From contig JAGMBO010000005.1 in the NCBI GenBank assembly GCA_023129715.1, forward strand, positions 62,001-126,000: 64,000 bases of DNA. Direction: 5' to 3'. A program made the position numbers and the translations under genes. The notes under the pieces were generated by a model. It was given only the letters and a program-made list of their open reading frames with translations. It was not told the origin of the DNA and did not search any database. Shown in pieces: positions 1-64,000 of this stretch (positions within the stretch are counted from its first letter, which is position 1; each line of letters begins with the position of its first letter). The DNA comes from Candidatus Eiseniibacteriota bacterium. Lineage in GTDB: Bacteria > Eisenbacteria > RBG-16-71-46 > CAIMUX01 > WJJG01.

Positions 1-2
1 GG

Positions 3-458
3 CTGACGAATACGTACGGGCCCGGTCTCCTGATTAGCCACGACCGCCAGGGGTTTCTCTCGGTCTTCATCCGCCGTGTGCTCACCGGAGAACCGATCCG
101 TGTCTTCGGCGACGGCAGCCAGCTGCGGGACCTCAACTATGTCGACGATGTCGTTGACGCGCTGCTCGCCGCCGCCGCCCGGCCCGATGCCGCCGGAGCG
201 GGCGAGGTCTACAACCTCGGGTCCCCCGAGGCGATCTCCCTCAAGGAGGTCGCCGAGCTGATGGTCCGGATCGTCGGGTGCGGCCGCGTGGAACTCGTGC
301 CTTTCCCGAATGAACTGCGCCGGATCGACATCGGTAGTTATCAGGGAGATTTCAGACGCATCCACAAGGCCCTCGGCTGGCAGCCGCGGATTTCGGTGGA
401 GGAGGGATTGCGGCGCACCCTCGCCTTCTACCGCGAGCACGGGGGCCACTATCTCTAG
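3..458 (+). CDS. NAD-dependent sugar epimerase/dehydratase (5' partial)
   Basis: The frame is open from the first bases of the window and no start is visible, so the N-terminal half lies outside; 151 residues remain of a family that usually has 300-350. The visible part begins LTNTYGPG, the conserved segment after the catalytic YxxxK helix in extended short-chain dehydrogenases, followed by VFGDGSQLRDLNYVDDVV, typical of UDP-glucose 4-epimerase-like and dTDP-glucose dehydratase-like enzymes. The Rossmann glycines and the catalytic Tyr/Lys are therefore upstream. It ends 34 bases before the aminotransferase gene on the same strand, so the two probably act in sequence on a nucleotide sugar. The exact substrate cannot be read from this fragment. 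Confidence 0.85.
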   Translation: MTNTYGPGLLISHDRQGFLSVFIRRVLTGEPIRVFGDGSQLRDLNYVDDVVDALLAAAARPDAAGAGEVYNLGSPEAISLKEVAELMVRIVGCGRVELVPFPNELRRIDIGSYQGDFRRIHKALGWQPRISVEEGLRRTLAFYREHGGHYL

Positions 459-492
459 CCACGCGGTCTCCCGGGGGCTGCAGGAGGGGGGA

Positions 493-1653
493 ATGAGCAG
501 CGAGTCGAGACAGCGAACTGCGGAAGAGACGCCGGCTCCCTTGCCCGTGTTCGATGTACGCACCCACGATGCGGCGATTGCCGCCGAGATCGGCGCCGCC
601 ATCCAACGGGCGGTCGCCTCGGGTTGGTTCATTCTGGGCCCGGAAGGCGAACGCTTCGAAACCGCCTTTGCCACTTGGCTCGGCGGCGGCCACGTCGTCG
701 GCGCCGCGTCGGGCACGGCAGCCTTGAGTCTCGCGCTAAGGGCCGCCGGCGTCGGACCCGGCGACAGCGTGCTCACCGTGCCCAACACCGCGATCCCTAC
801 GGTCAGCGCCATCAGTGCCGTCGGCGCCGAACCGGTTTTCGTCGACGTCGATCCCGAGACCGCCCTGCTCGATCTCTCGCGGATCGACGCGGCCGTGCGG
901 CCCAACAGCCGGGCAATCATCCCCGTGCACCTCTACGGCCGGGCGCTGGATCTCGACGCCCTGATGCCGATCGCCCGCCATCACGGACTGGTGGTCATCG
1001 AGGATGCCGCCCAGGCTCACGGCGCCCGCTGGCGCGGCCGCCCGGCGGGAACCTGGGGGAACTTCGGCTGCTTCAGCTTCTATCCGAGCAAGAACCTGGG
1101 CGCCTATGGCGATGCGGGGGCGGTCTGGACGGCGGACGAGGAGGACGCTCGGCTGCTGCGCAGCTTGCGTAACTATGGTCAGAGCGAGCGCGACCGACAC
1201 GAGCGCGTCGGTCTCAACAGCCGTCTCGATGAGATCCAGGCAGCCATTCTGAATGCGAAGCTCCCGCACTTGGTCCACTGGAATCAGCAACGCCGGCGCC
1301 TGGCGGCCCGCTATCGCGAGCTGCTCGCCCCGCTGCCCCTGACACTTCCGCCGCCGGCCCCGACCGAAGAGGCGCACGTCTACCATCTCTTCACCGTGCG
1401 CGTTGCCGAGCGGGGTCGAGTTCGCGACCGGCTCGCCGATCGCGGGATTGGGTCTCAGGCGCATTATCCAACGCCGATCCATCTCCAGGAGGCCTACTCC
1501 CATTTGGGATACCACGCGGGTGATTTCCCGGCAGCCGAGGCCTGGTGCCGCGAAACCTTAAGCCTTCCTTTCTCCCCAGCGCTGGGGGAGAATGATCTGC
1601 GACGCGTGGTGCAGGTCCTCACCGAAACGCTGGGCGGCAGGAGGGACGGCTAG
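493..1653 (+). CDS. DegT/DnrJ/EryC1/StrS-family sugar aminotransferase
   Basis: A 386-residue PLP-dependent aminotransferase of the family that aminates 3-keto or 4-keto nucleotide sugars. Visible motifs are the PLP-anchoring VIEDAAQAHGA (Asp near residue 171), FYPSKNLGAYGDAG with the Schiff-base Lys near residue 200, and LNSRLDEIQAAIL, which is diagnostic of the family. I chose the ATG at 493 because AGGAGGGGG lies just upstream and the protein then begins shortly before the conserved N-terminal region; the open frame extends further upstream without support. It follows the epimerase and precedes a flippase-like gene and a methyltransferase, which suggests production of an amino sugar for a surface polymer. 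Confidence 0.93.
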   Translation: MSSESRQRTAEETPAPLPVFDVRTHDAAIAAEIGAAIQRAVASGWFILGPEGERFETAFATWLGGGHVVGAASGTAALSLALRAAGVGPGDSVLTVPNTAIPTVSAISAVGAEPVFVDVDPETALLDLSRIDAAVRPNSRAIIPVHLYGRALDLDALMPIARHHGLVVIEDAAQAHGARWRGRPAGTWGNFGCFSFYPSKNLGAYGDAGAVWTADEEDARLLRSLRNYGQSERDRHERVGLNSRLDEIQAAILNAKLPHLVHWNQQRRRLAARYRELLAPLPLTLPPPAPTEEAHVYHLFTVRVAERGRVRDRLADRGIGSQAHYPTPIHLQEAYSHLGYHAGDFPAAEAWCRETLSLPFSPALGENDLRRVVQVLTETLGGRRDG

Positions 1654-1717
1654 GCGGCCGCCGCTCGGCCACTGCCGGCGCCACGAATCGCCCGACCCGT
1701 TCGCCGTCGGAGGCAGC

Positions 1718-2080
1718 ATGTCGACACCTCTGTTCATGGTTCTCATCGCAGTGGTCTTCTCCGTCGCAGGCGAGATCTTCTTCAAGGAGGGCATGAATCG
1801 CGTCGGGGTGCTCACGTTCTCCACGCTCGGTCCGACGGCGGCGCGCATGATCCGCACCTGGCCATTCTATGCGGGTTGCGCCTGCTTCCTGGTGAGCGTT
1901 TCCTTCTGGTTCGCAGCGATCTCGCGGGTCGATCTGAGTTGGGCCTATCCCCTGCTCGCAACCGGATACATTCTGATGCTGCTCTTCTCCGCGATCATTC
2001 TCGGCGAGCACGTCTCCCCGCTGCGTTGGCTCGGCGCCGTCGTCATCGTGATCGGTGTTGCCCTGGTGTCACGCACGTAG
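1718..2080 (+). CDS. Small EamA/SMR-like membrane protein, possible flippase subunit
   Basis: A 120-residue protein that is almost entirely four hydrophobic helices, with a Glu in the first helix (AGEIFFKEGMN) and the C-terminal segment ILGEHVSPLRWLGAVVIVIGV, which is characteristic of EamA and small-multidrug-resistance folds. Small four-helix members such as ArnE and ArnF move undecaprenyl-linked sugars across the inner membrane as dimers. The start at 1718 follows GGAGG. Its place between a sugar aminotransferase and glycosyltransferase-type membrane proteins makes lipid-linked sugar translocation the most likely role. That is an inference, and a drug-efflux role cannot be excluded. Confidence 0.75.
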   Translation: MSTPLFMVLIAVVFSVAGEIFFKEGMNRVGVLTFSTLGPTAARMIRTWPFYAGCACFLVSVSFWFAAISRVDLSWAYPLLATGYILMLLFSAIILGEHVSPLRWLGAVVIVIGVALVSRT

Positions 2081-2098
2081 CCTCCGGCAGGGACCGCG

Positions 2099-2938
2099 AT
2101 GGAGCCCCATGAGTACGCCAGCATGTTCGCGCTCGAAGAGCACCATTGGTGGTGCCGTGCTCTGCGCCAGCGCATCATCTCTGCCATCGACGCGTGGGGG
2201 GCGTGGCCGGCGGCGGGGAGTCGCGAACGGGGCGGGGATCACGGAGCGGCAGCGAGGGATCCGCACCTCCGTTGTCTTGATGCCGGATGTGGGAGCGGTA
2301 TGCTGCTCACCGCCATGGGCGACCGCTTCCTCTCGGTAGGTCTCGACTTCAGCGCCGAGGCGTTGCGCCTCGCCCGCCGCCGTGCCCTCTCTCGGCTCGT
2401 GCGCGCTTCGATCGTCACCCTGCCCGTGCGCAGTGAATCGCTCGACATCATCCTCTCCGCCGACGTGCTCTACCACCGCGGAGTCCCCGACGATCTAGCC
2501 GCGCTGCGCGAGGCGGCGCGCTGCCTGCGTCCGGGGGGCCTGCTGGTCGTCAACCTGCCCGCCTTCGCCTGGTTGCGCTCCACTCACGACGAGGCGATCC
2601 ACACCGCGCGGCGCTACACGGCGCGCGAGGTGCGCACGAAGCTCGCACGCGCCGGACTGCGCCCCCTGCAAGTCGGCTACTGGAACACGCTGCTCTTCCC
2701 TCCGCTCGTCATGCTGCGCCTGCTGCGGCGTTGGACCGCTGGGCGGCGCGACGGCAGCCCCGGAACGCCGGACACCGGCATCGACGCCCCCGGGGCCCGC
2801 TCTGACTTGCGTCCCCTCCCCCGCTGGCTCAACCAGAGTCTGGCAGGGTTGCTGGCGCTGGAGGCGCGCCTGTGTGGCACCCGCGCGCGCTTTGGACTCT
2901 CGGTCTTCGCGGTTGCCCGCAAGGAGGTGCGATGCTGA
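2099..2938 (+). CDS. Class I SAM-dependent methyltransferase
   Basis: A 279-residue methyltransferase. Motif I is CLDAGCGSGMLLTAMGD near residue 60, followed by VGLDFSAEALRLARRRA (motif II), DIILSADVLYH (motif IV) and LRPGGLLVVNLPAF (motif V), a complete Methyltransf_11-type domain. The C-terminal third contains a hydrophobic stretch (LLFPPLVMLRLLRR) followed by a Pro/Gly-rich linker, so the protein may sit at the membrane. It begins 18 bases after the flippase-like gene, and its stop overlaps the next start by seven bases, which indicates translational coupling. The substrate is probably a lipid-linked sugar or polyprenol; this is inferred from context only. Confidence 0.85.
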   Translation: MEPHEYASMFALEEHHWWCRALRQRIISAIDAWGAWPAAGSRERGGDHGAAARDPHLRCLDAGCGSGMLLTAMGDRFLSVGLDFSAEALRLARRRALSRLVRASIVTLPVRSESLDIILSADVLYHRGVPDDLAALREAARCLRPGGLLVVNLPAFAWLRSTHDEAIHTARRYTAREVRTKLARAGLRPLQVGYWNTLLFPPLVMLRLLRRWTAGRRDGSPGTPDTGIDAPGARSDLRPLPRWLNQSLAGLLALEARLCGTRARFGLSVFAVARKEVRC

Positions 2939-4791
2939 CCGGGCGCCGCCGCGCATCGACGGCCTGGATTTGGCTGATCCTGATCGCCTTGGCCGCCGTG
3001 CTGCTTCGCTTCCTCCGCCTGGGCGGGGAGGGACTCTGGTGTGACGAGGCCTACACGGCCCTGCGCACTGCCCAGCCCCTCGGGACGATGATTGACGAGT
3101 TGGTCCATCACGACGAGGCGCCTCCGCTGTTCTACTTGCTCAGCAGACTGATCGTGGGTCTCTTCGGCGATGGCGAGTTCGCGCTGCGCCTGCTGCCCGC
3201 AGCGGCGAGTTGCGCAGCAGTCGTCGTGATGCTCATCCGCGCCCGCCGCCGCCGCGAGCCGGAGCTCTTCTGGGCCGCCGCATTCTTCGCGATCGCAAGC
3301 TACGGCGTCTTTTACGCCCGACAAGCGCGCTCGTACGGACTCTTGCAGCTCCTCGCGCTCGTCTTCATCTTCTATGCTCGCGATTTCCTCGCCGGTGCGC
3401 GCCGCACAAGCCGCACGCGCGGAGTCGGACTGGCGCTGAGCGCGGGATTGCTCTGCTTCACGCATCACCTGGGCGTGATCCTGGTGCTTGCCAGTCTGCC
3501 GCTTTGGATCCTTCACCCGCGACGCCGCCCACGCCTTCTGCACTGGATCGGCTGGCATGCGGCGCCCCTGCTGCTCTTGGGCCTCTATTGGCTCTTCTCG
3601 GCAACGCAGTGGGAGATGCACGCCTCGTACAACCAATGGATGGCCACCCACTGGCAGGATCATCCCCTCGCCCTCGCCCCCCTGTTCTCGATAGGAGTGC
3701 TCTCACCCGCGGGGCGCTTCCCCATCGCCGCCGCGGTTCCCTTGCCGGAGCTTGGCGCGGGAGGGGAACTCGCAACGTTGGCCTCCCTGGCCCTCGTCCT
3801 GACCGCCCTGGGGGCGGGTCTGGTGGGCGCCGTGCGGGCTACCCGAATCCCAGGGACCGGTCACGTTGCGGATCCGCAGCGGGAGAGCGAATCGCTGCGC
3901 TGGTGGCTCACCGACGCCTTGTCCTTCTTTCTTCCCCTGATCGCGCTCTTATCCGCCTCGCTGCTCGTCTCCCCCGCCTATGTTCTCGGCCGCTCCGACG
4001 CCATCGTCTTCCCCTCCTTCGCGCTCCTGATCGGCCGGGGACTGGCGCGGCTGCCCCGCTGGGGGACGATGCCGGCCGTGCTTCTCTGGACGGTCGTCTC
4101 GATTGCCGCCCTCGCGCCCGCGTATGGATGGAGGGATGGACCCCTGGCGAAGGGAACCGACCGGCGCGTGGCCACTGCCCTGGTTTCCCACGGATTGCAG
4201 TCCGGTGACTGGCTCGTGCACGGGGTGCTCACGGCACCGGCGGTCGAGTACTATCTCGACCGCCTGGGCGCCGAGCACCAGTCCGCTTGGTTTCCTGCCT
4301 TCACGGGGATCAACCCCGCCGCGGCGATCCCGACCCCGATCGACTCGTTGCGTGCCTACGAGCGCGAAGCCTACCGCCTGCGGGAGTTGATCGACGCCGC
4401 CCTGCCCGAAGCGGGCAGCGTTTGGATCCTGGGACAGCTCACCTCGGCGGGCGCCGCGAGCTGGCCACTGCGCGGGGGCCAGATTGCCGTCACACCTTCC
4501 GGAGAGCCGCGCCTCATCACGGCGGGAGAACTCGGCTTCCCCGCATCCCTCCTGCTCTATGCCCTGGCTGGCATGACGGAGCAGCCAGCAGTGATCCGCT
4601 ACCGGCAGGACTGGATCGGCGGTGAGCGCGTTGCCGTCCGGGTGCCGCGGGAAACCTGGATTCCGCGCGAGAGCCTCTCGCCGGTGCAACTGGGCGCCGC
4701 GGTGCCGGAGAACCGTGGGCCGGCACCGCATGTGCGAAGAATAAATGCACAGCCGACGGGGCCACCGGCTCTGTGCGGGGGATGGAGATGA
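2932..4791 (+). CDS. GT-C type membrane glycosyltransferase
   Basis: A 619-residue protein with about ten or more predicted membrane helices in its first 400 residues. The first helix is followed by GLWCDEAYTALRTAQ, containing the Asp-Glu pair placed in the first periplasmic loop, as in ArnT/PMT (GT39 and GT83) glycosyltransferases that use polyprenyl-phosphate sugar donors. The region after residue 410 is soluble and probably periplasmic. The ATG at 2932 follows AAGGAGG and overlaps the methyltransferase stop. Its own stop overlaps the next ATG as ATGA. Likely role: transfer of a lipid-linked sugar to a protein or lipid on the outer face of the inner membrane. The acceptor is unknown. Confidence 0.82.
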   Translation: MLTGRRRASTAWIWLILIALAAVLLRFLRLGGEGLWCDEAYTALRTAQPLGTMIDELVHHDEAPPLFYLLSRLIVGLFGDGEFALRLLPAAASCAAVVVMLIRARRRREPELFWAAAFFAIASYGVFYARQARSYGLLQLLALVFIFYARDFLAGARRTSRTRGVGLALSAGLLCFTHHLGVILVLASLPLWILHPRRRPRLLHWIGWHAAPLLLLGLYWLFSATQWEMHASYNQWMATHWQDHPLALAPLFSIGVLSPAGRFPIAAAVPLPELGAGGELATLASLALVLTALGAGLVGAVRATRIPGTGHVADPQRESESLRWWLTDALSFFLPLIALLSASLLVSPAYVLGRSDAIVFPSFALLIGRGLARLPRWGTMPAVLLWTVVSIAALAPAYGWRDGPLAKGTDRRVATALVSHGLQSGDWLVHGVLTAPAVEYYLDRLGAEHQSAWFPAFTGINPAAAIPTPIDSLRAYEREAYRLRELIDAALPEAGSVWILGQLTSAGAASWPLRGGQIAVTPSGEPRLITAGELGFPASLLLYALAGMTEQPAVIRYRQDWIGGERVAVRVPRETWIPRESLSPVQLGAAVPENRGPAPHVRRINAQPTGPPALCGGWR

Positions 4792-6743
4792 TCGCGCCCT
4801 CCACATCCCAGCCCCGTCCCCGACCGCTTCCCTCGCACCGGGAGCCGCGGGGCACGGGCCGCCGCCCGTGGCGGGCGGCCCTCCCCTGGGTCCTCGTGCT
4901 GATCGCCGCTTGGCTGCCCTACATCCCGGCGCTCGAATCGGGATTCACCTTCGACGATGGGCGCCTGATTCTCGAGAACCCGACCGTCGCGCCGTCGTCG
5001 CCCTGGACCGACTCCCTCGTGCGACCCTACTGGCCGCCGGATCACGATAGCGGGCTCTACCGGCCGTTGACTTCCCTCACCTACCACCTGCAGCTCGCGC
5101 TCTGGGGAAAGGATCCGGTTCCCTTTCACGTCTTCAATCTACTCCTCCACGGTGGGGCCGCCCTGCTCGCGCTCGTCCTCATGCGCTGCCTCATCCCTGG
5201 ACGCCGGGGCTTGGCGTTCTCGATCGCGCTGCTCTTCGCCGTGCATCCGATCCACACCGAGGCGGTGACCAATCTCGTCGGCCGCGCCGATCTGCTCGCG
5301 GCGCTCTTCGGTCTGGGCGCCTATCTAAGCTGGTTAACCGCTCGTGGCGCCTGGCGCTCGCTCGCCCCGCCCGTGCTCCTCGGCCTCGCCATGTTCTCGA
5401 AGGAGAGTGCGATCGCCTGGGTGCTCGTCTTCGCCCTGCATCGGGTCGGCCTGCTCGCGGCGCCCGCCGCTTCGACCGCGGGGCCTGCGAGCGGCTCGGG
5501 ATCGTCGCCCCGCCGCCTCGGCGGCGATGCGCTCCTGCTCGGGGCCGTGGGGGTCTACGTCGCCGCCCGCATCGCCGTCCTGGGCGCCTTGGTCGGCCTG
5601 CAGCGGGTCTCCATTGTCGACAATCCGATCTACGACGTCTCCTGGGGAACCCGCGTCCTGACCGCACTCACGGTTCTGTGGCGCGGCATCGGGTTGATCC
5701 TGGCTCCCTACCGGTTGAGCCCCGACTACTCGTTCGCGGCGATCACGCCCGAGGAGAGCTGGCTCAGCGCTGCGGGGCTCCTCGCGCTGCTCAGCGTCGG
5801 GGTGATCGTTCTGGCGGCCGCCCTACGACGCCGCATGCCGTTTTTCTTCCATGCCGGAGTGCTCTACTCCGCCCTGATCCTCCCGGTGTCGAATCTCATC
5901 GTTCCGATCGGAACGATCATGGCGGAGCGGCTGCTCTATCTTCCCTCACTCGGCATTCTGGCCATCGTCGCCCTGCTCTTCGATCGAGCCGCTGCAAAAG
6001 CACCCGGCCGTGCGCTGATTCCCATCCTGCTCGTCGTGGCCCTGGTGGCGCTGGGAGCTCGCAGCTGGACGCGCAACCTCGAATGGCGCGACGACGGGAG
6101 CCTCTTCCGCGCTGCCGTCGAGGCCCAGCCTCGCAGTGTCAAAGTGCGCGCGAACCTGGGGACCTGGCTGGTCAGGGCTGGAGAACTCACCGAGGCCGCG
6201 GCGCACTACCAGGCGGCGCTCGATGTCCTCCCCGACTATCCGCCGGCGCTTCACGGGCTGGGCCACGTCAGGATTCTGCAGCAACGCTACGCCGAGGCCG
6301 AGGCGCTGCTCCTGAAGGCCCGTGACCGGCTCCCCGAAAGCCCCGAACCGGCGCTGCGCTTGGGAAACCTCTACCTGGAAATCGACCGGCCTGCCGAAGC
6401 CCTCGCCGCCTTCGACCAGGCCGCGCGACATCCAAGGCAGCGCACCGACGCGATGATCGGGCGCGCCTCGGCGCTTTGCTTGCTCGGTCGCTACGATCAG
6501 TCGGCGGCCGCGTGGCACGAGGCGCAGCGTCTCGCCGGGCCGGACCGGGATCTACACCGACACCTGGTAGCGGCGCTCGAGGCGCTCATTCGCCATCACC
6601 TGGGGCGGGGGGATTGCGAGGCGGCCAGGGCTGTGCTTCTCTCCGAGCAGATCGTGGGACTCGATGCGGAGCAACAGGTTGCGCTCGGCGACCTCGTCGA
6701 CCAGGCTTGTGGCGCGGATCCGCATTCCGGACAGGAGTTCTGA
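4788..6743 (+). CDS. TMTC-like GT-C glycosyltransferase with C-terminal TPRs
   Basis: About 651 residues. After one N-terminal helix comes ESGFTFDDGRLILENP, with the Asp-Asp pair in the first loop, as in TMTC/PMT O-mannosyltransferases. Further down are GLYRPLTSLTYHLQ and HPIHTEAVTNLVGRADLLAALF, which are highly typical of TMTC-like bacterial proteins. About nine helices follow, then TPR repeats from about residue 450 to the end (for example LGTWLVRAGELTEAAAHYQA). The ATG at 4788 forms an ATGA overlap with the preceding stop; an in-frame ATG at 4782 and a GTG at 4773 also exist. Known TMTC proteins glycosylate secreted proteins, with the TPRs binding the acceptor. The function here is inferred by family. 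Confidence 0.85.
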   Translation: MIAPSTSQPRPRPLPSHREPRGTGRRPWRAALPWVLVLIAAWLPYIPALESGFTFDDGRLILENPTVAPSSPWTDSLVRPYWPPDHDSGLYRPLTSLTYHLQLALWGKDPVPFHVFNLLLHGGAALLALVLMRCLIPGRRGLAFSIALLFAVHPIHTEAVTNLVGRADLLAALFGLGAYLSWLTARGAWRSLAPPVLLGLAMFSKESAIAWVLVFALHRVGLLAAPAASTAGPASGSGSSPRRLGGDALLLGAVGVYVAARIAVLGALVGLQRVSIVDNPIYDVSWGTRVLTALTVLWRGIGLILAPYRLSPDYSFAAITPEESWLSAAGLLALLSVGVIVLAAALRRRMPFFFHAGVLYSALILPVSNLIVPIGTIMAERLLYLPSLGILAIVALLFDRAAAKAPGRALIPILLVVALVALGARSWTRNLEWRDDGSLFRAAVEAQPRSVKVRANLGTWLVRAGELTEAAAHYQAALDVLPDYPPALHGLGHVRILQQRYAEAEALLLKARDRLPESPEPALRLGNLYLEIDRPAEALAAFDQAARHPRQRTDAMIGRASALCLLGRYDQSAAAWHEAQRLAGPDRDLHRHLVAALEALIRHHLGRGDCEAARAVLLSEQIVGLDAEQQVALGDLVDQACGADPHSGQEF

Positions 6744-6744
6744 A

Positions 6745-9075
6745 ATGGAGCAGACGGCCAAGCAGCACCACGAGAGCCCGCCACCGGCCGCGAGCGGGAC
6801 CGAGCCTGCCCGCCCGGACGCAGGCGCCGCGACCTACTGGCGCTGGCTGGTGGTTGCGCTCGTGCTCGGCATCGGGCTGCGCATTCTCGGTTGGTTTCTA
6901 TTGCGCAACGCGTTCTTCTGCGGCAGCCCCGGCTTCCTAGATGCAGTGCACGAGCTGCGCATCGAGCGGCTTCTCGGCTACGGCTTCCCCGAAACCGCCC
7001 TGCCCACCGGATCGCCGATCTATCCCTATTTCGGGGCGCTCCTCGGCCTGTTCACTGGCGGGCGCGTCGACCTGATCCTGCTCGTCCAGTCCCTTCTGGG
7101 CGCCGCGGCGATCCCGCTCATCGGCTGGGCATTCCGCCCCCTGCTCGGCCCCCGCGCGCGGGGCATCGCTGTCCTGTGCTACGCTCTGCACCCGCTCTTC
7201 GTGATCTATGGCCTGCGTCTCGACCCGATGATTCCCGCGCTGCTGCTCCTGTTGCTGGCGGTGCGGCTGGTCTTCCTCTGCCAGCAACGCTCGCTGCCCA
7301 CGGCGGTGATCGGCGGTGGTGTTCTGGGGCTCGGCTTCCTCTTCGCCCCGCTGCCTTTCGCCGCGCTTACCCTGGCGGCTGTCTGGCGGAGATTCCGCGG
7401 GGGCGGAGGAGCACCGACCAGTGACGAGACCGCCCCCAGCGTGCGGCGGCCCCACCCGGCGCTGAGCGCGGCCGCCCTCTTGCTGGCTGCGCTGTTGTTG
7501 CCCGGCCTGCTCTGCGTCCACAACGCCGCCCTCCCCGGGGGGGGACCGACCTGGAACTGGACGGATGCCCATAGCCTCCACCGCACGATGGAGCCCGAGA
7601 CCTGGGGAACCGCGCGCTCGCAAGAACCCCCGGTCTGGCAAACCCCGGCGCAGGCCCAGACGCGGGCCAACGAGGCACTCGGCCGGAGCCTCGATGAGTG
7701 GGGGGCGACGAGCTACTACCGAACGCGCGGGCTGCAGCGCATCGCCGAGCAGCCTCTGCGCTGGATCGTTCAGGTGCTGCGTCGGGGGGCTCTGCTGCTC
7801 TCGGCGCCGGAGATCCCCGACCCGGTCTCGGTGCAGTTCGTGCTCACAGAACACGCCAAGCCGCTCCTCTGGGGAATCCACATCTTCCCCATCTTCCTCG
7901 GCCTTGGGCTGATCGGCCTCTGGAGCTTGCGGAACCAGCCTTATGGGGGCTCCGTGAAGGCGATCATGATCGCCCTGCTGGCCGCGAATCTGCTGGGCTG
8001 CTTCTCCGCCGCGTCGCGACTCCACCTGCTCCTCGTGCTGCTACCGGTCTCGGCCGCCGGTCTGGCCACCGTGCCACGGCTCGTGCGCGCGCTGCGGACA
8101 CAGCCCGTGGCCCAGTGGGTACTCGGCGGCGCGGTGATCCTTGCTCTACTCTCCTATCTCGATCTTCCCGACGGGCGGGCGCGCTTCGAGAACCGCTCGG
8201 AGGACTTGCGCTACGCTGCCAATATCCTGCAGCGCGAGACGGAGGAACGCCGGGGAGCGACGAACCTGCTGCGCCAAGCCTTGCGGGTGGATCCCCAGAA
8301 TGTCGCCGCGCATACCGATCTCGGGGAGCTGCTCGCCCAGGAGGACCTTCCCGACGCGGCCCGCGAGTCCTTCCAGGCAGCGCTGGCCATCAATCCCGAG
8401 TATGCCGCAGCACTCTACGGTCTCGCCGAGATCTGCCGCAGCGAGACCAACTATGCCGCAGCTGAGTCATTGCTCACCCAGTTGATCACTCTGCATCCGC
8501 AGCATCCGCTCTACCTCAACCAGCTCGCGACCGTCTTGGTGATGGCGGGCAAGCTCCCCTTGGTTCGCCCCCTGCTGGTCAAGGCCCTCGAACTCGATCC
8601 CGAGTATGACGTCGCGCGCTCGAATTTGCGGATGATCGAGGATACCCGGCGTCAAGCGCAGGCGTTGGGCCTGCCCGCAGAAATCGCCAGTCAAATCGAT
8701 CCGCGGATTGTCGAGCTCGGCAGCCAGGCGGTCCAGGCCCTCCGCGCGATGAACATGGGTCGAGCCGACAGCCTGACAGCGCTCGGTCTGCAGCAGTATC
8801 CCGACAGTCCACTTGCCTGGTACATGCGTGGCGCCCTGCTCTCGCGCACAGGCAGACCGCAAGAGGCGATGCCTCTCCTGATGCGGCTGCTCGAGATCGC
8901 GCCCGGGCGGGGCATGATCACCGAGATGGTGGTTCAAGCGTTCATCACCTTGGACCGCAGGGTCGAGGGGCGGGCCCTCGCCGAGGAGCAACTCGCCAAG
9001 GCTCCCGACGAACGTAACCGGCTGCGCATTAAGAGGCTGATCCAGCAGCTCGACACCGAAAGCGCTCCCCACTGA
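6745..9075 (+). CDS. Multi-pass membrane GT-C-like protein with TPR domain
   Basis: A 776-residue protein. An N-terminal Pro/Ala-rich cytoplasmic tail of about 30 residues is followed by roughly ten membrane helices (residues 35-480) and a TPR domain (residues 480-776; for example TDLGELLAQEDLPDAARESF and LYGLAEICRSETNYAAAES). The first external loop carries DAVHELRIERLLGYGFPE rather than a clear Asp-Glu pair, and the segment GLRLDPMIPALLLLLLAVRLVF recalls PMT_2-type glycosyltransferases. The start follows AGGAG, one base after the previous stop. It is the last gene of the plus-strand glycosylation operon. Whether it is catalytic or a scaffold for the preceding enzymes is open. Confidence 0.75.
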   Translation: MEQTAKQHHESPPPAASGTEPARPDAGAATYWRWLVVALVLGIGLRILGWFLLRNAFFCGSPGFLDAVHELRIERLLGYGFPETALPTGSPIYPYFGALLGLFTGGRVDLILLVQSLLGAAAIPLIGWAFRPLLGPRARGIAVLCYALHPLFVIYGLRLDPMIPALLLLLLAVRLVFLCQQRSLPTAVIGGGVLGLGFLFAPLPFAALTLAAVWRRFRGGGGAPTSDETAPSVRRPHPALSAAALLLAALLLPGLLCVHNAALPGGGPTWNWTDAHSLHRTMEPETWGTARSQEPPVWQTPAQAQTRANEALGRSLDEWGATSYYRTRGLQRIAEQPLRWIVQVLRRGALLLSAPEIPDPVSVQFVLTEHAKPLLWGIHIFPIFLGLGLIGLWSLRNQPYGGSVKAIMIALLAANLLGCFSAASRLHLLLVLLPVSAAGLATVPRLVRALRTQPVAQWVLGGAVILALLSYLDLPDGRARFENRSEDLRYAANILQRETEERRGATNLLRQALRVDPQNVAAHTDLGELLAQEDLPDAARESFQAALAINPEYAAALYGLAEICRSETNYAAAESLLTQLITLHPQHPLYLNQLATVLVMAGKLPLVRPLLVKALELDPEYDVARSNLRMIEDTRRQAQALGLPAEIASQIDPRIVELGSQAVQALRAMNMGRADSLTALGLQQYPDSPLAWYMRGALLSRTGRPQEAMPLLMRLLEIAPGRGMITEMVVQAFITLDRRVEGRALAEEQLAKAPDERNRLRIKRLIQQLDTESAPH

Positions 9076-9138
9076 TGGTGCGGCGGGGCGAGGCGTGATG
9101 AGCGGCCAGCGGCTCGCCGCGGCGGGGTGATCCTGCGC

Positions 9139-9160
9139 AGCGCCTGTGAGGCCAGGCGCT
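9139..9160. terminator. Hairpin between two convergent genes
   Basis: AGCGCCT and AGGCGCT form a perfect seven-base-pair stem around an eight-base loop, in the 84-base gap between the plus-strand operon end and the stop of the phosphodiesterase gene, with which it overlaps by one base. There is no T-run on either side, so it is at best a weak or Rho-assisted bidirectional terminator. Confidence 0.35.
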
Positions 9161-10758
9161 CAGCCGCCGATATAGGGCAGGTTTCTCAAGTTCCTCAACT
9201 CGTCGGGCGTCATCTCCCGGTAGTCCTCCTCGAGGGGACCCGTCGATTGAGGTGGATGCGCTTCGAGGTAGGCGGGATCGATCCACGAGCGCAGGAGACG
9301 CCCATCGAGCCCCTCGGGAATCGGCTCACCAAGCAGATAGAGCAAGGTCGGCATCAGGTCCACGAGGGTGATCTCGGCACCCGAGTCACGGTCCTTGCGG
9401 CCCGGGGAGATCTCCGCGCCCCGGATCGCGTAGATGCCGTTCATGCGATGCCATCCCGACAAGCTCTTGGGGTGAGGCACGATCACCGGTCCCGGATCGC
9501 CGGGCTCGCGACTGCCCTCAACCAGGAAGTAGCCGAAGGCAGGCACCACGGTCAGATCGGGCCCCTTCTCGGCATAGGGACCGCTATAGACCTGGTCCTT
9601 CTCCAGGACGGCGTCACAGACCAGCTGGCCAGTGCGAGGATCGCGCACGCTGCGCAGCGTCGCGGCAATCTTGCGGACAACCTCGCGGGCCTGCTCGGGC
9701 GGCCACCCACCACCAACATCCCGGCCGCGCCGGGCGATGTAGAGGCGGCATGCATCCCCCGGGTCCATCGAGTAGACCGAATTCGCCTCGCGCTCACTCA
9801 CGCCTGAATCGGGCTGTCGGAGCAGGTTCTGCACGCGCAAGTCGTAGCGCAGAGGGCCGAACCCGTGATCGGAGAGCACGAGGACAGTCGCCTCGGAAGA
9901 AACCGCAGCGAGGAGTTGCCCCAGCGCCCGATCTTGCTCGACCCAGAAATCATGGATCGCGCTGCGATAGCGCTGCCCAACCTCGGGATCGTAGTGGGGG
10001 CTCTCCGGGTCCAAGAACTTCCAGAACGTGTGTTGGATCCGATCAATGCCGGTGAAGACAACCCAGAACAGATCGAAGGGCTCGTTCTCGAGCCAGTCGA
10101 GCGCGATGCGCTTGCGCATCCCCCGCCCACGTTCGAAGACAGCCAGCAAGCTGTCCTCATCGCCCTCCTCCATCCGCATCTCCATCGTGTCCAACTCGTA
10201 CTCACCGAGCTGCTCTTCGAGCTCCGGCGGATAGGTGAAGCCGGTGTGATCCTGATGGGGAAAACCGGCAATGCAGATCCCCTCGAGTTGATCGGGCGGG
10301 TCCGTCATGGGAATGTTGAGCAGCAGCGAACGACGTCCGACCGCGCTCAGCACGTTCCAGATCGGCTGGGCTCGGCGGCTCTTGGCGGTCTCGTTGACGA
10401 TGATCTTCTCTCCCGGAATACGTCGCTGGAAATCGAAGACCGCATGCTTGCCCGGATTGACCCCGGTGACCGCAGTCGTCCAAGCGGGCGGAGAGAGGTA
10501 GGGCACGGAGCTCTGCAACTCGCCCCAAGCGCAGGAATCCTGAAGCCCGCCAAGCACCGGGAGGTCGCCGGCGTCGATCCAAGGTTGCAGCAGTTCCCAG
10601 GTCGCACCGTCGAGACCGATGACCACCAGTTGGCCGCTCGAATCCTCCCCGCCACCACAACCCGCTCCGGTCAGGGCGAGCCCGAAGAACAACGCACAGA
10701 GCAACGAGCCGCCGAACGGGAAGCCGGCCCGCCTTGTGAGACTGGAGTTGCGGTTCAT
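9160..10758 (-). CDS. Alkaline-phosphatase-superfamily phosphodiesterase, lipoprotein
   Basis: A 532-residue protein of the type I phosphodiesterase/nucleotide pyrophosphatase group (COG3379-like). A signal peptide ends in the lipobox LTGAGC (Cys near 34), so it should be an outer-facing lipoprotein. The metal and nucleophile residues of the superfamily are visible: IGLDGATW (Asp near 50), PPAWTTAVTG (Thr near 94-95), GIDRIQHTFW (Asp 239, His 243), LSDHGFG (Asp 297, His 298) and a late His in LSGWHRMNG. The ATG at 10758 has GGGGGAG upstream; a GTG nine bases earlier is possible. It converges on the glycosylation operon, so it may hydrolyse a phosphodiester in the same surface polymer or its lipid carrier. 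The substrate is unknown. Confidence 0.86.
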   Translation of the reverse strand: MNRNSSLTRRAGFPFGGSLLCALFFGLALTGAGCGGGEDSSGQLVVIGLDGATWELLQPWIDAGDLPVLGGLQDSCAWGELQSSVPYLSPPAWTTAVTGVNPGKHAVFDFQRRIPGEKIIVNETAKSRRAQPIWNVLSAVGRRSLLLNIPMTDPPDQLEGICIAGFPHQDHTGFTYPPELEEQLGEYELDTMEMRMEEGDEDSLLAVFERGRGMRKRIALDWLENEPFDLFWVVFTGIDRIQHTFWKFLDPESPHYDPEVGQRYRSAIHDFWVEQDRALGQLLAAVSSEATVLVLSDHGFGPLRYDLRVQNLLRQPDSGVSEREANSVYSMDPGDACRLYIARRGRDVGGGWPPEQAREVVRKIAATLRSVRDPRTGQLVCDAVLEKDQVYSGPYAEKGPDLTVVPAFGYFLVEGSREPGDPGPVIVPHPKSLSGWHRMNGIYAIRGAEISPGRKDRDSGAEITLVDLMPTLLYLLGEPIPEGLDGRLLRSWIDPAYLEAHPPQSTGPLEEDYREMTPDELRNLRNLPYIGG

Positions 10759-11025
10759 GAAACCCACTCCCCCGGGGTGGTGCCGCCCTCCGCACCAGCG
10801 GCCGATTCCCAGCCGGAGGACTTCGGAGCCGTGCCGTCAGGACAGCCACGAGGAACAAGGAGGTGGGGCCCCACAGGAGGCCCCACTCGGTCTCGCCAAC
10901 ATCGAGAGCGTTAACCAGGCATCGGACTGCCTCGAACCCTACGGCCCCCGCCAGCGTTACCAAGCCTCGCTGGATCCTACCCAATCTGGGTCGGAGGGTT
11001 CCCCGCGGCCACAGGTATCTGAGGG

Positions 11026-11958
11026 CTAGCGGTAGCTTGCCTTGATCCAGCCCCAGCTCGGGTCGTCTGCGTCATCGGGGGGACACACGTAGTCCCCGCC
11101 ATCCTCGACACAGACCCTATCCGCATGCCAAGTCCCCTCGAGCACCGTGCAATCAGCCTCGGAGAGCATCATGCACACTTCGTCTACACAGCAGGCCCAG
11201 ACGATATCGCAGGGATTCGGGTCGCAGACTGTGCCGACGCCCTCGAAGGTCCCTCCGCTGGTCGTGCACTCGGCCTCCGTCGCCACCGTGCAGACGCCGC
11301 CGAAAGCGCAGCAGGCGCCGGTGTCCGAGACCGGGCAAGGCACGACACCGTCGGTGTAGATGCCCAACGCCCCGAGCGAAGAGGGGGGAAACACGACCTG
11401 GCCACCATGACCCGGCATCGGAATCATCGCTGCATTCTCGGTGGCCGGATTGGCAGCGAGCGGGAGGAGATCTTCGCCGTAGGCATAGCCCGCGAACCAA
11501 TAGAGCGCTTGGTAGTTTCCCGCCCATCCATCCGCACGGGCCACCACAGCGACTCCGTTGTTCGGTCCGGGCCAATTGCCCTGGTCATGCCAAATCTTGT
11601 CGACGATCACGCCATCCGGAACACAGGATCCCGAGGCGACGAAGTAGTAGCTCGACACCCCGTCGTAGTCACCGAGACCGAACTCAAAGCCCTGCCAGGC
11701 TTTCGCCTCGTCCCAAGCGGCGACCACGTACCAGACCGACGAAATCTCCGATTCGGTGTCGATCCGCGCAACCACGTCGCCGCACTCGGTGACGTCGTGG
11801 ATCGTCTCCCAGTCACCACACGCGTCGAGACTGCTCGTATACGTGTAGCCGGGCGGGGCGTGAGTAATCATCACGCCACCGGATAGGTCGTTCTCGTCAG
11901 CCGCGGCAGCATTGCCGAGCAAGGCAACCACCGCCAAAGCCCAGAAAATCCGTCTCAT
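11026..11958 (-). CDS. Secreted Cys-rich protein with GACC modules
   Basis: A 310-residue protein with a clear signal peptide (MRRIFWALAVVALLGNAAAA). An N-terminal beta-rich domain of about 200 residues contains WYVVAAW and FEFGLGDYDG and is followed by two Cys-rich modules, TGACCAFGGVCTVATEAEC...CDPNPC and WACCVDEVCMMLSEADC. The C-terminus is WGWIKASYR. The start follows AAGGAGG at good spacing. The same architecture and a similar C-terminal motif occur in the next gene upstream, so the two are paralogues. TGACC modules of this kind are common in secreted proteins of some FCB and planctomycete genomes but have no assigned function. No catalytic motif is seen. Confidence 0.8.
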   Translation of the reverse strand: MRRIFWALAVVALLGNAAAADENDLSGGVMITHAPPGYTYTSSLDACGDWETIHDVTECGDVVARIDTESEISSVWYVVAAWDEAKAWQGFEFGLGDYDGVSSYYFVASGSCVPDGVIVDKIWHDQGNWPGPNNGVAVVARADGWAGNYQALYWFAGYAYGEDLLPLAANPATENAAMIPMPGHGGQVVFPPSSLGALGIYTDGVVPCPVSDTGACCAFGGVCTVATEAECTTSGGTFEGVGTVCDPNPCDIVWACCVDEVCMMLSEADCTVLEGTWHADRVCVEDGGDYVCPPDDADDPSWGWIKASYR

Positions 11959-12317
11959 TGGCTCGACCTCCTTGACAGAATCCGCATCCGATCCCTTTCC
12001 CACGGGCGCCAGATCCCGCGTAGGATGGACGCGTATGAACCTCCCTACACGCCGCAAGTGAATGGCGAGCCCGGACGTGAGGAACACCTCCCCGACCGGA
12101 CCCCCCGCGGCCACTCACACGCGGGCCAACCCCAAGCACCCACAGGCAGTATGAGCACTTGACGCGCAGTATGCCATCCCACGCGAGAGAGACAAGTCTT
12201 TTTTTTGCAACTGTGTCTAGGATAGCCAACTGGCGGGACTGCCGGGGCAAGAACCGGGGGAAAACGGGTCTCCGGGCTGGCTCGCGGGGCGGAGAGACGC
12301 CGGGGTGGGCACCCGAG
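11959..12317. other. Intergenic region between the two GACC paralogues
   Basis: No open frame with coding character is seen in these 359 bases. It contains an A8 tract on the minus strand (T8 on plus near 12199-12206) and a possible minus-strand promoter at 12168-12195. Two CATACT boxes occur on the minus strand. The remainder shows nothing recognisable. Confidence 0.5.
12168..12195 (-). promoter_or_regulatory. Weak sigma-70-like promoter for the 11958 gene
   Basis: On the minus strand TTGTCT is followed after 16 bases by CATACT (each 4 of 6 matches to consensus), about 200 bases upstream of the start at 11958. An A8 tract just upstream of the -35 could act as an UP element. Confidence 0.35.
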
Positions 12318-13121
12318 CTACTCGTACATCTTCTTGAGCAGCCCCCACGTCGTCTCAATCACCGGCCGATCACAAGGATTGGGGAGGCAGCTGGTGAAAT
12401 CGCCCTGGTAGATCCCCCCCTCTGCAGAGCACTCCTCTTCTTCGAGGATGCTGCACTGGTCGTCCCACAGGCAGCAGGCACCGGTTGGATTGGCCACGCC
12501 CCCGCATGGGTTGTGGCCCATTTGCCCGAAACCGATGGAACCCCGGTTCTCGGCGTAGATCAGGTCGCCTTCGTCCGAACTCACACCGATCACCATGGCA
12601 TTCGCGGTGGTCGGATTGACATCCAGTGGAACGACGACCGGGCAGTAGGCATAGCAGGCGATCCAATAGACTTCGACAAGCTGCCCGCCAGCGGAACCGT
12701 GGGTATGGGCCATAGCGATACCTTCTCCTGGCCCCGGCCAAGCCCCCGTGGTGATCTGCTGCACATCGGATCCCAAGCAGTGACCGAAGTCGATGATCGC
12801 GAGACAGCTCGAGTTGTAGGCACCGAATCCGAACTCGATGGCTCTCAGGCCGGTCGGCCCCGGAGAATTGCTGAAGGAGGCCATCACGAACCAGACCTGG
12901 GCATGCTCCTCATCGACCGCGCCCTGGGGAATAGCCTCTTCGCAGATCGAGAGATCAGCCTGTCCTTCATAGGAAGGTGTCGAACTCGTGTACTGGATCG
13001 TGGGGTTGAGATGAGCGAAGAGCACCGCCCCTTCGAGGGTGTCCGCCATCGCGGGCCGCGCCGCGAGACTCAGCGCCCCAAGGAAGACCGCCGGAATTAG
13101 AAGCCTGGCGTCGCCTCGCAT
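12318..13121 (-). CDS. Secreted Cys-rich protein with GACC module (paralogue)
   Basis: A 267-residue secreted protein with a signal peptide (LLIPAVFLGALSLAARPAMA), a beta-rich domain with WFVMASF and IEFGFGAYNSSC, and one module TGACCLWDDQCSILEEEEC...CLPNPC. It ends ETTWGLLKKMYE. Domain order, the 'WFV.A.F/W' and 'FGFG.Y' segments and the ending match the 310-residue neighbour, with one module fewer. The ATG at 13121 follows GGTGGAGG; the frame stays open for 35 more codons upstream but those lack a ribosome site. Function unknown; probably extracellular or outer-membrane associated. Confidence 0.8.
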   Translation of the reverse strand: MRGDARLLIPAVFLGALSLAARPAMADTLEGAVLFAHLNPTIQYTSSTPSYEGQADLSICEEAIPQGAVDEEHAQVWFVMASFSNSPGPTGLRAIEFGFGAYNSSCLAIIDFGHCLGSDVQQITTGAWPGPGEGIAMAHTHGSAGGQLVEVYWIACYAYCPVVVPLDVNPTTANAMVIGVSSDEGDLIYAENRGSIGFGQMGHNPCGGVANPTGACCLWDDQCSILEEEECSAEGGIYQGDFTSCLPNPCDRPVIETTWGLLKKMYE

Positions 13122-13334
13122 CGACAATTCGCCTCCACCTTGCAGGAATCCCGCCTCGCAGATATCCGCGCCCTGCGGGAATCCAGATTCGCAAGTGGCT
13201 TTCCTTGCCGCCTCAGGACAACCCACTTCTCCCCATCGGCCCCTGGTCCGCGCGCTGCTGCACGGCCTCGCATTCTATCTCTACCCGCTCGAGGCAAGCA
13301 AGTTCAGCGAACTGCCCTTCCGGACCCAACGAGA

Positions 13335-13366
13335 GAACGGCCCGGATCAGATGATCCGAGCCGTTC
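13335..13366. terminator. Long inverted repeat downstream of the dockerin-like gene
   Basis: Fifteen-base arms beginning GAACGGCCCGGATCA are complementary with a single mismatch, separated by two bases, starting 53 bases after the stop at 13419 on the minus strand. The sequence beyond it on that strand (TCTCGTTGGG) is only mildly T-rich. It probably ends or stabilises the 3' end of that transcript. Confidence 0.45.
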
Positions 13367-13418
13367 AACTTGCTAGGCAATCGCTGTCCGGAACCTAGTC
13401 CCGGGCAGCCGCTTGGCA

Positions 13419-14021
13419 CTATGGCGTCCAAATGCATTCATCGCCGTAGTGACGCGCGAAGATGCCAAAGTCCTCCAGATCGGTCTCGCCGTCTCCGGTG
13501 TAGTCCTGGCACGGAGACGTGCTGGAACCGTAGTTACGCGCAAACTCACCGAAGTCCTCGAGATCGACCTTGGCAGAGCACGCGTCGCCCTTCCAGTCAG
13601 TGCTGTTGATCACGTCATAGGTGCGGATCGGGGTTCCCTCTGCATAGATGGTCGCCGCGGCGGCCATCTCGCAGCAACCACCCCACCGCATGTTCATCGT
13701 GACCGCGCCGTAGTCCGGGCTCAACGGATCGTTGTTCGTGTACGCCGTCTGCACCCAAGAATCGCAGATGCACATCTCGCACGCGGCGTTGATCACGATG
13801 GTCACCTCGGCGTCGCCGATCGGCGTGCCGCCGTAGGCAGCAATGAAGATGGTGACGTCGCCATCGGCACGGAACGCCCCATCAGTCAGGAAGCCCGTGA
13901 GCAACGGATTCGACATCAAATCCTGATCCATTACCGTGCAGTAGTCAGGATCGGGAACGCCTGCCCAAGCGCCTCCGCCGACCAGTGCAAGTGCTACCAG
14001 TGCTAACAAAACAATTCTCAT
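13419..14021 (-). CDS. Secreted protein with paired dockerin-like calcium repeats
   Basis: A 200-residue protein with a signal peptide (MRIVLLALVALALVGGGAWA). A middle beta-rich domain contains a Cys cluster (ACEMCICDSW and RWGGCCEMA). At the C-terminus are two loop-helix repeats, KGDACSAKVDLEDFGEFARNYG and DYTGDGETDLEDFGIFARHYG, which have the Asp spacing of the dockerin type I F-hand. The second repeat is canonical and the first has lost part of its loop. Dockerins bind cohesins, but stand-alone dockerin-like pairs are frequent in lineages without cellulosomes. The start at 14021 follows GGGGAGG. A strong promoter is present at 14171-14199. It lies beside two other secreted genes of unknown role. 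Confidence 0.82.
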   Translation of the reverse strand: MRIVLLALVALALVGGGAWAGVPDPDYCTVMDQDLMSNPLLTGFLTDGAFRADGDVTIFIAAYGGTPIGDAEVTIVINAACEMCICDSWVQTAYTNNDPLSPDYGAVTMNMRWGGCCEMAAAATIYAEGTPIRTYDVINSTDWKGDACSAKVDLEDFGEFARNYGSSTSPCQDYTGDGETDLEDFGIFARHYGDECIWTP

Positions 14022-14427
14022 GGCTCAAAAACCTCCCCATGTTGACAACGCTGTTGAAAGCAGCCTTCACGGAGGAAGACCACAAGGCTCAAAGATGCCA
14101 CAACTCATTCGATCCTTGCTGCCTCCGCACCTCCTTTCTGAAGAGGATCACTGCTAGCTTGCACGGTACAAGAATAGCACCAGGTCCCAGGGCTGTCAAG
14201 ACGCCGAACGTCAGAATTCCATTATAGGGGAATGGGATAGCGGATCGAGGGGAAGTCGGAGGAGCCCGATTCCCGTCCCCTCGGACCGGCTGGCGGCAGC
14301 CCGCAGGATGCTGTGACTAGGCGATGGGCAGGATCCACCCGACCCCGGAGGCGCGAGACATGATTACTTCTCTAAGCCGTTGCCAGCAAGCTGACTAGTC
14401 TCGGTGCTCAATCCTCGATCGGCAATC
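14022..14427. other. Intergenic region with promoter, downstream of tRNA-Val
   Basis: About 400 bases without a credible gene. It holds the minus-strand promoter at 14171-14199 and, just upstream of that, a separate minus-strand TATAAT at about 14220-14225 without a good -35. The stretch between 14240 and 14427 shows nothing recognisable. Confidence 0.5.
14171..14199 (-). promoter_or_regulatory. Strong sigma-70-type promoter
   Basis: On the minus strand a perfect TTGACA (14194-14199) is followed after 17 bases by TATTCT (14171-14176), giving a predicted start near 14164 and a leader of about 140 bases before the dockerin-like gene at 14021. Confidence 0.7.
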
Positions 14428-14501
14428 TGGGCGAAACAGGATTTGAACCTGTGACCTCCTGCTTGTAAGGCAGGCGCTCTAACCAACTGAGCTATCCGCC
14501 C
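14428..14501 (-). tRNA. tRNA-Val (anticodon TAC)
   Basis: Read on the minus strand, the 74 bases fold as a complete tRNA. The acceptor stem GGGCGGA pairs with TTCGCCC (one G-T pair), the D arm is GCTC-AGTTGGTTA-GAGC, the anticodon arm is CCTGC-CTTACAA-GCAGG with anticodon TAC, and the T arm is ACAGG-TTCAAAT-CCTGT. The discriminator is A and CCA is not encoded. It follows the small membrane protein gene by 44 bases and could be cotranscribed with it. Confidence 0.97.
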
Positions 14502-14545
14502 TCCCCCGCGGCCGGACAGCCCCGGACCGGCCCCGGGATGACACT

Positions 14546-14893
14546 CTACTCCGTGGGCTCTGCCGGCGCGCCCGGGCGCCCATCCTCCCCGACGGTCCCC
14601 ACCGCGGAGGCATCGGGGCGCTCGCGGACCATCAAGGCACAGGGGATCCCCACAAGAAATCCGGCCACCAGGAGAATCGGCGCCAGCACGATCGACCCCA
14701 TGGCCAGGGCAACGAAACCAACCACGATCACCGCAACCGAGATGGCCAGAAACAACAGCCCCCGCTTCCCGATCCGGACAGCGGCAACCGGCTCGCGAGC
14801 CTCGCGCGGCCGCCGCTTCTCCCGAGACCGCACGGCCGGCGGGCGCGTTCTGCGTGCCGCCCGGCGGTCCTTGCGCCGCTCACTGCGGTCCAT
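14546..14893 (-). CDS. Small two-helix membrane protein, unknown function
   Basis: About 115 residues: a strongly basic N-terminus (RSERRKDRRAARRTRP...), two adjacent hydrophobic helices (GLLFLAISVAVIVVGFVAL and GSIVLAPILLVAGFLVGIPCA) and an acidic-to-neutral tail. The arrangement 'xxGSIxLAPxLLVxGFxxxIPxA' occurs in short uncharacterised membrane proteins of many diderm bacteria; I know no function. I favour the ATG at 14893, which has AAAGGA six bases upstream, but ATGs at 14914 and 14926 are in frame. It lies downstream of mltG in the same direction, 135 bases away, and upstream of the tRNA. Confidence 0.65.
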   Translation of the reverse strand: MDRSERRKDRRAARRTRPPAVRSREKRRPREAREPVAAVRIGKRGLLFLAISVAVIVVGFVALAMGSIVLAPILLVAGFLVGIPCALMVRERPDASAVGTVGEDGRPGAPAEPTE

Positions 14894-15028
14894 ACCTCGT
14901 CCTTTCTCCGCCATCGCCCCGTTCACTTGTCCCCTACAGCCCCGCAGCGTAGCACGCTCTATCAGCGGCGGGCAATTGCCCCGCTCGGCGCAACGGCGAT
15001 CCGGCTCAGCCCCCCCCGGAAACCGTGG

Positions 15029-16048
15029 CTACCGGCCTCGGCGCACGGCCGCCCTGGCACGCTCGTGGGCCTCCAGGTTCGGCGAGAAGACATGACTCCC
15101 ATCGCCCCGGGCCACGAAGTAGAAATCCGGACAGTCCTCGACCGGCCAGAGGGCCGCCTGGATACTCGCCCGGCCCGGCGAACAGATCGGCCCCGGCGGC
15201 AGCCCCTCGTGCAAGTAGGTGTTGTAGGCCGAGGGAGTCTTTAGATCCTCCAGTGCGAGCGGGCGCCCCGGCCGACCCACGGCATAGGCCACGGTCGGAT
15301 CGGCTTGCAGCAGGCGGCCCCCCCGCAGACGGTTGTGATAAACAGCCGAGATCCGGGCCCGCTCCCGCGGCAGCACGGCCTCGGCTTCGATGATCGAGGC
15401 GAGGGTCAGGATCTCGTGGCGCGTCATCCCGAGATCGTCCGCCCGCGCCATCCGTTCCCGGTCGAAGAACGCGAGGCAGGTGCGCCCGAGTTCATCCAGA
15501 ATCCGCTGCGGCCCCACAGCGGGATCGAAGAAGTAGGTCTCGGGGAAGAGATAGCCCTCCAGCGGGCCCTGCGGCAAACCGAGGGATCGGCGCCAGGCAC
15601 TGTCCTGGGCTGCCTCCCGAAACACGGCCGGGGAGAGTCCCAAACGCTCCGAGAGCCGTTCGAGAATCGCGGTAAACACAAACCCTTCGGGAATCGTCAC
15701 CCGCCGCAGCACGACCTGCCCGGCCACGAGTTTCTCGAGGGTTGTGATCGGCGGACTGGCGGCAGAGAGCTCATAGGTACCCGGCTGGATCTCTCGATCT
15801 GCACCGGTCACTCGCGCGTAGAGGAGCAGCGGTTCCCACCGCCCGATCAGTCCCGCGTGGGCCAAGCGCATCAAGATCGTCCGGCCCGCCTCTCCCGCCT
15901 CCACCCGGAAGGCCTGCGGCCCGCCGCGAGGATCGAGCGGTCGATGAAGCCACAGGGCCAACCCCGCCACCAGCAGGCCGGCCACTCCGGCCAGTAGAAG
16001 AGCAACGAGCAGACCTCGCCGCCCCGGCCCGACCGCGCCCGGCCCCAT
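15029..16048 (-). CDS. mltG: Endolytic murein transglycosylase MltG
   Basis: A 339-residue membrane-anchored lytic transglycosylase that cuts nascent peptidoglycan strands in the periplasm. After a short cytoplasmic tail there is one helix (RRGLLVALLLAGVAGLLVAG), a LysM-like segment, and the YceG domain with LEGYLFPETYFF (holding the catalytic Glu), LASIIEAEA, VYHNRL, LQADPTVAYA and SPGRASIQAAL. All are hallmark blocks of the family, and the length is normal. I place the start at 16048, four bases after the ruvX stop. An upstream in-frame ATG at 16102 would overlap ruvX by 50 bases. It is the last identifiable enzyme of the long operon that begins with divIVA. Confidence 0.94.
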   Translation of the reverse strand: MGPGAVGPGRRGLLVALLLAGVAGLLVAGLALWLHRPLDPRGGPQAFRVEAGEAGRTILMRLAHAGLIGRWEPLLLYARVTGADREIQPGTYELSAASPPITTLEKLVAGQVVLRRVTIPEGFVFTAILERLSERLGLSPAVFREAAQDSAWRRSLGLPQGPLEGYLFPETYFFDPAVGPQRILDELGRTCLAFFDRERMARADDLGMTRHEILTLASIIEAEAVLPRERARISAVYHNRLRGGRLLQADPTVAYAVGRPGRPLALEDLKTPSAYNTYLHEGLPPGPICSPGRASIQAALWPVEDCPDFYFVARGDGSHVFSPNLEAHERARAAVRRGR

Positions 16049-16052
16049 CGCC

Positions 16053-16646
16053 TTATGTGCCCGGCGGTCGATCGCCGGAGGGTCCGGTCCGCATTGCATC
16101 AAGGTAGTCCTGCAGGATGAGCGTCGCCGCGAGCTTGTCGATCTCCCCCGTCACGCGGCGGCGGCGCGCCTCACGGGCGCCCCCCCGTCCCCCCGGGGCC
16201 TGCCGCGCCCGGCCCGCGCGCCGCCCTCGGCGCACCCGACGCTCCCGTAGCTCGGCGGCCCCAGCGGCCTCGCCGCGCAGAATCGATTCCGCCTCCCAGC
16301 TGCTGAGCGCCTCGTTCCAGAGAACCACTTCGGCGGCACAGACCCGGCGCAGCTCCGCCGCCAGACGCTGCGCGCGAACGGCGATCTCGTTGGCCGCCCC
16401 CACCGGCCCCTCGGGCAGGCCGATCACCACCTTGGCCACCCGATGCTGCTCGGCAAGCGTGCGCAGGTGCGTGAGCAACGCATCCCCGGTCAACGAGACG
16501 GTCTCGAGGGGCGAGGCCAGTGTCGCGCTCGGATCGCTAAGCGCGATCCCCGTGCGGCGCGTGCCGAGGTCGATCGCCATCACCCGCCGCTCGACAGGAG
16601 CGCTGGGCTTCCGATCGTGAGGAAATTCCGAAGTGTTCGGCGACAT
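16053..16646 (-). CDS. ruvX: Holliday junction resolvase-like RuvX (YqgF)
   Basis: About 197 residues with an RNase H fold. VMAIDLGTRRTGIALSDP carries the first catalytic Asp, VVIGLPEGPVGAANE is the second block, and the C-terminal DKLAATLILQDYLD carries the last Asp. The family acts in pre-16S rRNA 5' maturation and possibly junction resolution. It is longer than the usual 130-150 residues because of an N-terminal extension and an Arg/Gly/Ala-rich insert (about 35 residues, around RRVRRGRRAGRARQA) just before the last motif, where family members normally have a short loop. The ATG at 16646 is five bases after the preceding stop; initiation nearer the MAIDLG Met at 16580 is possible. Confidence 0.88.
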   Translation of the reverse strand: MSPNTSEFPHDRKPSAPVERRVMAIDLGTRRTGIALSDPSATLASPLETVSLTGDALLTHLRTLAEQHRVAKVVIGLPEGPVGAANEIAVRAQRLAAELRRVCAAEVVLWNEALSSWEAESILRGEAAGAAELRERRVRRGRRAGRARQAPGGRGGAREARRRRVTGEIDKLAATLILQDYLDAMRTGPSGDRPPGT

Positions 16647-16651
16647 CCCGG

Positions 16652-17104
16652 TCAGAGCGCCGCCCTGCGGGCGGGGTGATGTTTCGTCAGAACCGCAGTG
16701 CACCCTTTTCCGGCTTCCATCTCGAAGACGACTTCGTCCATCAGGCTTTTCATGATGAAAATGCCGCGTCCCCGCGGCTCAAGCAGGCTCTCGGGCCCGG
16801 TGGGGTTGGCGTTCAAGACCTTGCCGACATCGAAGCCGGGCCCCTTGTCATGGACCTTCACGCGCAGGACGTCGGGTGCGACCTCGAAGACGATCCCCAC
16901 GGGGTGGGCCGGATTGTACTGGTGGCCGTGTTGGATCGCATTGGTGGCGGCCTCGAGCACCGAGTTGGCCACGCTGTTGGCATCCTCCTCGGAGAAGGCC
17001 ATCTGCTCCGCGATCCCGGTCGCCATCCTATCGACGAGATCCAGCCACTCGAGACGACTGGGTATCTCGAGGACGATCTTGCTGGGCGGGAGTCTCTCCG
17101 CCAT
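16652..17104 (-). CDS. RsbW-like anti-sigma factor / HATPase serine kinase
   Basis: A 150-residue GHKL ATPase of the RsbW/SpoIIAB type. The N box is EAATNAIQHG (Asn 55), the G1 box is DKGPGFD (86-92) and the G2 region is RGRGIFIMKSLMDEV (111-125), matching HATPase_c_2 proteins that phosphorylate an STAS antagonist and sequester a sigma factor. The start at 17104 follows GAGGG. It lies 97 bases downstream of the STAS gene, so the two form a classic partner-switch pair. No sigma factor or PP2C phosphatase is encoded in this window, so the regulated target is unknown. Confidence 0.9.
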   Translation of the reverse strand: MAERLPPSKIVLEIPSRLEWLDLVDRMATGIAEQMAFSEEDANSVANSVLEAATNAIQHGHQYNPAHPVGIVFEVAPDVLRVKVHDKGPGFDVGKVLNANPTGPESLLEPRGRGIFIMKSLMDEVVFEMEAGKGCTAVLTKHHPARRAAL

Positions 17105-17201
17105 CCACAACCCTCGCAACGCGCGCCGTGCCCCGGATGCATCCCCCACGCCCTGTCCCTGGTCGGACGGCGTGCTCACCCCCGGTCGCATCCGCGCCCG
17201 A

Positions 17202-17543
17202 TCAACCCGTGAAACTCTGCAAAGCCTCCTCTATGCTCTCGTGCGTTTCGAAGACGGTATGCAGTTTCGTGACCATGAAGATCTGCGAGATCCGCTTCGA
17301 TACCCGGCTCAACTTCAGGGTGCCCCCCGCATTGGAGACGGTGACATGACTGGCGATCAGGATGCCGAGGCCGGTGGAGTTGACCCAGGAGACGTCACCG
17401 ATGTCGATGATCATCTCTTTCTTTCCCGCCTCGAGGCTCTCACGGATCAACTGGCGAACCGACTCTGCGTCGGGGCCGCCCATCAGCTTGCCGCTCAGGG
17501 AGATGACGACAACATCGCCCTCGGTGCGCGTCGACGCCTTCAT
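17202..17543 (-). CDS. STAS-domain anti-sigma factor antagonist (RsbV/SpoIIAA-like)
   Basis: A 113-residue single STAS domain. The segment IIDIGDVSWVNSTGLGIL contains the conserved phosphorylatable Ser (Ser 56) at the start of helix 2. The length and the absence of other domains are typical of an RsbV-type antagonist. Its ATG directly abuts the stop of the RluA-family gene (TAGATG), so expression is tied to the housekeeping operon. Unphosphorylated antagonist would bind the RsbW-like kinase encoded next and release a sigma factor. Confidence 0.92.
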   Translation of the reverse strand: MKASTRTEGDVVVISLSGKLMGGPDAESVRQLIRESLEAGKKEMIIDIGDVSWVNSTGLGILIASHVTVSNAGGTLKLSRVSKRISQIFMVTKLHTVFETHESIEEALQSFTG

Positions 17544-18533
17544 CTACGCTCCTCCTGGTTCTGTGAGCTGGAGAAGGACCCGCTCCATGTCCTCCGGAAC
17601 CGGAGCCTCGAAGAGCAGCCACTCCTGATCGGCCGGGTGGCGCAAGCCGAGGCGAAACGCATGCAAAGCCAGGCGTCCCTGTTCCCGAAGCAAACGATGG
17701 TAGTATGGCCGCTCCCGTGGGGCCAGGCGCTCGATGCCGCGGATCCCTCCGTACACTGGGTCCCCAAACACCGGATGGCCCAAGCTCGCCAAGTGCACCC
17801 GAACCTGATGGGTGCGACCCGTGCGCAATACTAGGCGAAGCAGTGTCAGCCTGTCAAACCGCGATAGGACAGACCATTCCGTCTGTGCCGGCCGCCCGCG
17901 CGGCGCGACGACGGCCATGCGTTGCCGATGGCGGGGATCCCGCCCGATCGGCGCATCGACGATCCCCTCGTCCCGGGCCGGTGCGCCCCAGACCAGCGCA
18001 ATGTAGGCGCGCTCCATGCGGTGCGCGGAGACCTGCTCCCGCAAGGACTGGTAGCCGCGCAGACTGCGAGCCACAGCCATCAGGCCGCTCGTGTCCTTGT
18101 CGAGGCGATGGACGATCCCCGGCCGGTCCGCCCCACCGGGAGCCCGCCATCCCGGCCAGCGATGCAATAGGGCGTTGACCAGCGTCCCCCGGGGATGACC
18201 CGGCGCGGGGTGGACGACAAGCCCGGGGGGTTTGTGGAGCACAAGCAGATCTTCGTCCTCGAAGAGAGCCAGAATCGGAATCGCCTCGGGAAGCAGCTCA
18301 ATCGTCACCAAACCCGCGTCGGCCGGCCACGAGATGATCTGATTCCCCTTCACCGACGTGCTGGGACGGCAGGGACGCTCATCGAGCAGCACCTCACCCT
18401 CTCGAATCAGCTGCTGGATGCGACTACGCGAGACCTCGGCGAGGCGCTCGGCGAGGAAACGATCGATCCGCCTTTCTTCGGCATCCTCGTCGACCACGAG
18501 CCACCGCCGTTCAGAGCCGTCCACCGTGCCCAT
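17544..18533 (-). CDS. rluD: RluA/RluD-family pseudouridine synthase
   Basis: A 329-residue protein with an N-terminal S4 RNA-binding domain (ERRIDRFLAERLAEVSRSRIQQLIREGEVLLD), the catalytic segment GIVHRLDKDTSGLMAVA with the nucleophilic Asp, and the C-terminal block LRTGRTHQVRVHLASLGHPVFGD. This is a full RluD-type enzyme, which modifies 23S rRNA uridines near position 1911-1917 in characterised bacteria; an RluA-type specificity cannot be excluded. The ATG at 18533 lies four bases after the lspA stop. The open frame extends 77 codons upstream, antiparallel to nothing recognisable but overlapping the lspA tail. The lspA-rluD order is common. Confidence 0.92.
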   Translation of the reverse strand: MGTVDGSERRWLVVDEDAEERRIDRFLAERLAEVSRSRIQQLIREGEVLLDERPCRPSTSVKGNQIISWPADAGLVTIELLPEAIPILALFEDEDLLVLHKPPGLVVHPAPGHPRGTLVNALLHRWPGWRAPGGADRPGIVHRLDKDTSGLMAVARSLRGYQSLREQVSAHRMERAYIALVWGAPARDEGIVDAPIGRDPRHRQRMAVVAPRGRPAQTEWSVLSRFDRLTLLRLVLRTGRTHQVRVHLASLGHPVFGDPVYGGIRGIERLAPRERPYYHRLLREQGRLALHAFRLGLRHPADQEWLLFEAPVPEDMERVLLQLTEPGGA

Positions 18534-18537
18534 GGTG

Positions 18538-19146
18538 CTAACCGCCGCTCTCCCGCGGTCGCGCGGGGCCTTCCTCGTGCTCCCCGCCTTCCTCTTGCGC
18601 CCCGCCTCCCTCGAGCGCAACGGCGTGGTCGGGTCGTTGTCGTTCCGGAGGCGGGGAGAGAGCCGACCCGGCGGTTTCTCCGGCCGCACCCTGCGCTGCC
18701 GCCGGCGGCCAGAGGAAACGGATCGCCAGGTAGAGCACCCCGAGGGTGACCCCGATATCGGCAATGTTGAACACCGGCCAACGCGTGTTCCCGAAGCCGA
18801 CGTCGATGAAATCGATGACCCGGCTGAGCCAGAGGCGATCGACCAGATTCCCCAGGGCGCCCCCCAGAATCATCCCGAAGGCAATCCGGCTGCCACGGAA
18901 GACATACCGCTTCGTGATGGTCAGGTAGAGGATCAAGGCGATCGAGACAATCGAGATGAGGATGAAGATCAGCCGGCTGCCTTGGAAGAGGCTGAAGGCC
19001 GCGCCGGCATTGTGCACATGGCGCAAGCGCACGGTATCGCCGAAGATCGGTTCGATGCGGCCGATTTCCAGAAACCGGAAGACGAGTCCCTTGCTCGCCT
19101 GATCAAGCGCTACCAGCGCCGCCGCACTCGACAGTAGACGCTTCAC
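18538..19146 (-). CDS. lspA: Prolipoprotein signal peptidase II
   Basis: A 202-residue inner-membrane aspartyl protease that removes lipoprotein signal peptides. The helices and motifs are all present: LVALDQASKGLV, HNAGAAFSLF, GGALGNLVDRL, then VIDFID and VFNIADIGVTLG, which carry the catalytic Asp pair. The family is usually about 160 residues. Here an extra 50-residue tail rich in Pro, Gln, Glu and Gly follows the last helix and is probably disordered. Several lipoproteins in this window (Pal, CpoB, the phosphodiesterase, the selenoprotein) are expected substrates. Confidence 0.95.
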   Translation of the reverse strand: MKRLLSSAAALVALDQASKGLVFRFLEIGRIEPIFGDTVRLRHVHNAGAAFSLFQGSRLIFILISIVSIALILYLTITKRYVFRGSRIAFGMILGGALGNLVDRLWLSRVIDFIDVGFGNTRWPVFNIADIGVTLGVLYLAIRFLWPPAAAQGAAGETAGSALSPPPERQRPDHAVALEGGGAQEEGGEHEEGPARPRESGG

Positions 19147-19222
19147 CGGCGGTCACATCCCCCCACAGACTCGCGCAATCCTAGGCGGGCGGCCGCCACG
19201 CCTCCCTTGCGTCGGCGCACCG

Positions 19223-20056
19223 CTATTCCCCGGCGTTGCACAGCACGCGTTCGATGATCCGATTGAGCCCCGGTTGCGCCACAGCGGCATTCTGGATGAT
19301 CCGCGCGATGTCGGCAACGCCGAGGGCATCGGGCAGGCACGTATCGGTGACGGCGCAGAGCCCCAAGACGGGCAATCCGGCGTGCACCGCCGCCAGATTC
19401 TCCGGCACCATCGACATGCCGACGAGGTCGGCACCGATCATCCGCAGGAAGCGGTACTCGGCCCGCGTCTCCAGATTGGGCCCCGCCACCGCCACGAGCA
19501 CGCTCCGATGGAGCGCAATTCCCTCATTGAGGGCCGCGCCGACGGCGAGTTCGATCAAGCGGTGGGAATAGGGCTCACTCATGTCGGGAAAGCGCGGCCC
19601 AATGGCATCGTCGTTGGGACCGATCAACGGATTGTCGCCCATCAGATTGATGTGATCGACGACGACCGCCAGGTCCCCTTCCCGGTAGAGCGGATGCAGT
19701 CCACCCACTGCGCTGGTCAAGACCAACAACTCGACACCCAAGGCCTTCATCACGCGCACTGGGAAGGTGATCTGCCGCATCGAGTAGCCTTCGTAATAGT
19801 GCGCGCGGCCGCGCATGACCAGCACCGGGCGTTCGTTGAAGATTCCGTAGATCAGCTCACCCGGATGGTGGGCCACCGTGGAGACTGGGAAGTGGGGAAT
19901 CTCACCGTAGGGAATGGTCACCTTGGCAGTGACCTGCTCGGCGAGCTGGTCGAGCCCCGAGCCCAGGATCAGACCCGCCGCGGGCTGTTCGACCCCCTGT
20001 TGCGCAAGAAAACCGACCGCGGCAGCGATCTGCTCACGAATGCCCAAGGTGCCCAT
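19223..20056 (-). CDS. Purine nucleoside phosphorylase (COG0005 trimeric type)
   Basis: A 277-residue phosphorylase that splits purine nucleosides with phosphate. LGSGLDQLAE holds the phosphate-binding Ser (33), RGRAHYYEGY His 86, TSAVGGL is a conserved block, AGPNLETRAEYRFL holds the purine-binding Glu (196), and VGMSMVPENLAA holds Met 216. At the position where mammalian PNP has the specificity Asn 243 (ITN), this protein has VTDTCLPD, that is Asp 238. Asp at this site is associated with 6-amino purines in the related MTA phosphorylase. The start overlaps the divIVA stop as TGATG, so the two are translationally coupled. Confidence 0.92.
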   Translation of the reverse strand: MGTLGIREQIAAAVGFLAQQGVEQPAAGLILGSGLDQLAEQVTAKVTIPYGEIPHFPVSTVAHHPGELIYGIFNERPVLVMRGRAHYYEGYSMRQITFPVRVMKALGVELLVLTSAVGGLHPLYREGDLAVVVDHINLMGDNPLIGPNDDAIGPRFPDMSEPYSHRLIELAVGAALNEGIALHRSVLVAVAGPNLETRAEYRFLRMIGADLVGMSMVPENLAAVHAGLPVLGLCAVTDTCLPDALGVADIARIIQNAAVAQPGLNRIIERVLCNAGE

Positions 20057-20937
20057 CAGCTGCGCACTCCCCCTTCGCCGTCACCATCGAAGAACCCCTG
20101 CTCGTCCGACACCCCCGCAAAGAACCCGCCCCCTGGCTCCGTCTCCACCCTGCGGGCCGGGGCGCGTCGATAGGCCGGAATCTCTTCTCCCGCCCGGGGG
20201 GAGGGCCGCGGGCGCGGCGCCCCGGAACCAGCCCCCTCCGCGGGTGCCAGAGTCGGCGTCTTCGCCGGTCCCTCGGCCGCCGACTCTGCCGTCGATGTCT
20301 CGACTGCCTCATCCGACTGATCCGCGTCACCCGACTCGGCCCCCGCGACCAACTCGGCAGTCGCGGGGTCGTCCGGCGCCTCCGCGGAGAGCTCCGCGGT
20401 GGACTCCGGCTCGCCCCCCTCGTTGAGCGGGCGGCGCGCCTGTTCCAGGCACTCCGCAGCCCGCACCTCGAGCGCGCCGATCTCCTCGATTTCCTCTTCG
20501 TGGTTGCGCAGGAACTGGATCTGGCCGTCGAGGAACGCCAGCAGGCGCTGCGTGAAGAGGTCTTTCTCCCGGCGGAGCTCCTGAATCTGCCCCCCCAGAA
20601 GCTGCAAGCGCTCGCGCGAGTCTCTGAGGATCCGTTCTCCGCGCTGGCGCGCATCGGTGACGACCGCCTCGGCGTCGAGACGGGAACGCTCACGCGCTTC
20701 CTCGGAAACGCGTTCGGCGGTCAGCAGCGAGTTCTGCAGCGCCCGCTCCATGCCGTGATAGCGCTCGATCTGTTCGTCCAAATGACGGATCTTCTCGCTG
20801 AGCATTCCGTTCTCTTGCAGGAGCTGCTCGTACTCGTCAGCGATCATGTCGAGAAAAACGCGCACATCGTCGGGATCGAAGCCACGCATGGTCTTGCGAA
20901 AAGCCTGCTTGCGGATGTCCAGTGGAGTTAGTTTCAC
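20056..20937 (-). CDS. DivIVA-domain coiled-coil protein
   Basis: A 293-residue protein. The first 45 residues, KLTPLDIRKQAFRKTMRGFDPDDVRVFLD, match the DivIVA/GpsB membrane-binding lattice domain. A long coiled coil runs to about residue 165 and is followed by an acidic Pro/Ala/Glu-rich disordered tail. DivIVA proteins mark curved membranes and organise cell poles or septa. In diderms of the FCB type a DivIVA-domain protein often heads an operon with envelope genes, as here (lspA and mltG downstream). The tail sequence is of low complexity and unique. Confidence 0.85.
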   Translation of the reverse strand: MKLTPLDIRKQAFRKTMRGFDPDDVRVFLDMIADEYEQLLQENGMLSEKIRHLDEQIERYHGMERALQNSLLTAERVSEEARERSRLDAEAVVTDARQRGERILRDSRERLQLLGGQIQELRREKDLFTQRLLAFLDGQIQFLRNHEEEIEEIGALEVRAAECLEQARRPLNEGGEPESTAELSAEAPDDPATAELVAGAESGDADQSDEAVETSTAESAAEGPAKTPTLAPAEGAGSGAPRPRPSPRAGEEIPAYRRAPARRVETEPGGGFFAGVSDEQGFFDGDGEGGVRS

Positions 20938-21102
20938 TTCAATCCACCTCCCTCCGTGGGGTTCACGACTCCCTGCCTCTTGGAACTCCGCGAGGCGTCA
21001 ATCGCCCGCGTGGCGCCGCGGAGAGCAACCGCTCGGGAACCGGCCGCTCCGTCCCCAGAAAGGAAAACACTAGGCAGAATTACAGGTCCGGGCAACGAAA
21101 AC

Positions 21103-21131
21103 TTTCCACCCGCTCCCGCACAGGCTATACT
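21103..21131 (+). promoter_or_regulatory. Promoter for fbp
   Basis: TTTCCA (21103-21108) and TATACT (21126-21131) are separated by 17 bases, giving a start near 21138 and a leader of about 60 bases that ends in AAAGGAGG. This lies in the 263-base gap between the divergent divIVA operon and fbp. Confidence 0.6.
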
Positions 21132-21200
21132 CGCCTGCCGGGGTGCCGCCGTCACGAGCGCCCCCCTCTCGATCGGGATAGCGAAAGGAGGTCTGCCGCC

Positions 21201-22244
21201 ATGGCCGGGAACGCCGTCAATCATGACTGCGAGAGGCACATCGGCATCAGCTTCACCGAGCACGTCGCCGAGTCGCAGCATCGCCTCTCCCCCGCCGCGC
21301 GGGGGGAGCTGACGAGCCTGCTGCTCCATCTGATGATGGCAGCCAAGATCATCGCCCGTGAGACACGCAAGGCAGGCTTGGTCGACATCCTCGGACTCAC
21401 CGGGCGCACCAATGTTCAAGGCGAGAAGGTCCAGAAGCTCGATGACTACGCCGACGACATCATCATCCGCAATCTCCGCTATACCGGCCATCTCTGCGTG
21501 ATGTCCTCCGAGGAGCATGAGGACATCATCACGATCCCCGAGCGCTATGCGATCGGCAACTACGCCCTGACCTTCGATCCTCTCGACGGCTCTTCGAACA
21601 TCGATGCGAATGTCAGCATCGGGACGATCTTCTCGATACAACGGCGCGTCAGCGACGGCCCGACCGGCACGCGCCAGGACATCCTCCAGCGGGGCAAGAA
21701 CCAGGTTTGCGCCGGGTACATCATCTACGGCTCGAGCACGATCATGGTCTACACCACCGGCCACGGCGTGCATGGCTTCACGCTCGATCCCAGTGTCGGC
21801 GAGTTCCTGCTCTCCCATCCCGATATCCGCATTCCCGAGCAGGGGCGGATCTACAGCGTCAACGAGGGCAACTACTACCGCTGGGACGCCCCGGCGCGCA
21901 AGCTCGTGGAAGCCTTCAAGAGTGAGGAGAACCCCCGGGGCGAACCCTACTCATCGCGTTACATCGGATCCCTGGTCGCCGACTTCCATCGCAATCTTCT
22001 CTATGGCGGGATCTTCATCTATCCCGCCGACGCCAAGAGTCCGAGCGGGAAACTGCGGCTGCTGCCCGAGGCTAATCCGCTCGCCTTCGTCGCTCACAAC
22101 GCCGGCGGGCTTGCCACCACGGGCACGCAGCGGATCCTCGACATCGAACCGAAACGCCTGCATCACCGCGTGCCGCTGATCATCGGCAGTCGCAAGGATG
22201 TGGAATTCGCCGAGAGTTTCTACTCCGGCGGGACCGGTGCCTGA
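21201..22244 (+). CDS. fbp: Fructose-1,6-bisphosphatase class I
   Basis: A 347-residue enzyme that dephosphorylates fructose 1,6-bisphosphate in gluconeogenesis or the Calvin cycle. The diagnostic metal motif DPLDGSSNID starts near residue 126. Other family blocks are SEEHEDIITIP, YIIYGSSTIMVYTTG, YSVNEGNYYRWD and RYIGSLVADFHRNLLYGGIFIYP, and the length is normal. The ATG at 21201 follows AAAGGAGG. The next gene, a glycosyltransferase, overlaps its stop by eight bases, an unusual pairing. Confidence 0.96.
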   Translation: MAGNAVNHDCERHIGISFTEHVAESQHRLSPAARGELTSLLLHLMMAAKIIARETRKAGLVDILGLTGRTNVQGEKVQKLDDYADDIIIRNLRYTGHLCVMSSEEHEDIITIPERYAIGNYALTFDPLDGSSNIDANVSIGTIFSIQRRVSDGPTGTRQDILQRGKNQVCAGYIIYGSSTIMVYTTGHGVHGFTLDPSVGEFLLSHPDIRIPEQGRIYSVNEGNYYRWDAPARKLVEAFKSEENPRGEPYSSRYIGSLVADFHRNLLYGGIFIYPADAKSPSGKLRLLPEANPLAFVAHNAGGLATTGTQRILDIEPKRLHHRVPLIIGSRKDVEFAESFYSGGTGA

Positions 22245-23460
22245 CGCGCCCCGCGTCTGCCATCTCGTCACGCGTCTGATCGTCGGCGGCGCCCAGCGCA
22301 TCGCCCTCGAGACGGCGGCGCATTTCCGCGAACTCGGCTGGCGGGTCGAGCTCTGGTCGGGCCCGGAAGCGGGCCCCGAGGGAAGCCTCCGGGAGGAGGC
22401 GCGCCGGCGCGGTCTGCCGCTGCGCGAAGTCCCCGATCTTGTCCGCGATGTAGCCCCGCGGCGCGACTGGGCGGCACTCTGCTGGCTGCGACGGGCATTC
22501 CGCGCGCAGCCCTTCGACCTGGTCCACACCCACAGCGCCAAGGCGGGCATCCTCGGCCGCCTTGCAGCCGCCCACGCGCGGGTACCCTACCGGATCCACA
22601 CGGTGCACGGCTGGAGCATGGACCGCGACGAGCCGCGGATCGTGCGCGCCCTCTACGCGGCCGCCGAACGCATCGCCGCCCGCCGCTGCCAGAAGCTGAT
22701 CGCCGTCTCGGAGGCCGTCAGGGAGATGGGTCTGCGGCACAGGATCGGCACGCCGGCTCAGTACGAAGTCATCCACGGGGGCATCGCCCTGCCCACCCCG
22801 CCCGGGGAGGATGAGCGGCGGCGGGCCCGGGAGGCTCTCGGCCTGCCACAGGAGGCGATCGTCGTCGGCACGATCGGCCGGCTCGATGAGGCGAAAGACC
22901 CCCTCGGCGTACTGGCCACCTTGGCACCCCTGCTGGCCGACGAACCCCGCCTGTGGGTCGCCTTCATCGGCGATGGACCGCTGCGCGATGAGGTCGCGCG
23001 GGCCCGGGCGCAGCTCCCCGCTCCCGACCGGGTACGGCTCTGCGGCCTGCTGCCCGATGCGGCCCAGCGCCTAGCCGCCTTCGACCTCTTCGTGCTCGCC
23101 TCACGGAGGGAGGGCTTTCCACTCGTGGTTCTCGAAGCGATGGCCGCCGGCCTGCCCGTCGTCACCTACGATGTCGCCGGCGTGCGTGAGGCGGTCTGTG
23201 ACGAGGTCACCGGGTTCGTCGTCGCTCCCGGAGATGCCGCCGGCTGGCAAGACCGGCTGGCAAGCCTGATCGCCTCGCGAGAAGCACGGGAGCGCATGGG
23301 CGCCACCGGCCGGCAGCGGGTCGCCGAGCACTTCACGCGGGAGGGGATGCTCGCCCGCACGCTTGCGCTCTACGGCCGCCTGAATCCCGCGTGGGCAACG
23401 GCCAGCGGTCCACTCCCCGCGCCGGCCGCCGTGGAGGCCGAGTCGCAGACGGCAAGCTAG
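22237..23460 (+). CDS. GT4-family glycosyltransferase
   Basis: About 407 residues with the GT-B fold. The N-terminal VCHLVTRLIVGGAQRIALETA is the glycine-rich acceptor-side loop, HTHSAKAGILGRLAA follows, and the C-terminal half carries GTIGRLDEAKDP and SRREGFPLVVLEAMAAGLPVVTYDVAG, the EX7E donor-binding motif. Sequence style resembles transferases of exopolysaccharide or lipopolysaccharide pathways using UDP- or GDP-sugars. I favour the GTG at 22237, which overlaps the fbp stop, over the ATG at 22198, which would overlap by 47 bases. It is not next to other glycan genes, so the pathway is unclear. Confidence 0.88.
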   Translation: MPDAPRVCHLVTRLIVGGAQRIALETAAHFRELGWRVELWSGPEAGPEGSLREEARRRGLPLREVPDLVRDVAPRRDWAALCWLRRAFRAQPFDLVHTHSAKAGILGRLAAAHARVPYRIHTVHGWSMDRDEPRIVRALYAAAERIAARRCQKLIAVSEAVREMGLRHRIGTPAQYEVIHGGIALPTPPGEDERRRAREALGLPQEAIVVGTIGRLDEAKDPLGVLATLAPLLADEPRLWVAFIGDGPLRDEVARARAQLPAPDRVRLCGLLPDAAQRLAAFDLFVLASRREGFPLVVLEAMAAGLPVVTYDVAGVREAVCDEVTGFVVAPGDAAGWQDRLASLIASREARERMGATGRQRVAEHFTREGMLARTLALYGRLNPAWATASGPLPAPAAVEAESQTAS

Positions 23461-23885
23461 GCGATCCCGGGCAATCTCGTCAGGCGCCCGGAACGGGCCG
23501 TGGTGCGGCGATCGGCGGCGGCGTGGAAGATGTTCAGGGCGCGGGCAGGCTCGCTGCCGAGAACCCGGCTGCCATGGAGGACGCCGGGAAAGATGGAGAT
23601 CATCTGGCCGGCGGCGACCTTGATCGTGTCTCCATTGACAGTGAACTCGAGAGTGCCGCTCTCCACGATCGTGATCTGTTCTTGCTGATGGAGATGGGGG
23701 GCGAAGTCACTCCCCGGCCGGTAGAGACAGCGCACGACCATCAGCCGCTGGGTGGCGATGATCTCCTCCTCCAGGACGCGCTGGGCGTCGTCGGCCGGAA
23801 GGCTCTGCCAGCTCCCGACGGAGTACCGGCCCGGGAGCGTGCGCGTGCGCCCCTTGCCGTGATGGTTTCGTTCAACGGGTCCCAC
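23457..23885 (-). CDS. Small cupin-domain protein
   Basis: A 142-residue single-domain cupin. Motif 1 is FAPHLHQQEQITIVESGTLEF (two His and a Glu as likely metal ligands) and motif 2 is AAGQMISIFPGVLHGSRVLG with the last His. The family is functionally diverse (sugar isomerases, dioxygenases, sensors), so no reaction is assigned. The GTG at 23885 has GAGGAGAG upstream at seven bases. Its stop overlaps that of the convergent glycosyltransferase gene by four bases. No operon partner is evident. Confidence 0.78.
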   Translation of the reverse strand: MGPVERNHHGKGRTRTLPGRYSVGSWQSLPADDAQRVLEEEIIATQRLMVVRCLYRPGSDFAPHLHQQEQITIVESGTLEFTVNGDTIKVAAGQMISIFPGVLHGSRVLGSEPARALNIFHAAADRRTTARSGRLTRLPGIA

Positions 23886-24062
23886 TCGTTCTCTCCTCTC
23901 CCCAGAACCGCGGGCGACTCTCCGGCAGCGGCATCTCGCACCCCCTGCCCTGGTGAAAGATCGGCAGCCAGCAGGCGTTCTGGAGTTGCCGCGCGCCCGG
24001 GCGGCCGCGCGCGCCGGCGGTCTTGCGGGGAGGGACTCGGCCGGAGGCCGGCAGGTCCGGCG

Positions 24063-24428
24063 TCAGACGAGACGAAAGCGCCCGCCGCAGTGGGGACAGC
24101 AAATCGTCCCATCACCGGTGACATAGGCCTCAGGTAACGCCTGGCCGCAGTGCGGGCAGTATCGGGCCCCGCCCGCCGGGGCCCGCGCGGGATCGGAGAG
24201 CGGCCCCGGCTCACCCGGCAAACACCAATGACAACGACGGCAGGCAAGGCACGGAACACCGCGGCTCAGCGGGAAGATGGGAATGAAGAAAATGGTCAGC
24301 ATCGTGCGCCGCTCGGCCGGGGTGAAGGCGTGGGCGCGTCCGCAGTTCGGGCAGTAGCGCTGCACACTGCCCGCCCCTTCGTCCAGGCGCACTTGTGGCC
24401 GCGTGCCGACCAGGAGAAAGAAGAACAT
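24063..24428 (-). CDS. Zinc-ribbon protein with short hydrophobic segment
   Basis: A 121-residue protein with three CxxC pairs that suggest zinc ribbons: YCPNCGRAHAF, CLACRRCHWC and YCPHCGQALPE together with ICCPHCGGRFRL. A hydrophobic stretch TIFFIPIFPLSRG lies between them, as in the zinc-ribbon 15 family of small membrane-associated proteins. The start MFFFLLVGTRPQ at 24428 follows GGGAGGG. The function is unknown. It lies between a cupin gene and the divergent transporter, 118 bases from the latter. Confidence 0.75.
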   Translation of the reverse strand: MFFFLLVGTRPQVRLDEGAGSVQRYCPNCGRAHAFTPAERRTMLTIFFIPIFPLSRGVPCLACRRCHWCLPGEPGPLSDPARAPAGGARYCPHCGQALPEAYVTGDGTICCPHCGGRFRLV

Positions 24429-24546
24429 CGCCGCCGCGCCCTCCCCAACCGTCCCGGTTCCCCCGCGCAGGAGAACCGGGGTCCTTGACAACCCAGCCGC
24501 ATGCCCGCCACGCTTCCCCCTCGGTCTTCACCATCATGAGGGAGAC

Positions 24547-25974
24547 ATGGAGTCGAACCGGCGACTGGCACGCTTCGTCCAGCAGATGATCCTACCCCCC
24601 GATCTCACGGGAAGGGAGCGGCATCTGCTGAAGTCTCATCTTCTCTCAGCCTGCTTCACCGGGATCGTCGTCGGCAGCCTCAATCTCGCCGACGTCACCC
24701 TGACGAAGACCCTCGGTGCCTCCCCGATCCAGGTAACGATCCTGAGCCTCCTGACGGCAGTCGCCTTTCTGGGATCGCTCTTCTGGGTCGGGACGATGCG
24801 CGGCCGGCGCAAGGCGCCCTTCATCGTGGCGGCGGCCATCGGCGGCCGTCTGACCTTCTGGCTGGTCGGCCTCTCGAATGATCCGCGCTGGTTTCTGCTG
24901 CTCGTGGGGATCGCCTGGCTCGCCCAGGCGATCATCGTCACCGCCCAGGTATCGATTATCCAGCGCGCCTACCGGCGCGCGCACCGCAACAGCCTCTTCG
25001 GGTTGAGCGTCTCGATCATGACCCTGATGAACCTGGCCACCTCCGTCGGGATGGGGTGGTTGCTCGACTGGAATGAAGGCGCCTACGGCATCTACTATGG
25101 GATCGCCGGCACGGCTGGTTTCGTCGGCGCGCTGCTCCTCGCCCGCATGGAGCGCGGCCTCGAGCGCTATCGCGGCCCTGCGTGGGGTGCGGCGGCCCCA
25201 GGCGAGTCCGATGTCCCTCCCCTCGGCGCGGTGGCCTACCCCGGGGCGGGCACCTACCGCCCGATGGGCCAGCCGGGCCTGGGCGCCACGTGGCGATCGA
25301 TGCGCGAATCGGTGCAGCTCGTCGCGCGGATTCTCAAGGACGATCCGGCCTTCCGGCGCTTCCAACGCAATTTCTTCATCTATGGCATCGCGTTCATTGC
25401 GCTGCTGCCCGTCGTCCCGATCTTCCTCGTCCACGACTTGCAACTCGACTATCGCCAGATCGGTCTGGCGAAGGGGCTGATGGGCCAGGCGGGGATGATC
25501 CTTTTCCCCCCGCTTCTGGGCCGCGCCATGGAACGACTCGGTCCGGTTCGCCACAGCGCGCGAATGTTCGCCTTCCTGGCGCTCTACCCGCTCTTCCTCA
25601 CCGCGGCGGGGCTCGTCGCGGGCAAACTGCAGCTTCCCCTGACCTTCATCGCCTTTGGCTGCTTCGGCATCGGCATGGCCGGCATCAGCCTCGCCTGGCA
25701 CATGAGCAGCATCCACTTCGCGCGCAACGAAGACCCCAGCTCCTATCAAGCCGTGCATGCGGTCCTAACCGGCGTGCGCGGCAGTTTCGCCCCCTTTCTG
25801 GGCTACCTGTTGATCCAGACGGGGTCGGCGATCCATGCGTTCCTGGCAAGCGCATTCCTGCTGCTGCTGGCCGCGGCGCTGATGCTGCGCATGGCCCGCG
25901 ACGGCGACTCACAACCAGCGGGTGTTGGAGCCGGTCCGCCGGCGACCGGCGGATCGGCCGGGAAGCGGGATTGA
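24547..25974 (+). CDS. Major facilitator superfamily transporter
   Basis: A 475-residue protein with about twelve hydrophobic helices in two halves separated by a soluble loop (near [19 protein letters not shown]). The early segment [34 protein letters not shown] and the loop [16 protein letters not shown] fit the MFS motif A position. The N-terminal [20 protein letters not shown] is soluble and unusual. The substrate is not predictable. The start at 24547 is preceded by GAGGGAG. The stop overlaps the -35 box of the promoter for the next gene, so the two are probably separately transcribed. Confidence 0.82.
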
Positions 25975-26000
25975 CGACCCCGCAGCCCACTTCCTATACT
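25971..26000 (+). promoter_or_regulatory. Promoter for kbl-tdh
   Basis: TTGACG (25971-25976) and TATACT (25995-26000) are separated by 18 bases. The predicted start is near 26007 and the leader is about 65 bases before kbl. The -35 overlaps the transporter stop codon. Confidence 0.65.
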
Positions 26001-26071
26001 CCTCGCCTTCGTGGTCCCACCCTTCGGCTGAGGGGTTCCCCGCGGATCAAGACCAGCGAAAGGAGTGGAGC

Positions 26072-27274
26072 ATGTACGGGAAGATCAAGGAAGACCTGCG
26101 CCGCGGACTCGACGAAACCCGGAAGGCAGGCCTCTACAAGGACGAGCGCATCATTGTCAGCCATCAAGGCCCCGAGATCGAAGTCTCGACCGGCAAGCGG
26201 GTCCTCAATTTCTGCGCCAATAACTACCTGGGCCTCTCCTCCCATCCCAAGGTCCTCGCGGCGGCCAGGCAGGGCCTCGAGGAATGGGGCTACGGCATGT
26301 CTTCAGTTCGCTTCATCTGCGGCACCCAGCAGATTCACAAGACCCTCGAACGCAAGGTCGCCGACTTCCTCGGTGTGGACGATGCGATTCTCTATGCGGC
26401 CTGCTTCGATGCCAATGGCGGGGTCTTCGAGCCCTTCATGGACAAGGACTCGGCGATCCTGACCGATGCGCTCAACCACGCCTCGGTGATCGACGGGATC
26501 CGCCTGACCAAGGCGCAGCGCTTCATCTACCAGCACATGGACATGGCCGACCTCGAGGCGAAACTGAAAGAGGCGCAGGGCGCGAAATACCGTCTGATCG
26601 CCACCGATGGCGTCTTCTCGATGGACGGTGACATCGCTCCGCTCAAGGAGATCTGTGACTTGGCGGACAAGCACGATGCCCTGGTGATGGTCGACGACTC
26701 CCACGCCACCGGCTTCATGGGCAAGCGTGGCCGCGGGATTCACGAGTACCATGACGTCATGCAGCGCGTCGACCTGGTCACCACGACCTTCGGCAAGGCG
26801 CTCGGCGGAGCCTCGGGCGGCTGCACGGCGGGGCATGCGGAGATGATCGAGTGGCTGCGCCAGAAGTCCCGCCCCTATCTCTTCTCCAACACGCTCGCTC
26901 CCGCCGTTGCCGCCGGTACGGTGGCGGTCATGGATCTGCTCTCCGCGACCACCGAGCTGCGCGATCGTCTCGAGCGCAACCAGCGCCAGTTCCGCGAGAT
27001 GATGACCGCGGCCGGTTTCGACATCCGGCCGGGAGACCATCCGATCGTTCCGATCATGTTCGGCAAGTTCGATGACGACGCGCGCCTGGCACAGGAGTTT
27101 GCCGAGCGGCTGCTGGATGAGGGCATCTATGTGATCGGCTTCTCCTTCCCAGTCGTCCCCCGCGGGCAGGCGCGGATCCGCGTGCAGCTCTCCGCCGCGC
27201 ACGAGGAGGAGCACATCGAGAAGGCGGTCGCGGCCTTTACCAAGATCGGCCAGGCGTTGAAGGTCATCGCCTAG
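26072..27274 (+). CDS. kbl: Glycine C-acetyltransferase (2-amino-3-ketobutyrate CoA ligase)
   Basis: A 400-residue PLP enzyme of the alpha-oxoamine synthase family that converts 2-amino-3-oxobutanoate plus CoA into glycine plus acetyl-CoA. Clear motifs are [51 protein letters not shown] and [14 protein letters not shown] with the PLP Lys. The length and near-complete agreement with bacterial Kbl are typical. The ATG at 26072 follows AAAGGAG. The threonine dehydrogenase gene follows, so together they degrade threonine to glycine. Confidence 0.96.
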
Positions 27275-27301
27275 CGTGAACCCATCGCTTGACGGACCCG
27301 A

Positions 27302-27323
27302 CGGGCGGGGTGCGCCCCGCCCG
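27302..27323 (+). other. Intercistronic hairpin between kbl and tdh
   Basis: CGGGCGGGG and CCCCGCCCG form a nine-base-pair perfect GC stem with a TGCG loop, 27 bases after the kbl stop and 30 before the tdh start. There is no T-run, so it is more likely an mRNA-stability or differential-expression element than a terminator. Confidence 0.5.
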
Positions 27324-27353
27324 CGCCGGGTCGCCACGGACGGGACGGGCACC

Positions 27354-28352
27354 ATGGCGAAGAAGGCGATCAAGAAGATCCTGGTCACCGGCGCGGTCGG
27401 ACAGATCGGCTCGGAGCTGACGCTGGAATTGCGGCAACGCTACGGTGCCGAGAATGTCGTCGCCTGCGGCCGCAAGACCAAACCGACGAAGGAACTCAAG
27501 GAATCGGGACCGTTCGAGTGGGTCGACGTCACCGAGGTGGAGAAACTGCGCGACACCTGTCGCAAGCACTCGATCGACGCGATCATCAACATGGCGGCGA
27601 TCCTCTCGGCAACCGGCGAGAAGAACCCTCAGCTCGCCTGGCACGTCAATGTCACCGGCCTGATCAACACGCTCGAGCTCGCCCGGGAACTCGAGCTGGC
27701 ACAGGTGCTCTGCCCGAGTTCGATCGCGGTCTTCGGCCCCAGCACCCCGCGGAAGAACACGCCCCAGGAGACGATCCTGAAACCGACCACGATGTACGGC
27801 GTCAGCAAGGTCACCGGCGAGCTGCTCTGCGACTACTACGTCCAACGCCATGGCGTCGATGCGCGCGGTCTGCGGTATCCCGGGATCATCTCCGCAGAAA
27901 CGTTGCCCGGCGGAGGTACGACCGACTACGCCGTGGAGATTTACTACAAGGCCATCGAGGAGGGCCGCTACACCTGCTTCGTCGAGGAGGGAACCCGGCT
28001 CCCGATGATGTACATGCCCGACTGCATCAAGGCGACAATCGACCTGATGGAAGCCGACTTCGCCTCTCTCGAGCATCACGGCGACTTCAATGTCGGGGCG
28101 ATGAGCTTCTCGGCCGGAGAACTCGCCGCCGAGATCAGGAAACAGATCCCCGAATTCACCGTCGCCTACGAGCCCGACTTCCGTCAGGCGATCGCCGACT
28201 CCTGGCCCGAGTCGATCGACGACTCAGCCGCCCGCAAGGAATGGGGCTGGCAACCCAGCTACGACCTGGGGGCGATGACCAAAGACATGCTCGCCAAGCT
28301 GCGCACCCGCCACGAGGCGGGCACCCTCTATCGCAGCGGCGAGAGCGACTGA
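27354..28352 (+). CDS. tdh: SDR-type L-threonine 3-dehydrogenase
   Basis: A 332-residue extended short-chain dehydrogenase. The nucleotide site is ILVTGAVGQIGSELTLEL, with CPSSIAVFGP and MYGVSKVTGE giving the catalytic Ser, Tyr and Lys. RYPGIISAETLPGGGTTDYAVEIYY is characteristic of the epimerase-like threonine dehydrogenases found in archaea, bacteroidetes and animals, which are unrelated to the zinc type in E. coli. It oxidises threonine to 2-amino-3-oxobutanoate, the substrate of the Kbl encoded just upstream. The 79-base gap holds a strong hairpin. Confidence 0.92.
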   Translation: MAKKAIKKILVTGAVGQIGSELTLELRQRYGAENVVACGRKTKPTKELKESGPFEWVDVTEVEKLRDTCRKHSIDAIINMAAILSATGEKNPQLAWHVNVTGLINTLELARELELAQVLCPSSIAVFGPSTPRKNTPQETILKPTTMYGVSKVTGELLCDYYVQRHGVDARGLRYPGIISAETLPGGGTTDYAVEIYYKAIEEGRYTCFVEEGTRLPMMYMPDCIKATIDLMEADFASLEHHGDFNVGAMSFSAGELAAEIRKQIPEFTVAYEPDFRQAIADSWPESIDDSAARKEWGWQPSYDLGAMTKDMLAKLRTRHEAGTLYRSGESD

Positions 28353-28421
28353 TCCGCGGGACTCCCGCGCGCCGGCGCGCACGTCATGGTGCGGGCGAGA
28401 AATGCGGACCAGGGCAGCAGC

Positions 28422-29396
28422 CTAGAACTCGGCCAGGCGTTCCTCGGCCAGTTGCGCCTCGCGCGACTCGGGGTACTGCCCGATGAGGAACTCGAGGTAG
28501 CGCCGTGCAGTGCTGAGATCGCGCAGATTGCGGAAGCTGAGCGCGATCTTGTAATAGGCGGCCGGGACTTTCTCCGCCGCCGGGTACTGCTCGATGACCT
28601 TGCGGAACTCCTCGATCGCGACGGTGAATTGCCGCTGCTCGTAGTAGACCTCACCGATCCAGTACTGGGCGTTGTCGCTGAGGCGCGTCTGCGGGTGGAG
28701 CTGGAGAAAGGCGCGGAAGTTGATCAGCGCGAGCTGGTAGTTGTCCTGCATCAGATCCTGGTAGGCGACATCGTAGAGCTTCCGCCCGTCGGCGGGAGGA
28801 TCGGCCAGCCCACCGGGCGCAGCCTCCGCCTGCACGGCGCCGCGCCCATCCGGTCCATCCGCCGCCTCGTGCCATGGCATCTCGGGGTCACGCGCGGCGG
28901 TCCCCACCGCATCCTCTGCATCGTCCGGCGCCTCCCGGCGCTCCTGCCAGGAAGGCGGGGCACTGCTGTCCCACCAGCTCGAGGCCCCCGGGTCGTAAGC
29001 CTCCGCACCCGGCAGCAGAGCCACGCGCGGATCATCCGTCGGGTAGCGCGCCGACCTCCCCGCCAGCGATCCGACGGCACCGCCGCCCAGCGTGCGGGCA
29101 TCGAGGCGGCGTCCCAGCGCTGCGACACGCTCGCCGAGCGTGCGCACTTCCCGAATCAGCTCGTCGAGCTGGGCGGTCAGGTCGGCGTTCATCCGGCGCA
29201 GAAAGACTTCCTGGCGGTCGGCAGCTGTCTCGACGCGGGCGATGCGCGCCTCGAGTTCGGCTTGCTCTTGGCGGGGGGTATCCGGCGCGGCCGCCGACGC
29301 GCCGCTGCCGAAGGGCCGGGGCAGGCTGCGCATCGAGCTGCAGCCAGCCATGGTGACCAGGGCGGCGGCCAGCACCGCCACGAGGCCTCTGTTCAT
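28422..29396 (-). CDS. cpoB: CpoB/YbgF-like Tol-associated TPR lipoprotein
   Basis: A 324-residue protein. A signal peptide ends in VTMAGC (lipobox), followed by a predicted coiled coil of about residues 40-90 (ELEARIARVETAADRQEV...LDELIREVRTLGERVAAL), a long low-complexity linker, and C-terminal TPR repeats from about 200 (YDVAYQDLMQDNYQLALINFRAFLQLHP, YWIGEVYYEQRQFTVAIEEFRKVIEQYP). This is the CpoB plan, which coordinates peptidoglycan synthesis with outer-membrane constriction through TolA. Unlike E. coli CpoB it is lipidated and has a longer linker. The start at 29396 follows GGAGGAGGG. It is the last gene of the tol cluster. Confidence 0.88.
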   Translation of the reverse strand: MNRGLVAVLAAALVTMAGCSSMRSLPRPFGSGASAAAPDTPRQEQAELEARIARVETAADRQEVFLRRMNADLTAQLDELIREVRTLGERVAALGRRLDARTLGGGAVGSLAGRSARYPTDDPRVALLPGAEAYDPGASSWWDSSAPPSWQERREAPDDAEDAVGTAARDPEMPWHEAADGPDGRGAVQAEAAPGGLADPPADGRKLYDVAYQDLMQDNYQLALINFRAFLQLHPQTRLSDNAQYWIGEVYYEQRQFTVAIEEFRKVIEQYPAAEKVPAAYYKIALSFRNLRDLSTARRYLEFLIGQYPESREAQLAEERLAEF

Positions 29397-29496
29397 CGCG
29401 CCCTCCTCCCGGTGGCCGCATCCACCCTCAAGAACAAGGTCCTGCTCCCCCGGTACCCGCAGACCAGGCCCGCCATCGGCCCGACGGTTTGCGGGG

Positions 29497-30024
29497 CTAC
29501 TGACGGACGACGAAGTGCGCCCGGCGGTTTTTCGACCAGGCACTCTCCGTGCTGCCCAGCACGAAGGGACGTTCCTCCCCGTAGCTGATCGTCTCCAGGC
29601 GGCTGGCATCGATTCCATAGGCGACCAGGAAATCGCGCGACGCGCGCGCGCGGCGGTCGGCAAGGGCGAGATTGTACTCGCGCGTCCCACGCTCGTCGCA
29701 GTGCCCCTCGATCAGGAGCCGCATGCCCGGATTGGCCAGCAGCACATCGGCGTCTCGCGTCAGGGTATCGCGGGCGCGCGCCGTCAGGGCATACTTGTCG
29801 AATTCGTAGAAGACGTCCTCGATCTGCAGAGCCGCATCCTCTGCGGCCGAACCGGGCGGAGCGGTCTCATCGCCGGGCACCCGCTCGGTCTGAGGCATCT
29901 CGCTCGGCGTGACTTCCGGCGGGGGAATGATCTCCCCCGGAGGCGGCTTCTTCGAGCAGCCCACCAATCCCACCACGACGATCAGCGCCGCAATCATGCC
30001 CATGTAGAGAGTTCTCGTTCTCAT
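29497..30024 (-). CDS. pal: Peptidoglycan-associated lipoprotein Pal
   Basis: A 175-residue lipoprotein (lipobox VGLVGC, Cys 23) with a Pro-rich linker and an OmpA-like domain. The peptidoglycan-binding helix region is LIEGHCDERGTREYNLALADRRARASRDFLVAYGI, essentially canonical for Pal. It links the outer membrane to the cell wall and partners TolB. The start at 30024 follows GGGAGG. It lies 43 bases after tolB and 100 before cpoB, in normal tolB-pal-cpoB order. Confidence 0.95.
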   Translation of the reverse strand: MRTRTLYMGMIAALIVVVGLVGCSKKPPPGEIIPPPEVTPSEMPQTERVPGDETAPPGSAAEDAALQIEDVFYEFDKYALTARARDTLTRDADVLLANPGMRLLIEGHCDERGTREYNLALADRRARASRDFLVAYGIDASRLETISYGEERPFVLGSTESAWSKNRRAHFVVRQ

Positions 30025-30067
30025 TGCCTCTGCCACCTCCCTTGCTCCGTCTCCAGGGCCACCCCCC

Positions 30068-31501
30068 TTATCCGGAAGCGCGGATTCGCTCCCGGGCAGG
30101 TCGAGACCACCCCGGATTGTATGAATGGTCAGGAGAAGCTGTCAATTGCCGCAGGTTGCCCGAATCGGCATCCAGGATCCAGAGATTGCGCACGCCCGCC
30201 TGGGTCAGCGCGAAGACGACATGGCGGCCGTCGGGGGCCCAGCGGGGGTTCTCACAGCCACCGCCGACGGTCAGCCGTCGCCACCCAAAGCCCTGCACAT
30301 CGATGAGCGCCAGCTCGAAACGTCCCCCAATCTGACAGACATGCACGATGCGCGACCCGGCCGGCGACCAATCGGGGGAATCGTTCCACTCCCCGGAGAA
30401 GGTCAGCTGCTGCAGGTTCGACCCATCGGCATCGATCAGAAAGAGCTGCGGACGTCCGCACCGGTCGGAGGTGAAAACCAGCCGCTCCCCCGAGGGTGAC
30501 CAACAGGGGGCCGTATCGATGTCCGGGTGAAAGGTCAGGCGTCGCGCATGTGAACCATCGGCCCGGGCGACATAGAGCTCGGCATCCCCCTCAGCGGTTG
30601 TCGAGAAGGCAACCCGTTTGCCGTTGGGTGAATAGACGGCGGCGGCGGGTGTCGGCGCCGTCGACAAGGTCGCCAGACGCCGGCTTTCCAGATCGAGGGC
30701 CACCAGCACCGGGGCGCCCCGGTGGTAGCTGGTGAACGCAATCCGCTCTCCGGAGGGATGCCAGGCGGGAGAGACCAGAATCGTCCCGAGTCCGGTCACC
30801 GCCTGTTCCTCATACCCATCCCAATCGACGAGGAAGAGTTCCTTGCCCGACCGCGATTCCCTCAGGAAGGCGATCCGGGTGGCCGCGCACCCGGGCGTGC
30901 CAGTCAGGTAACGCGTGATCTCATCGCTCAGCCGGTGGATCGCCCAGCGATCGGGACGGGCCAGCTCGCCTTCGCGATTGATCGCCACCTCGCGATCGAG
31001 GATTCGATTCCCCGTGCCCTGGTCGATCAACTCGGCCTTCAGCCGCAAGCGCTCATCGTCCCACTCCATGCGCCCCACGACACGGGCCTGGATGGGCTGT
31101 TCGACCAACGCGCCGTCGATATCCCGCGGCGGCTCGCCGGCGGGATCGAAGGAACCTTGCCGGCGGCGAACAACCTGGAAGGCATCGCTGAACCGCAGGT
31201 CCTGGACGAGGAGATCCTCGGGCCGCTCGCCCCCCGAGAAGAAGAGCGGGTCGTTGCGCTCCCCCGGCGACGCCTCGATGGCGAAATCCTCGACGACGAT
31301 CGGCACTCGGTAGAGGGTGCGCTTGACCACCGTCCCGTGGAGGTCGATCTCGGGTGCAGCTGCATCGGCACAGAACAGCAAGGCGACGGTGAGAACCCCG
31401 GCCCAGAACAGCAAGGCCACGGTGAAGGGCCCGGCCCGCAACCCGTGCGCCCGCGCCTGCTCCGGCTCGCGGATCGAAAATCGGTGAACAATAGGCTTCA
31501 A
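30068..31501 (-). CDS. tolB: Tol-Pal translocation protein TolB
   Basis: A 477-residue periplasmic protein. A signal sequence contains a near-duplication (FTVALLFWAGVLTVALLFCADAAA). An N-terminal alpha/beta domain of about 130 residues is followed by a WD-like beta-propeller with PD40 blades (SPAWHPSGERIAFTSYHRG, AVYSPNGKRVAFSTTAEGDAELYVARADGSHARRLT, SPDWSPAGSRIVHVC). This is the TolB layout. The start is a TTG at 31501 preceded by GGAG. TolB shuttles between Pal and TolA during envelope constriction. Genes on both sides are Tol partners. Confidence 0.92.
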   Translation of the reverse strand: MKPIVHRFSIREPEQARAHGLRAGPFTVALLFWAGVLTVALLFCADAAAPEIDLHGTVVKRTLYRVPIVVEDFAIEASPGERNDPLFFSGGERPEDLLVQDLRFSDAFQVVRRRQGSFDPAGEPPRDIDGALVEQPIQARVVGRMEWDDERLRLKAELIDQGTGNRILDREVAINREGELARPDRWAIHRLSDEITRYLTGTPGCAATRIAFLRESRSGKELFLVDWDGYEEQAVTGLGTILVSPAWHPSGERIAFTSYHRGAPVLVALDLESRRLATLSTAPTPAAAVYSPNGKRVAFSTTAEGDAELYVARADGSHARRLTFHPDIDTAPCWSPSGERLVFTSDRCGRPQLFLIDADGSNLQQLTFSGEWNDSPDWSPAGSRIVHVCQIGGRFELALIDVQGFGWRRLTVGGGCENPRWAPDGRHVVFALTQAGVRNLWILDADSGNLRQLTASPDHSYNPGWSRPARERIRASG

Positions 31502-31617
31502 CTCGTTTCTCCAGAATCAACTACCGGCAATCATCATGCCGGGCAGATGCAACCACGCCTCGGTTCCCTAGGTCGCGCACCATACGCGCCGCCGATCACC
31601 AATCCTCGACCCACAGC

Positions 31618-32433
31618 TTAGGGATCGAAACGGAACCTCAAGTGAACTGTCAACCATCGCCCCCCATACGCCGGCGGAAAAGGAGGATACGGCTGTGCTC
31701 GCAGGATCGCCTCGGCCGCGCTGCGATCGAAGAACCCCGCCAGCGAGGGAACCTCGACTTCGGTCCGCAGGACCCTCCCCTGGGACGAGATCCGAAAGAC
31801 GAGCGTCGCCTCGGTTGCCGCTCCGCTGGCCGCCAACCCGGCCGGAGGCTCCCAGACCTCCGAGACCTTGCCGACGACCGTCTGCAGGTAGTAGTCGTAG
31901 GCGAACTGCGGCTCATCGATCCGCGCGAGTTCCACCGGCTGCTGGGTCTGCGGAGGTCTCGCCAATGAATCGGGCGCCGGCACAGTCTCCTCTGCTTTCG
32001 GCTCCGGATCCGGCTGCTCGGGCGGTGGTGTTTCGGGCGGCTTCGGCTTCGGTTTCTCCTCGGGCAGTTTCGCCTCGGCCGGCATCTTGGTCTCCGGCGC
32101 CGGCACCTCCTTGGGCTTGGGTTTGGGTTTGGGCTTCGGCGCCACCGGCTGATCGAGCGGTTCATCCAACGGCAGATACTCGAAGACGATCGGCCGCGGT
32201 TCCTGTCCCACCGCCCGCGAATGACAGCTCGGTGAGAGGGTGAAGACAATCAAGACGACTCCATGAACGACCGCCGAGAGCGTCAAGCTTCGACGAAACC
32301 CCCGATCGGGACGGTTGAGATCCCGCCAGAAGACGCCCCCCTCACGCCAGAGCCAACGCAGCACCCGCTCGGCCGCGACGAGCAGACGCAGGTGGCCGGG
32401 GCGATACCGATGCATGGAATCTCGGCCCCTCAT
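31618..32433 (-). CDS. tolA: TolA/TonB-like envelope-spanning protein
   Basis: A 271-residue protein with a short cytoplasmic N-terminus, one membrane helix (residues about 47-67, RSLTLSAVVHGVVLIVFTL), a Pro/Lys/Glu-rich periplasmic stalk (KPKPKPKPKEVPAPETK...) and a C-terminal TonB/TolA-type domain (ATLVFRISSQGRVLRTEVEVPSLAGFFDRSAAEAILRAQPYPPFPP). The location directly before tolB argues for TolA; the C-terminal domain by itself is of the TonB type. Its ATG overlaps the stop of the ATPase gene as ATGA. TolQ and TolR, which energise TolA, are not encoded in this window. Confidence 0.85.
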   Translation of the reverse strand: MRGRDSMHRYRPGHLRLLVAAERVLRWLWREGGVFWRDLNRPDRGFRRSLTLSAVVHGVVLIVFTLSPSCHSRAVGQEPRPIVFEYLPLDEPLDQPVAPKPKPKPKPKEVPAPETKMPAEAKLPEEKPKPKPPETPPPEQPDPEPKAEETVPAPDSLARPPQTQQPVELARIDEPQFAYDYYLQTVVGKVSEVWEPPAGLAASGAATEATLVFRISSQGRVLRTEVEVPSLAGFFDRSAAEAILRAQPYPPFPPAYGGRWLTVHLRFRFDP

Positions 32434-34142
32434 CGATCGACTCCGAGTGATCGCAGGCGATTGATCATCGCCAGCACCTCGATCGTGCGCACGGCCGCCA
32501 AATCGCCGCGAGGAAAGCGACTGAAACGATCGAGCCCACCATCCCCGAGCCCGCCGAGCAGTTCTTCGAGCTCTTCCGGCGTGAAGGCTGCGCCCAGGCG
32601 GTTCCAGGGCGCGGCGGCGCGATCGCCTTCGAGCAGGCGCCCGAGGATTTCCGCCAACGCGCGCGTCTGGGAGGGACTGACCAGCTGCTCACAGGCCCCC
32701 AGATCGACCTCTTCCCGCTCGACCAGCAGACGATGGGTCCCGGGAGCCTTGATCCTGGGCCCCTTCGGCCCCACCTGGCGCCGGTAGGCGTCCAAACGCA
32801 GACGGCGCAGGCACCCGGCCGGCGGGAAGGCCTCCGACGACCCCCCCCCCGGAGGGGCGATCTCGCGTGCCTCCGCGGTCACATCCCGCGGGAGATAGCG
32901 GTCCATCTGGATGACCCGGTCGGCCACCCGGAAGTACTCCCCGCTGCCGCCGACCACCAGGATGGTCGAGACGCCCCGGTCGCGAAAGAGATTTCGCACA
33001 CGATCGAGAAAGGGAGTGATCGGTTCCTGCCCCGGGCGCAGCAAGCGTCGCATCGGCGCGTCGCGGATCATGAAATTGGTCGCCGAAGTGTCCTCGTCGA
33101 GGAGCAGGAGACGGGCGCCCGCCTCGAGTGCCTCGACGATATTGGCAGCCTGGGAGGTACTGCCGCTGGCATTGGTCGTGCTGAAGTCGCGTGTCGAGCG
33201 GCCGTAGGGCAGATCGCCGATGAAGGGGCTGATGTCGGTGCGGGTGACCGCCCGCCCATCCTCGGCGCGCACCTTGACCGCCCGGGGATCGGTCGCGACC
33301 TGCTCGCGTCCATCACCGGGAATGTGAGGGTAGATCCCGCGCGAGATCGCCTCGAGCAGGGTCGACTTGCCGTGGAAGCCCCCACCGACGAGCAGGGTGA
33401 CGCCCCGTGGGATCGCCATGCCGCGGATGCGTCCTGCATGGGGAAGATCCACTTCAGCGGTCAGTGTCGGGGGTGGTTCGAATGCAATCACGGGCGCCCT
33501 CCCCGGCGATTCGAGAGGATGGTCGTCGTGCCCCGCCCGGCGCGGAAGGACCGCGCCCGCCGCGACGAAGGCGACCCATTCGCGTTCTTCGAGCAACGCG
33601 ACAAGCGCCGTGTGATCTTCGATAACATCTTGATGTCGCCGCAGGGCGCGCTCATCAACGGCCCGGCGTTCGAGACTGCGGGCAAGAACCGCCGGGAGAA
33701 CCTGCAGCAGGATCTTGGCAGCTTGGCGACCGAGGATCCGGCGTCCCGCGGCGGGAAGCTGCACGCTGAGGCGCGCCTCCAAGTGGTCGCCGTGCAAGCC
33801 CACCAGGGTTCGCGGCAAGATCTCCTGGCCCAGACGGTCGATGCCGATCTCGCGGGTTCCCGCGCCGCGGATCGCCGCACTCAGCATGCGGGCGAGGAAA
33901 TCCTCCAGTCCGCGGCGACGCGGCAGAGCCTCACGGACAGCCTCACCGAAGCCGGAGGTCTCGTGGCCGAGGCGAACGTGGATGCGCGAGGGCGGCGCAT
34001 AGGGATCCCCTTGAACGTGGGCCACTTCGAGTTCAAACGCGCCGAGGCGATAGTGTCCCCGGAGATCTTGGTAGGCCTTGTAACCCCGCCCATCGATCCG
34101 TTGCAGTGTCCGCTCGAGGCTCTCGGCCGTCGACACGTTCAT
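32430..34142 (-). CDS. ABC-ATPase domain protein (COG3044-like)
   Basis: A 570-residue soluble P-loop protein. Walker A is LLVGGGFHGKSTLLEAISRG (Lys near 259), followed by PYGRSTRDFSTTNASGSTSQAANIVEALE and Walker B LLLLDEDTSATNFMIRDAPM. This set, including ASGSTSQAANI as a signature-like segment, defines the predicted ABC-class ATPases of COG3044/PF09818. Their function is not established. The start overlaps the stop of the upstream nuclease gene (ATGA) and its stop overlaps tolA (ATGA), so all three are translationally coupled. It may act with the nuclease in DNA or RNA processing; this is inferred from the pairing only. Confidence 0.85.
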   Translation of the reverse strand: MNVSTAESLERTLQRIDGRGYKAYQDLRGHYRLGAFELEVAHVQGDPYAPPSRIHVRLGHETSGFGEAVREALPRRRGLEDFLARMLSAAIRGAGTREIGIDRLGQEILPRTLVGLHGDHLEARLSVQLPAAGRRILGRQAAKILLQVLPAVLARSLERRAVDERALRRHQDVIEDHTALVALLEEREWVAFVAAGAVLPRRAGHDDHPLESPGRAPVIAFEPPPTLTAEVDLPHAGRIRGMAIPRGVTLLVGGGFHGKSTLLEAISRGIYPHIPGDGREQVATDPRAVKVRAEDGRAVTRTDISPFIGDLPYGRSTRDFSTTNASGSTSQAANIVEALEAGARLLLLDEDTSATNFMIRDAPMRRLLRPGQEPITPFLDRVRNLFRDRGVSTILVVGGSGEYFRVADRVIQMDRYLPRDVTAEAREIAPPGGGSSEAFPPAGCLRRLRLDAYRRQVGPKGPRIKAPGTHRLLVEREEVDLGACEQLVSPSQTRALAEILGRLLEGDRAAAPWNRLGAAFTPEELEELLGGLGDGGLDRFSRFPRGDLAAVRTIEVLAMINRLRSLGVDR

Positions 34143-35086
34143 CGACTCATCTCCTGGTACTCGGGACACACTTCGCGAAACGGGCAGGGATGGCAACGGC
34201 GCGGCTCGGGGATGGCGGGAAAGTCGGCGACCTGGGCGCGATTCTCCTCTGAATCGACCAATCGCTCGCGCATTGCGGCAATGCTGGCGGCGATCTCCTC
34301 GCGTGCCGCGACGAGATCCGCCGCGCAGGTCCCCGCCTGCGCCTCGTCGCCGAGATTGAGATTCACCTCCCGCAGTTCGATCTGCGCGGGCGTCACCCCC
34401 CATTGCTCGGCGGCATAAAGCGCATAGACGGCCAGCTGCCGCCCGCCCGGTTGCGGCGGGCGGCGTCCCGTCTTCCAGTCGACGATGCGCACGGTCCCAC
34501 CCCCGACCCGCCAAGCGACGTCCATCTTCACATACACCGGCACGCCGGCGAGCGGAAACGTCTGTAAGTCCTCCAGGGCCAGCCAGTCCCCGGGCTCCAC
34601 GCGGGCCAACCTCTCGCGGTGGCCGCCGGCGTAGAAGTGACGGACCGATCGGCGTACCGTCTCGGCAAGCCCCTGCCAGGCCGCATCCCCGACCGATTCA
34701 GCGTAGTGATGCTCGATCAGGCCGAGGACCCGCCGGGGATCCTCGCGATAGGCACCGCTGCGGGAGAGCCGGAATTCCCGGCGCATCCGGGCGACGGTGT
34801 GCTCGCCGGCTTCCTCACCGGAAACCGGCGGGAGCGGCGCGGTCTCGCCCGCCGCCCGCACCTGCGTGAGGGCGGCAGCGACGACCTCGTGGACGATCCC
34901 TCCGGCCCAGAGGTAGCGGCTCTTGAGATTCTTCAGCAGGTAGAGGCGTCGTCGTTCGGGCGGGGCGCCCGTCGACCAGCCCCCCCACGAACCGTAGTAA
35001 TGGTAGTAGTAGCGCCGCAGACAGCTCCGAAACGTCTCGTGCCGACTGTGGCTCCAACTCAGACGATTGCGCAGTTCCGCGCCCAT
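34139..35086 (-). CDS. PD-(D/E)XK nuclease with probable Fe-S cluster
   Basis: A 315-residue RecB/Cas4-type nuclease domain. The N-terminal SWSHSRHETFRSCLRRYYYHYYGSW and the C-terminal CHPCPFREVCPEY supply four Cys in the pattern of Fe-S containing AddB/Cas4-like nucleases (one early, three late). The catalytic core is VKMDVAWRVGGGTVRIVDWKTGRR followed by QLAVYALYA, giving Asp, Asp-Trp-Lys and Gln. The likely role is single-stranded DNA cleavage in repair or defence. There is no helicase nearby. It is coupled to the ABC-ATPase gene by an ATGA overlap. A copy of the structured repeat lies just upstream of its start. Confidence 0.87.
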   Translation of the reverse strand: MGAELRNRLSWSHSRHETFRSCLRRYYYHYYGSWGGWSTGAPPERRRLYLLKNLKSRYLWAGGIVHEVVAAALTQVRAAGETAPLPPVSGEEAGEHTVARMRREFRLSRSGAYREDPRRVLGLIEHHYAESVGDAAWQGLAETVRRSVRHFYAGGHRERLARVEPGDWLALEDLQTFPLAGVPVYVKMDVAWRVGGGTVRIVDWKTGRRPPQPGGRQLAVYALYAAEQWGVTPAQIELREVNLNLGDEAQAGTCAADLVAAREEIAASIAAMRERLVDSEENRAQVADFPAIPEPRRCHPCPFREVCPEYQEMSR

Positions 35087-35140
35087 CCCTGGGCCCCCTG
35101 CCCCCCCGCGGTCCTGCCCCGGGCCCGCAGAAACACGTCC

Positions 35141-35180
35141 TAATCACCTCCCGCGATTCGGCACAGCCCAATGGGGCGAG
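35141..35180 (-). repeat. Structured intergenic repeat, copy 1
   Basis: Core (plus strand) CGGCACAGCCCAATGGGG, identical to copy 2. Read on the minus strand it begins 34 bases after the stop of the selenoprotein gene. GCCC/GGGC form an inner stem, GCAC/GUGC a middle stem, and GGUUC/GAAUC an outer stem. An extra small hairpin (TTGGA/TCCAA) is inserted between the middle and inner stems, extending the folded region to about 35215. Confidence 0.8.
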
Positions 35181-35214
35181 CGGACTTGGACGTTCCAAAC
35201 TCGTGCAGAACCAT

Positions 35215-36177
35215 CTAGGAATGTATCTCGCTTAGAAACCGCCGCAGAATCTCAGGGGCAACCTCAGTCTTCGGTTTCGTATGGATCTCATTGGGAATCA
35301 GACAGCCCTGGCGGTCGAAGAAATAGAACGCCGCCGACGGGGAGGCCGCATAGCTCTCCTGGAAGGTGCGATTGAGGTCGTCCTGCAAGAGGGCCAGCTT
35401 CCGCTCGCCGACCATCTTCTTCAGCTTGCCGTAGCGATCGGACTTCAAGATCGGGAAGATCCGCACATCGCCAAACGCCTCACTTTCGGCAAACTCGGCG
35501 GCGAGCTCATCCAGAACGGCAAACTGCCGCTCGTAGCTGCATCACCCGGCGGGGGTCGCGTACCAGAGCATCACGCGATGTCCGCGCAGATCCTTGAAGC
35601 TGATCGTCTGGCCGTAGCTCGGCGAGGAGGGATTGACGTCGGAGAGTTCGAAATCGGGCGCGGGACACGGCTGGCGGATCTCGATCTCGGGACCGACGAA
35701 CGAGTCGGCCAGCCCGCCGGCATCGTAGACGAGCAGGCGCGGCCTGAACGTCCCCGCCTCTTCATAGACGTGTCGCAGGCGGATCGCTCGAAAAGGCCCC
35801 ATGTCCCACGTGCCGTCGCCGTCGAAATCCCAGTGCTTGATCAGGTCGCGCTGATGGGTCGAGTCGTCCCGGCAGGGATTGGCATTGAAGCGCAACGTGG
35901 TCAACCCGATGAAGCCCCTCAGGGGAAAGACCTCGAAGCGCGCCCGGGGCGGATGATTGCCGACCGGGGACACCGCCTCGGCGATTCCCGCCGGCGGCGC
36001 CTCGGCGACTTCCGCGGCCGGCGGCTCAGCGACAACCGCCGAGGCGGCGGAAGCCTTCCCGGCGTCATCCATCTGCCGGTCCTCGCCCCCGCAGCTCGCC
36101 ACGAGCAGTGCCAGGATCGTCACTCCCAACCCCGCAATCCGGGTGACTTCGCGCTTGTCGATGATCTTCACGAACAT
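35215..36177 (-). CDS. Selenocysteine-containing PKD-thioredoxin-like lipoprotein
   Basis: Read through one in-frame TGA (35542-35544), this is a 320-residue protein. The lipobox is LVASC (Cys 29), then an Ala/Pro/Glu linker, a PKD-type Ig domain (about 75-165, with HWDFDGDGTWD), and a thioredoxin/peroxiredoxin-like domain (about 172-320) starting FELSDVNPSSPSYGQTISFKDLRG. The TGA is codon 212, in TPAG-U-CSYERQFAVLDEL, exactly at the expected redox loop. After it the same frame continues with normal domain sequence (SAAFYFFDRQGCLIP). From base 18 after the TGA, a GUU loop is closed by an eight-base-pair stem, which fits bacterial SECIS rules. The start at 36177 follows GGGAGAGGAG. The likely role is a periplasmic thiol redox enzyme or peroxidase. 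The alternative is a pseudogene with one nonsense mutation. Confidence 0.83.
35514..35532 (-). promoter_or_regulatory. Candidate bacterial SECIS element
   Basis: On the minus strand, GAGCGGCA and TGCCGTTC pair over eight bases (one G-U) around a GUU triloop. The loop starts 18 bases after the in-frame TGA and has G in its first position, as the bacterial SECIS model requires (loop 3-14 bases, spacing about 16-37 bases). Confidence 0.78.
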
Positions 36178-36282
36178 CCCGCTCCTCTCCCTACTCCTCG
36201 CGTGTGCAACGCGATGCCGCAGTACGGCGCCCACGCGCCCGGGCCGGTTGCCAGGAAACACCCTATGCCTACGCGGCATCGG

Positions 36283-36321
36283 AATCACCTCGCGCGCTTC
36301 GGCACAGCCCAATGGGGCGAG
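36283..36321 (-). repeat. Structured intergenic repeat, copy 2
   Basis: Contains the same CGGCACAGCCCAATGGGG core as copy 1 and a shared AATCACCTC flank. On the minus strand it starts 16 bases after the metG stop. GCUUC/GAAGC, GCAC/GUGC and GCCC/GGGC can form a nested hairpin. It ends with GAGGTGATT, 106 bases upstream of the selenoprotein start. Confidence 0.8.
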
Positions 36322-36337
36322 ATTCGTGCGAAGCCGT

Positions 36338-38035
36338 CTAGTCGGTACTAGCCTCCGGAACGTCCCCGGGTTCCAGCTTGGGGAACAGAATCTTCGGTTT
36401 CTCGAAACGCCGCCCCGCGGGCAGCCCTTCCTCACCGATCCGGGCCCAGCTCCCCGGGCTCTGCGGCCCCTCGATCCCCAGCATCGCCGCCAGCCGACCG
36501 GCGCCCCCGGGAAGGAAGGGGGCCATCAGGCGCGCCAACCCTGCCGCGAGCTGCAGGCAAACGTGGATCGTCGTCGCGCACTGCGCGGGATCCTGCTTGC
36601 GGGTGACCCACGGTTTGCGATCGTCGAAATAGCGATTCCCCACGCGGGCAAGATCGATCATCGCCGCCTGGGCATGACGGAACTGGAACCGGTCGAGCAG
36701 GCCGCCGACCTTCTCGCGCGTCTCGGCGATCGCCGCCAGGGTCGCGCGGTCGGCCTCGCCGAGCGTACCGGCGGGCGGGACTTCACCCGCGAGGTTCTTC
36801 GCTCCGAAGCTGAGCGTGCGGTGGATGAAATTGCCCAGCACATCGGCCAGTTCCCCATTGGTCCGATGAAAGAAGTCGAGCCAGGAAAATTCCGAGTCGG
36901 CGGTCTCGGGCGCGATTGCCGTCAGGTAGTAGCGCAGGCGATCGGGGCCGAAGGTCTCGACGAGTTCTCGGACCTCGATCACCGCCCCGCGGCTCTTCGA
37001 GAACTTCTCCGCCGCCGCGCGGCCGGCGCGCATGAAGTTGAGGTACTCGTTGGCCACGACTACATCGGGTCGAATGTAGGTCTCCTGCCCCAGCAGCATC
37101 GCGGGAAAGATGATCGCATGGAAGGGGATGTTGTCCTTGCCGATGAAGTGGATCAGACGGGTGCCGGCATCCTGCCACAAGGTGCTCCAGTACTCGGGAC
37201 GGCCGCTGCGCTCGGCCCACACCTTGGTGTTGGTCACATAACCAATCGGAGCGTCGAACCAAACATAGATCCGCTTGCCCTCCGCATCGGGGTCGTCGAG
37301 GGGAATGCGCACGCCCCATTCGGTGTCGCGGGTCACGCAGCGGGACCGCAGACCCTCCCGCAGCCAGCTCATCGCCCCACCGCGAGTGTTCGGCCGCCAG
37401 TCGGTCTTCCCCTCGAGCCAGTCGCCAAGCGTCTCCTGGAAACGGTCGAGGCGCAGGAACCAGTGCAGCGTGTCCTTGAGCACCGGGGTCGTGCCGTCAC
37501 CCGGGACGGCGGAGCGCGGCTCGCGCAGCTCGGTCACCTCGTAGGTCGTGCCGCAATGATCGCATTGGTCGCCGCGGGCGTCGCCGCCGCACTTGGGACA
37601 GACACCCTCGACATAGCGGTCGGGCAGGAACATCCCGACCTTCTCGGAATAGTACTGCTGGATGCGCTGCTTCTCGATGTAGCCGCCGTCCAGCAGCTTG
37701 AGGAAGAACGCCTGGGTCAGCTCGTGGTGCTCGGGCCACGAAGTGCGGCCGTAGATGTCGAAGTCGATCTCCGCGGCCGCAAAGGCGGCTTCGTTCGCCG
37801 TATGGAAACGATCGATGATTTCCTGCGGCCCGACACCTTCCTCCATCGCCCGCAACGTGATCGGCACGCCGTGCTCGTCGGAACCGCAGATGAAGACGAC
37901 CTCCTCCCCCTTCATGCGCAAGTAACGCACGTAGATGTCGGGGGGCAGGTAGGCCCCGGCAAGGTGGCCGACATGGATGCGGCCATTTGCATACGGCAGC
38001 GCGCTCGTCACCAGTGTTCGCTCGAAGGTGCCCAC
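36338..38035 (-). CDS. metG: Methionyl-tRNA synthetase
   Basis: A 565-residue class I synthetase charging tRNA-Met. The HIGH motif is HVGH in LPYANGRIHVGHLAGAYLPPDIYVRY, the KMSKS motif is KFSKS, and the four-Cys zinc knuckle is CPKCGGDARGDQCDHCG. It also has VWFDAPIGYVTNTKVW and an anticodon-binding domain (FNRYFDDRKPW-like NRYFDDRKPW). It lacks the C-terminal dimerisation/tRNA-binding EMAP domain, so it is a short form. It is preceded by era in the same direction with a 91-base gap, and a structured repeat follows its stop. Confidence 0.97.
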   Translation of the reverse strand: MGTFERTLVTSALPYANGRIHVGHLAGAYLPPDIYVRYLRMKGEEVVFICGSDEHGVPITLRAMEEGVGPQEIIDRFHTANEAAFAAAEIDFDIYGRTSWPEHHELTQAFFLKLLDGGYIEKQRIQQYYSEKVGMFLPDRYVEGVCPKCGGDARGDQCDHCGTTYEVTELREPRSAVPGDGTTPVLKDTLHWFLRLDRFQETLGDWLEGKTDWRPNTRGGAMSWLREGLRSRCVTRDTEWGVRIPLDDPDAEGKRIYVWFDAPIGYVTNTKVWAERSGRPEYWSTLWQDAGTRLIHFIGKDNIPFHAIIFPAMLLGQETYIRPDVVVANEYLNFMRAGRAAAEKFSKSRGAVIEVRELVETFGPDRLRYYLTAIAPETADSEFSWLDFFHRTNGELADVLGNFIHRTLSFGAKNLAGEVPPAGTLGEADRATLAAIAETREKVGGLLDRFQFRHAQAAMIDLARVGNRYFDDRKPWVTRKQDPAQCATTIHVCLQLAAGLARLMAPFLPGGAGRLAAMLGIEGPQSPGSWARIGEEGLPAGRRFEKPKILFPKLEPGDVPEASTD

Positions 38036-38126
38036 AACGCCTCCCCTCTGTCTCCCGCCGCTCCCCGGGACGCCTCGTCCCGGGGAGCGAAGTTGGCCGC
38101 TACGTTCGGCGAAGCCCTCGCGGATG

Positions 38127-39068
38127 TCAAGATCCTGGCGGGGGGTACCCGAAACGCCGCAGCGCCTGCGCGTCGCGCCGCCAGTGTGGCTGCACCTTGA
38201 CGCGTAGTTCCAGGAAGACGGGCCGTTCGAGGAACGCCTCGATCGCCTCCCGGGCCTGCCGCCCCAAGCCCCGGATGGCTTTCCCCCCCTTGCCGATCAG
38301 GATCCCCTTCTGTGATTCGGTTTCGACCCAGACGATCGCCTCGATGAGATCCTTGCGGCCGGGATGCTCACGAAACTCGGCCAACTCGATCTCGACGCTA
38401 TAGGGAACTTCCTCGTGAAAACGATCGAAGGCCGCCTCCCGGATTAGCTCGGCAACGAAGAATCGCTCCGGGTGCTCGGTCAACTGATCGGCGGGATAGA
38501 AGGCGGGACCCCGCGGAAGGCGGGCGAAGATCTCGGCGAGCAGCGCCGGCAACCCCGCTCCCTTCAGGGCACTGATCGCGTGAAACCCGGCTTGGGGCAC
38601 CTCCCCGCGCAGCGCCTCGATGGCCGGCAGGCCCTCCTCGGCAGTGCGCAACAGGTCGGCTTTGTTCAGGGCCACGATCAGGGGCTTCCGTTGCGCTGCC
38701 TCTTGGACCCCGGGGGCGATACGGGGATGGCGGATATCGACCACATAGAGCAACACGTCTGCATCGCCGATGCTCTGTTCGACCTGGCGCATCATCGCCC
38801 CCTGGAGCTCGTAGCGGGGCTCCAGGATCCCGGGAGTATCGACGAAGATGATCTGCCCCCCATCGTTGGTGAGGATCCCGAGCGTGCGTCGCCGGGTCGT
38901 CTGCGGTTTCCGCGTCACGATCGCCAGACGCTCATCGAGGAGCGCATTGAGCAGCGTCGACTTGCCAGCATTCGGGTAGCCACAGATCGCCACGTAACCG
39001 CAGCGGAAGTCGGCTCCGCCCGCTACCTCGGTCTCGGAGCGCGTCTCCGGCAGGTCACCGTTCTCCAT
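38127..39068 (-). CDS. era: GTPase Era
   Basis: A 313-residue GTPase for 16S rRNA maturation and 30S assembly. The G1 box is GYPNAGKSTLLNAL, switch I carries the Thr-rich QTTRRRTLG, G3 is VDTPGILEP and G4 is NKAD. The C-terminal KH domain contains VETESQKGILIGKGGKAIRGLGRQAREAIE. It has a slightly extended N-terminus (about 22 residues before the G domain). The low-complexity polypurine tract upstream of its start would be in its leader. Confidence 0.96.
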   Translation of the reverse strand: MENGDLPETRSETEVAGGADFRCGYVAICGYPNAGKSTLLNALLDERLAIVTRKPQTTRRRTLGILTNDGGQIIFVDTPGILEPRYELQGAMMRQVEQSIGDADVLLYVVDIRHPRIAPGVQEAAQRKPLIVALNKADLLRTAEEGLPAIEALRGEVPQAGFHAISALKGAGLPALLAEIFARLPRGPAFYPADQLTEHPERFFVAELIREAAFDRFHEEVPYSVEIELAEFREHPGRKDLIEAIVWVETESQKGILIGKGGKAIRGLGRQAREAIEAFLERPVFLELRVKVQPHWRRDAQALRRFGYPPPGS

Positions 39069-39069
39069 C

Positions 39070-39185
39070 CTATTTCCCTCCCTCGCCGCCTCTTTCCCTC
39101 TTTCCCTCTTTCACTCTTTCATTCTCTCACTCTTTCACTCTTTCCGTCTTCCCGTCTTCCCGTTTTCCCGTTTTCCCGTCCCTCC
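39070..39185. repeat. Polypyrimidine/polypurine tandem tract
   Basis: About 115 bases of nearly pure pyrimidine on the plus strand. Part is built from eight-base units (TTTCACTC- and CCCGTTTT/CCCGTCTT-type, each two to four times). It lies in the 302-base gap between the divergent era and ispH genes. The rest of the gap holds the ispH promoter. Such a tract can form triplex DNA or vary in length by slippage. Confidence 0.8.
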
Positions 39186-39276
39186 CCGCCCACCACCTCC
39201 TCCCTCATGGCCGGGGCAATGCCGCGGGCACGGCGGCCATGCTCGAGACGCGTCGCTGCCCATTTGCCCTGGGGCT

Positions 39277-39305
39277 TTGGAGAATCGGGCGAAATCACGT
39301 ACAAT
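39277..39305 (+). promoter_or_regulatory. Promoter for ispH
   Basis: TTGGAG (39277-39282) and TACAAT (39300-39305) are separated by 17 bases, with a predicted start near 39312 and a leader of about 60 bases containing GGAGGGAG before the ATG at 39371. Confidence 0.62.
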
Positions 39306-39370
39306 TATGCCAGAGGGAGGCCGCCCACAGAAGGGCGCCCCTTCAGAGACAGCCGACGGAGGGAGAAACG

Positions 39371-40597
39371 ATGGCAGGCGACGCGGCACGGTCCCGCACC
39401 CTCGACCTGCCCGCGGATCCCCGCGCGCTCTTGGCGCACGTGCGGAAACGGGGCGAGCGATTGGTGTTGTCCGGGTTCGAGTTGCGCCTCGCCCGCGCCT
39501 ATGGCTTCTGCCAGGGGGTCCAGCGGGCGGTCGCCCGGGCCTTGCGAGCGGCCGAAGCCACCGTCCCCACCGCTGCTCGGGGAGTGGATCGCGAGGCGGC
39601 CCGCCTGTTCGTGACCGGGGAGATCATTCACAACCCGGCGATCAACGAGCAGCTGCGCCAGGCGGGCGTCATCCGCCTGCCGCCCCCGGGCACACCGGAC
39701 CGCCTAGCGGACATCGGTCCGCAGGATCGCGTGATCATCCCGGCGTTCGGCATCGACATCGATGAGCAGCGCCAAGTGCAGGCGATCGGATGCGAGGTGA
39801 TCGACACGACCTGCGAATGGGTGCGCAAGGTGTGGCAGGCGGCCGACGAGTTCTCCCGCGCGGGCCTCACCCTGGTGATCCACGGCAAGGCCGAGCATGA
39901 AGAGACCCGCGCGACCGCCTCGCGCATCCAGGGCCCCTGGGTCATCGTGCGCACGATTGCCGAGGCGACGGCGATCGCCGCCGCGGTGCGCGATCCGGTA
40001 GGCACCGCGAGCAGGAACCTGCCGACCAGGGACACGGGGATGGCCAGCCTCGGCTTCGATCCGGGCAGAGACCTGGATCGTCTCGGCCTGGTCAATCAGA
40101 CGACCATGCTCGAGAACGAAACCCAGGAGATCTCCCGTCTGCTGCGCGAGGCCCTCACCGAACGTTGGGGCGCCCCACCGGGCCCGGCATGCTACCGGGC
40201 ACTCGAGACCTTCTGCACGGCGACCCAGAAACGCCAGGAGGCCGTCCGTGAGCTGCTTGCCCCGGGAGACCTGCAGATGTTGATCGTCGTCGGCGGATTC
40301 CGTTCGAGCAACACCGCGCATCTGGCGCGCCTGGGAAGCGAGCGGATCCCGACCTTCCATGTCGAGGATGCCGACTGCCTGCTCGATGCGCACCGAATCC
40401 GGCACCGCCCCCCGGGCAAAGCCACGCCGGAAATCACCCGGGACTGGCTGCCCCCACCGCCCCGCCGGATCGGGCTGACCGCCGGCGCCTCGACCCCCGA
40501 GCGCGAAATCGGCCGCCTGCTGCAACGAGTCATCTCACTGCACCTCGAGACTGCCGCCTCCCCGCGCGGCACCCCCAGGGAGGAATCCCCCCGATGA
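39371..40597 (+). CDS. ispH: 4-hydroxy-3-methylbut-2-enyl diphosphate reductase (long form)
   Basis: A 408-residue Fe-S enzyme for the last MEP-pathway step, giving isopentenyl and dimethylallyl diphosphate. The three cluster Cys are in AYGFCQGVQRAV (Cys 47), VIDTTCEWVRKV and ALETFCTATQKRQ. Substrate-binding motifs FVTGEIIHNP, GGFRSSNTAHLA and TAGASTPE are present. Typical IspH has about 310 residues. This one belongs to the longer type with insertions around ASRNLPTRDTGMASLGFDP, known from planctomycetes and relatives. The start follows GGAGGGAG. Its stop overlaps the next start as ATGA. Confidence 0.93.
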   Translation: MAGDAARSRTLDLPADPRALLAHVRKRGERLVLSGFELRLARAYGFCQGVQRAVARALRAAEATVPTAARGVDREAARLFVTGEIIHNPAINEQLRQAGVIRLPPPGTPDRLADIGPQDRVIIPAFGIDIDEQRQVQAIGCEVIDTTCEWVRKVWQAADEFSRAGLTLVIHGKAEHEETRATASRIQGPWVIVRTIAEATAIAAAVRDPVGTASRNLPTRDTGMASLGFDPGRDLDRLGLVNQTTMLENETQEISRLLREALTERWGAPPGPACYRALETFCTATQKRQEAVRELLAPGDLQMLIVVGGFRSSNTAHLARLGSERIPTFHVEDADCLLDAHRIRHRPPGKATPEITRDWLPPPPRRIGLTAGASTPEREIGRLLQRVISLHLETAASPRGTPREESPR

Positions 40598-42816
40598 GCG
40601 GCGCAACCCACCAGCTTTCGTCAGGCCGGAGTCGCCGCGGCGGCCGGCGGCGCTGGTGGCCGCTCGGCGGAGGCCTCGCGATCGCCGCGGGAGCCCTCTT
40701 CGTCTTCAGCCCCCTGGTCAGCTGGGCGGGGCAGCCCCCCCCCGGGGGCCTCGTCGGTCGGGCAGCCCTGGCGAGCACCAGCGTCCCCGGCCCCGACGAG
40801 GAGAGCACCGCCCGGGTGAGCACCAGCGTCCCCGGCCCCGGCAAGGAGAACGCCGCCCGCGCGAGCCACTGGATCAATTGGACTCCGGGGCCGGAATCGG
40901 AACCCGACCGCAGCGGATACGATGCGCTCCATGTCGATCTGACCACCGAGATCGAATTCGCCACCGAGACGATTGTCGGCGAGGCGGTCTGGCTGCTCGA
41001 GCTGCGCGAGCCGTTGCCCGCCGACCTGTGTTTCGACTTCAGTGACGCGATGACGGTCACCGGCGCCTGGATCGCCGATCTTCCGGCGCGCTTCTTCCAG
41101 GCCGAGAACCGGCTGCACGTCACCCTCGGCGAGGCGCCGATCGCGGGAGAGCGCATGACGGTCCGGCTGACCTATGGTGGCAGTCCGGAACGGGGCTTCC
41201 TGCTCGGCTTCGAGTTTCGCGAGCTGGCGGGCGTGCCGGTTGCCTACACCAACTGCGAGCCGGTCGGCGCGCGCACCTGGTGGCCGTGCAAGGATCGCCC
41301 CGATGAGAAGTTCACCGCTGATCTGCGCTTCATCGTACCCGACACACTCGTGGCCGCCTCGAACGGCCTCCTGGAGGCGGTGACCCCTCTGCCGGATGGG
41401 CGCCGCTGCTACCACTGGGTGGAACGCTATCCGATTCCGCCCTATCTGATCAGCGTCGTCGCCACCGATTTCGCCTGCTTCGCCGATGAGTATGCGACCC
41501 TCGACGGCCGGCGCATGCCACTCACCTACTACGCCTTCCCCGCGCACCTCGCCAACGCCCAGCGCCAGTGGGCGGTGACCCCGGAAGCGATCACCTTCCT
41601 CGCCCGCACCTTCGGCGAGTACCCGTTCGTCGAAGAGAAGTACGGCATGGCGCAGTTTCCATGGGGCGGGGCGATGGAGCATCAGACGCTCACCAGCATG
41701 GGGAGCTACTTCCTCGACAATCCCGCTCCCCAAGACTGGATTATCGTTCACGAGCTCGCCCACCAGTGGTGGGGCAACTGGGTGACCTGCGGCACGTGGC
41801 GCGACATCTGGCTCAACGAGGGCTTCGCCGTTTACTGCGAGGCCCTCTGGGCGGAACACCGTGGGGGCATCGACAGCCTGCATGCACACATGGCCTACAA
41901 TCGGCGGCCCGGTTTCGCCGGATCGGTCTATGACCCCGACTTCATCTTCAACGCGACCGTATATCGCAAGGGCGCCTGGGTGCTCCACATGCTGCGGCAT
42001 GTCGTCGGGGAAAAGACCTTCTTCTCGGTCCTGGGCGACTATGGCCGGCGGCACGCCTACGCCACTGCGGTGACCGAGGACCTGCGAACCGCCTTCGCCG
42101 CCGCCACCGGAGACTCGCTGCATTGGTTCTTCGACCCATGGGTCTATGGCGAGGGGCGTCCGCTCTACGGTGTCTGGTGGGATCGATTGCGCCAAGCAGA
42201 GGACGGGCAGACGCAGGTGCGCGTGCGGATCGTCCAGGAGCCGAGTGGACCGCAGCTCTTCACCATGCCGCTCGATGCGCGCTTCCTGCTCAGCAATGGC
42301 GAGATCTTCGAGACGACGCTCTGGGACAGTCTCCCCGAGCAGGAATTCCTCGTGACCACGCCGGCACCGCCCGAGTCCCTGATCATCGATCCCGAGCAGT
42401 GGGTGTTGTGCCGGGTCCACTACGGAGCGCTCCCCTCGGCGGTCGCGGGCAGCGCGCGCGCGCCGACGGCATTCGCCCCACCGGCGCAGCTCGGCGCCCC
42501 CTACCCGAACCCGGCGCAGTCGGAGATCTGGATTCCCTTGCGTTGGCGCCACCCGGTGACGGAAACACCCGGGATAACCAGCGGCAACGAGACGGCGATC
42601 GAGTTGGCAATCTACGACGCGGGGGGACGGCTGGTGCGGCGCCTCGCGCCCCGCTACGCCGGACCGCGGGAGGACGGTTTTCACTGGGATGGACGCGCGA
42701 CCGGCGGCGCACCCGCCCCGGCGGGGGTCTACTTCGGTCGGTTGGAGGGCCGCGGCCTAGCCGGTGAAACGCGACCGGGGACTGCGCACGGCGTGCGCCT
42801 GCTCTTGCTCAACTAG
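40594..42816 (+). CDS. Secreted M1-family zinc aminopeptidase with FlgD/T9SS-like C-terminal domain
   Basis: A 740-residue protein. An N-terminal Arg-rich signal/anchor segment (LAIAAGALFVFSPLVSWAG) is followed by a linker with a tandem duplication (STSVPGPDEESTAR then STSVPGPGKENAAR). An M1 peptidase core has WGGAMEHQT (exopeptidase motif) and HELAHQWWG...WLNEGF, giving the zinc ligands His 386, His 390 and Glu 409. The last 110 residues (LGAPYPNPAQSEIWIPL...VELAIYDAGGRLVRRLAP-like...WDGRATGGAPAPAGVYF) match FlgD_ig or type A sorting domains used in T9SS-type or outer-surface display. It is coupled to ispH by an ATGA overlap, which is functionally unexpected. Confidence 0.9.
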   Translation: MSGATHQLSSGRSRRGGRRRWWPLGGGLAIAAGALFVFSPLVSWAGQPPPGGLVGRAALASTSVPGPDEESTARVSTSVPGPGKENAARASHWINWTPGPESEPDRSGYDALHVDLTTEIEFATETIVGEAVWLLELREPLPADLCFDFSDAMTVTGAWIADLPARFFQAENRLHVTLGEAPIAGERMTVRLTYGGSPERGFLLGFEFRELAGVPVAYTNCEPVGARTWWPCKDRPDEKFTADLRFIVPDTLVAASNGLLEAVTPLPDGRRCYHWVERYPIPPYLISVVATDFACFADEYATLDGRRMPLTYYAFPAHLANAQRQWAVTPEAITFLARTFGEYPFVEEKYGMAQFPWGGAMEHQTLTSMGSYFLDNPAPQDWIIVHELAHQWWGNWVTCGTWRDIWLNEGFAVYCEALWAEHRGGIDSLHAHMAYNRRPGFAGSVYDPDFIFNATVYRKGAWVLHMLRHVVGEKTFFSVLGDYGRRHAYATAVTEDLRTAFAAATGDSLHWFFDPWVYGEGRPLYGVWWDRLRQAEDGQTQVRVRIVQEPSGPQLFTMPLDARFLLSNGEIFETTLWDSLPEQEFLVTTPAPPESLIIDPEQWVLCRVHYGALPSAVAGSARAPTAFAPPAQLGAPYPNPAQSEIWIPLRWRHPVTETPGITSGNETAIELAIYDAGGRLVRRLAPRYAGPREDGFHWDGRATGGAPAPAGVYFGRLEGRGLAGETRPGTAHGVRLLLLN

Positions 42817-42853
42817 ATCACTTCGCGCGACTCGGCACAGTCTCTGGGACGAG
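42815..42853 (-). repeat. Structured intergenic repeat, copy 3 (diverged)
   Basis: Begins (plus strand) AGATCACTTCGCGCGACTCG and continues GCACAGTCTCTGGGACGAG. On the minus strand it starts 16 bases after the stop of the receiver-like gene. The inner stem is changed from GCCC/GGGC to GTC/GAC with a paired substitution. The outer stems are degenerate. It lies between convergent genes. Confidence 0.65.
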
Positions 42854-42869
42854 ATTCCCGCAAGACCTT

Positions 42870-43646
42870 TCAGGTCCCGTAGCGCCGTTGCTGATCCTCG
42901 GAACCGCGCACGAAGGGGGGCTGATCGATCGAGCGCTCCCCGACCTCTTCCTCTTCACCCGCCTCCAACCATGCCTCGGGCTTGATCACCGGCCGGCGGC
43001 ACTGGGCCTCGCGCTGGCTGCGCTCCAACCCACGGAGCTGAATCGTGCGCGCGGCGACATCGAGGTCGGCGGCGATATGGTTCAGCTCGGCCAGCTGCTG
43101 GCGCGCCCCGGCGATGTGCTTGCCGCGCAGTTCGGGAACCTCGCCCTCCCCACCATCGAGCAGGCCGAGGAAGGCATCCAACGAGTCGCCGCAGCGCTCC
43201 ATGCGATGCCGGACCTCGTCGAGGGCGTCGACGAGGTTCTTCCACCACTGCAACGCTCGCCGATCGGCATCGAAGAGCCGGCGTTGCATCCGCCGGAAGC
43301 GCACCCAGTGGCGCATGACCCGGTCGAGCCGGTAGGGAGTCAGCGACTCCCAGAAGAGCAGCTCGGAGAGCCCGCTGCGGGTCCATTTCTCTCCTTCCGC
43401 CTTCTCCCGGGAGGAGATGCCGATGATCGGAAACGCGTTGCGCGAGACGAAGCGCACGCGGGTGATGAAGTCGGGATCGGAAAAGGCCGACGCCTCGAGA
43501 TCGATGACCATGACATCGGCCGAACCGGCATAGGCCAGATCCATGCATTCCTGCTCGCTGGCCGCGAGACGGATCCGGCGCCGATGGTAGATCTGTTTGC
43601 GAATCGCCTGGCTCCCGGCAGGTTCGGCGACCAGAATGTTGAGCAT
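42870..43646 (-). CDS. Degenerate response-regulator receiver-like protein
   Basis: About 258 residues. The first 115 look like a receiver domain: NILVAEPAGSQAIRKQIYHRR, VMVIDLEASAFSDPDFITRVRFVSRNAFPIIGIS. However, the usual acidic pair at positions 8-9 is Glu-Pro and the conserved Lys is not seen, so normal aspartyl phosphorylation is doubtful. The remainder is helical and probably coiled coil (RMQRRLFDADRRALQWWKNLVDALDEVRHRMERCGDSLDAF). No output domain is recognised. The ATG at 43646 has only a weak ribosome site, and a GTG a few codons upstream is possible. No kinase is nearby. Confidence 0.6.
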   Translation of the reverse strand: MLNILVAEPAGSQAIRKQIYHRRRIRLAASEQECMDLAYAGSADVMVIDLEASAFSDPDFITRVRFVSRNAFPIIGISSREKAEGEKWTRSGLSELLFWESLTPYRLDRVMRHWVRFRRMQRRLFDADRRALQWWKNLVDALDEVRHRMERCGDSLDAFLGLLDGGEGEVPELRGKHIAGARQQLAELNHIAADLDVAARTIQLRGLERSQREAQCRRPVIKPEAWLEAGEEEEVGERSIDQPPFVRGSEDQQRRYGT

Positions 43647-44033
43647 TCGTTTCAAATGTACTACCCCGCTGGCGAATGCCTCTGTTCCATCTTCCCCGCA
43701 GGTATCGGCGGCCCTGATCGTGCGGGCTTCCGCGGCCGGACTCGCCGGGAGGCTGCTTCCGGCCCTCACTTGGCATTTCGGCAGCCGGGAGGAGTGCCTT
43801 GACCCTCCACCCGGCGTTCCGGATGGGGGGCCGAAAGCCGCCAGGCCCACGGGGGGGCTCCGGCGCGGGGGCAGATGCCATGCGGTTCACGCTCGCAGGT
43901 CCTTTGCGGTCAGAGACCTACGCGCAGCGACCACCGGCGCCCAGAGGGTTCCCAGCGCCGGAATCGGCCGCATCTGCTTCGTCGTGGCAATGATTCGGCA
44001 CGGCCCAACGGGGCGAGACTTGTGCGCAGCCAT
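43647..44033. other. Intergenic region with repeat copy 4
   Basis: About 390 bases with no convincing gene. It contains the fourth structured repeat at 43991-44015. GC-rich frames through 43740-43900 are open on both strands but lack ribosome sites and family resemblance. No promoter was recognised for the receiver-like gene. Confidence 0.5.
43991..44015 (-). repeat. Structured intergenic repeat, copy 4
   Basis: Plus strand ATTCGGCACGGCCCAACGGG followed by GCGAG. On the minus strand it starts 18 bases after the radical SAM stop. The GCAC/GUGC middle stem and the GCCC/GGGC inner stem are kept, while the loop differs by one base from copies 1 and 2. Confidence 0.75.
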
Positions 44034-44993
44034 TCAGCCGACGAAGGGGTCCGCCCGAGAGAAATCGGGCCGGTAGCTCCGGTTGACGCTCGGTGCCTGC
44101 GTCCATCCGGTCAAGTCAAGCGCCTCCAGCTCGGCAACCACCGCGGCCCACTCCTGCGTGGTGATCGCGCGCTGGAGCTGCGAGTGGTCGCATTCCGCAA
44201 TCGGATAGAATTGCGCCATCAGGGCGACCGCCGGGGCGGGATCGAGACCGGCGAGAAACGAGAGCACCTCCCGGCTGCCGGCGAGATCCTCGGGCAGCGC
44301 GAGGTGACGGACGATGACCCCGCGCCGGGCGATGCCCGCCGCGTCGAGTTCCAATGCGCCCGCCTGCCTGACCATCTCCCCTACCGCCGCCCGGGCCACC
44401 GCCCAGTAGTCGGCCGCAGCGGAGAGTTGCTCCGCAGTCTCGGAATCGGAGTACTTGAGATCGGGGAGGAAAACATCGATCACGCCCTCGAGCTCACGCA
44501 GGACATCAACGGTATCGTAGCCCCCGCTGTTGTAGACGACCGGCAGGTCGAGACCTTCTTCAGCGGCGAGCGCGAGCGCGGCGACAATCTGAGGCACGAC
44601 GTGTGAAGGTGTGACCAGCTCGATGTTGTGACAGCCCGCCTCCTGCAGGCGCAACATCTCGGCGGCCAGCTCTGGCGCGGTCAGCTCACGGATGCGGGCG
44701 GGGGAAGTCCGCGCGCCCGTCCAGCGGCTGATCTGCCGGTTCTGGCAGTAGCAGCAGCGCAGGTTGCACCCGGCAAAGAAGATCGTTCCGGCGCCCCGCG
44801 TCCCGGAGATCGGCGGCTCTTCCCCGAAATGGGCAACGGCGGCGGCCACCGGCGCGGCCGTCCCGACGCCGCAGAACCCGCGCTCGCCGGCGCCTCGATC
44901 GACGCCGCAGCGCCGTGGACAAAGATCGCAGGTCGCCAGGCGTCTCTGCAGGCGCTGCGATCGCCGGCGCAGCTCGCCGGCCGTGAGACGCAT
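44034..44993 (-). CDS. Radical SAM protein, PflA-like (COG1313)
   Basis: A 319-residue radical SAM enzyme. The SAM cluster motif is FFAGCNLRCCYCQNRQIS (Cys 76, 80, 83, spacing CxxxCxxC). An N-terminal Cys cluster CDLCPRRCGVDR...GFCG (Cys 22, 25, 29, 41) may bind a second metal site. Later blocks NIELVTPSHVVPQIV and YNSGGYDTVDVLRELEGVIDVFLPDLKY are typical of the PflX/COG1313 family, which resembles glycyl-radical activases. The target is not known. It follows pdxT by six bases, so it is probably in the PLP-synthesis operon. Confidence 0.87.
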   Translation of the reverse strand: MRLTAGELRRRSQRLQRRLATCDLCPRRCGVDRGAGERGFCGVGTAAPVAAAVAHFGEEPPISGTRGAGTIFFAGCNLRCCYCQNRQISRWTGARTSPARIRELTAPELAAEMLRLQEAGCHNIELVTPSHVVPQIVAALALAAEEGLDLPVVYNSGGYDTVDVLRELEGVIDVFLPDLKYSDSETAEQLSAAADYWAVARAAVGEMVRQAGALELDAAGIARRGVIVRHLALPEDLAGSREVLSFLAGLDPAPAVALMAQFYPIAECDHSQLQRAITTQEWAAVVAELEALDLTGWTQAPSVNRSYRPDFSRADPFVG

Positions 44994-44999
44994 CGAAGG

Positions 45000-45698
45000 C
45001 TAGCGAGCCACGCCCGCCGTTCGGCGGACGTGACGGACGAGAGCCAGGAAAAGCCGCATGACGCCGCTATCGCCAGGCAACTCCGGATGGAAGCTCGCTC
45101 CCAGCAAGGCGCCCTTGCGCACCAGCACCGGGGAATCGTCATGCTTCGCCAGGATCTCGACACCCTCGCGAGTCTCGGCAATGCGAGGCGCGCGGATGAA
45201 GACGAACTCCGCCGGAAAGCTCGCCCGGCGCCCGTCCTCCACCCGGGAATCCGTCTCCGAAGAAGCCCCGGCGCTCTCCGCGTCGAGAACCTCGCGCGAA
45301 GGCAGGTCGGGGGGGATGATCACCCGGCCCGGAACAACGAAGGAATCGACCTGACGGCCGTAGGCGTTGCGAACCACGCTCACCGGCAACAGCCCGAGAC
45401 TCGCCTGGGCGGGCTGCAAGACCTCCTCGGCCATCAGGATCAGGCCGGCGCAGGTGCCGAAGATCGCCTTGCCCTGGCCGGCGAAGTCGCCCAGCGGCTC
45501 CCAGAGATCGAAGTCGCGGAGCAATTTCGCCAGGGTTGTCGACTCGCCGCCCGGGAGGATCAACCCATCCAGCGGCGCGAGTTCCCCGGCCCGACGCACT
45601 TCCCGAATGCGGCATCCCCCGACGCGTCCCAGAGCCGCGGCGTGAGCGGCGAAATCCCCCTGCAACGCCAGTACGCCAATCTCAAGTGGCTTCTTCAT
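45000..45698 (-). CDS. pdxT: Pyridoxal 5'-phosphate synthase glutaminase subunit PdxT
   Basis: A 232-residue class I glutamine amidotransferase. The catalytic Cys is in AIFGTCAGLILMAEE (Cys 83), the His is in GASFHPEL, and LILPGGESTTLAKLL is specific to PdxT. It supplies ammonia to PdxS. The family is normally about 190-200 residues. An insertion of roughly 25 residues (AESAGASSETDSRVEDGRRA) lies in a surface loop. The start MKKPLEIGVLALQGD lies 62 bases after the pdxS stop. Confidence 0.95.
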   Translation of the reverse strand: MKKPLEIGVLALQGDFAAHAAALGRVGGCRIREVRRAGELAPLDGLILPGGESTTLAKLLRDFDLWEPLGDFAGQGKAIFGTCAGLILMAEEVLQPAQASLGLLPVSVVRNAYGRQVDSFVVPGRVIIPPDLPSREVLDAESAGASSETDSRVEDGRRASFPAEFVFIRAPRIAETREGVEILAKHDDSPVLVRKGALLGASFHPELPGDSGVMRLFLALVRHVRRTAGVAR

Positions 45699-45760
45699 CG
45701 CGTCGCTGTTCCTCCTACTGGCAACGGGTGGAGAGGGTGTGCGCCGATCGCAGCCTCTCG

Positions 45761-46645
45761 CTACCAACCCCGTGTCTGCAGCAGCTCGCTCTCGTCCAGC
45801 TTGCCGACATCGATGCCGCGCATCGCCTCCCCGAGGCCTTCAGAGAGCTGCGCCAGCATGGCGGGATCCTCATGGAAGGTCACCGCCTTGACGATCGCCG
45901 CGGCGCGCGGCGCCGGGTCGTTCGACTTGAAAACTCCGCTACCGACGAAGACGCTCTCCGCGCCGAGCTGCATCATCAGGGCCGCATCGGCCGGTGTCGC
46001 GACGCCTCCGGCGGAGAAGTTCGGCACCGGCAAGCGCCCCTCCTGGGCGACCCAGCGTACGATCTCGTAGGGCGCACCCAGTTCCTTGGCCTTGGTCATC
46101 AGCTGTTCGGGGCGCAGCTGGGTCAACTCGCGGATTCCACCGGTCACCGCGCGCATGTGGCGCACTGCCTCGACGATGTCTCCCGACCCCGCCTCACCCT
46201 TCGTGCGGATCAGCGCGGCCCCCTCGCCGATGCGGCGCAGAGCCTCACCCAGATTGCGACAGCCGCAGACGAAGGGGACCTTGAAAGCGAACTTGTCGAC
46301 ATGATAGTGCTCATCCGCGGGCGTGAGCACCTCGCTCTCGTCGATGAAGTCGACGCCGAGAGCCTCGAGGATGCGGGCCTCGGAGAAATGCCCAATGCGG
46401 CACTTGGCCATCACGGGAATCGAAACGATTTCCATGATTTCCTTGATCTTCCGGGGATCGGCCATGCGGGCCACCCCTCCCTCCTTGCGAATGTCGGCCG
46501 GCACGCGCTCGAGCGCCATCACCGCAACCGCCCCGGCATCCTCGGCGATCTTGGCCTGCTCGGCATTGGTGACATCCATGACGACGCCGCCCTTGAGCAT
46601 CTCGGCCAGGCCGGTCTTGACGCGCAACGATCCCGTTTTCATCAT
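45761..46645 (-). CDS. pdxS: Pyridoxal 5'-phosphate synthase subunit PdxS
   Basis: A 294-residue TIM-barrel synthase that builds PLP from ribose 5-phosphate, glyceraldehyde 3-phosphate and ammonia. It is highly conserved: [44 protein letters not shown] (Lys near 81) and [21 protein letters not shown] (Lys near 149). The length is normal. It lies upstream of pdxT and downstream of the MocR regulator on the same strand. The 93-base gap before it holds a 10-base motif also found upstream of the regulator. Confidence 0.97.
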
Positions 46646-46671
46646 TCTCTCCTCCCTCTACATCACTGCGG

Positions 46672-46681
46672 ACATGCCATT
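46672..46681 (-). promoter_or_regulatory. Candidate PdxR-site half upstream of pdxS
   Basis: AATGGCATGT on the minus strand, 26 bases upstream of the pdxS start, matches AATGGTATGT upstream of the regulator gene in nine of ten positions. The flanks are also similar (GGC before, CC after). Confidence 0.35.
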
Positions 46682-46738
46682 CGCGGCCGGAACATTCGCG
46701 CAAACGGCTGTCCGGTTCCGCTCCGCGGCGCGGGCGCC

Positions 46739-48277
46739 TCAGAGCAAAGGTTCCTCCAGTGCCGGGCGGCCCTTCTCCGAAACGGAGAGGCGCTCGGCAA
46801 TCATTTCTCCCAGCAAGGCGATGCCGCGTTGAATGCGTGCTTCGCTCTCGCGATTGAAGGAGAGACGCATGGCGTTGCGCCCTCCCCCATTGGGATAGAA
46901 GGCGATTCCCGGCGAGAAGAGCACGCCGCGAGCCGCCGCCTGATGGAACAGCTCGACAGTGTCGACCGCCGCGGGCAGCTCGGCCCACAGCGTCATGCCG
47001 CCTCCCGGGCGCGTCCACCGAGCCGCTGCGGGGAAGTGTTCCTCCAGAGCGCGCAGCATCGCGCGCAGGCGGCGCGCATTGACTCGCCGGATGCGGCGCA
47101 GATGGTCATCGAGATACCCGGCGCGACAGAAGCGTTCAAGGGCCCGCTGGGCGAGCGTGGCGGAGGCCAAATCCGTCGCCCAGCGTATCTGGCGTAACGA
47201 GTCGGCCAGCCCTGCGGGGATCACCAACCATCCGATGCGCAGACCGGGAAAGAGGATCTTCGAGAAGGTCCCCAAGTGGATGACCTGTCCTTCCCGGTCG
47301 TCGCCCAGCAAGGGGCGCGGCCGTTGCCCCGAGTAGTAGAGATCGGTGTCGTAGTGGTCTTCAATGATCGCCAGGCGGTAGCGCCGCGCCAACCCCAGCA
47401 GCCGGTCGCGCTCGGCGGACCCCAGACTGATCCCGGTCGGGTTCTGGAAGCAGGGCATCGTATACAGGAACTTGACCGGCTCGTGCTCGAGCAACGCCTC
47501 AAGCGCATCGAGATCCAAGCCGGCCTCCCCCATCGGCACGGTCACCAGACGGGCGCCCGCGTGACGCAGGGAGAGAAAGGCCCCGGTATAGGTCGGCGCC
47601 TCGAGAACCACCGCATCCCCGGGCGCGAGCAGCAGCTTGCCGATCAGATCGAGGCCCTGCTGTGAGCCACTGACGATGAAGACGCGTTCGATGTCGATCT
47701 CTCCCGCACCCCACTCACGCAACTGCTCGACAATCCACTCGCGCAAGCGCTCGTCGCCCTCGGTCGGCCCGTAGTCGAGGATCCCGGGCCCGGCGTCGTC
47801 CAGGACCGCGCGCAGGCAGCCGGCGAGATCTTCCAAGGGAAACTGCTTGCGCTCGGCGATGGCGCCGGTCAGCTGAATCGCGTCGGGCGGCACCGGCAAG
47901 TGCCGCGCCGAGAGCCACTGCCGCGGATCCCCCTCCAACGCCTGGGGATCACGCAACAACCGGCGCCACGCGAAGGGAGGGGTTCCCTCCGCCGCCTCGC
48001 CGGGCACGGCAGCAGGCATCACGGGCGCCACGACAAAGCTGCCTGCGCCGACCCCCGCGCGCAACAACCCGGCACTCTCCAGTGACCGATAGGCAGCAAC
48101 CGCCGTGTTGCGATGAATGCCCAGGCGCGCGGCGAGCGCCCGCGTGGAGGCGAGACGTTCCCCATCATCGAAGCGACCTGCATGAATCGCATCGCGAATC
48201 GCCCCGGCGATCTGCTGGTACGCGGGTACCCGCGAGTCGCGGTCGATGCGAATCGATAGGGATCGTGGACCTGACAT
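46739..48277 (-). CDS. pdxR: MocR-type GntR/aminotransferase regulator, likely PdxR
   Basis: A 512-residue fusion of an N-terminal winged helix (VPAYQQIAGAIRDAIHAGRFDDGERLASTRALAARLGIHRNTAVAAYRSLESAGLL, about 15-75) and a fold-type I aminotransferase domain (IVSGSQQGLDLIGKLLLAPGD, MPCFQNPTGISLGS, IIEDHYDTDLYYSG, TFSKILFPGLRIGWL with the PLP Lys). PdxR regulators of this type sense PLP and activate pdxST. The location next to pdxST makes this assignment strong. Characterised pdxR genes are usually divergent from pdxST; here it is upstream in the same direction. The start at 48277 follows AAGGAG. Confidence 0.88.
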   Translation of the reverse strand: MSGPRSLSIRIDRDSRVPAYQQIAGAIRDAIHAGRFDDGERLASTRALAARLGIHRNTAVAAYRSLESAGLLRAGVGAGSFVVAPVMPAAVPGEAAEGTPPFAWRRLLRDPQALEGDPRQWLSARHLPVPPDAIQLTGAIAERKQFPLEDLAGCLRAVLDDAGPGILDYGPTEGDERLREWIVEQLREWGAGEIDIERVFIVSGSQQGLDLIGKLLLAPGDAVVLEAPTYTGAFLSLRHAGARLVTVPMGEAGLDLDALEALLEHEPVKFLYTMPCFQNPTGISLGSAERDRLLGLARRYRLAIIEDHYDTDLYYSGQRPRPLLGDDREGQVIHLGTFSKILFPGLRIGWLVIPAGLADSLRQIRWATDLASATLAQRALERFCRAGYLDDHLRRIRRVNARRLRAMLRALEEHFPAAARWTRPGGGMTLWAELPAAVDTVELFHQAAARGVLFSPGIAFYPNGGGRNAMRLSFNRESEARIQRGIALLGEMIAERLSVSEKGRPALEEPLL

Positions 48278-48293
48278 GCCGCCACTCCTTCTT

Positions 48294-48305
48294 TGGTACA
48301 TACCA
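48294..48305. promoter_or_regulatory. Inverted repeat upstream of pdxR
   Basis: TGGTA-CA-TACCA lies just upstream of the pdxR ribosome site and overlaps the AATGGYATGT motif shared with pdxS. Its position suits autoregulation of the regulator gene. Confidence 0.4.
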
Positions 48306-48361
48306 TTGTCGCCATATTGGACGAATGATCAAGCAGAAAATCGGTATTTCTCCCTCATAAT

Positions 48362-48389
48362 GCGCGCATTGGACTAGTCCAATGCGCGC
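48362..48389. promoter_or_regulatory. Perfect 28-base palindrome
   Basis: GCGCGCATTGGACT is followed immediately by its exact reverse complement. It lies between the divergent pdxR and ACT-protein genes, 85 bases upstream of pdxR and 166 bases upstream of the ACT gene. It could be an operator or a bidirectional transcription barrier. A further ATTGGAC copy lies at about 48316-48322. Confidence 0.6.
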
Positions 48390-48555
48390 GCGTTCAATGG
48401 TCACTGCTAGCAGACCATGCCGCTCCGGGCAGCATGCGAGATCGCTTTGGCATTGCCCTTGCGCCTGGCAAACCGTAGGTTGCCCTTGCGGGGAGGGCCC
48501 GCAGGGATTGCCGGGCAGGCCGTGCAGACTGCTCCGTCTTGTGAGGAGGTCGTCG

Positions 48556-49026
48556 ATGGAGAAGCTCCGAATCGAGTCGAACACCAACATCAGCAAGATC
48601 GTCCTCCGCAGCGTTCCGGACCGCGCCGGGATCGCCGCAGAGATCTTTGGCGCCCTCGCGACGCAGGGGTTCAATGTCGAACTCGTCGTCACCAGCGGCG
48701 GCACGAAGGGAACCGCCGACATTTGTCTGGCCGTCTCGCAAGACCAGCAGCGGGATATCCATTCCACGCTCGACAAGATCCGCGACGAGGTCCAGGCCAA
48801 GGACGTCGAGGCCGACACCGCGGTGGCGCTCGTCTCGATTACCGGCCCCAATCTCTCCAAGGTGCCCGGTGTCGCCGGACGGCTCTTCAATGCGCTCTCG
48901 AACAAGGGAATCAACATCGACGTCATCTCGACGTCGCTTTCTTCGGTAACCTGCATGATCGCCGAGGAACAGACGGCGGCGGCCGTCGCCGCCCTGGAGG
49001 GAGAGTTTCTCGAGGACCGCGTCTAA
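48556..49026 (+). CDS. Stand-alone tandem ACT-domain protein (aspartokinase regulatory-domain-like)
   Basis: A 156-residue protein made only of two ACT domains: NISKIVLRSVPDRAGIAAEIFGALATQGFNVELVVTSG and VALVSITGPNLSKVPGVAGRLFNALSNKGINIDVISTSLSSVTCMI. Both match the regulatory C-terminus of aspartate kinase (the second resembles VSxVGxGMxxxPGVAxRxFxAL). No kinase domain precedes it: the 166 bases upstream contain no such frame. The start follows GAGGAGG. It may be a free amino-acid sensor, or the beta-type subunit of an aspartokinase whose catalytic part is encoded elsewhere. Confidence 0.85.
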   Translation: MEKLRIESNTNISKIVLRSVPDRAGIAAEIFGALATQGFNVELVVTSGGTKGTADICLAVSQDQQRDIHSTLDKIRDEVQAKDVEADTAVALVSITGPNLSKVPGVAGRLFNALSNKGINIDVISTSLSSVTCMIAEEQTAAAVAALEGEFLEDRV

Positions 49027-49062
49027 TCGCCCCCAGTAGGAGCCTGCACCGGGTGGCCGTGT

Positions 49063-49077
49063 TGCCCGCTGCGGGCA
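49063..49077 (+). terminator. Possible weak terminator after the ACT gene
   Basis: TGCCCG and CGGGCA form a six-base-pair stem with a CTG loop, 37 bases after the stop at 49026. It is followed by TCTCTGTT, a short T-rich but broken tail. Confidence 0.35.
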
Positions 49078-49235
49078 TCTCTGTTAGGGTACGACAGGTA
49101 TGGGGGGGCCGCTCGGACGCCAGGCGGCCCGACTTCAAAGGACCGCCTCCACGCCCGGGGTGTTAGAGGCGGGTGCCGCCCACCACCGAGCAGCTTGTGC
49201 GCCGACCCCGGGAGACGTGACGAGGGGCAGAAGCG

Positions 49236-50894
49236 ATGTCATCAACGCCGAAAACCAACACCGGGACTGCTGCCAGGCCTGCGAATCCCAGTGCGGCGCC
49301 CGTTCATCAGACCTACTCGGGCATTCCGCTCGAACAGACCTACACCGAGGCTAGCCGCGCAGACCTGCTCTCGGACCATGGCCGCCAACCCGATGCGTCC
49401 CGGCCGGGTGAGTATCCCTTCACCCGCGGCATCCACGCCGACATGTACCGCGGCCGCCGCTGGACGATGCGCATGTTCGCCGGCTTCGGCACACCCCGCG
49501 ATACCAATCGCCGCTTCCACTATCTGCTCGACCATGGGCAGACCGGCCTCTCGACGGCTTTCGATATGCCCACCCTGATGGGCTATGACCCCGATCACGC
49601 GATGAGCGCCGGTGAAGTCGGACGCGAGGGGGTTTCGATCGCCTGCCTGCCCGACATGGAACTGCTCTTCGATCGCATTCCTCTCGACCAGGTCAGCACA
49701 TCGATGACGATCAACGCCACCGCAATCGTCATGCTGGCCCTCTACGCCGCCGTCGGTGAGAAGCAGGGCGTCGCCTCCGAGAAGCTGCGCGGGACGATCC
49801 AGAACGACATCCTGAAGGAATTCATCGCCCAGAAGGAGTGGATCTGTCCGCCCGAACCCTCAATGCGCATCATCCGCGATATGCTCGTTTACGGCACGCG
49901 CCACCTGCCCAGCTGGAATACGATCTCGATCAGCGGGTATCACATCCGGGAAGCGGGCGCGACGGCAACTCAGGAGCTTGCCTTCACCCTCGCCGACGGC
50001 ATCGGCTATGTCGATGCAGGCATTGCCGCCGGCTTGCATCCCGACGAGTTCGCACCGCGGCTCTCCTTCTTCTTCGATGTGCACAACGACTTCTTCGAAG
50101 AGATCGCCAAGTTCCGAGCTGCACGCCGCATGTGGGCGAAGATCATGCGCGAACGGTTCGGCGCCAAGAACCCGCGCTCCTGGTGGCTGCGCACCCATGC
50201 CCAGACGGCGGGGGTCTCGCTGACCGCGCCGCAGCCCTACAACAACGTCGTACGCGTCGCTCTGCAGGGACTGGCGGCCGTTCTCGGCGGGACGCAGTCG
50301 CTGCACACCAACTCGCTCGATGAAACCTATGCGCTGCCGACGGAAGAGGCGGCCAAGATCGCCCTGCGCACGCAGCAACTTATCGCCGATGAGTCGAATG
50401 TCCCCGCGGTTGCCGATCCACTTGGCGGGGCCCACTTCGTCGAGACCCTCACCGACCAAGTCGAGGAAGCGGCCTGGAAGTACATCGAACACATCGATAG
50501 CCTCGGCGGCATTGTCGCCGCAATCAATCAAGGCTATCCACAAATGGAAATCTCCCGTTCGGCCTACGAGTTCCAACAGCAGGTAGAACGAGGAGAGCGC
50601 GTGATCGTCGGCGTCAACAAGTACGTGGAGGAGGAAGAGGAAGACCCGGTCCCGACGTTGAAGATCGACATGGCCGTGGAGCGCGGACAGCAGGAATACA
50701 TCCTCAGAGTACGGGAAGCCCGCAATGCGCAGGCGGCCCGCGACGCCATCGATGCCGTGCGCCAGGCCGCCGCCGGAAAAGAAAACCTCGTTCCCCCGAT
50801 CATTGCGGCGGTCAAGGCCCATATAACCCTCGGGGAGATCAGCGACGTCTTCCGCGAAGTCTTCGGCGTTTACCGGGATCCCGCGTTCCTTTGA
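49236..50894 (+). CDS. Acyl-CoA mutase large subunit (methylmalonyl-CoA mutase family)
   Basis: A 552-residue catalytic TIM-barrel subunit without a B12-binding domain. Blocks are [100 protein letters not shown] and [21 protein letters not shown]. The size matches the separate alpha subunit of two-subunit methylmalonyl-CoA mutases, whose small B12 subunit is not in this window. The substrate could be methylmalonyl-, isobutyryl- or another branched acyl-CoA; the GIHADM loop is nearest to methylmalonyl-type enzymes. The frame is followed by a hydrolase-like gene 69 bases on. Confidence 0.9.
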
Positions 50895-50963
50895 TAGACG
50901 GCACCGCGCGATCGACGGCGAGAACACGAACGGAACGTGAACCTTGCTTACTGGAGGTCATGG

Positions 50964-51788
50964 ATGGACTGTCCGCAAGGGGACCGAGCCGTGGTGCAGG
51001 CGCTCCGCCTGGGCCTCGAACCTGAACGCATCGAGCAGATGGTGACCCCGGTCACCATCGAGCCCGAAACCCTGATCATCCGCAGCGCGTCGGCCGATCC
51101 GGTGCCTCTGCTGCTCTGCCTACATCCTTCGCGCCTATGCGAGTTTCAATGCGCTCAGAAGCTGCGTGATCTGGAACAGCTGGCGGCCCACATCGCCTTT
51201 CCCCGGGGGCTGCACGCGCGCGAGGTCGACCTCGGCGGTGCGCGCACGGTCGGCTATGCATGGTACCAGTATACGGGAGACAACCCGGCCTTCCGTCAGA
51301 GCCTATCCGCTGCCGCCGCGTATCTCGATGCCGTGCTCGCTCGCCTCCGCGAGCAGCTCGCGCTGCAGGATGAGCGCTTCTACGTGATCGGCATCGAGGA
51401 CGCCGCCATGCTGGCGATCATCTTTGCCCTGCGTCACGCCCCTCACTGCGCGGCCGTGGCCGCCATCGACGGCCAACTACACCCCGAAGTCATCGACGAA
51501 TTCACCGGCGCCGCCGAGTCCCTGCCGCTGCTGCGCATGCGTCACCGCATTCCGACTCCACGTGGCGAGCAGGCCGCGGAGAGCGAGGCCCTGCGCGCCC
51601 TTGGGCTCTCCATTGACGAGCAGATCGTGCACACCTATGAGAAGAGGTGGGAAGAAGAGGCGGGCATGCTCATCTCCTGGTTGTCACAGAGCGCCGGCCT
51701 GACGGTTACCGGGGATGGAGACGCATCGACCGCAGTGGCGGTCGATGCATCCTCGCCGCATGGACTGGGCGGATTCGAATCGTCGTAG
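50964..51788 (+). CDS. Alpha/beta-hydrolase-like protein lacking the nucleophile Ser
   Basis: A 274-residue protein. VPLLLCLHPSRLCEF fits the oxyanion strand, and FYVIGIEDAAMLAIIFALRHAPHCAAVAAIDG aligns with the nucleophile elbow of carboxylesterases (GFSQGAALALALALRHP...VAGVVALSG), but the Ser is Glu (GIEDA). The catalytic Ser is therefore absent and the protein is probably not a normal esterase. The start MDCPQGD at 50964 follows GGAGG at six bases; a GTG at 50937 is weaker. It is probably cotranscribed with the mutase. The 3' end contains an 11-base-pair perfect hairpin. The assignment rests on distant similarity. Confidence 0.6.
   Translation: MDCPQGDRAVVQALRLGLEPERIEQMVTPVTIEPETLIIRSASADPVPLLLCLHPSRLCEFQCAQKLRDLEQLAAHIAFPRGLHAREVDLGGARTVGYAWYQYTGDNPAFRQSLSAAAAYLDAVLARLREQLALQDERFYVIGIEDAAMLAIIFALRHAPHCAAVAAIDGQLHPEVIDEFTGAAESLPLLRMRHRIPTPRGEQAAESEALRALGLSIDEQIVHTYEKRWEEEAGMLISWLSQSAGLTVTGDGDASTAVAVDASSPHGLGGFESS
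51723..51748 (+). other. Perfect 11-bp hairpin inside the 3' end of a gene
   Basis: GCATCGACCGC and GCGGTCGATGC pair around an AGTG loop about 40 bases before the stop of the hydrolase-like gene. It lies just before the region of convergence with the sigma-54 gene remnant. No T-run follows. Confidence 0.6.
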
Positions 51789-51919
51789 ACCGATGCGGCC
51801 CTGGCACTTCCGCACAGCCATCTCCGCGCGGCGGGCACATCCCGCAGGTCCCATGCGGTCCGCTCGCCCCTTGCCCGTTCAAGAATCCGTGCAAAGCCAT
51901 CGGGATCATCGAAGCCGGC

Positions 51920-52847
51920 TCAGGGGAAAAGCCCCAGGCGCTTCATCTTCCCGATCAGCGTCGTGCGGCTGATCCCACCGAGCAAGCGTGCCGCCTGCGT
52001 CCGATTCTCCCCCGCCTGCTCAAGCGCATGAGCGATCAGGCGCGTCTCGACCTGTGCCAGCAGGGACTCGAGCGTGAGCCCCACCGGCACCTCGACGGGC
52101 CAGTGCTCCACGCCGGCGACCGGCGGTTTCTCCGAAGAAGAGCCATCCCCACGCACCGCGGCACGCGCCGGGCGGGCGGCGGCGCCTCCCAGATGGCCGT
52201 CGAGCATCAGCAGCGCCTCATCGAGTTCCGCCCCGCCCTGTTGGTTCCAGAGCACGGCGGCCCGCTCGATCGCGAACTTCAGTTCGCGGACGTTCCCGTG
52301 CCAGGGATGGTGCAACAAGGCCCGCCGGGCCGCGGGGGAGAAGGGCGGAACCCAGGCCAGCGAGCAACGCAGAAAGTGTTCGGCCAGAGGAAGGATATCC
52401 CCCGGCCGATCGCGCAGCGGCGGCAGCGCCATGCGGATCGCACCGAGACGATAGAACAGATCCTGGCGAAACCGCCCCTGGGCGACGGCTTCATCGACAC
52501 GCGTATTCGTCGCGGCGATGACACGGGTGGCTACGTGCCGGGTGCGGGTCTCTCCCAGGCGGCGCAGCTCCCCACTGTCGAGCACGCGCAGGAGCTTGGC
52601 TTGCGCACGCGGATCCATCTCACCAATCTCATCGAGGAACAGCGTCCCGCCATCGGCGGCCTCGAAAAGCCCCCGCTTTTCAACAACCGCACCGGTGAAG
52701 GCGCCGCGAGCATGTCCGAAGAGCTCGCTCTCGTGCAGTTCCCCGGGCAGCGCCCCGCAGTTGATCGCCACCCAGGGGTGACGACGCCGTTCACTGTGAC
52801 GATGGATGGCCCGGGCGACCACCTCCTTTCCCGTCCCACTCTCTCCT
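51920..52847 (-). pseudogene. Sigma-54 enhancer-binding protein, C-terminal part (split by integration)
   Basis: The frame begins at the left integration junction with [18 protein letters not shown] (Walker A) and runs 308 codons to the stop. [14 protein letters not shown] is the sigma-54 contact loop, [13 protein letters not shown] is Walker [23 protein letters not shown] and [10 protein letters not shown] complete the AAA+ domain, and a Fis-type helix-turn-helix ([27 protein letters not shown]) ends it. Upstream of Walker A the frame reads PSCVLLA and then a stop that belongs to the inserted element. The N-terminal 130 codons lie at 63088-63476. Without its own promoter and N-terminus it is unlikely to function while the element is integrated. 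Confidence 0.93.
52845..52847. other. attL core
   Basis: CCT (AGG on the minus strand). To the left lies the host activator (GGAGAGAGTGGGACGGG on minus); to the right is element DNA (TGCAAGTAGTACAC). Only these three bases are shared with the right junction, as expected for a serine integrase. Confidence 0.85.
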
Positions 52848-53038
52848 GCAAGTAGTACACAACTGGGATATCAAGCTAGACCTGCCCCGGCGCCGTCGCT
52901 GGGGGAAAAGGGGAACCGCCGCGGAAGCTCCTGCGAAGAGTCGCGGCGGTTCGAAGCAGTCCGCCCAGGGGACCACTAAGGGCATCGTATCGCCCCCCGT
53001 GGTCGCCTGTCAAGAAGCGGGCGCAGGGGGGACAGTGG

Positions 53039-54607
53039 ATGTCTGTTAGCAAGACGCTGGATAGGGCGGGCCAGCAGCAGGATGCAAGGCCGATGACCGG
53101 GGATGATCCGGGCAACGACTGGCAGCCCGATCAGACGTGGCGGGATGCCGATGATGCCGGGCCTGTCGTGGTGGTCCCCGACGATGAGACCGAGCGGCGC
53201 TTGCTCGGGGCGATCATGGTCGAGCCCAGCGAGCTCGGGAAATTCGCCGATCGCCTAGGCCCGCACCATTTCGGGCGCGTGACCCACGCCACGATCTACA
53301 GCGCCATGCTGGAGGCGCGCCGGCGCAACGGAGAGCCCGACGTTTACGCCGTTCTGGCGCAACTCAGGCTCGCTGGCAACCTAGAGCGCATCCAAGACGA
53401 GAACGGCAGCTGCGCGGGGACATTCTACGTCCAGGGCTTGTTTGACAGCGGGGCGACAGGCAGGAACGCCGAGCACGATGCGGGCCTTGTGATCGAGAAT
53501 GCCGCGCGCCGGCGGGCGATCAGACAGCTCGATGCGATCAAGGCGAAGCTCGCCAAAGGCGACAAGCTCGAGACGGTTCTCGACGCGCAACGCGCCCACC
53601 TCGAGCAGCTCGCCGAGGTGGTGAGGCCGACGGGCGAGACTCCCTTGCGGCGGCTCGACCTGGAGCACTATGAGCGCGAAGGCGTGCCTGCCGTTGACTG
53701 GCTCGTCAAGGGCTGGCTCATCACCAAAGGCATCGTCATCCTGGCCGGCGATGAGAAGGTGGGCAAGAGTATCGTCGCGCTGGCGCTGGCGCAGGCGCTG
53801 GCGCGTGGTGAGAACTGGTGCGGGCTCGAGGTGGCGCGCGCCTGCCGCGTGCTCGTAGTAGATGCAGAGCTGCCCGAGTTCATGACCGCCAACCGAGCCA
53901 TGCGCCTAGGTGGGCATCACGAGAACCTGTTCATCGCCTCCGGCCAGTCGATCGAGCTCGATTCCCCCGATGGCGTGGCGCGTCTCGAGTGGGGCATCCG
54001 GGAGTTTCGGCCGGATGTTGTCTTTCTGGATACGCTCCAACGCGTCTCGGGCGGCCTGAACGAGAACGATACAACCGACGCCAAGCGGTTCATGGGGGTC
54101 TTGCTCGATCTCCGCAACCGCTACGGGTGCGGCTTCGTGCTCGTTCACCATCGCCGAAAGGGTGTCGCCGGCTTCGGGCGCGGTTCGGACTCTGACAGCG
54201 TGCGCGGTTCAACGGTGTTTCGTTCGACTGTCGATGCCCTCTGGATCGCCAAGAAGCCGAAAGACGGCCGCATGCCGCTGAAACTCGAGGCGCAGCGCTA
54301 CGGTCCGTCGGGCATCACGATGCTCGTCGAACTCGACTTTGATGGCGACGAGGGGCCGATCACGCTCACCGGCCTAGGTGAGGTCGAGCCGGGCAACATG
54401 GCAACCGAGGCCGCCGAAGAGGCGATCCTGGCAACGCTCGGCGAGAATGGCCGCATGCCGCGCGGGGACATCGAGGCCGCTCTGCGGCAGGAGCACTCCC
54501 GGCCGACGGTGGGCCGGGCGCTGAAGGATCTGCAGCGTGCCGGGCACATCCGACGCCCGAAACGCGGGTTCTATGAGCTTTGTCTCGGGAACGGTGAGAC
54601 GAAGTGA
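53039..54607 (+). CDS. DnaB/RepA-like replicative helicase
   Basis: A 522-residue protein. An acidic N-terminus precedes a DnaB N-terminal-like domain (about 45-170, DETERRLLGAIMVEPSELGKFADRLGPHHFGRVTHATIYSAM). A RecA-like ATPase follows with Walker A ILAGDEKVGKSIVALALAQAL, Walker B DVVFLDTLQRVSGG and FVLVHHRRKG. A C-terminal winged-helix-like segment ends it (GRMPRGDIEAALRQEHSRPTVGRALKDLQRAGHIRRPKRGFYEL). It is plausibly the replication initiator/helicase of the element. Its ATG overlaps, by 11 bases, the stop that the integrase frame would reach in the circular form. An iteron cluster overlaps its 3' end. Confidence 0.87.
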   Translation: MSVSKTLDRAGQQQDARPMTGDDPGNDWQPDQTWRDADDAGPVVVVPDDETERRLLGAIMVEPSELGKFADRLGPHHFGRVTHATIYSAMLEARRRNGEPDVYAVLAQLRLAGNLERIQDENGSCAGTFYVQGLFDSGATGRNAEHDAGLVIENAARRRAIRQLDAIKAKLAKGDKLETVLDAQRAHLEQLAEVVRPTGETPLRRLDLEHYEREGVPAVDWLVKGWLITKGIVILAGDEKVGKSIVALALAQALARGENWCGLEVARACRVLVVDAELPEFMTANRAMRLGGHHENLFIASGQSIELDSPDGVARLEWGIREFRPDVVFLDTLQRVSGGLNENDTTDAKRFMGVLLDLRNRYGCGFVLVHHRRKGVAGFGRGSDSDSVRGSTVFRSTVDALWIAKKPKDGRMPLKLEAQRYGPSGITMLVELDFDGDEGPITLTGLGEVEPGNMATEAAEEAILATLGENGRMPRGDIEAALRQEHSRPTVGRALKDLQRAGHIRRPKRGFYELCLGNGETK

Positions 54608-54732
54608 GACGAAGCCGAGACAAGGAACGGCAATGAGTTGGAAGGCAATGAGATACGGACAAGCGGCGCTTGAGACAAGCCAAGTTTGTCTCTCCCCCGC
54701 CTTTCCTAAGGGGGAGACAAATTCTGAGACAA
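54579..54732 (+). repeat. Iteron cluster GAGACRA, putative replication origin
   Basis: Direct copies of GAGACGA or GAGACAA start at 54596, 54606, 54617, 54672, 54714 and 54726, and inverted TTTGTCTC copies start at 54579 and 54685. Several spacings are close to whole helical turns (10, 11, 42 bases). The inverted copy at 54685 and the direct copy at 54714 also form a hairpin (TTTGTCTC/GAGACAAA). This is the arrangement of iterons bound by plasmid and phage initiators. Confidence 0.72.
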
Positions 54733-54895
54733 CCGAAGAAGTGCGGCCGTCGAACTGGCACCCCCCCCTGCCGGCGGCTGCTTGTCCCGGCGGTGGGTCG
54801 GGTCGTTTCCGGCATGGCCGACCCGGCCGCCGCTGGGTTCCGAGGACTGAGAGATGAGGATTGTGTTTCCGCCCGACGCGACAGAAGGAGCCCGT

Positions 54896-55507
54896 ATGGA
54901 GATCCGGCGACTGGTCGATTGCCTGGGCGAAGGACAAGGCGAGCATTACAGGCAGAAGCTCGAGGAGCTGATTGGATGGTATTTGCTCCACTACAGGCAT
55001 GAGGACGTTCGCAGCCTCTTGAAATCCTGCATGGTTGACCATCCGGCACCCCTTGACGCTGTGCGCCAGAGGTTCGAGAAGGCGCGTCGGGGAGGTTTTC
55101 TGCAGACACACTCAGCGGCGGCGGCTGAGAAGGCGCGTGGATCATCTGAGGAAGTGCCCGAGGATCTGCTGCCGATCGTCTGGTTCCCGCCGCCGCCCCT
55201 CGGGGGGCTGCTGCAGGAGCTGGCGCGGTGCATCTCGAAGGTGCTCGACGGGCCGGGCATCGGTGAGGCCGACGTGCTCACGCTCCTGGTCGAAGGGTGG
55301 CGCGGGCAACTGTTCAAACTGCAGCGGGAGAAAGGTTCGACGCTGAATGCTGTCGAGCTGGTCAACGTACTCCAGCAGAGCGCAGCTCTTGCCGGGGACG
55401 GTGGCGTAGAGGTCCGCCTGCCGACGGTGGGCGGGAGTGGAGAGGCAACAGAACAAAGGGGGTCAGATGATGGCACAGACGACACGCAAGCTGGTGATGG
55501 TGAGTGA
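54896..55507 (+). CDS. Unknown element protein, helical
   Basis: A 203-residue protein with no recognised family. Residues 1-80 (EIRRLVDCLGEGQGEHYRQKLEELIGWYLLHYRHEDVRSLLKS) are predicted helical and charged. A Pro-rich segment (IVWFPPPPLGG) links to a second helical part (LLQELARCISKVLDG...), and the C-terminus is acidic and probably disordered. The ATG at 54896 has AGAAGGAG five bases upstream; an in-frame ATG at 54854 also has a usable site. It follows the iteron region and overlaps the next gene, so it may belong to the replication module. Confidence 0.62.
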   Translation: MEIRRLVDCLGEGQGEHYRQKLEELIGWYLLHYRHEDVRSLLKSCMVDHPAPLDAVRQRFEKARRGGFLQTHSAAAAEKARGSSEEVPEDLLPIVWFPPPPLGGLLQELARCISKVLDGPGIGEADVLTLLVEGWRGQLFKLQREKGSTLNAVELVNVLQQSAALAGDGGVEVRLPTVGGSGEATEQRGSDDGTDDTQAGDGE

Positions 55508-55706
55508 CGGCAAGATCGCTCTCACCGGAGATGTCGCGCGGTTCGTCAACACGGCCGCGGCGGCCGCTGACCGGACTGTCGAGGAGTGGCTGCGCGATCA
55601 GGTGAAGGTCTCGATGCGCGATTTTCCAGACGAGATCGGGATTGATGATGAGATGGACAGACTGCGCGAGGTGGCGGCGCAACGCAGGAAGGTCGCGAAG
55701 GGGTAG
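55467..55706 (+). CDS. Small element protein, possible DNA-binding
   Basis: A 79-residue protein (MMAQTTRKLVMVSDGKIALTG...) with a short N-terminal strand followed by two helices (DVARFVNTAAAAADRTVEEWLRDQVKVSM and DEMDRLREVAAQRRKVAKG). Strand-helix-helix of this size suggests a ribbon-helix-helix type regulator, but the match is only by shape. AAAGGGGG lies upstream. It overlaps the preceding gene by 41 bases. Confidence 0.5.
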   Translation: MMAQTTRKLVMVSDGKIALTGDVARFVNTAAAAADRTVEEWLRDQVKVSMRDFPDEIGIDDEMDRLREVAAQRRKVAKG

Positions 55707-55818
55707 CGAGGCGCAAGTGGCTGGCAGGCAGCAAGATACCCCATCCCAGCGGGCGATCTATGGATCTGCACTTGTTTGACCGAGCGTGCAGTCTCGCTCT
55801 CAGCAAAGGGAGTAATCC

Positions 55819-56007
55819 ATGACCGGGATGGCCGACGCCCCAAACCCACCCCGCGGCCGGCTGACCGAGACATCGCGCGAGCCGGGAACGAAACCGGCCG
55901 CCTGGTGGGATTACGAAGCGACCGAGAAGGAACGGAAGAAGCACGACGCTGAACTTGCTGCATCGGCGGAACAGGAGGCACGGACTTTGGGAATTGCAAA
56001 CCGATAA
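55819..56007 (+). CDS. Very small unknown element protein
   Basis: A 62-residue hydrophilic protein, MTGMADAPNPPRGRLTETSREPG..., ending in a charged helix (EATEKERKKHDAELAASAEQEARTL). AAAGGGAG lies nine bases upstream of the ATG, which is the main support. No family is recognised. Its position just before the capsid gene would suit a small scaffold-like or assembly factor; this is speculative. Confidence 0.45.
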   Translation: MTGMADAPNPPRGRLTETSREPGTKPAAWWDYEATEKERKKHDAELAASAEQEARTLGIANR

Positions 56008-56344
56008 GCAAAGGCACCGTTTCGAGGCTATCACCTGTCTGCCGACGATCGGTGAGAATTGGGATTCTGGCGCTGCCCGCCGGTTGTTCTATAAGGAACT
56101 CGCCGGCAATTCGTCGGGCAGGCTGAATGATGAGATAAGGGCCAGGGGTTGCATCCGCACTCCTGGCCTTTCCGTTGTCTGCGAAGACGGCAACGAAACC
56201 CCCTGGAAGCCGCCGGCAGGAGTCGGCACTTCCGGGCGCGACCGAGAACCCCCAACCCCCAGCGAGCCGCGCAGGGCCGCACTCGAGCGTGGGCAAGACA
56301 GGTGACATCAACGAGACACTGAGGCTCAATGGAGAAACTGAAGA
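56008..56344. other. Gap before the capsid gene
   Basis: These 337 bases hold no gene I can support. A plus-strand frame (TTG start near 55955, to 56305) has no ribosome site and a composition like noncoding DNA. A long minus-strand frame here only mirrors the capsid gene. In phages this position usually encodes a head protease or portal, neither of which is recognisable. Confidence 0.5.
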
Positions 56345-57784
56345 ATGGACACATGGCAAACATGTAGCGACCGGGCAGGCCTGATCGAGAAGGCCAGCAA
56401 GGTCATGTTCAAGGCGGCCGGCGAGGATCGCACGCGGCTGACCGATACGGAGAAACGAGACTTCGACTCGCTCTTGCGGCAAGCCGATCAGATGGCCGAT
56501 GAGATCGACTCGGGATTCCGGCGTGAGGCAGACGGCATCGGTATGCGGCCGCCGAGGCCGTTCATGCGCGATGACAGGAGCCTCGAGCCTACCGAGCGGA
56601 TCAAGCGCCTTCTGGAAAACCTGGATGAACCGATGAACGAGGTGCCGAAGCCCGACCCGGAGGGGCGTGCCGGCGACTTCTCGACCTACACCACGAGCGC
56701 CAACACCCGCCGCGGCATCACCTCGCTCGAGCGCGAGAAGCGCACGGCGTCGGCGATGTTCGGCAGAGGCGCATGGAGCGGCGGCTGGCAGAGCTTCAAC
56801 GAGTTTTTCGATGCACTGCACGGTCGGATTGCTGACCCGCGCGTCACTCGCGCAATGTCGGAAGGCATTGGCAGTGACGGCGGATTCATGGTCCCGACGG
56901 AGTACAGCGACAGGATGCTCGACGAGAGTCTCGGCAACGAGATCGTGCGGCGCTATGCGACGATCTTTCCGATGGGCAGCGACGAGCTGCGCGTGCCGGG
57001 CTTCGTGCTCGACCACAATTCCAGCGGCCTGTATGGCGGACTTGTCGGCTATTGGAAGGCTGAGGGCAGCACGCTCACCGAGAGCCAGCCGGAGCCCCGC
57101 AAGCTGACGCTTCGCGCGAAGAAGCTGGCGATCCTGTCGAAGCTGAGCAACGAGTTGCTCGAGGACATGTCAGCTCGGGACCAGCTCGAAGGCGTGTTCA
57201 TCAATGCGATGACCTGGTACTTCGACGAAGGCTTCATTAACGGCGACGGCAGCGGTGAGCCGCTCGGCATCATCAAGTCGCCGTGCGTCTACGAGCAGGC
57301 GAAGGAAGGCGGGCAGGTGGCAGCGACACTCGTCTGGGAGAACGTCTCCCAAATGTGGGGACGCCTCACTCCGGCGAGCGCGTCGCGCAGCTCTCTGGTC
57401 TGGCTCGCGCATCCGACGACTCTGGTGCAGCTCCTGAATATGAGCAAGGCCGTGGGCACCGGCGGTGTGCCGGTTTTCATGCCTGCGAACGGTGCCTCGG
57501 GCCGTCCGGCTGACACGCTCATGGGGCGGCCGCTGATCCTGACTGCGCATTGCTCAACGCTGGGCACTGCCGGGGATCTGATCTTGGCCGACTTGAGCCG
57601 CTACGGGATCGGCTTGCGCCGCGACGTGCGACTCGACCGATCGGGCCACGCGGCTTTCACCAGCGACGAGGAATATTGGCGTCTCATCGCGCGAGTCGAT
57701 GGGCAGCCGCTCGACAACCGGACAACGCTGCTGCCGGACGGAACCGAGGTCGCGCCGTTCGTGACGCTCGAGACCCGCAGCTAG
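56345..57784 (+). CDS. HK97-fold phage major capsid protein
   Basis: A 479-residue protein. The first 130 residues are helical and charged (RTRLTDTEKRDFDSLLRQADQMADEIDS), like the delta/scaffold domain of HK97 gp5. The capsid fold follows: GSDGGFMVPTEYSDRMLDESLGNEIVRRYATIFPMGSDELRVPGF, LTLRAKKLAILSKLSNELLEDM, FDEGFINGDGSGEPLGIIKSP, LVWLAHPTTLVQLLNM, LMGRPLILTAHCSTLG and DLSRYGIGLRRDVRLDRS. These are typical signatures of the Phage_capsid family. A weak GGAG lies upstream of the ATG. In HK97-type phages the delta domain is removed by a protease, but no protease gene is present here. Confidence 0.92.
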   Translation: MDTWQTCSDRAGLIEKASKVMFKAAGEDRTRLTDTEKRDFDSLLRQADQMADEIDSGFRREADGIGMRPPRPFMRDDRSLEPTERIKRLLENLDEPMNEVPKPDPEGRAGDFSTYTTSANTRRGITSLEREKRTASAMFGRGAWSGGWQSFNEFFDALHGRIADPRVTRAMSEGIGSDGGFMVPTEYSDRMLDESLGNEIVRRYATIFPMGSDELRVPGFVLDHNSSGLYGGLVGYWKAEGSTLTESQPEPRKLTLRAKKLAILSKLSNELLEDMSARDQLEGVFINAMTWYFDEGFINGDGSGEPLGIIKSPCVYEQAKEGGQVAATLVWENVSQMWGRLTPASASRSSLVWLAHPTTLVQLLNMSKAVGTGGVPVFMPANGASGRPADTLMGRPLILTAHCSTLGTAGDLILADLSRYGIGLRRDVRLDRSGHAAFTSDEEYWRLIARVDGQPLDNRTTLLPDGTEVAPFVTLETRS

Positions 57785-57798
57785 GAAGGGGATATCAG

Positions 57799-58275
57799 AT
57801 GAGTTGTGCTTTGATTCCGGAGGCTGCCAAGTACGTCATGGGCATCGAGCCGAAGACGCATGGCGGCGCCGAGACCGGCGACTACGTTTCTTGCAAGACC
57901 GCGCACGCGGTCTACATGGTGTGCAAGGTCGCGCAGGGTAACGCGGCGCAGATCACCTGGACGCCGAAGCAAGCGACGGCAGTTGCCGGCACGAGCTCGA
58001 AGGCGCTGGGGACGGTGGTTCCGATCTGGTCGAACGAAGACACTGCAGCGAGCGACGCGCTCACGGCTGAGACCGCGGCGGTGAACTTCCAGACCGATGC
58101 GGCGCTGAAGAACAAGGTCGTGATCTTCAAGATCGACCCGGCGACACTCGACAAGGCGAACGGCTTCGATTGCGTCTGCATGTATGCGGCCGCCTCGAAT
58201 GCTGCCAACCTGATCTCCGTTGACTACTACCTCGAGGCGAGGTACGGGCACGGCGAGACGGCGATCACTGACTAG
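57799..58275 (+). CDS. Putative phage structural/head-decoration protein
   Basis: A 158-residue protein starting MSCALIPEAAKYVMGIEPKTHGGAETGDYVSCKTAHAVYMVCKVAQG, beta-rich, with the Ala/Thr-rich core NAAQITWTPKQATAVAG and ending DYYLEARYGHGETAITD. It starts 14 bases after the capsid gene with GGAAGGGG upstream. Size, composition and place fit a head-decoration or minor structural protein; the similarity is to the general type of small proteins encoded after capsid genes, not to a named family. Confidence 0.6.
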   Translation: MSCALIPEAAKYVMGIEPKTHGGAETGDYVSCKTAHAVYMVCKVAQGNAAQITWTPKQATAVAGTSSKALGTVVPIWSNEDTAASDALTAETAAVNFQTDAALKNKVVIFKIDPATLDKANGFDCVCMYAAASNAANLISVDYYLEARYGHGETAITD

Positions 58276-58605
58276 GGTCTCCCGCAGTTCCTGGCGGGAG
58301 TGGGCGGGAGCGTTCACCCGCCCCAGCGTGCCGGGGGGAAGGGGTATTGGTTGCAGGTCGCGCTAGGTGACCCCCTGCGATCTGTAGCCGCCCCTCCCCG
58401 GCTGCGCACCTTGCCGGCTGCGGGCGGACGTTCTCGGGCGGGAGAGTGCCTCCCCGCCCAGCGCTGCAGGATGGGGTTAGGGCCTTTCTGTTGGGGCCTC
58501 ATGCCGGGTCGGTTCACTTGCCCGGCCCGGCCGCCCCGCCTGCGGTGCGGTTGTGCTTGAAATAGTGGCGCGGTTCCTGGCCGGCCACAACGTGACGGGG
58601 GAAAG
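58276..58605. other. Gap with direct repeat
   Basis: These 330 bases contain no credible gene. The notable content is one copy of a 24-base direct repeat (58526-58549), whose second copy lies after the tail gene. Confidence 0.5.
58526..58549 (+). repeat. 24-base direct repeat, copy A
   Basis: Starts CCCGGCCGCCCCGCCTGCGG and continues TGCG. It is identical to 59227-59250. The two copies flank the DUF1833 gene, 701 bases apart. Confidence 0.85.
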
Positions 58606-59211
58606 ATGAGCCGCACCCTATCAGCCGCCATAGTAGCCGCGATGAACGCGCAGAGCACCGACAAGGTGTTTCTGACGTTGCTTGAGATCGACCATGACGA
58701 CATGGCCGAACCGTTGCGGTTGGTGGACAACACAGAAGACATCAATTCGGATGGTGAGACCTACAGGGTCTGGCCGTTTCATGTCGCGCTTGCTCCCGAG
58801 CAGGAAGGCCTGCCCGTTTCGGTGCGGCTGACCATCGACAACATAGATCGCACCGTTATCCAGGCGTTGCGAGAGATCAGCAGCGCGCCGGACGCACCGA
58901 CTGTCAATGTCTCCATTGTAACCAGCGAGGATTGGGACAGCCCGGAGATCGGTCCGGTCGAGTTCCTGCTGTCCTCGATCCGCTACGACGCATTTGCCAT
59001 CGAGGGGACGCTGACTTTCCAGCACACGTTGGACGATGCAGTGCCTGCCCATTCGATGGACCCGCGGAACTTCCCGGGCCTGCACGACACAGTGCTCCTC
59101 CGCGACGAGCCCGGCTGGGAGCAGCCGGCGAAGGCCGCAGACGATATTGAAACGCCGCCTCGAGGCTGGCCGCGGCACGGACGCTTTGTGCGCAGGAGAG
59201 TGGTGGTATGA
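58606..59211 (+). CDS. DUF1833-family phage tail protein
   Basis: A 201-residue protein matching the DUF1833 type of tail-associated phage proteins: FLTLLEIDHDDMAEPLRLVDNTEDINSDGETYRVWPFHVALAPEQEG, then VRLTIDNIDRTVIQALREI and SSIRYDAFAIEGTLTFQHTLDDAVPAHSMDPRNFPGLH. Family members lie in lambda-like tail-tip regions, between tape measure and fibre genes. Here it is isolated from any other recognisable tail gene. GGGGGAAAG lies upstream of the ATG. The repeat on both sides suggests the gene was acquired or lost as a cassette. Confidence 0.82.
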   Translation: MSRTLSAAIVAAMNAQSTDKVFLTLLEIDHDDMAEPLRLVDNTEDINSDGETYRVWPFHVALAPEQEGLPVSVRLTIDNIDRTVIQALREISSAPDAPTVNVSIVTSEDWDSPEIGPVEFLLSSIRYDAFAIEGTLTFQHTLDDAVPAHSMDPRNFPGLHDTVLLRDEPGWEQPAKAADDIETPPRGWPRHGRFVRRRVVV

Positions 59212-59226
59212 GCGGAAGCCAAGGGC

Positions 59227-59250
59227 CCCGGCCGCCCCGCCTGCGGTGCG
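59227..59250 (+). repeat. 24-base direct repeat, copy B
   Basis: Identical to 58526-58549. It lies between the tail gene stop and the stop of the minus-strand membrane-protein gene. Confidence 0.85.
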
Positions 59251-59251
59251 A

Positions 59252-59755
59252 CTAGAAGGGTGCCCCGTAGGTCGTTTGTCCCGCGGCATCGAACGTGGCA
59301 ATGCGTGGTCCGAATTCAGGAAGGTTCATGACACTAACCCGCGTAACGTCGTTCTGATCCGACAGGGTGAACAGACCTATTCCTTTGAGAAGTCCCAGCC
59401 TCAGACGCGGCAGACGTTGCCGATCCTCCCCGTCACCGAAGACACACAAGCTGGCCGAGATGCCACCTGCCCTAAGCGCCAGACCAGCTTCCCGCCCCTC
59501 TGGAGTGCCGACGTAAAGTGCTGTTTCCTCAAGAGAGTCGGAATACCCCCAGAATCCGCGCGTATTGCCAGCATCATCAACTAGGCAAAAGCCCCGCGCC
59601 CGGAGCACATCCTGCGGCTGGTTGCCCGCCGTCAGGAGCAGCCCCCCGAGCAGCAGGACGCAGGCAGCGCCGGCAACCTTCATCCGGCGGTTCTGGCGCT
59701 CGAGCTTCGCCAGTCGGGCAAGTACGGTCCCGGGGTCTGTGGATCTCTCGGTCAT
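59252..59755 (-). CDS. Membrane-anchored coiled-coil protein with beta repeats
   Basis: A 167-residue protein. A short coiled coil (TVLARLAKLERQNRRMKV) is followed by one membrane helix (AGAACVLLLGGLLLTAG) and an outward repeat region with strand-turn units (FCLVDDAGNTRGFWGYSD, ALYVGTPEGREAGLALRAGGI, LCVFGDGEDRQRLPRLRL, FTLSDQNDVTRVSV). Similar proteins ('LEKRLAxLERQNRRLR - helix - FxLVDxxGxxRAxLG...') are scattered in environmental bacteria and have no known role. It is the only gene of the element on the minus strand, with a strong GGAGGTG site. This suggests a separately regulated accessory (moron-like) gene, possibly altering the host envelope. Confidence 0.65.
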   Translation of the reverse strand: MTERSTDPGTVLARLAKLERQNRRMKVAGAACVLLLGGLLLTAGNQPQDVLRARGFCLVDDAGNTRGFWGYSDSLEETALYVGTPEGREAGLALRAGGISASLCVFGDGEDRQRLPRLRLGLLKGIGLFTLSDQNDVTRVSVMNLPEFGPRIATFDAAGQTTYGAPF

Positions 59756-59917
59756 TGCGCACCTCCATGGTGTCTATCGGCAGATCGGGATGCCCCCTGG
59801 ACCGGGGGATGTCACAGAGGCATCAGAGAACCGAGGGCCAGAGACGACAGCGGTTTCAGCCCGGAACCGTGAACAGAAGTGCGGGTAGTCACTTATGGTC
59901 GATAGTAGAAAATACTG

Positions 59918-59947
59918 TTGACGAAACGAGGAACAGTCGAATAGACT
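59918..59947 (+). promoter_or_regulatory. Promoter upstream of a short leader/sRNA
   Basis: TTGACG (59918-59923) and TAGACT (59942-59947) are separated by 18 bases; transcription would start near 59954, about 40 bases before the terminator hairpin. Confidence 0.55.
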
Positions 59948-59953
59948 ACTAGC

Positions 59954-60026
59954 AGTGAAGTTGCTGTTCATCCCGTAGGGTACGTCCCTGCGGTGCCCGC
60001 GGGCTACGGTCCGCGGGCGTTTTTTG
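59954..60026 (+). ncRNA. Putative leader RNA or small RNA
   Basis: A transcript from the promoter above to the terminator would be about 72 bases. It can fold as AGCA/TGCT, AGGG/CCCT and the terminator hairpin. It may be a stand-alone small RNA or an attenuator for the NYN gene that starts 21 bases later. Confidence 0.4.
59995..60026 (+). terminator. Intrinsic terminator
   Basis: GCCCGCGG and CCGCGGGC form a perfect eight-base-pair stem with an eight-base loop, followed by GTTTTTTG. This is the clearest Rho-independent terminator in the window, and it lies immediately before a gene on the same strand. Confidence 0.85.
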
Positions 60027-60046
60027 TTCTTTTCGGGGGGGCAACT

Positions 60047-60685
60047 GTGCGTGTCGTTGCGTTTGTGGATGGCTTCAACCTCTACCATGCCATAAAGAAC
60101 CTAGGGCAGCCCCACCTGAAGTGGCTCGATCTCTGGGGCCTTTGCAGCGAGTACTGTCCGCCGCCGGCTCTGTCGCTCAGGGGGGTCTACTACTTTTCTG
60201 CTTTTGCCACATGGCGACGGGGCGCGTATCACAGGCATCGGCAGTACGTCAAAGCACTTGAGGCTACTGGAGTTGTACCCGTGATGGGCAGTTTCAAGGA
60301 GAAGGACCGGGAGTGCTTTGGCTGCGGGGACAAGTGGACGGCCCACGAGGAGAAGCAGACGGACGTGAATATCGCCCTCCATCTCGTCACCAAAGCGACC
60401 GATGACGAGTTTGACCGGGCGATTCTCGTATCGGCCGACTCGGACTTGGTGCCCGCCATTGAGATGATGAGAGTCCGTGCTCCTCGCAAGAGTATCAGGA
60501 TAGTGATTCCAGTCGGCGGCTACCCATGCGCTGAGCTCGCACGGGCGGCCGGTGGTACAAGAGCCTGCGTGCCTATGGGGCGCGTTCTCATTGAGCGCCA
60601 TTTGCTTCCGGCCAGTGTGAATGACCCCCATGGCCAGTGTGTGGCTGTCCGGCCCAGCAGGTATGACCCGCCGCCTACCGCATAG
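60047..60685 (+). CDS. NYN/LabA-like PIN-fold nuclease domain protein
   Basis: A 212-residue NYN domain protein. VRVVAFVDGFNLYHAIKNL carries the first Asp, EEKQTDVNIALHLVTKA the second, and DRAILVSADSDLVPAIEMM the third acidic cluster, all at family positions for a metal-dependent RNase. A two-Cys segment, CFGCGDKWT, is inserted before the second motif and could bind zinc. The GTG at 60047 has GGGGGG upstream; earlier in-frame starts would pass through the terminator. Located in the accessory part of the element, it may be an RNA-cleaving defence or host-takeover gene. The role is inferred. Confidence 0.83.
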   Translation: MRVVAFVDGFNLYHAIKNLGQPHLKWLDLWGLCSEYCPPPALSLRGVYYFSAFATWRRGAYHRHRQYVKALEATGVVPVMGSFKEKDRECFGCGDKWTAHEEKQTDVNIALHLVTKATDDEFDRAILVSADSDLVPAIEMMRVRAPRKSIRIVIPVGGYPCAELARAAGGTRACVPMGRVLIERHLLPASVNDPHGQCVAVRPSRYDPPPTA

Positions 60686-60887
60686 GCCCACCCCCACCCC
60701 CACATCTCCCCCAGGAGCGACGATCCCCCCCCTACCCCTACCCACGGGTCGGACCCGGGCAAGATAGGGGCGCAGGGGGGATGTATGGGGGTCAAAAGAA
60801 AAACTGCGCTACGTTAGATTATGACTTGCCCAATGGGGGACTTTGTGCGATGATCTTAACGGGAGGGGTGCAAAACGAGGAGGACTC

Positions 60888-61343
60888 GTGGGCAAGACTG
60901 CAGGACCAGCTGTGGCAAGCGTAGGCAAGAAGAGTGGTCGCAAGGGAAACCCCAGCGGCAAGATAGCGCTGAATATCTACATCAAGCCAACCGTGCATCA
61001 GCGCTTGAAGTCATCTGCTAGAACCCTCGGTGTGCCGATCGGGGACCTGATCCGGGACCTGCTGGTCTACGGCGGCCCCATCCTGCGGGCCCTGGACCTC
61101 CGGGCGTCCGGTGCGCTTGACCCCTACCCAGCGGCGCTCGAGGAACTGGACGCCACCCTCCGGCGGTATCAGTTCTTTGTCGCCGGGCTGCAGGACTTCC
61201 AGGCGCGCATTCCGCAGATCGCGGCTGAGGTCGCCGCTAAGGCCGGCGTGGATCTCGCCGCCATCGACACGCAGGTCCGTGCCGATCTTGCGGTGCCGGA
61301 GGATGGGCCGCGGATGAGCGATGCCGAGGAGCAAGCTAGGTGA
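60888..61343 (+). CDS. Small protein coupled to the integrase, RHH-like
   Basis: A 151-residue protein with a basic N-terminus (GKKSGRKGNPSGK), then KIALNIYIKPTVHQRLKSSARTLGVPIGDLIRDLLVYGG, a strand-helix-helix reminiscent of ribbon-helix-helix DNA binders, and a helical C-terminal half (LEELDATLRRYQFFVAGLQDFQARIPQIAAEVAAKAG). The GTG at 60888 has GAGGAGG upstream. Its stop overlaps the integrase GTG as GTGA. The tight coupling suggests a role in integration or excision, such as a recombination directionality factor or a regulator of the integrase; this is untested inference. Confidence 0.68.
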   Translation: MGKTAGPAVASVGKKSGRKGNPSGKIALNIYIKPTVHQRLKSSARTLGVPIGDLIRDLLVYGGPILRALDLRASGALDPYPAALEELDATLRRYQFFVAGLQDFQARIPQIAAEVAAKAGVDLAAIDTQVRADLAVPEDGPRMSDAEEQAR

Positions 61344-63169
61344 AGCGGGCAGTTCTCTACGCCAGGGTCAGCACGGCAGAGCAGGCAGAACGCGCAAAGA
61401 GCGTCCCTGAGCAGCTTGAAGCGTGCCGCGAGTACTGTGAGGTCCAAGGCTGGGAGGTCGCCGGCGAGTGGTCAGATCCGGGCGTCTCTGGCACGCTCAG
61501 GAACCGGCCGGACCTACGGCGCGCTCTCGCCTACGTCGAGGACCATCGCCCTGACGTGTTCCTTGTCTGGTCGCACTCCCGCCTTGCCCGGAGCCTAAAT
61601 GCCTTCTACTCGATCAATGCGACTCTCGAGGCAAACGGCGTGGCACTCGTTGCCGCGGATGATCCGCAGGCGTCCTATATCGTTCGGGCCGTCATGATGC
61701 TCGCCAGCCAGATCATGATCGAGGAAACGAAAGCCTCCATTAGGCGCGCCAAGCGGGGCATCGCCAGTAGGCTCGAGTTCCCCGGTGGCAAGCCCCCGTT
61801 TGGCTTCCGCCTAGAACGCCAGGATGACGACAAGAACGTCCTCGTTTCTGATCCAGACGAGGCCCGGACGATCCGCCGGGTGTTCTCGTGGGCCGATCCC
61901 GAGGCCGAAGGCCGGCAACTGACCGAGATCGCCCAGTCCGTTGGATGGACCCGCGGGCGACTCCATAACACCCTCCGGCATCCGGTCTACGCGGGCGGCT
62001 ATGTCTTCGGGCGGCGCCCTGTCGTTGGCCAAGGGCCGACGATCTACCCCCGCCAGAAGTCGATCCCGCGTGGGGAATGGCTTGCCACTGTCACTTGGAA
62101 TCATCACGAGCCGCTCGTGCCCCGCGAGCAATGGGAACGGGTGTGGAAGCGACTCGATCGTAATGCACAGAGCTTCAATGCGGGGCACAACTACGGACGG
62201 ACTCGGCTCGCGCTTTCGGGTCGGCTGCGGTGTGGCCTCTGTGGGCAAGCTATTGCCACAACGGGCAAGGCCCCGCTCGGGCCGGGGATCAAGCGGCGTT
62301 ACTTCCGATGCGTCGGCAACATGACCAAGTCTGCCGAGCGCAAGCGCGCCAAGAAGTGCCGTGGCGTCGGGAGTTTCCATATCGACGGCTGGGCCGGCTG
62401 GATCTTGTCGGCGGTCCACGACAAGCTCGCGAATTCGGATCTCGCCAAGCAGATCGCCACCGATCTCGAGCGGGATCGCACGCGGAAGCGGCCACCGAAG
62501 AAGCTCCGAGCGGAGGTGCGGAAGTGGACGCAGAAGGAGAAGCAGTTTCTGCAGGCCATTGGGAGCCGCGAGATCAAGAACAAGCGGGATCTCTACCGTG
62601 AGTATGACGCCGCGGCGACCGAACGGCACAAGGCCGAGCAGGCACTCGCGGACGCCCAGCGAGAGCAGGGCGACCCGATCACGCTTGAGCAGGTGCAGCG
62701 CGAGCTGATCCGCACGGGGTCAGAGCTGCTCGGGCTGGTGCAGGTTGCCCAGCGGCATGATGCCAAGTCCCGAAAGTGGTTCGCCACGATGGCCGATCGC
62801 AACCCGGCGACTCTGAAGTGGCTTCGCGAAGAGTATCACCGCCGCGGAGGGCGCTCCGATCTCGAGTTCGAGCCCGAGTTCCTGCCCGACCCGGACGGCG
62901 AGAAAGAGTCTCGGATCATGCATCGGGCGCTCGCATATCACGAGCTGCGAGCTCTCGACGAGGATCCCGAGGTGCGGCGCAAGCTGCACAAGTACGTCGA
63001 GTCGGCCACAGTGAACACGGACGGCACTCTCTCGATCCGCCTGGACTGGGGGCGCGTTTTCGAGACTTCGGTTCCGTCTTTCTTGTGCCTTCCAGAAGCA
63101 CCGATAGATCGGTCGCCGCGAAGCTCTCGAGGAGAGCGAGGGCCGCCAGGAAACCCCGGTCGCGCGTGA
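61340..63169 (+). CDS. Large serine recombinase (integrase), C-terminus host-derived
   Basis: A 609-residue large serine recombinase. The resolvase domain (1-150) has LYARVSTAEQAER with the catalytic Ser 10 and VWSHSRLARSLNAFYSI. The recombinase domain (about 155-290) has GGKPPFGFRL and TLRHPVYAGGYVFGRRP. A zinc ribbon (CGLCGQAI...YFRC...KKCRG) and a long coiled coil (about 410-520) follow. Codon 583 abuts the right attachment core, so the last 26 residues (LPEAPIDRSP...) are read from host DNA. In the circular element the frame would instead continue [19 protein letters not shown] for 67 codons. The start is a GTG overlapping the preceding stop. Confidence 0.95.
   Translation: MKRAVLYARVSTAEQAERAKSVPEQLEACREYCEVQGWEVAGEWSDPGVSGTLRNRPDLRRALAYVEDHRPDVFLVWSHSRLARSLNAFYSINATLEANGVALVAADDPQASYIVRAVMMLASQIMIEETKASIRRAKRGIASRLEFPGGKPPFGFRLERQDDDKNVLVSDPDEARTIRRVFSWADPEAEGRQLTEIAQSVGWTRGRLHNTLRHPVYAGGYVFGRRPVVGQGPTIYPRQKSIPRGEWLATVTWNHHEPLVPREQWERVWKRLDRNAQSFNAGHNYGRTRLALSGRLRCGLCGQAIATTGKAPLGPGIKRRYFRCVGNMTKSAERKRAKKCRGVGSFHIDGWAGWILSAVHDKLANSDLAKQIATDLERDRTRKRPPKKLRAEVRKWTQKEKQFLQAIGSREIKNKRDLYREYDAAATERHKAEQALADAQREQGDPITLEQVQRELIRTGSELLGLVQVAQRHDAKSRKWFATMADRNPATLKWLREEYHRRGGRSDLEFEPEFLPDPDGEKESRIMHRALAYHELRALDEDPEVRRKLHKYVESATVNTDGTLSIRLDWGRVFETSVPSFLCLPEAPIDRSPRSSRGERGPPGNPGRA
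63088..63090. other. attR core
   Basis: CCT, shared with 52845-52847. The reconstructed attP has CTTG and CAAG arms placed symmetrically around the core (CTTGTGCCTGCAAG), as expected for a serine-integrase site. Confidence 0.85.
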
Positions 63170-63476
63170 TCACCCCCATGCCCGCGCTGCGTCTCCTCCC
63201 CGCGCCCCGCGCCCCGTTGCCTCCCTCGGAGGGATCATCCGTAGACCACAACCCGAGCTGGGCCCTCGCCTCGAACCGCGGGCGAACGTCGGCGAGCGTT
63301 CCGAGCAGGCGCACCCAGGTCGCCAATTCGGGGTCGAATTGCCCGAGGACGCCGATTACCCGATCGAGGATCGTGCCCACGCGCCTGCGGGCGCGGGGCC
63401 ACTCGCCCACGGCGACCTCTCGTTCGGCAGCGATCCGCTCTCCCTCCAGTTCTCGCCACAAGACCTCGGCTTCCAT
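63088..63476 (-). pseudogene. Sigma-54 enhancer-binding protein, N-terminal part (split by integration)
   Basis: The frame starts MEAEVLWRELEGERIAAERE at 63476 (GAGGGGGGG upstream) and reaches FLAALALLESFAATDLSVLLEG at the right junction, where the next codons are element DNA (TRKTEPKS). The next residues expected in an enhancer-binding protein are ESGTGKE, which is exactly what the fragment at 51920-52847 begins with. The about 105-residue N-terminal domain is helical and is not a receiver, GAF or PAS domain I recognise, so the signal sensed is unknown. The overlap with the integrase 3' end is on opposite strands. Confidence 0.92.
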
Positions 63477-63969
63477 CCCCCCCCCTCGCTGGTTCACTCC
63501 CGCTTCTGGCTGACCGGCCGGCCGACCAGGACACCGCGGTCATGGCCACTCCCCGATCCCCCGCACCCCCAACCCCACTCCACACACGCGGCCCCACCAA
63601 TCAGCACCTTGGCATACTGCCTGCCTTCCCTAGGGCGATGCAGGAACGATGCCAGTGCCTCCGGCGGGCATCGCGCATCACCAATCGCGCGCATTGCAAT
63701 CTGCCTCCGACCGGGCACTAACGCAGCGCAGGGAGGGACTAGCCTCGCAACCAGGCTTTCTGTAAGCAGTTGAGGCTTTCCGCTCGTTGCCCCCCGTCAT
63801 TGGAATGATCGATGCAGTAGTTGGGATCGCCGGAGCGACCGTCGCCCCGGGGAACAGAGCGAGGCCCTGCCGCCCATGTACGCGCAGAAGAGACCGTGAG
63901 TGGGTGACTGTGGCAGAGCAGAGGCGGGACCGCGCGGGCGGCAGACCAAAGAGGAGGGGGCAAGCCGCG
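63477..63969. other. Intergenic region upstream of the split activator
   Basis: About 490 bases without a credible gene. Short frames on both strands have no ribosome sites. It presumably contains the promoter of the activator on the minus strand, but I see no convincing -10/-35 pair and no sigma-54 site. The right end has GAGGAGGGGG before the next plus-strand ATG. Confidence 0.45.
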
Positions 63970-64000
63970 ATGAGAGGATTGCGACGGCAGAGGATTGTCT
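63970..64000 (+). CDS. Possible start of a gene cut by the window end
   Basis: ATG at 63970 preceded by GAGGAGGGGG at about ten bases; the ten codons visible read MRGLRRQRIV. This is too short to assign. The basic start could be a signal peptide. Confidence 0.35.
   Translation, partial: MRGLRRQRIV

Follow-up and report, generated by a model that had tools for sequence, protein, structure and literature searches.

A ten-residue C-terminal WG-K tag on exported proteins of Candidatus Eisenbacteria, proposed as an envelope sorting or attachment signal

Two genes on the reverse strand of a contig of Candidatus Eisenbacteria, here called A and B, encode exported proteins that finish in closely similar residues, SWGWIKASYR and TWGLLKKMYE. 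What is this shared end for, and how many other proteins carry it? We addressed these questions starting from a window of 64,000 nucleotides, the whole stretch of DNA that was analysed, and extended the search to the remainder of the genome, to the phylum and to other bacteria.

The features of the locus are collected in Table 1. A and B are paralogues with 32% identity over 255 aa (E 5e-34, sequence alignment). In both genes the ATG start lies behind a purine-rich stretch, and both proteins begin with a hydrophobic signal-like segment. A preliminary description had ascribed to both a signal segment, a beta domain, one or two GACC modules and a common C-terminal end, all of which we confirmed. 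Every other open reading frame (ORF) of at least 60 aa in the window lacks this end. A PHROGs search returned no match for A, for B or for one of the Bacteroidota core proteins described below.

Table 1. Features of the A and B locus, in positions of the window
Feature	Position	Strand	Basis
Gene A: exported protein, 310 aa, ends DDPSWGWIKASYR (stop); a signal segment is followed by a cohesin-fold domain, a pair of cysteine modules and the WG tag at the C-terminus	11026..11958	-	ORF read from sequence
Signal-peptide-like N-terminus of A, residues 1-20	11899..11958	-	sequence, without a SignalP run
Cohesin-fold beta domain of A	11323..11898	-	fold taken from the model of B
Pair of GACC/ACC cysteine modules of A, with linker	11059..11322	-	sequence
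C-terminal tag SWGWIKASYR of A	11029..11058	-	sequence and pattern search
Gene B: exported protein, 267 aa, ends IETTWGLLKKMYE (stop); a signal segment is followed by a cohesin-fold domain, a single cysteine module and the WG tag at the C-terminus	12318..13121	-	ORF read from sequence
Signal-peptide-like N-terminus of B, residues 1-26	13044..13121	-	sequence
Cohesin-fold beta domain of B	12492..13043	-	AlphaFold model and structure comparison
GACC cysteine module and linker of B	12351..12491	-	sequence
C-terminal tag TWGLLKKMYE of B	12321..12350	-	sequence; WGLLKKMY modelled as helix
Neighbouring exported ORF, 200 aa, weak dockerin-like C-terminus, without WG tag	13419..14021	-	profile and PDB matches

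The proteome check proposed in the preliminary description, for the motif near the C-terminus, was run on the window's own genome (4.83 Mb, 186 contigs), and reversed patterns were searched as controls. The strict pattern WGx[IL]KxxY had 11 matches, all at the end of an ORF, and no match in the reversed control. The relaxed pattern WGx[ILVMF][KR]xx[YF] had 59 matches against four in the control; 56 of these lay no more than nine residues from a stop, and the other three were 13, 14 and 19 residues away. Since these patterns did not contain the stop codon, the C-terminal position of the matches is a genuine result. Across the phylum, [ST]WGx[ILV]Kxx[FY]R was found in 44 of 47 Eisenbacteria genomes (740 matches, none in the control), with a median of 16 matches per genome and at least 10 in 32 genomes; the remaining three genomes had no match. 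All 30 loci fetched from this search carried the tag at the C-terminus. One family of Eisenbacteria genomes had between zero and three matches per genome, and the tags examined there belonged to LTD proteins, choice-of-anchor V proteins and a small number of further exported proteins. The earlier proposal that many proteins of the lineage make use of this end is thus strongly supported, and restriction of the motif to the two paralogues is excluded, as it occurs genome-wide, phylum-wide and beyond the phylum.

Residue conservation was read from three genomes, using a pattern that included the stop and tolerated mismatches at any two positions. This search returned 123 matches, a few of which are chance, against one in the control. 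Lysine was present in 122 of the 123 and was never replaced by arginine, and tryptophan was present in 121. Glycine occupied its position in 117 (Ser in four, Ala in two), Tyr or Phe in 120, Ser or Thr preceded the tryptophan in 117, and Ile, Val, Leu or Met stood at +3 in 121. The arginine at +8 was found in just 85, with Lys, Glu and Gln tolerated there. Upstream of the motif, Pro at -6 (54%) and Glu at -4 (39%) recurred. The resulting consensus, which we call the WG-K tag, is P-[VAT]-E-x-x-[ST]-W-G-x-[ILV]-K-x-[LMI]-[YF]-R and is normally the end of the protein; exactly one residue follows the Tyr or Phe in 214 of 258 tagged proteins. Beta-helix paralogues of the window's genome (L046, L049, L055, L056) have extra residues after the tag, often REGTD, and this addition of five residues indicates that a free C-terminus is not strictly required.

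The tag is borne by exported proteins of many kinds. By a hydrophobic-window heuristic, which is not SignalP, 135 of 137 tag ORFs had a signal-like start, compared with 300 of the 1019 other ORFs in these loci, and 24 of 202 full-length tagged proteins were lipoprotein-like, with a lipobox-like start. Domain scans covered 118 of the 202, picked to fit a residue limit. Beta_helix was matched by 27 of the 118, and other Pfam domains, from a list giving 25 of 32 families, included LTD, NHL, FG-GAP, PKD, fn3, laminin-G and propeller domains. NCBIfam matches included choice-of-anchor V (four proteins, two of them confirmed above the cut-off) and choice-of-anchor E, A and J (one each), as well as families whose names refer to anchoring by MYXO-CTERM, rhombosortase or PEP-CTERM; matches to ScyF and ExeM were below their cut-offs. 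We take the choice-of-anchor name to mean that the tag sits where other members of the family carry a known anchor. The tail itself corresponded to no Pfam or NCBIfam family in the results for the 118 proteins. In a sequence search of solved structures, query A4 was unmatched and query A3 had three weak matches (E 0.001-0.05), to a phosphatase receptor and serine-rich adhesins.

The same ectodomains also occur with another kind of end. Tails like those of the type IX secretion system (T9SS) were present in all 47 Eisenbacteria genomes, with 45 in the window's own genome. Among 800 ORFs, searched with a hidden Markov model (HMM) for which 18 tails from these loci served as input, 41 ended in a T9SS-type tail and 92 in the tag, and no ORF had both; the model matched none of these 92 and one of the 258 tagged proteins. 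The only double case among the 258 is a small exported protein in which the WG tag comes after a FlgD_ig domain (L226:1310-1837, - strand). Ectodomains were common to 26 tagged and four T9SS-tailed proteins. The beta domain of A, for example, shares 40% identity over 178 aa with an S8 protease of the same genome (L055:333-3224, on C182), which begins with this cohesin-fold domain and ends in a T9SS-type tail. Of 23 closed ORFs with the window's beta domain, counted after duplicates were removed, 14 ended in the tag, one in a T9SS-type tail and eight otherwise. The GACC...NPC cysteine module of A and B is likewise found in proteins with either type of tail, and the window itself contains an 854-aa ORF ending in a T9SS-type tail (40252-42816, + strand; E 1.5e-12 with our HMM). 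Interchangeable suffixes on one ectodomain have been described for earlier sorting signals (PMC3237569). Exchange with T9SS-type tails, combined with membership in choice-of-anchor families, is the signature of a C-terminal sorting signal.

We therefore lean towards the reading that the tail serves, at the C-terminus, as a signal for sorting to the envelope or attachment there, in the form of a helix read by a receptor. A tagged protein would first be exported via Sec. The tag would then form a short helix, with the Ser or Thr in front of it as the cap, and the face of this helix formed by Trp, Ile, Lys and Tyr would dock in a groove of one dedicated envelope receptor, which would carry the protein to, or fix it at, the outer membrane or cell surface. 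A role in sorting, secretion or anchoring, as put forward in the preliminary description, fits all of our findings: its use across the lineage is borne out directly by the counts, and the sorting role we infer from the exported bearers, their unrelated ectodomains, the exchange with T9SS-type tails and the choice-of-anchor families. Several points speak against an envelope signal. The lipoprotein-like tagged proteins need no second anchor, the tag helix is modelled at a pLDDT of 62-72 only, three Eisenbacteria genomes have no strict match, and the REGTD family does without a free C-terminus. Nor did the search for a partner gene bring up a receptor, a processing enzyme or a sortase or translocase specific to the tag: in a clustering of neighbouring genes (800 ORFs, 133 loci) no non-tagged family recurred beside tags beyond generic genes, and the SprA stretch of the window's genome and two stretches around SprA-positive places contained no tagged ORF.

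The exchange with T9SS-type tails would also be expected if the tag were a minimal alternative client signal of that system, read by its shuttle or translocon. SprA_N, a domain of the T9SS translocon, was detected in the window's genome and in 39 of the 47 Eisenbacteria genomes, although this presence does not show that the T9SS reads the tag, and T9SS-type tails occur in every one of them. At all three Kapabacteria loci examined (L102:4223-6291, L129:4673-6923 and L192:1269-3327), a gene whose product has a T9SS-like tail directly adjoins the tagged gene or overlaps with it. However, a T9SS signal is a beta domain that carries motifs B, D and E and measures 40 residues or more; the shortest ones described in PMC11969387 span 40-51 residues and include both GxY and basic motifs. 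The WG-K tag, by comparison, is 10 residues long, lacks GxY and is modelled as a helix. The number of tags per Eisenbacteria genome does rise with the number of T9SS-type tails (rho 0.44, p 0.002), a correlation that we discount because both follow genome size, and the densities of the two are uncorrelated (rho 0.17, p 0.26). One genome, G011, has 64 T9SS-type tails and no strict tag match, and another, G041, which is 93% complete, has the tag and no SprA_N match. Seven further genomes lack SprA_N, and there the absence is uninformative because all seven are under 90% complete. Overall, we consider it unlikely that the T9SS reads the tag.

The predicted structure of the tail bears on how it might be recognized. 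In the AlphaFold model of B, residues 259-266, exactly WGLLKKMY, form a helix after a linker (pLDDT about 72), and in that of a Bacteroidota core protein residues 120-130 form a tail helix, again after a linker (pLDDT 62-68). The models thus suggest, at moderate confidence, that the tail is a short helix. The hydrophobic moments of the tag (0.52 as a helix, 0.56 as a strand) do not separate helix from strand. A Ser or Thr at the helix cap, with Trp, Ile, Lys and Tyr on one face, would account for the pattern of conserved residues. Such a helix might instead bind the membrane directly, without a protein receptor: it gathers Trp, Ile/Val/Leu, Leu and Tyr/Phe, plus Lys and Arg, within nine residues, and its helical moment exceeds that of shuffled sequences (0.40). 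Membrane-binding helices are usually degenerate in sequence. Here it is the identity of the residues that is kept and not merely their character, as the lysine is never replaced by arginine and the tryptophan is invariant in clear tags. The moments are compatible with direct membrane binding, which we nevertheless regard as quite unlikely.

Structure comparison also assigned a fold to the beta domain. Pfam returned no family for A or B at E up to 5, and with it no cohesin sequence-family match. When the model of B was compared with solved structures, the first-ranked Foldseek match was 2vo8 (E 2.4e-5), and the first 41 rows of a VIA-align comparison were all cohesins (Z 9.0-11.7), with 2vo8 at Z 11.7 and an rmsd of 2.8 over 128 residues. 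On the basis of this predicted model, the beta domain of the window proteins has the cohesin beta-sandwich fold. The domain was found in 13 of the 47 Eisenbacteria genomes, with up to 37 matches in one of them. The exported ORF next to B scored 16.4 bits against dockerin_GC, where the cut-off is 29. In the PDB it matched just three chains (E 0.4-1), two from cellulosomal scaffoldins and one from a hyaluronidase, which we read as being of dockerin type. The ORF is a possible partner of the cohesin-fold domains, and we treat the pairing as a lead and not a result. The resemblance to cellulosomal cohesins accordingly lies in the fold, and the two differ in sequence family and in how weakly a dockerin partner is supported.

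Since cohesin-fold genes lie beside a weakly dockerin-like ORF, scaffold-type assemblies may exist, and the tag could then be a handle for assembly or quality control, used for docking to a scaffold or as a mark for a periplasmic protease. We give this account little credence, because the tagged domains are very varied for one complex and because a protease mark would make targets of dozens of exported proteins per genome. Even less credence is due to a covalent role, in which the invariant lysine would accept a link to peptidoglycan or another polymer. The C-terminus of Braun lipoprotein, for which such a link is known, is a short helix end with Lys, Tyr and Arg, and the tag resembles it in all of these respects; the near-invariance of the lysine close to the C-terminus of exported proteins would also agree with an acceptor role. 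Yet the lysine of the tag is not terminal, standing four residues before the end, the Trp, Gly and Tyr/Phe are equally invariant, and most tagged proteins are not lipoprotein-like. Chance or a repeat at the DNA level, for which nothing speaks except the shortness of the motif, is rejected with virtually no doubt, given the near-zero counts of the reversed controls, the conservation between phyla and the variety of synonymous codons at conserved positions, which points to selection on the protein.

We next turn to bacteria outside the phylum. A scan across 84,980 species genomes, with a pattern that contained the stop (as TRR, which also allows TGG) and so fixed the C-terminal position of matches by construction, returned at least 113 stretches, with 80 loci among the matches listed. 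Of 85 matches among those listed, 84 were in frame at the end of an ORF with an open upstream frame, and one, in Nocardia, was a chance match. The taxa among the matches listed were Eisenbacteria, Krumholzibacteriia, Effluviviaceae, Hymenobacter, Ignavibacteria, Kapaibacterium and a few others. Per-genome counts were then taken in 27 genomes with a pattern free of the stop. An Effluviviaceae genome had 46 matches and four named Krumholzibacteriia genomes had 7 to 28 each; Hymenobacter had one or two, and the Ignavibacteria, Kapaibacterium and Nocardia genomes had one each.

Within the Bacteroidota phylum, which here holds the Ignavibacteria genome, the motif followed by a stop was found in 69 of 296 genomes (71 matches, one in the control), nearly always as a single copy per genome bearing it. 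All but one of the 30 loci read belonged to one protein family, the sole exception being a frame of 29 residues (L321). This core protein (L296-L325, L122, L112 and others) consists of a signal segment, an FN3-like domain of about 100 aa and a tail of the type [KR][ST]WG[STM]IKx[LM]FR; no part of it is better conserved than the tail, and over its whole length identity drops to 25-57%. In Ignavibacteria the core gene often lies, as judged by eye, between MATE-like and maf-like genes. Because Bacteroidota retain a single conserved client and Eisenbacteria, Krumholzibacteriia and Effluviviaceae have many, the tag is probably old. The lineages with many tags may be related, as PMC11323493, a paper on Effluviviacota, reports that Latescibacterota, Eisenbacteria, Effluviviacota and JABDJQ01 go back to a common root.

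How does the tag compare with known sorting signals? With the T9SS C-terminal domains (Por_Secre_tail, PF18962, and FlgD_ig-like tails) it shares genomes and homologous ectodomains. Like PEP-CTERM, GlyGly-CTERM and LPXTG, it is a suffix with a basic end residue on many otherwise unrelated exported proteins that begin with a signal-like segment, and its bearers have homologues with other anchors, as is also the case for those three signals (PMC3237569). Unlike signals of the PEP-CTERM type, it has no transmembrane helix after the motif, which itself ends the protein. The comparison with PEP-CTERM and T9SS drawn in the preliminary description thus holds for the use of one suffix on many proteins and fails for its build, as the tag has no transmembrane segment and is too short, without GxY, for a T9SS domain. 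Some tagged proteins are themselves members of the NCBIfam families choice_anch_V, E, A and J. A search of the open-access PMC literature, literal motif strings included, found no description of the tag. C-terminal sorting tags as such are known; one so short, without a membrane segment or a beta domain, is new.

Taken beyond the phylum, the envelope-signal reading allows a wider and more tentative proposal, namely that FCB bacteria and their uncultured relatives might possess an undescribed sorting system in which a C-terminal helix of ten residues is recognized by docking to a receptor. There would be a single receptor, with one ancestral client protein in Bacteroidota and dozens of clients per genome elsewhere. 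Eisenbacteria, Krumholzibacteriia and Effluviviaceae would be the many-client lineages, and the helix would take the place of a beta domain or a transmembrane signal. Earlier C-terminal sorting signals led to the machines that read them (sortase, exosortase, rhombosortase and the T9SS), and this tag, given how frequent and how strictly conserved it is, should do likewise. Work in culture could start from the single-copy Bacteroidota protein in Hymenobacter, and the tag is short enough for trial as a transplantable tag. For phyla known almost solely from metagenomes, it yields lists of surface proteins.

Follow-up and report, generated by a model that had tools for sequence, protein, structure and literature searches.

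Does the single TGA that interrupts a 320-codon frame in this 64,000-nucleotide stretch of DNA (the window) end a gene, spoil it or specify selenocysteine (Sec), and, in the last case, what kind of protein would carry the residue? A sequence-only reading had placed the TGA at codon 212 and proposed a new selenoprotein, giving no strand; the interrupted frame was recovered exactly as described and lies on the minus strand (Table 1), while the plus-strand reading of 35215-36177 was set aside, as it translates to an unrelated frame. The gene opens with an ATG (36177-36175) that follows a Shine-Dalgarno-like stretch, GGAGAGGAG, and closes with a TAG (35217-35215). Matches to sigma-70 promoters or terminators were sought near the gene and none were found; likewise, an Rfam search returned no match near it, the sole match in the window being a tRNA-Val. 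The parts of the frame before and after the TGA form one thioredoxin/AhpC-TSA-like domain, a claim of the earlier reading that is borne out by the domain match, the structural model and structural matches. Taken as a whole, the locus is best explained, in our judgement with good confidence, as a gene for a Sec-containing envelope lipoprotein that would act as a thiol/selenol oxidoreductase.

Table 1. Features of the predicted selenoprotein locus, in window coordinates.
Feature	Position	Strand	Description	Conservation or support
Predicted selenoprotein CDS	35215..36177	minus	320 codons + TAG; lipobox, linker, PKD-like domain, thioredoxin-fold domain	3 orthologues with equal architecture and TGA
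In-frame TGA	35542..35544	minus	codon 212, predicted Sec	TGA in 4/4 orthologues
Cys213	35539..35541	minus	TGC, directly after predicted Sec	orthologues TGC/TGT/TGT; amino acid conserved
Predicted SECIS apical hairpin	35514..35533	minus	bacterial type; 7-8 bp stem, loop AGUUU/GUU, G at loop position 1 or 2	
Lipobox Cys29	36091..36093	minus	LLVASC; predicted lipid attachment site	Cys invariant in alignment of 4 orthologues
PKD-like domain	35701..35847	minus	WDFDGDGTWD	Pfam PKD_4 E 8.7e-4, under gathering score; kept in orthologues
Thioredoxin/AhpC-TSA-like domain	35224..35664	minus	carries U212-C213	pLDDT 89, pTM 0.85; best structural matches ResA/TlpA type
Cys171	35665..35667	minus	CPxPDF motif	invariant in U-C orthologues only
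Cys292	35302..35304	minus	GC(L/V) motif	invariant in U-C orthologues only
metG	36338..38035	minus	orthology anchor	directly upstream in 4/4 genomes, 71-75% identity

Searching 59 related genomes brought up orthologues in three further genera belonging to this bacterium's family, with about 42% identity and one internal TGA each (public counterparts: Candidatus Eisenbacteria MAG contigs WJJG01000196.1, JAGMDA010000126.1 and VGIY01000214.1). All four orthologous genes sit directly downstream of metG, and in each the TGA occupies the same codon and is followed by a Cys codon (TGC, TGC, TGT and TGT), so that the adjacent U-C pair noticed earlier is kept throughout; from the predicted Sec onwards, the four proteins read UCSY, UCSM, UCSM and UCDQ. 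The part after the TGA is conserved across genera by itself (BLASTP E 1e-23 and 2e-20). Codon-position differences among the orthologues are near saturation and hence little informative. A sequencing error or a decaying pseudogene, in which the TGA would have arisen by mutation of a Cys, Trp or Gly codon and the product would be non-functional, could yield a single in-frame TGA by one point mutation, and the orthologues do stem from metagenome-assembled contigs; nevertheless, the identical TGA in four separately assembled genera at such divergence, the conserved downstream frame (E 1e-23) and the covariation of the hairpin described below leave this account a negligible chance. Neither error nor decay would be expected to produce the conserved TGA and Cys, the metG adjacency and the conserved downstream protein, and the inactivating mutations in close relatives that the sequence-only reading had counted as evidence against its proposal were not encountered, the orthologues in the three other genera being intact. 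The distribution is narrow: the U-C form occurs in four of the five genera of one family (no copy was found in the fifth, represented by a genome that is 69% complete), in none of the other 42 genomes examined from its class and phylum, and in no other lineage when about 85,000 species genomes were scanned by motif, a scan that diverged members would escape.

Exactly 17 bases separate the TGA from a GUU loop (35524-35522) that is closed by an 8-bp stem, as had been noted from the sequence. Folding of the lone stem is mildly better than that of shuffled sequences (z -1.5); given the weakness of this single-hairpin score, covariation was relied on instead, using 14 TGA-bearing sequences, distant UxxC redoxins included, that share equal spacing and align without gaps. 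Across this set, a seven-pair stem (positions 13-19/25-31 from the TGA) is paired in 87.8% of cells, and double-sided compensating changes occur at all seven pairs. The covariation score of 0.934 compares with 0.186 +/- 0.050 for shuffled sets, none of 500 of which reached it, and with at most 0.192 when the stem partners were slid, so that the pairing exceeds chance. The outermost pair, formed in 5 of 14 sequences, is weak; each of the remaining six forms in 13 or 14 of the 14. The loop, AGUU(U/C), falls within the codons that specify a conserved Gln-Phe. At this site, Sec forms make four to seven of the seven pairs, and three Cys homologues make 1, 3 and 1. On these comparative grounds, the hairpin downstream of the TGA is identified as a SECIS element. 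A perfect 7-bp SECIS-like stem at equal distance was also observed in a TlpA-type protein with a UGAC motif (L072, G018:C128).

The machinery that Sec insertion requires, for which the earlier reading had recommended a genome-wide search, is complete: selB scores over its cut-off, tRNA-Sec is found at 68.8 bits with anticodon TCA, selA is found at 537.9 bits, and there are two selD genes (L055, G000:C109; L056, G000:C138). A selA-selB operon was sought near selB and not found, selA sitting on another contig; selA is present in all 26 good-quality genomes of the class. As side observations, one selD is joined to a preceding cysteine-desulfurase-like domain, whereas the second carries an in-frame TGA too and encodes a Sec form of SelD (GAGUASK). 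Some neighbouring genes end in TGA as an ordinary stop, so the codon has not been reassigned. The conserved TGA, the covarying hairpin, the Sec machinery and the ordinary use of TGA as a stop together make Sec insertion at UGA-212 very likely, in agreement with the proposal that this analysis followed up. The hairpin 17 bases further on would recruit SelB with tRNA-Sec, which would then decode UGA-212 as Sec. Could the TGA instead be a real stop, such that a short PKD lipoprotein is made and the remainder is produced separately or through non-Sec readthrough? The genome does end other genes with TGA, and a GTG-started frame of 83 aa lies downstream, yet that frame is without half of the thioredoxin fold and without the active site, and the TGA falls on the nucleophilic Cys/Sec of relatives with a covarying SECIS at a fixed distance after it; we consider termination here highly improbable.

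Assignment of the fold was approached through profiles and structure prediction. The best Pfam match of the protein is AhpC-TSA (PF00578; 21 bits against a gathering score of 26), and PKD_4 is likewise matched under its gathering score (19.7 against 27 bits). As full-length prediction with four sequences as input gave a poor N-terminal half, the thioredoxin-fold domain was predicted alone, and the resulting model (Table 1) places the U/C pair at the N-terminus of helix 1. By both structure and profile, the best solved relatives are thiol-disulfide oxidoreductases of the ResA/TlpA type, and peroxiredoxins match too. Residue 212 aligns with the U of UxxC relatives, including the TUGYCR proteins, and with the first Cys of CxxC homologues (CAGC, CEGC and, by inspection, CPVC), which answers the earlier question of what homologues carry at this position; in the A4 profile, it likewise lines up with the leading Cys in the CxxC of ResA. 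When the four-sequence U-C profile is used alone, however, the aligner puts the CC pair near the second Cys of the PDB relatives, and the alignment register was consequently taken from the UxxC relatives. In the U-C proteins, the +3 residue is Tyr, Met, Met or Gln and never Cys, and a Cys stands at +1. In this register, the predicted Sec holds the ancestral nucleophile position, the +3 Cys having been lost and a +1 Cys being present. The peroxidatic motif PxxxT/SxxC is absent from the U-C orthologues, in which the residue at -3 from the Sec is an invariant Pro, and the cis-Pro of thioredoxins lacks a conserved counterpart among them. Phylogenetic analysis supports the U-C clade (98/97) without resolving how it branches with respect to the clades of UxFC, Cys and TUGYCR proteins.

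With regard to known families, the sequence-only reading had not recognised a U-C motif in a PKD-fused lipoprotein as an existing selenoprotein arrangement, and this holds for the motif and not for the domain. The nearest NCBIfam entry is NF053656, redoxin_TUGYCR (TUGYCR motif thioredoxin fold (seleno)protein), matched with E 8.5e-18 and 64.6 bits against a curated cut-off of 100; the three orthologues, at 50.8, 60.4 and 51.0 bits, also fall under that cut-off, and the 11 matches over it in 385 genomes each contain one in-frame TGA. Both groups share a homologous thioredoxin-fold domain, a Sec at the same aligned position, an equally spaced SECIS whose loop codes for Q-F, and extracytoplasmic lead sequences. 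They differ in that the motif is P-x-x-U-C-x-x-x-R-Q-F in the U-C proteins and T-U-G-Y-C-R-x-Q-F in NF053656, and in that the U-C proteins lose the +3 Cys, gain a +1 Cys and add the PKD-like domain together with Cys171 and Cys292. Judged by this profile relationship, the domain has a precedent, being a divergent, lineage-restricted relative of NF053656 rather than a wholly new kind of selenoprotein. As far as Table 1 of a 2026 review of prokaryotic selenoproteins extends, the motifs of thioredoxin/Prx-type selenoproteins are UxxC, UxxU, UxxS, TxxU and UGC, and adjacent UC is absent among the entries with these folds, UC/CU-type adjacency being listed there for other protein classes, e.g., GxUC in CopZ-type 2Fe-2S proteins (PMC13188914). 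Compared with the Sec redoxin, Prx-like and TlpA-like families of that table (UxxC, UGC), the U-C protein shares the thioredoxin fold and a predicted redox Sec and is set apart by its adjacent UC, adding a selenoprotein subfamily with a pairing that the table does not list for thioredoxin-fold selenoproteins (PMC13188914). The literature was also searched for a UC motif, for TUGYCR and for selenoproteins of Eisenbacteria, and no relevant work came up. With ResA/TlpA proteins (PDB 4nmu, 2h1b and 1st9), it has in common the fold (TM about 0.6-0.8), the N-terminal nucleophile position and a membrane-anchored envelope location, the last of these being a prediction here; it departs from them in having Sec for the first Cys, no +3 Cys and no conserved cis-Pro equivalent.

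How such a protein might work can be outlined from the alignment and the model. The lipid anchor suggests an envelope location, where the anchor and the PKD-like domain would hold the protein at the membrane or cell surface. By alignment and model, Sec occupies the N-terminal end of helix 1 in a thioredoxin fold like that of ResA, TlpA and redoxins, the site of the attacking Cys in CxxC/UxxC relatives, and its selenol may attack a disulfide or peroxide outside the cytoplasm. The selenenyl intermediate might then be resolved by Cys213, as a vicinal selenenylsulfide, or by Cys171 or Cys292, after which an envelope thiol donor would reduce the resolved form; the activity, the substrate and the choice of resolving Cys are all putative. 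In mammalian thioredoxin reductase, which ends in Gly-Cys-Sec-Gly, adjacent Cys and Sec can form a vicinal selenenylsulfide. Pairing with Cys213 would be comparable, with the order reversed, although that enzyme is an unrelated protein whose Cys-Sec pair lies in a flexible C-terminal tail outside any thioredoxin-fold active site.

Alternatively, Sec could be inserted into a peroxiredoxin-like peroxidase resolved by Cys171 or Cys292 rather than into a disulfide oxidoreductase that uses the vicinal U-C pair. AhpC-TSA is the best Pfam match, albeit under its cut-off, peroxiredoxins appear among the structural matches, the thioredoxin cis-Pro has no conserved equivalent, and both additional Cys residues are invariant; set against these points, PxxxT/SxxC is missing, an invariant Pro stands at -3 from the Sec, and ResA/TlpA-type oxidoreductases head the structural and profile matches. 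We regard a peroxidase as rather unlikely and, since the protein has no peroxiredoxin motif and matches ResA/TlpA proteins best, prefer a disulfide oxidoreductase. In the most specific form of the latter, the resolving Cys would have shifted position, from +3 to +1, and catalysis would proceed via a vicinal Sec-Cys selenenylsulfide within the active site, possibly relayed by the two extra invariant Cys residues, on a surface-anchored PKD lipoprotein confined to one uncultured lineage; this form is offered tentatively and given somewhat less than an even chance.

Standard annotation would cut this selenoprotein subfamily short at the TGA. The active-site Cys shifts place around a fixed Sec, and the SECIS, with its loop coding Gln-Phe, stays in register; the family thus offers a testable case of how coding and SECIS constraints jointly fix where the redox partner can go.

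Several further observations concern related proteins and the surroundings of the gene. U-[SD]-F-C redoxins (L067, G008; L070, G005) score about 76 bits, under the NF053656 cut-off, and are another diverged Sec group alongside the TUGYCR and U-C forms. A UPSC redoxin (L071/L092, G007:C65) is fused behind an apparent Ig-like surface domain, named by eye, and would, if that call holds, be the second case in which this redoxin is joined to an extracellular domain. Downstream of the U-C gene, the minus strand carries, in order (28422-35086), a PD-(D/E)XK nuclease, an ABC-class ATPase (PF09818), TonB, TolB-like, Pal and YbgF-like genes, and TonB/TolB follow the orthologue in one other genome (G002) too. 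Finally, a dispersed REP-like intergenic repeat with the core CGGCACRGCCCAAYGGGGCGAG occurs on the plus strand at window positions 35159-35180, 36300-36321 and 43996-44017, with 24 copies in the genome at <=2 mismatches and none of a reversed control pattern; two of its copies, oriented alike, lie on either side of the selenoprotein gene.
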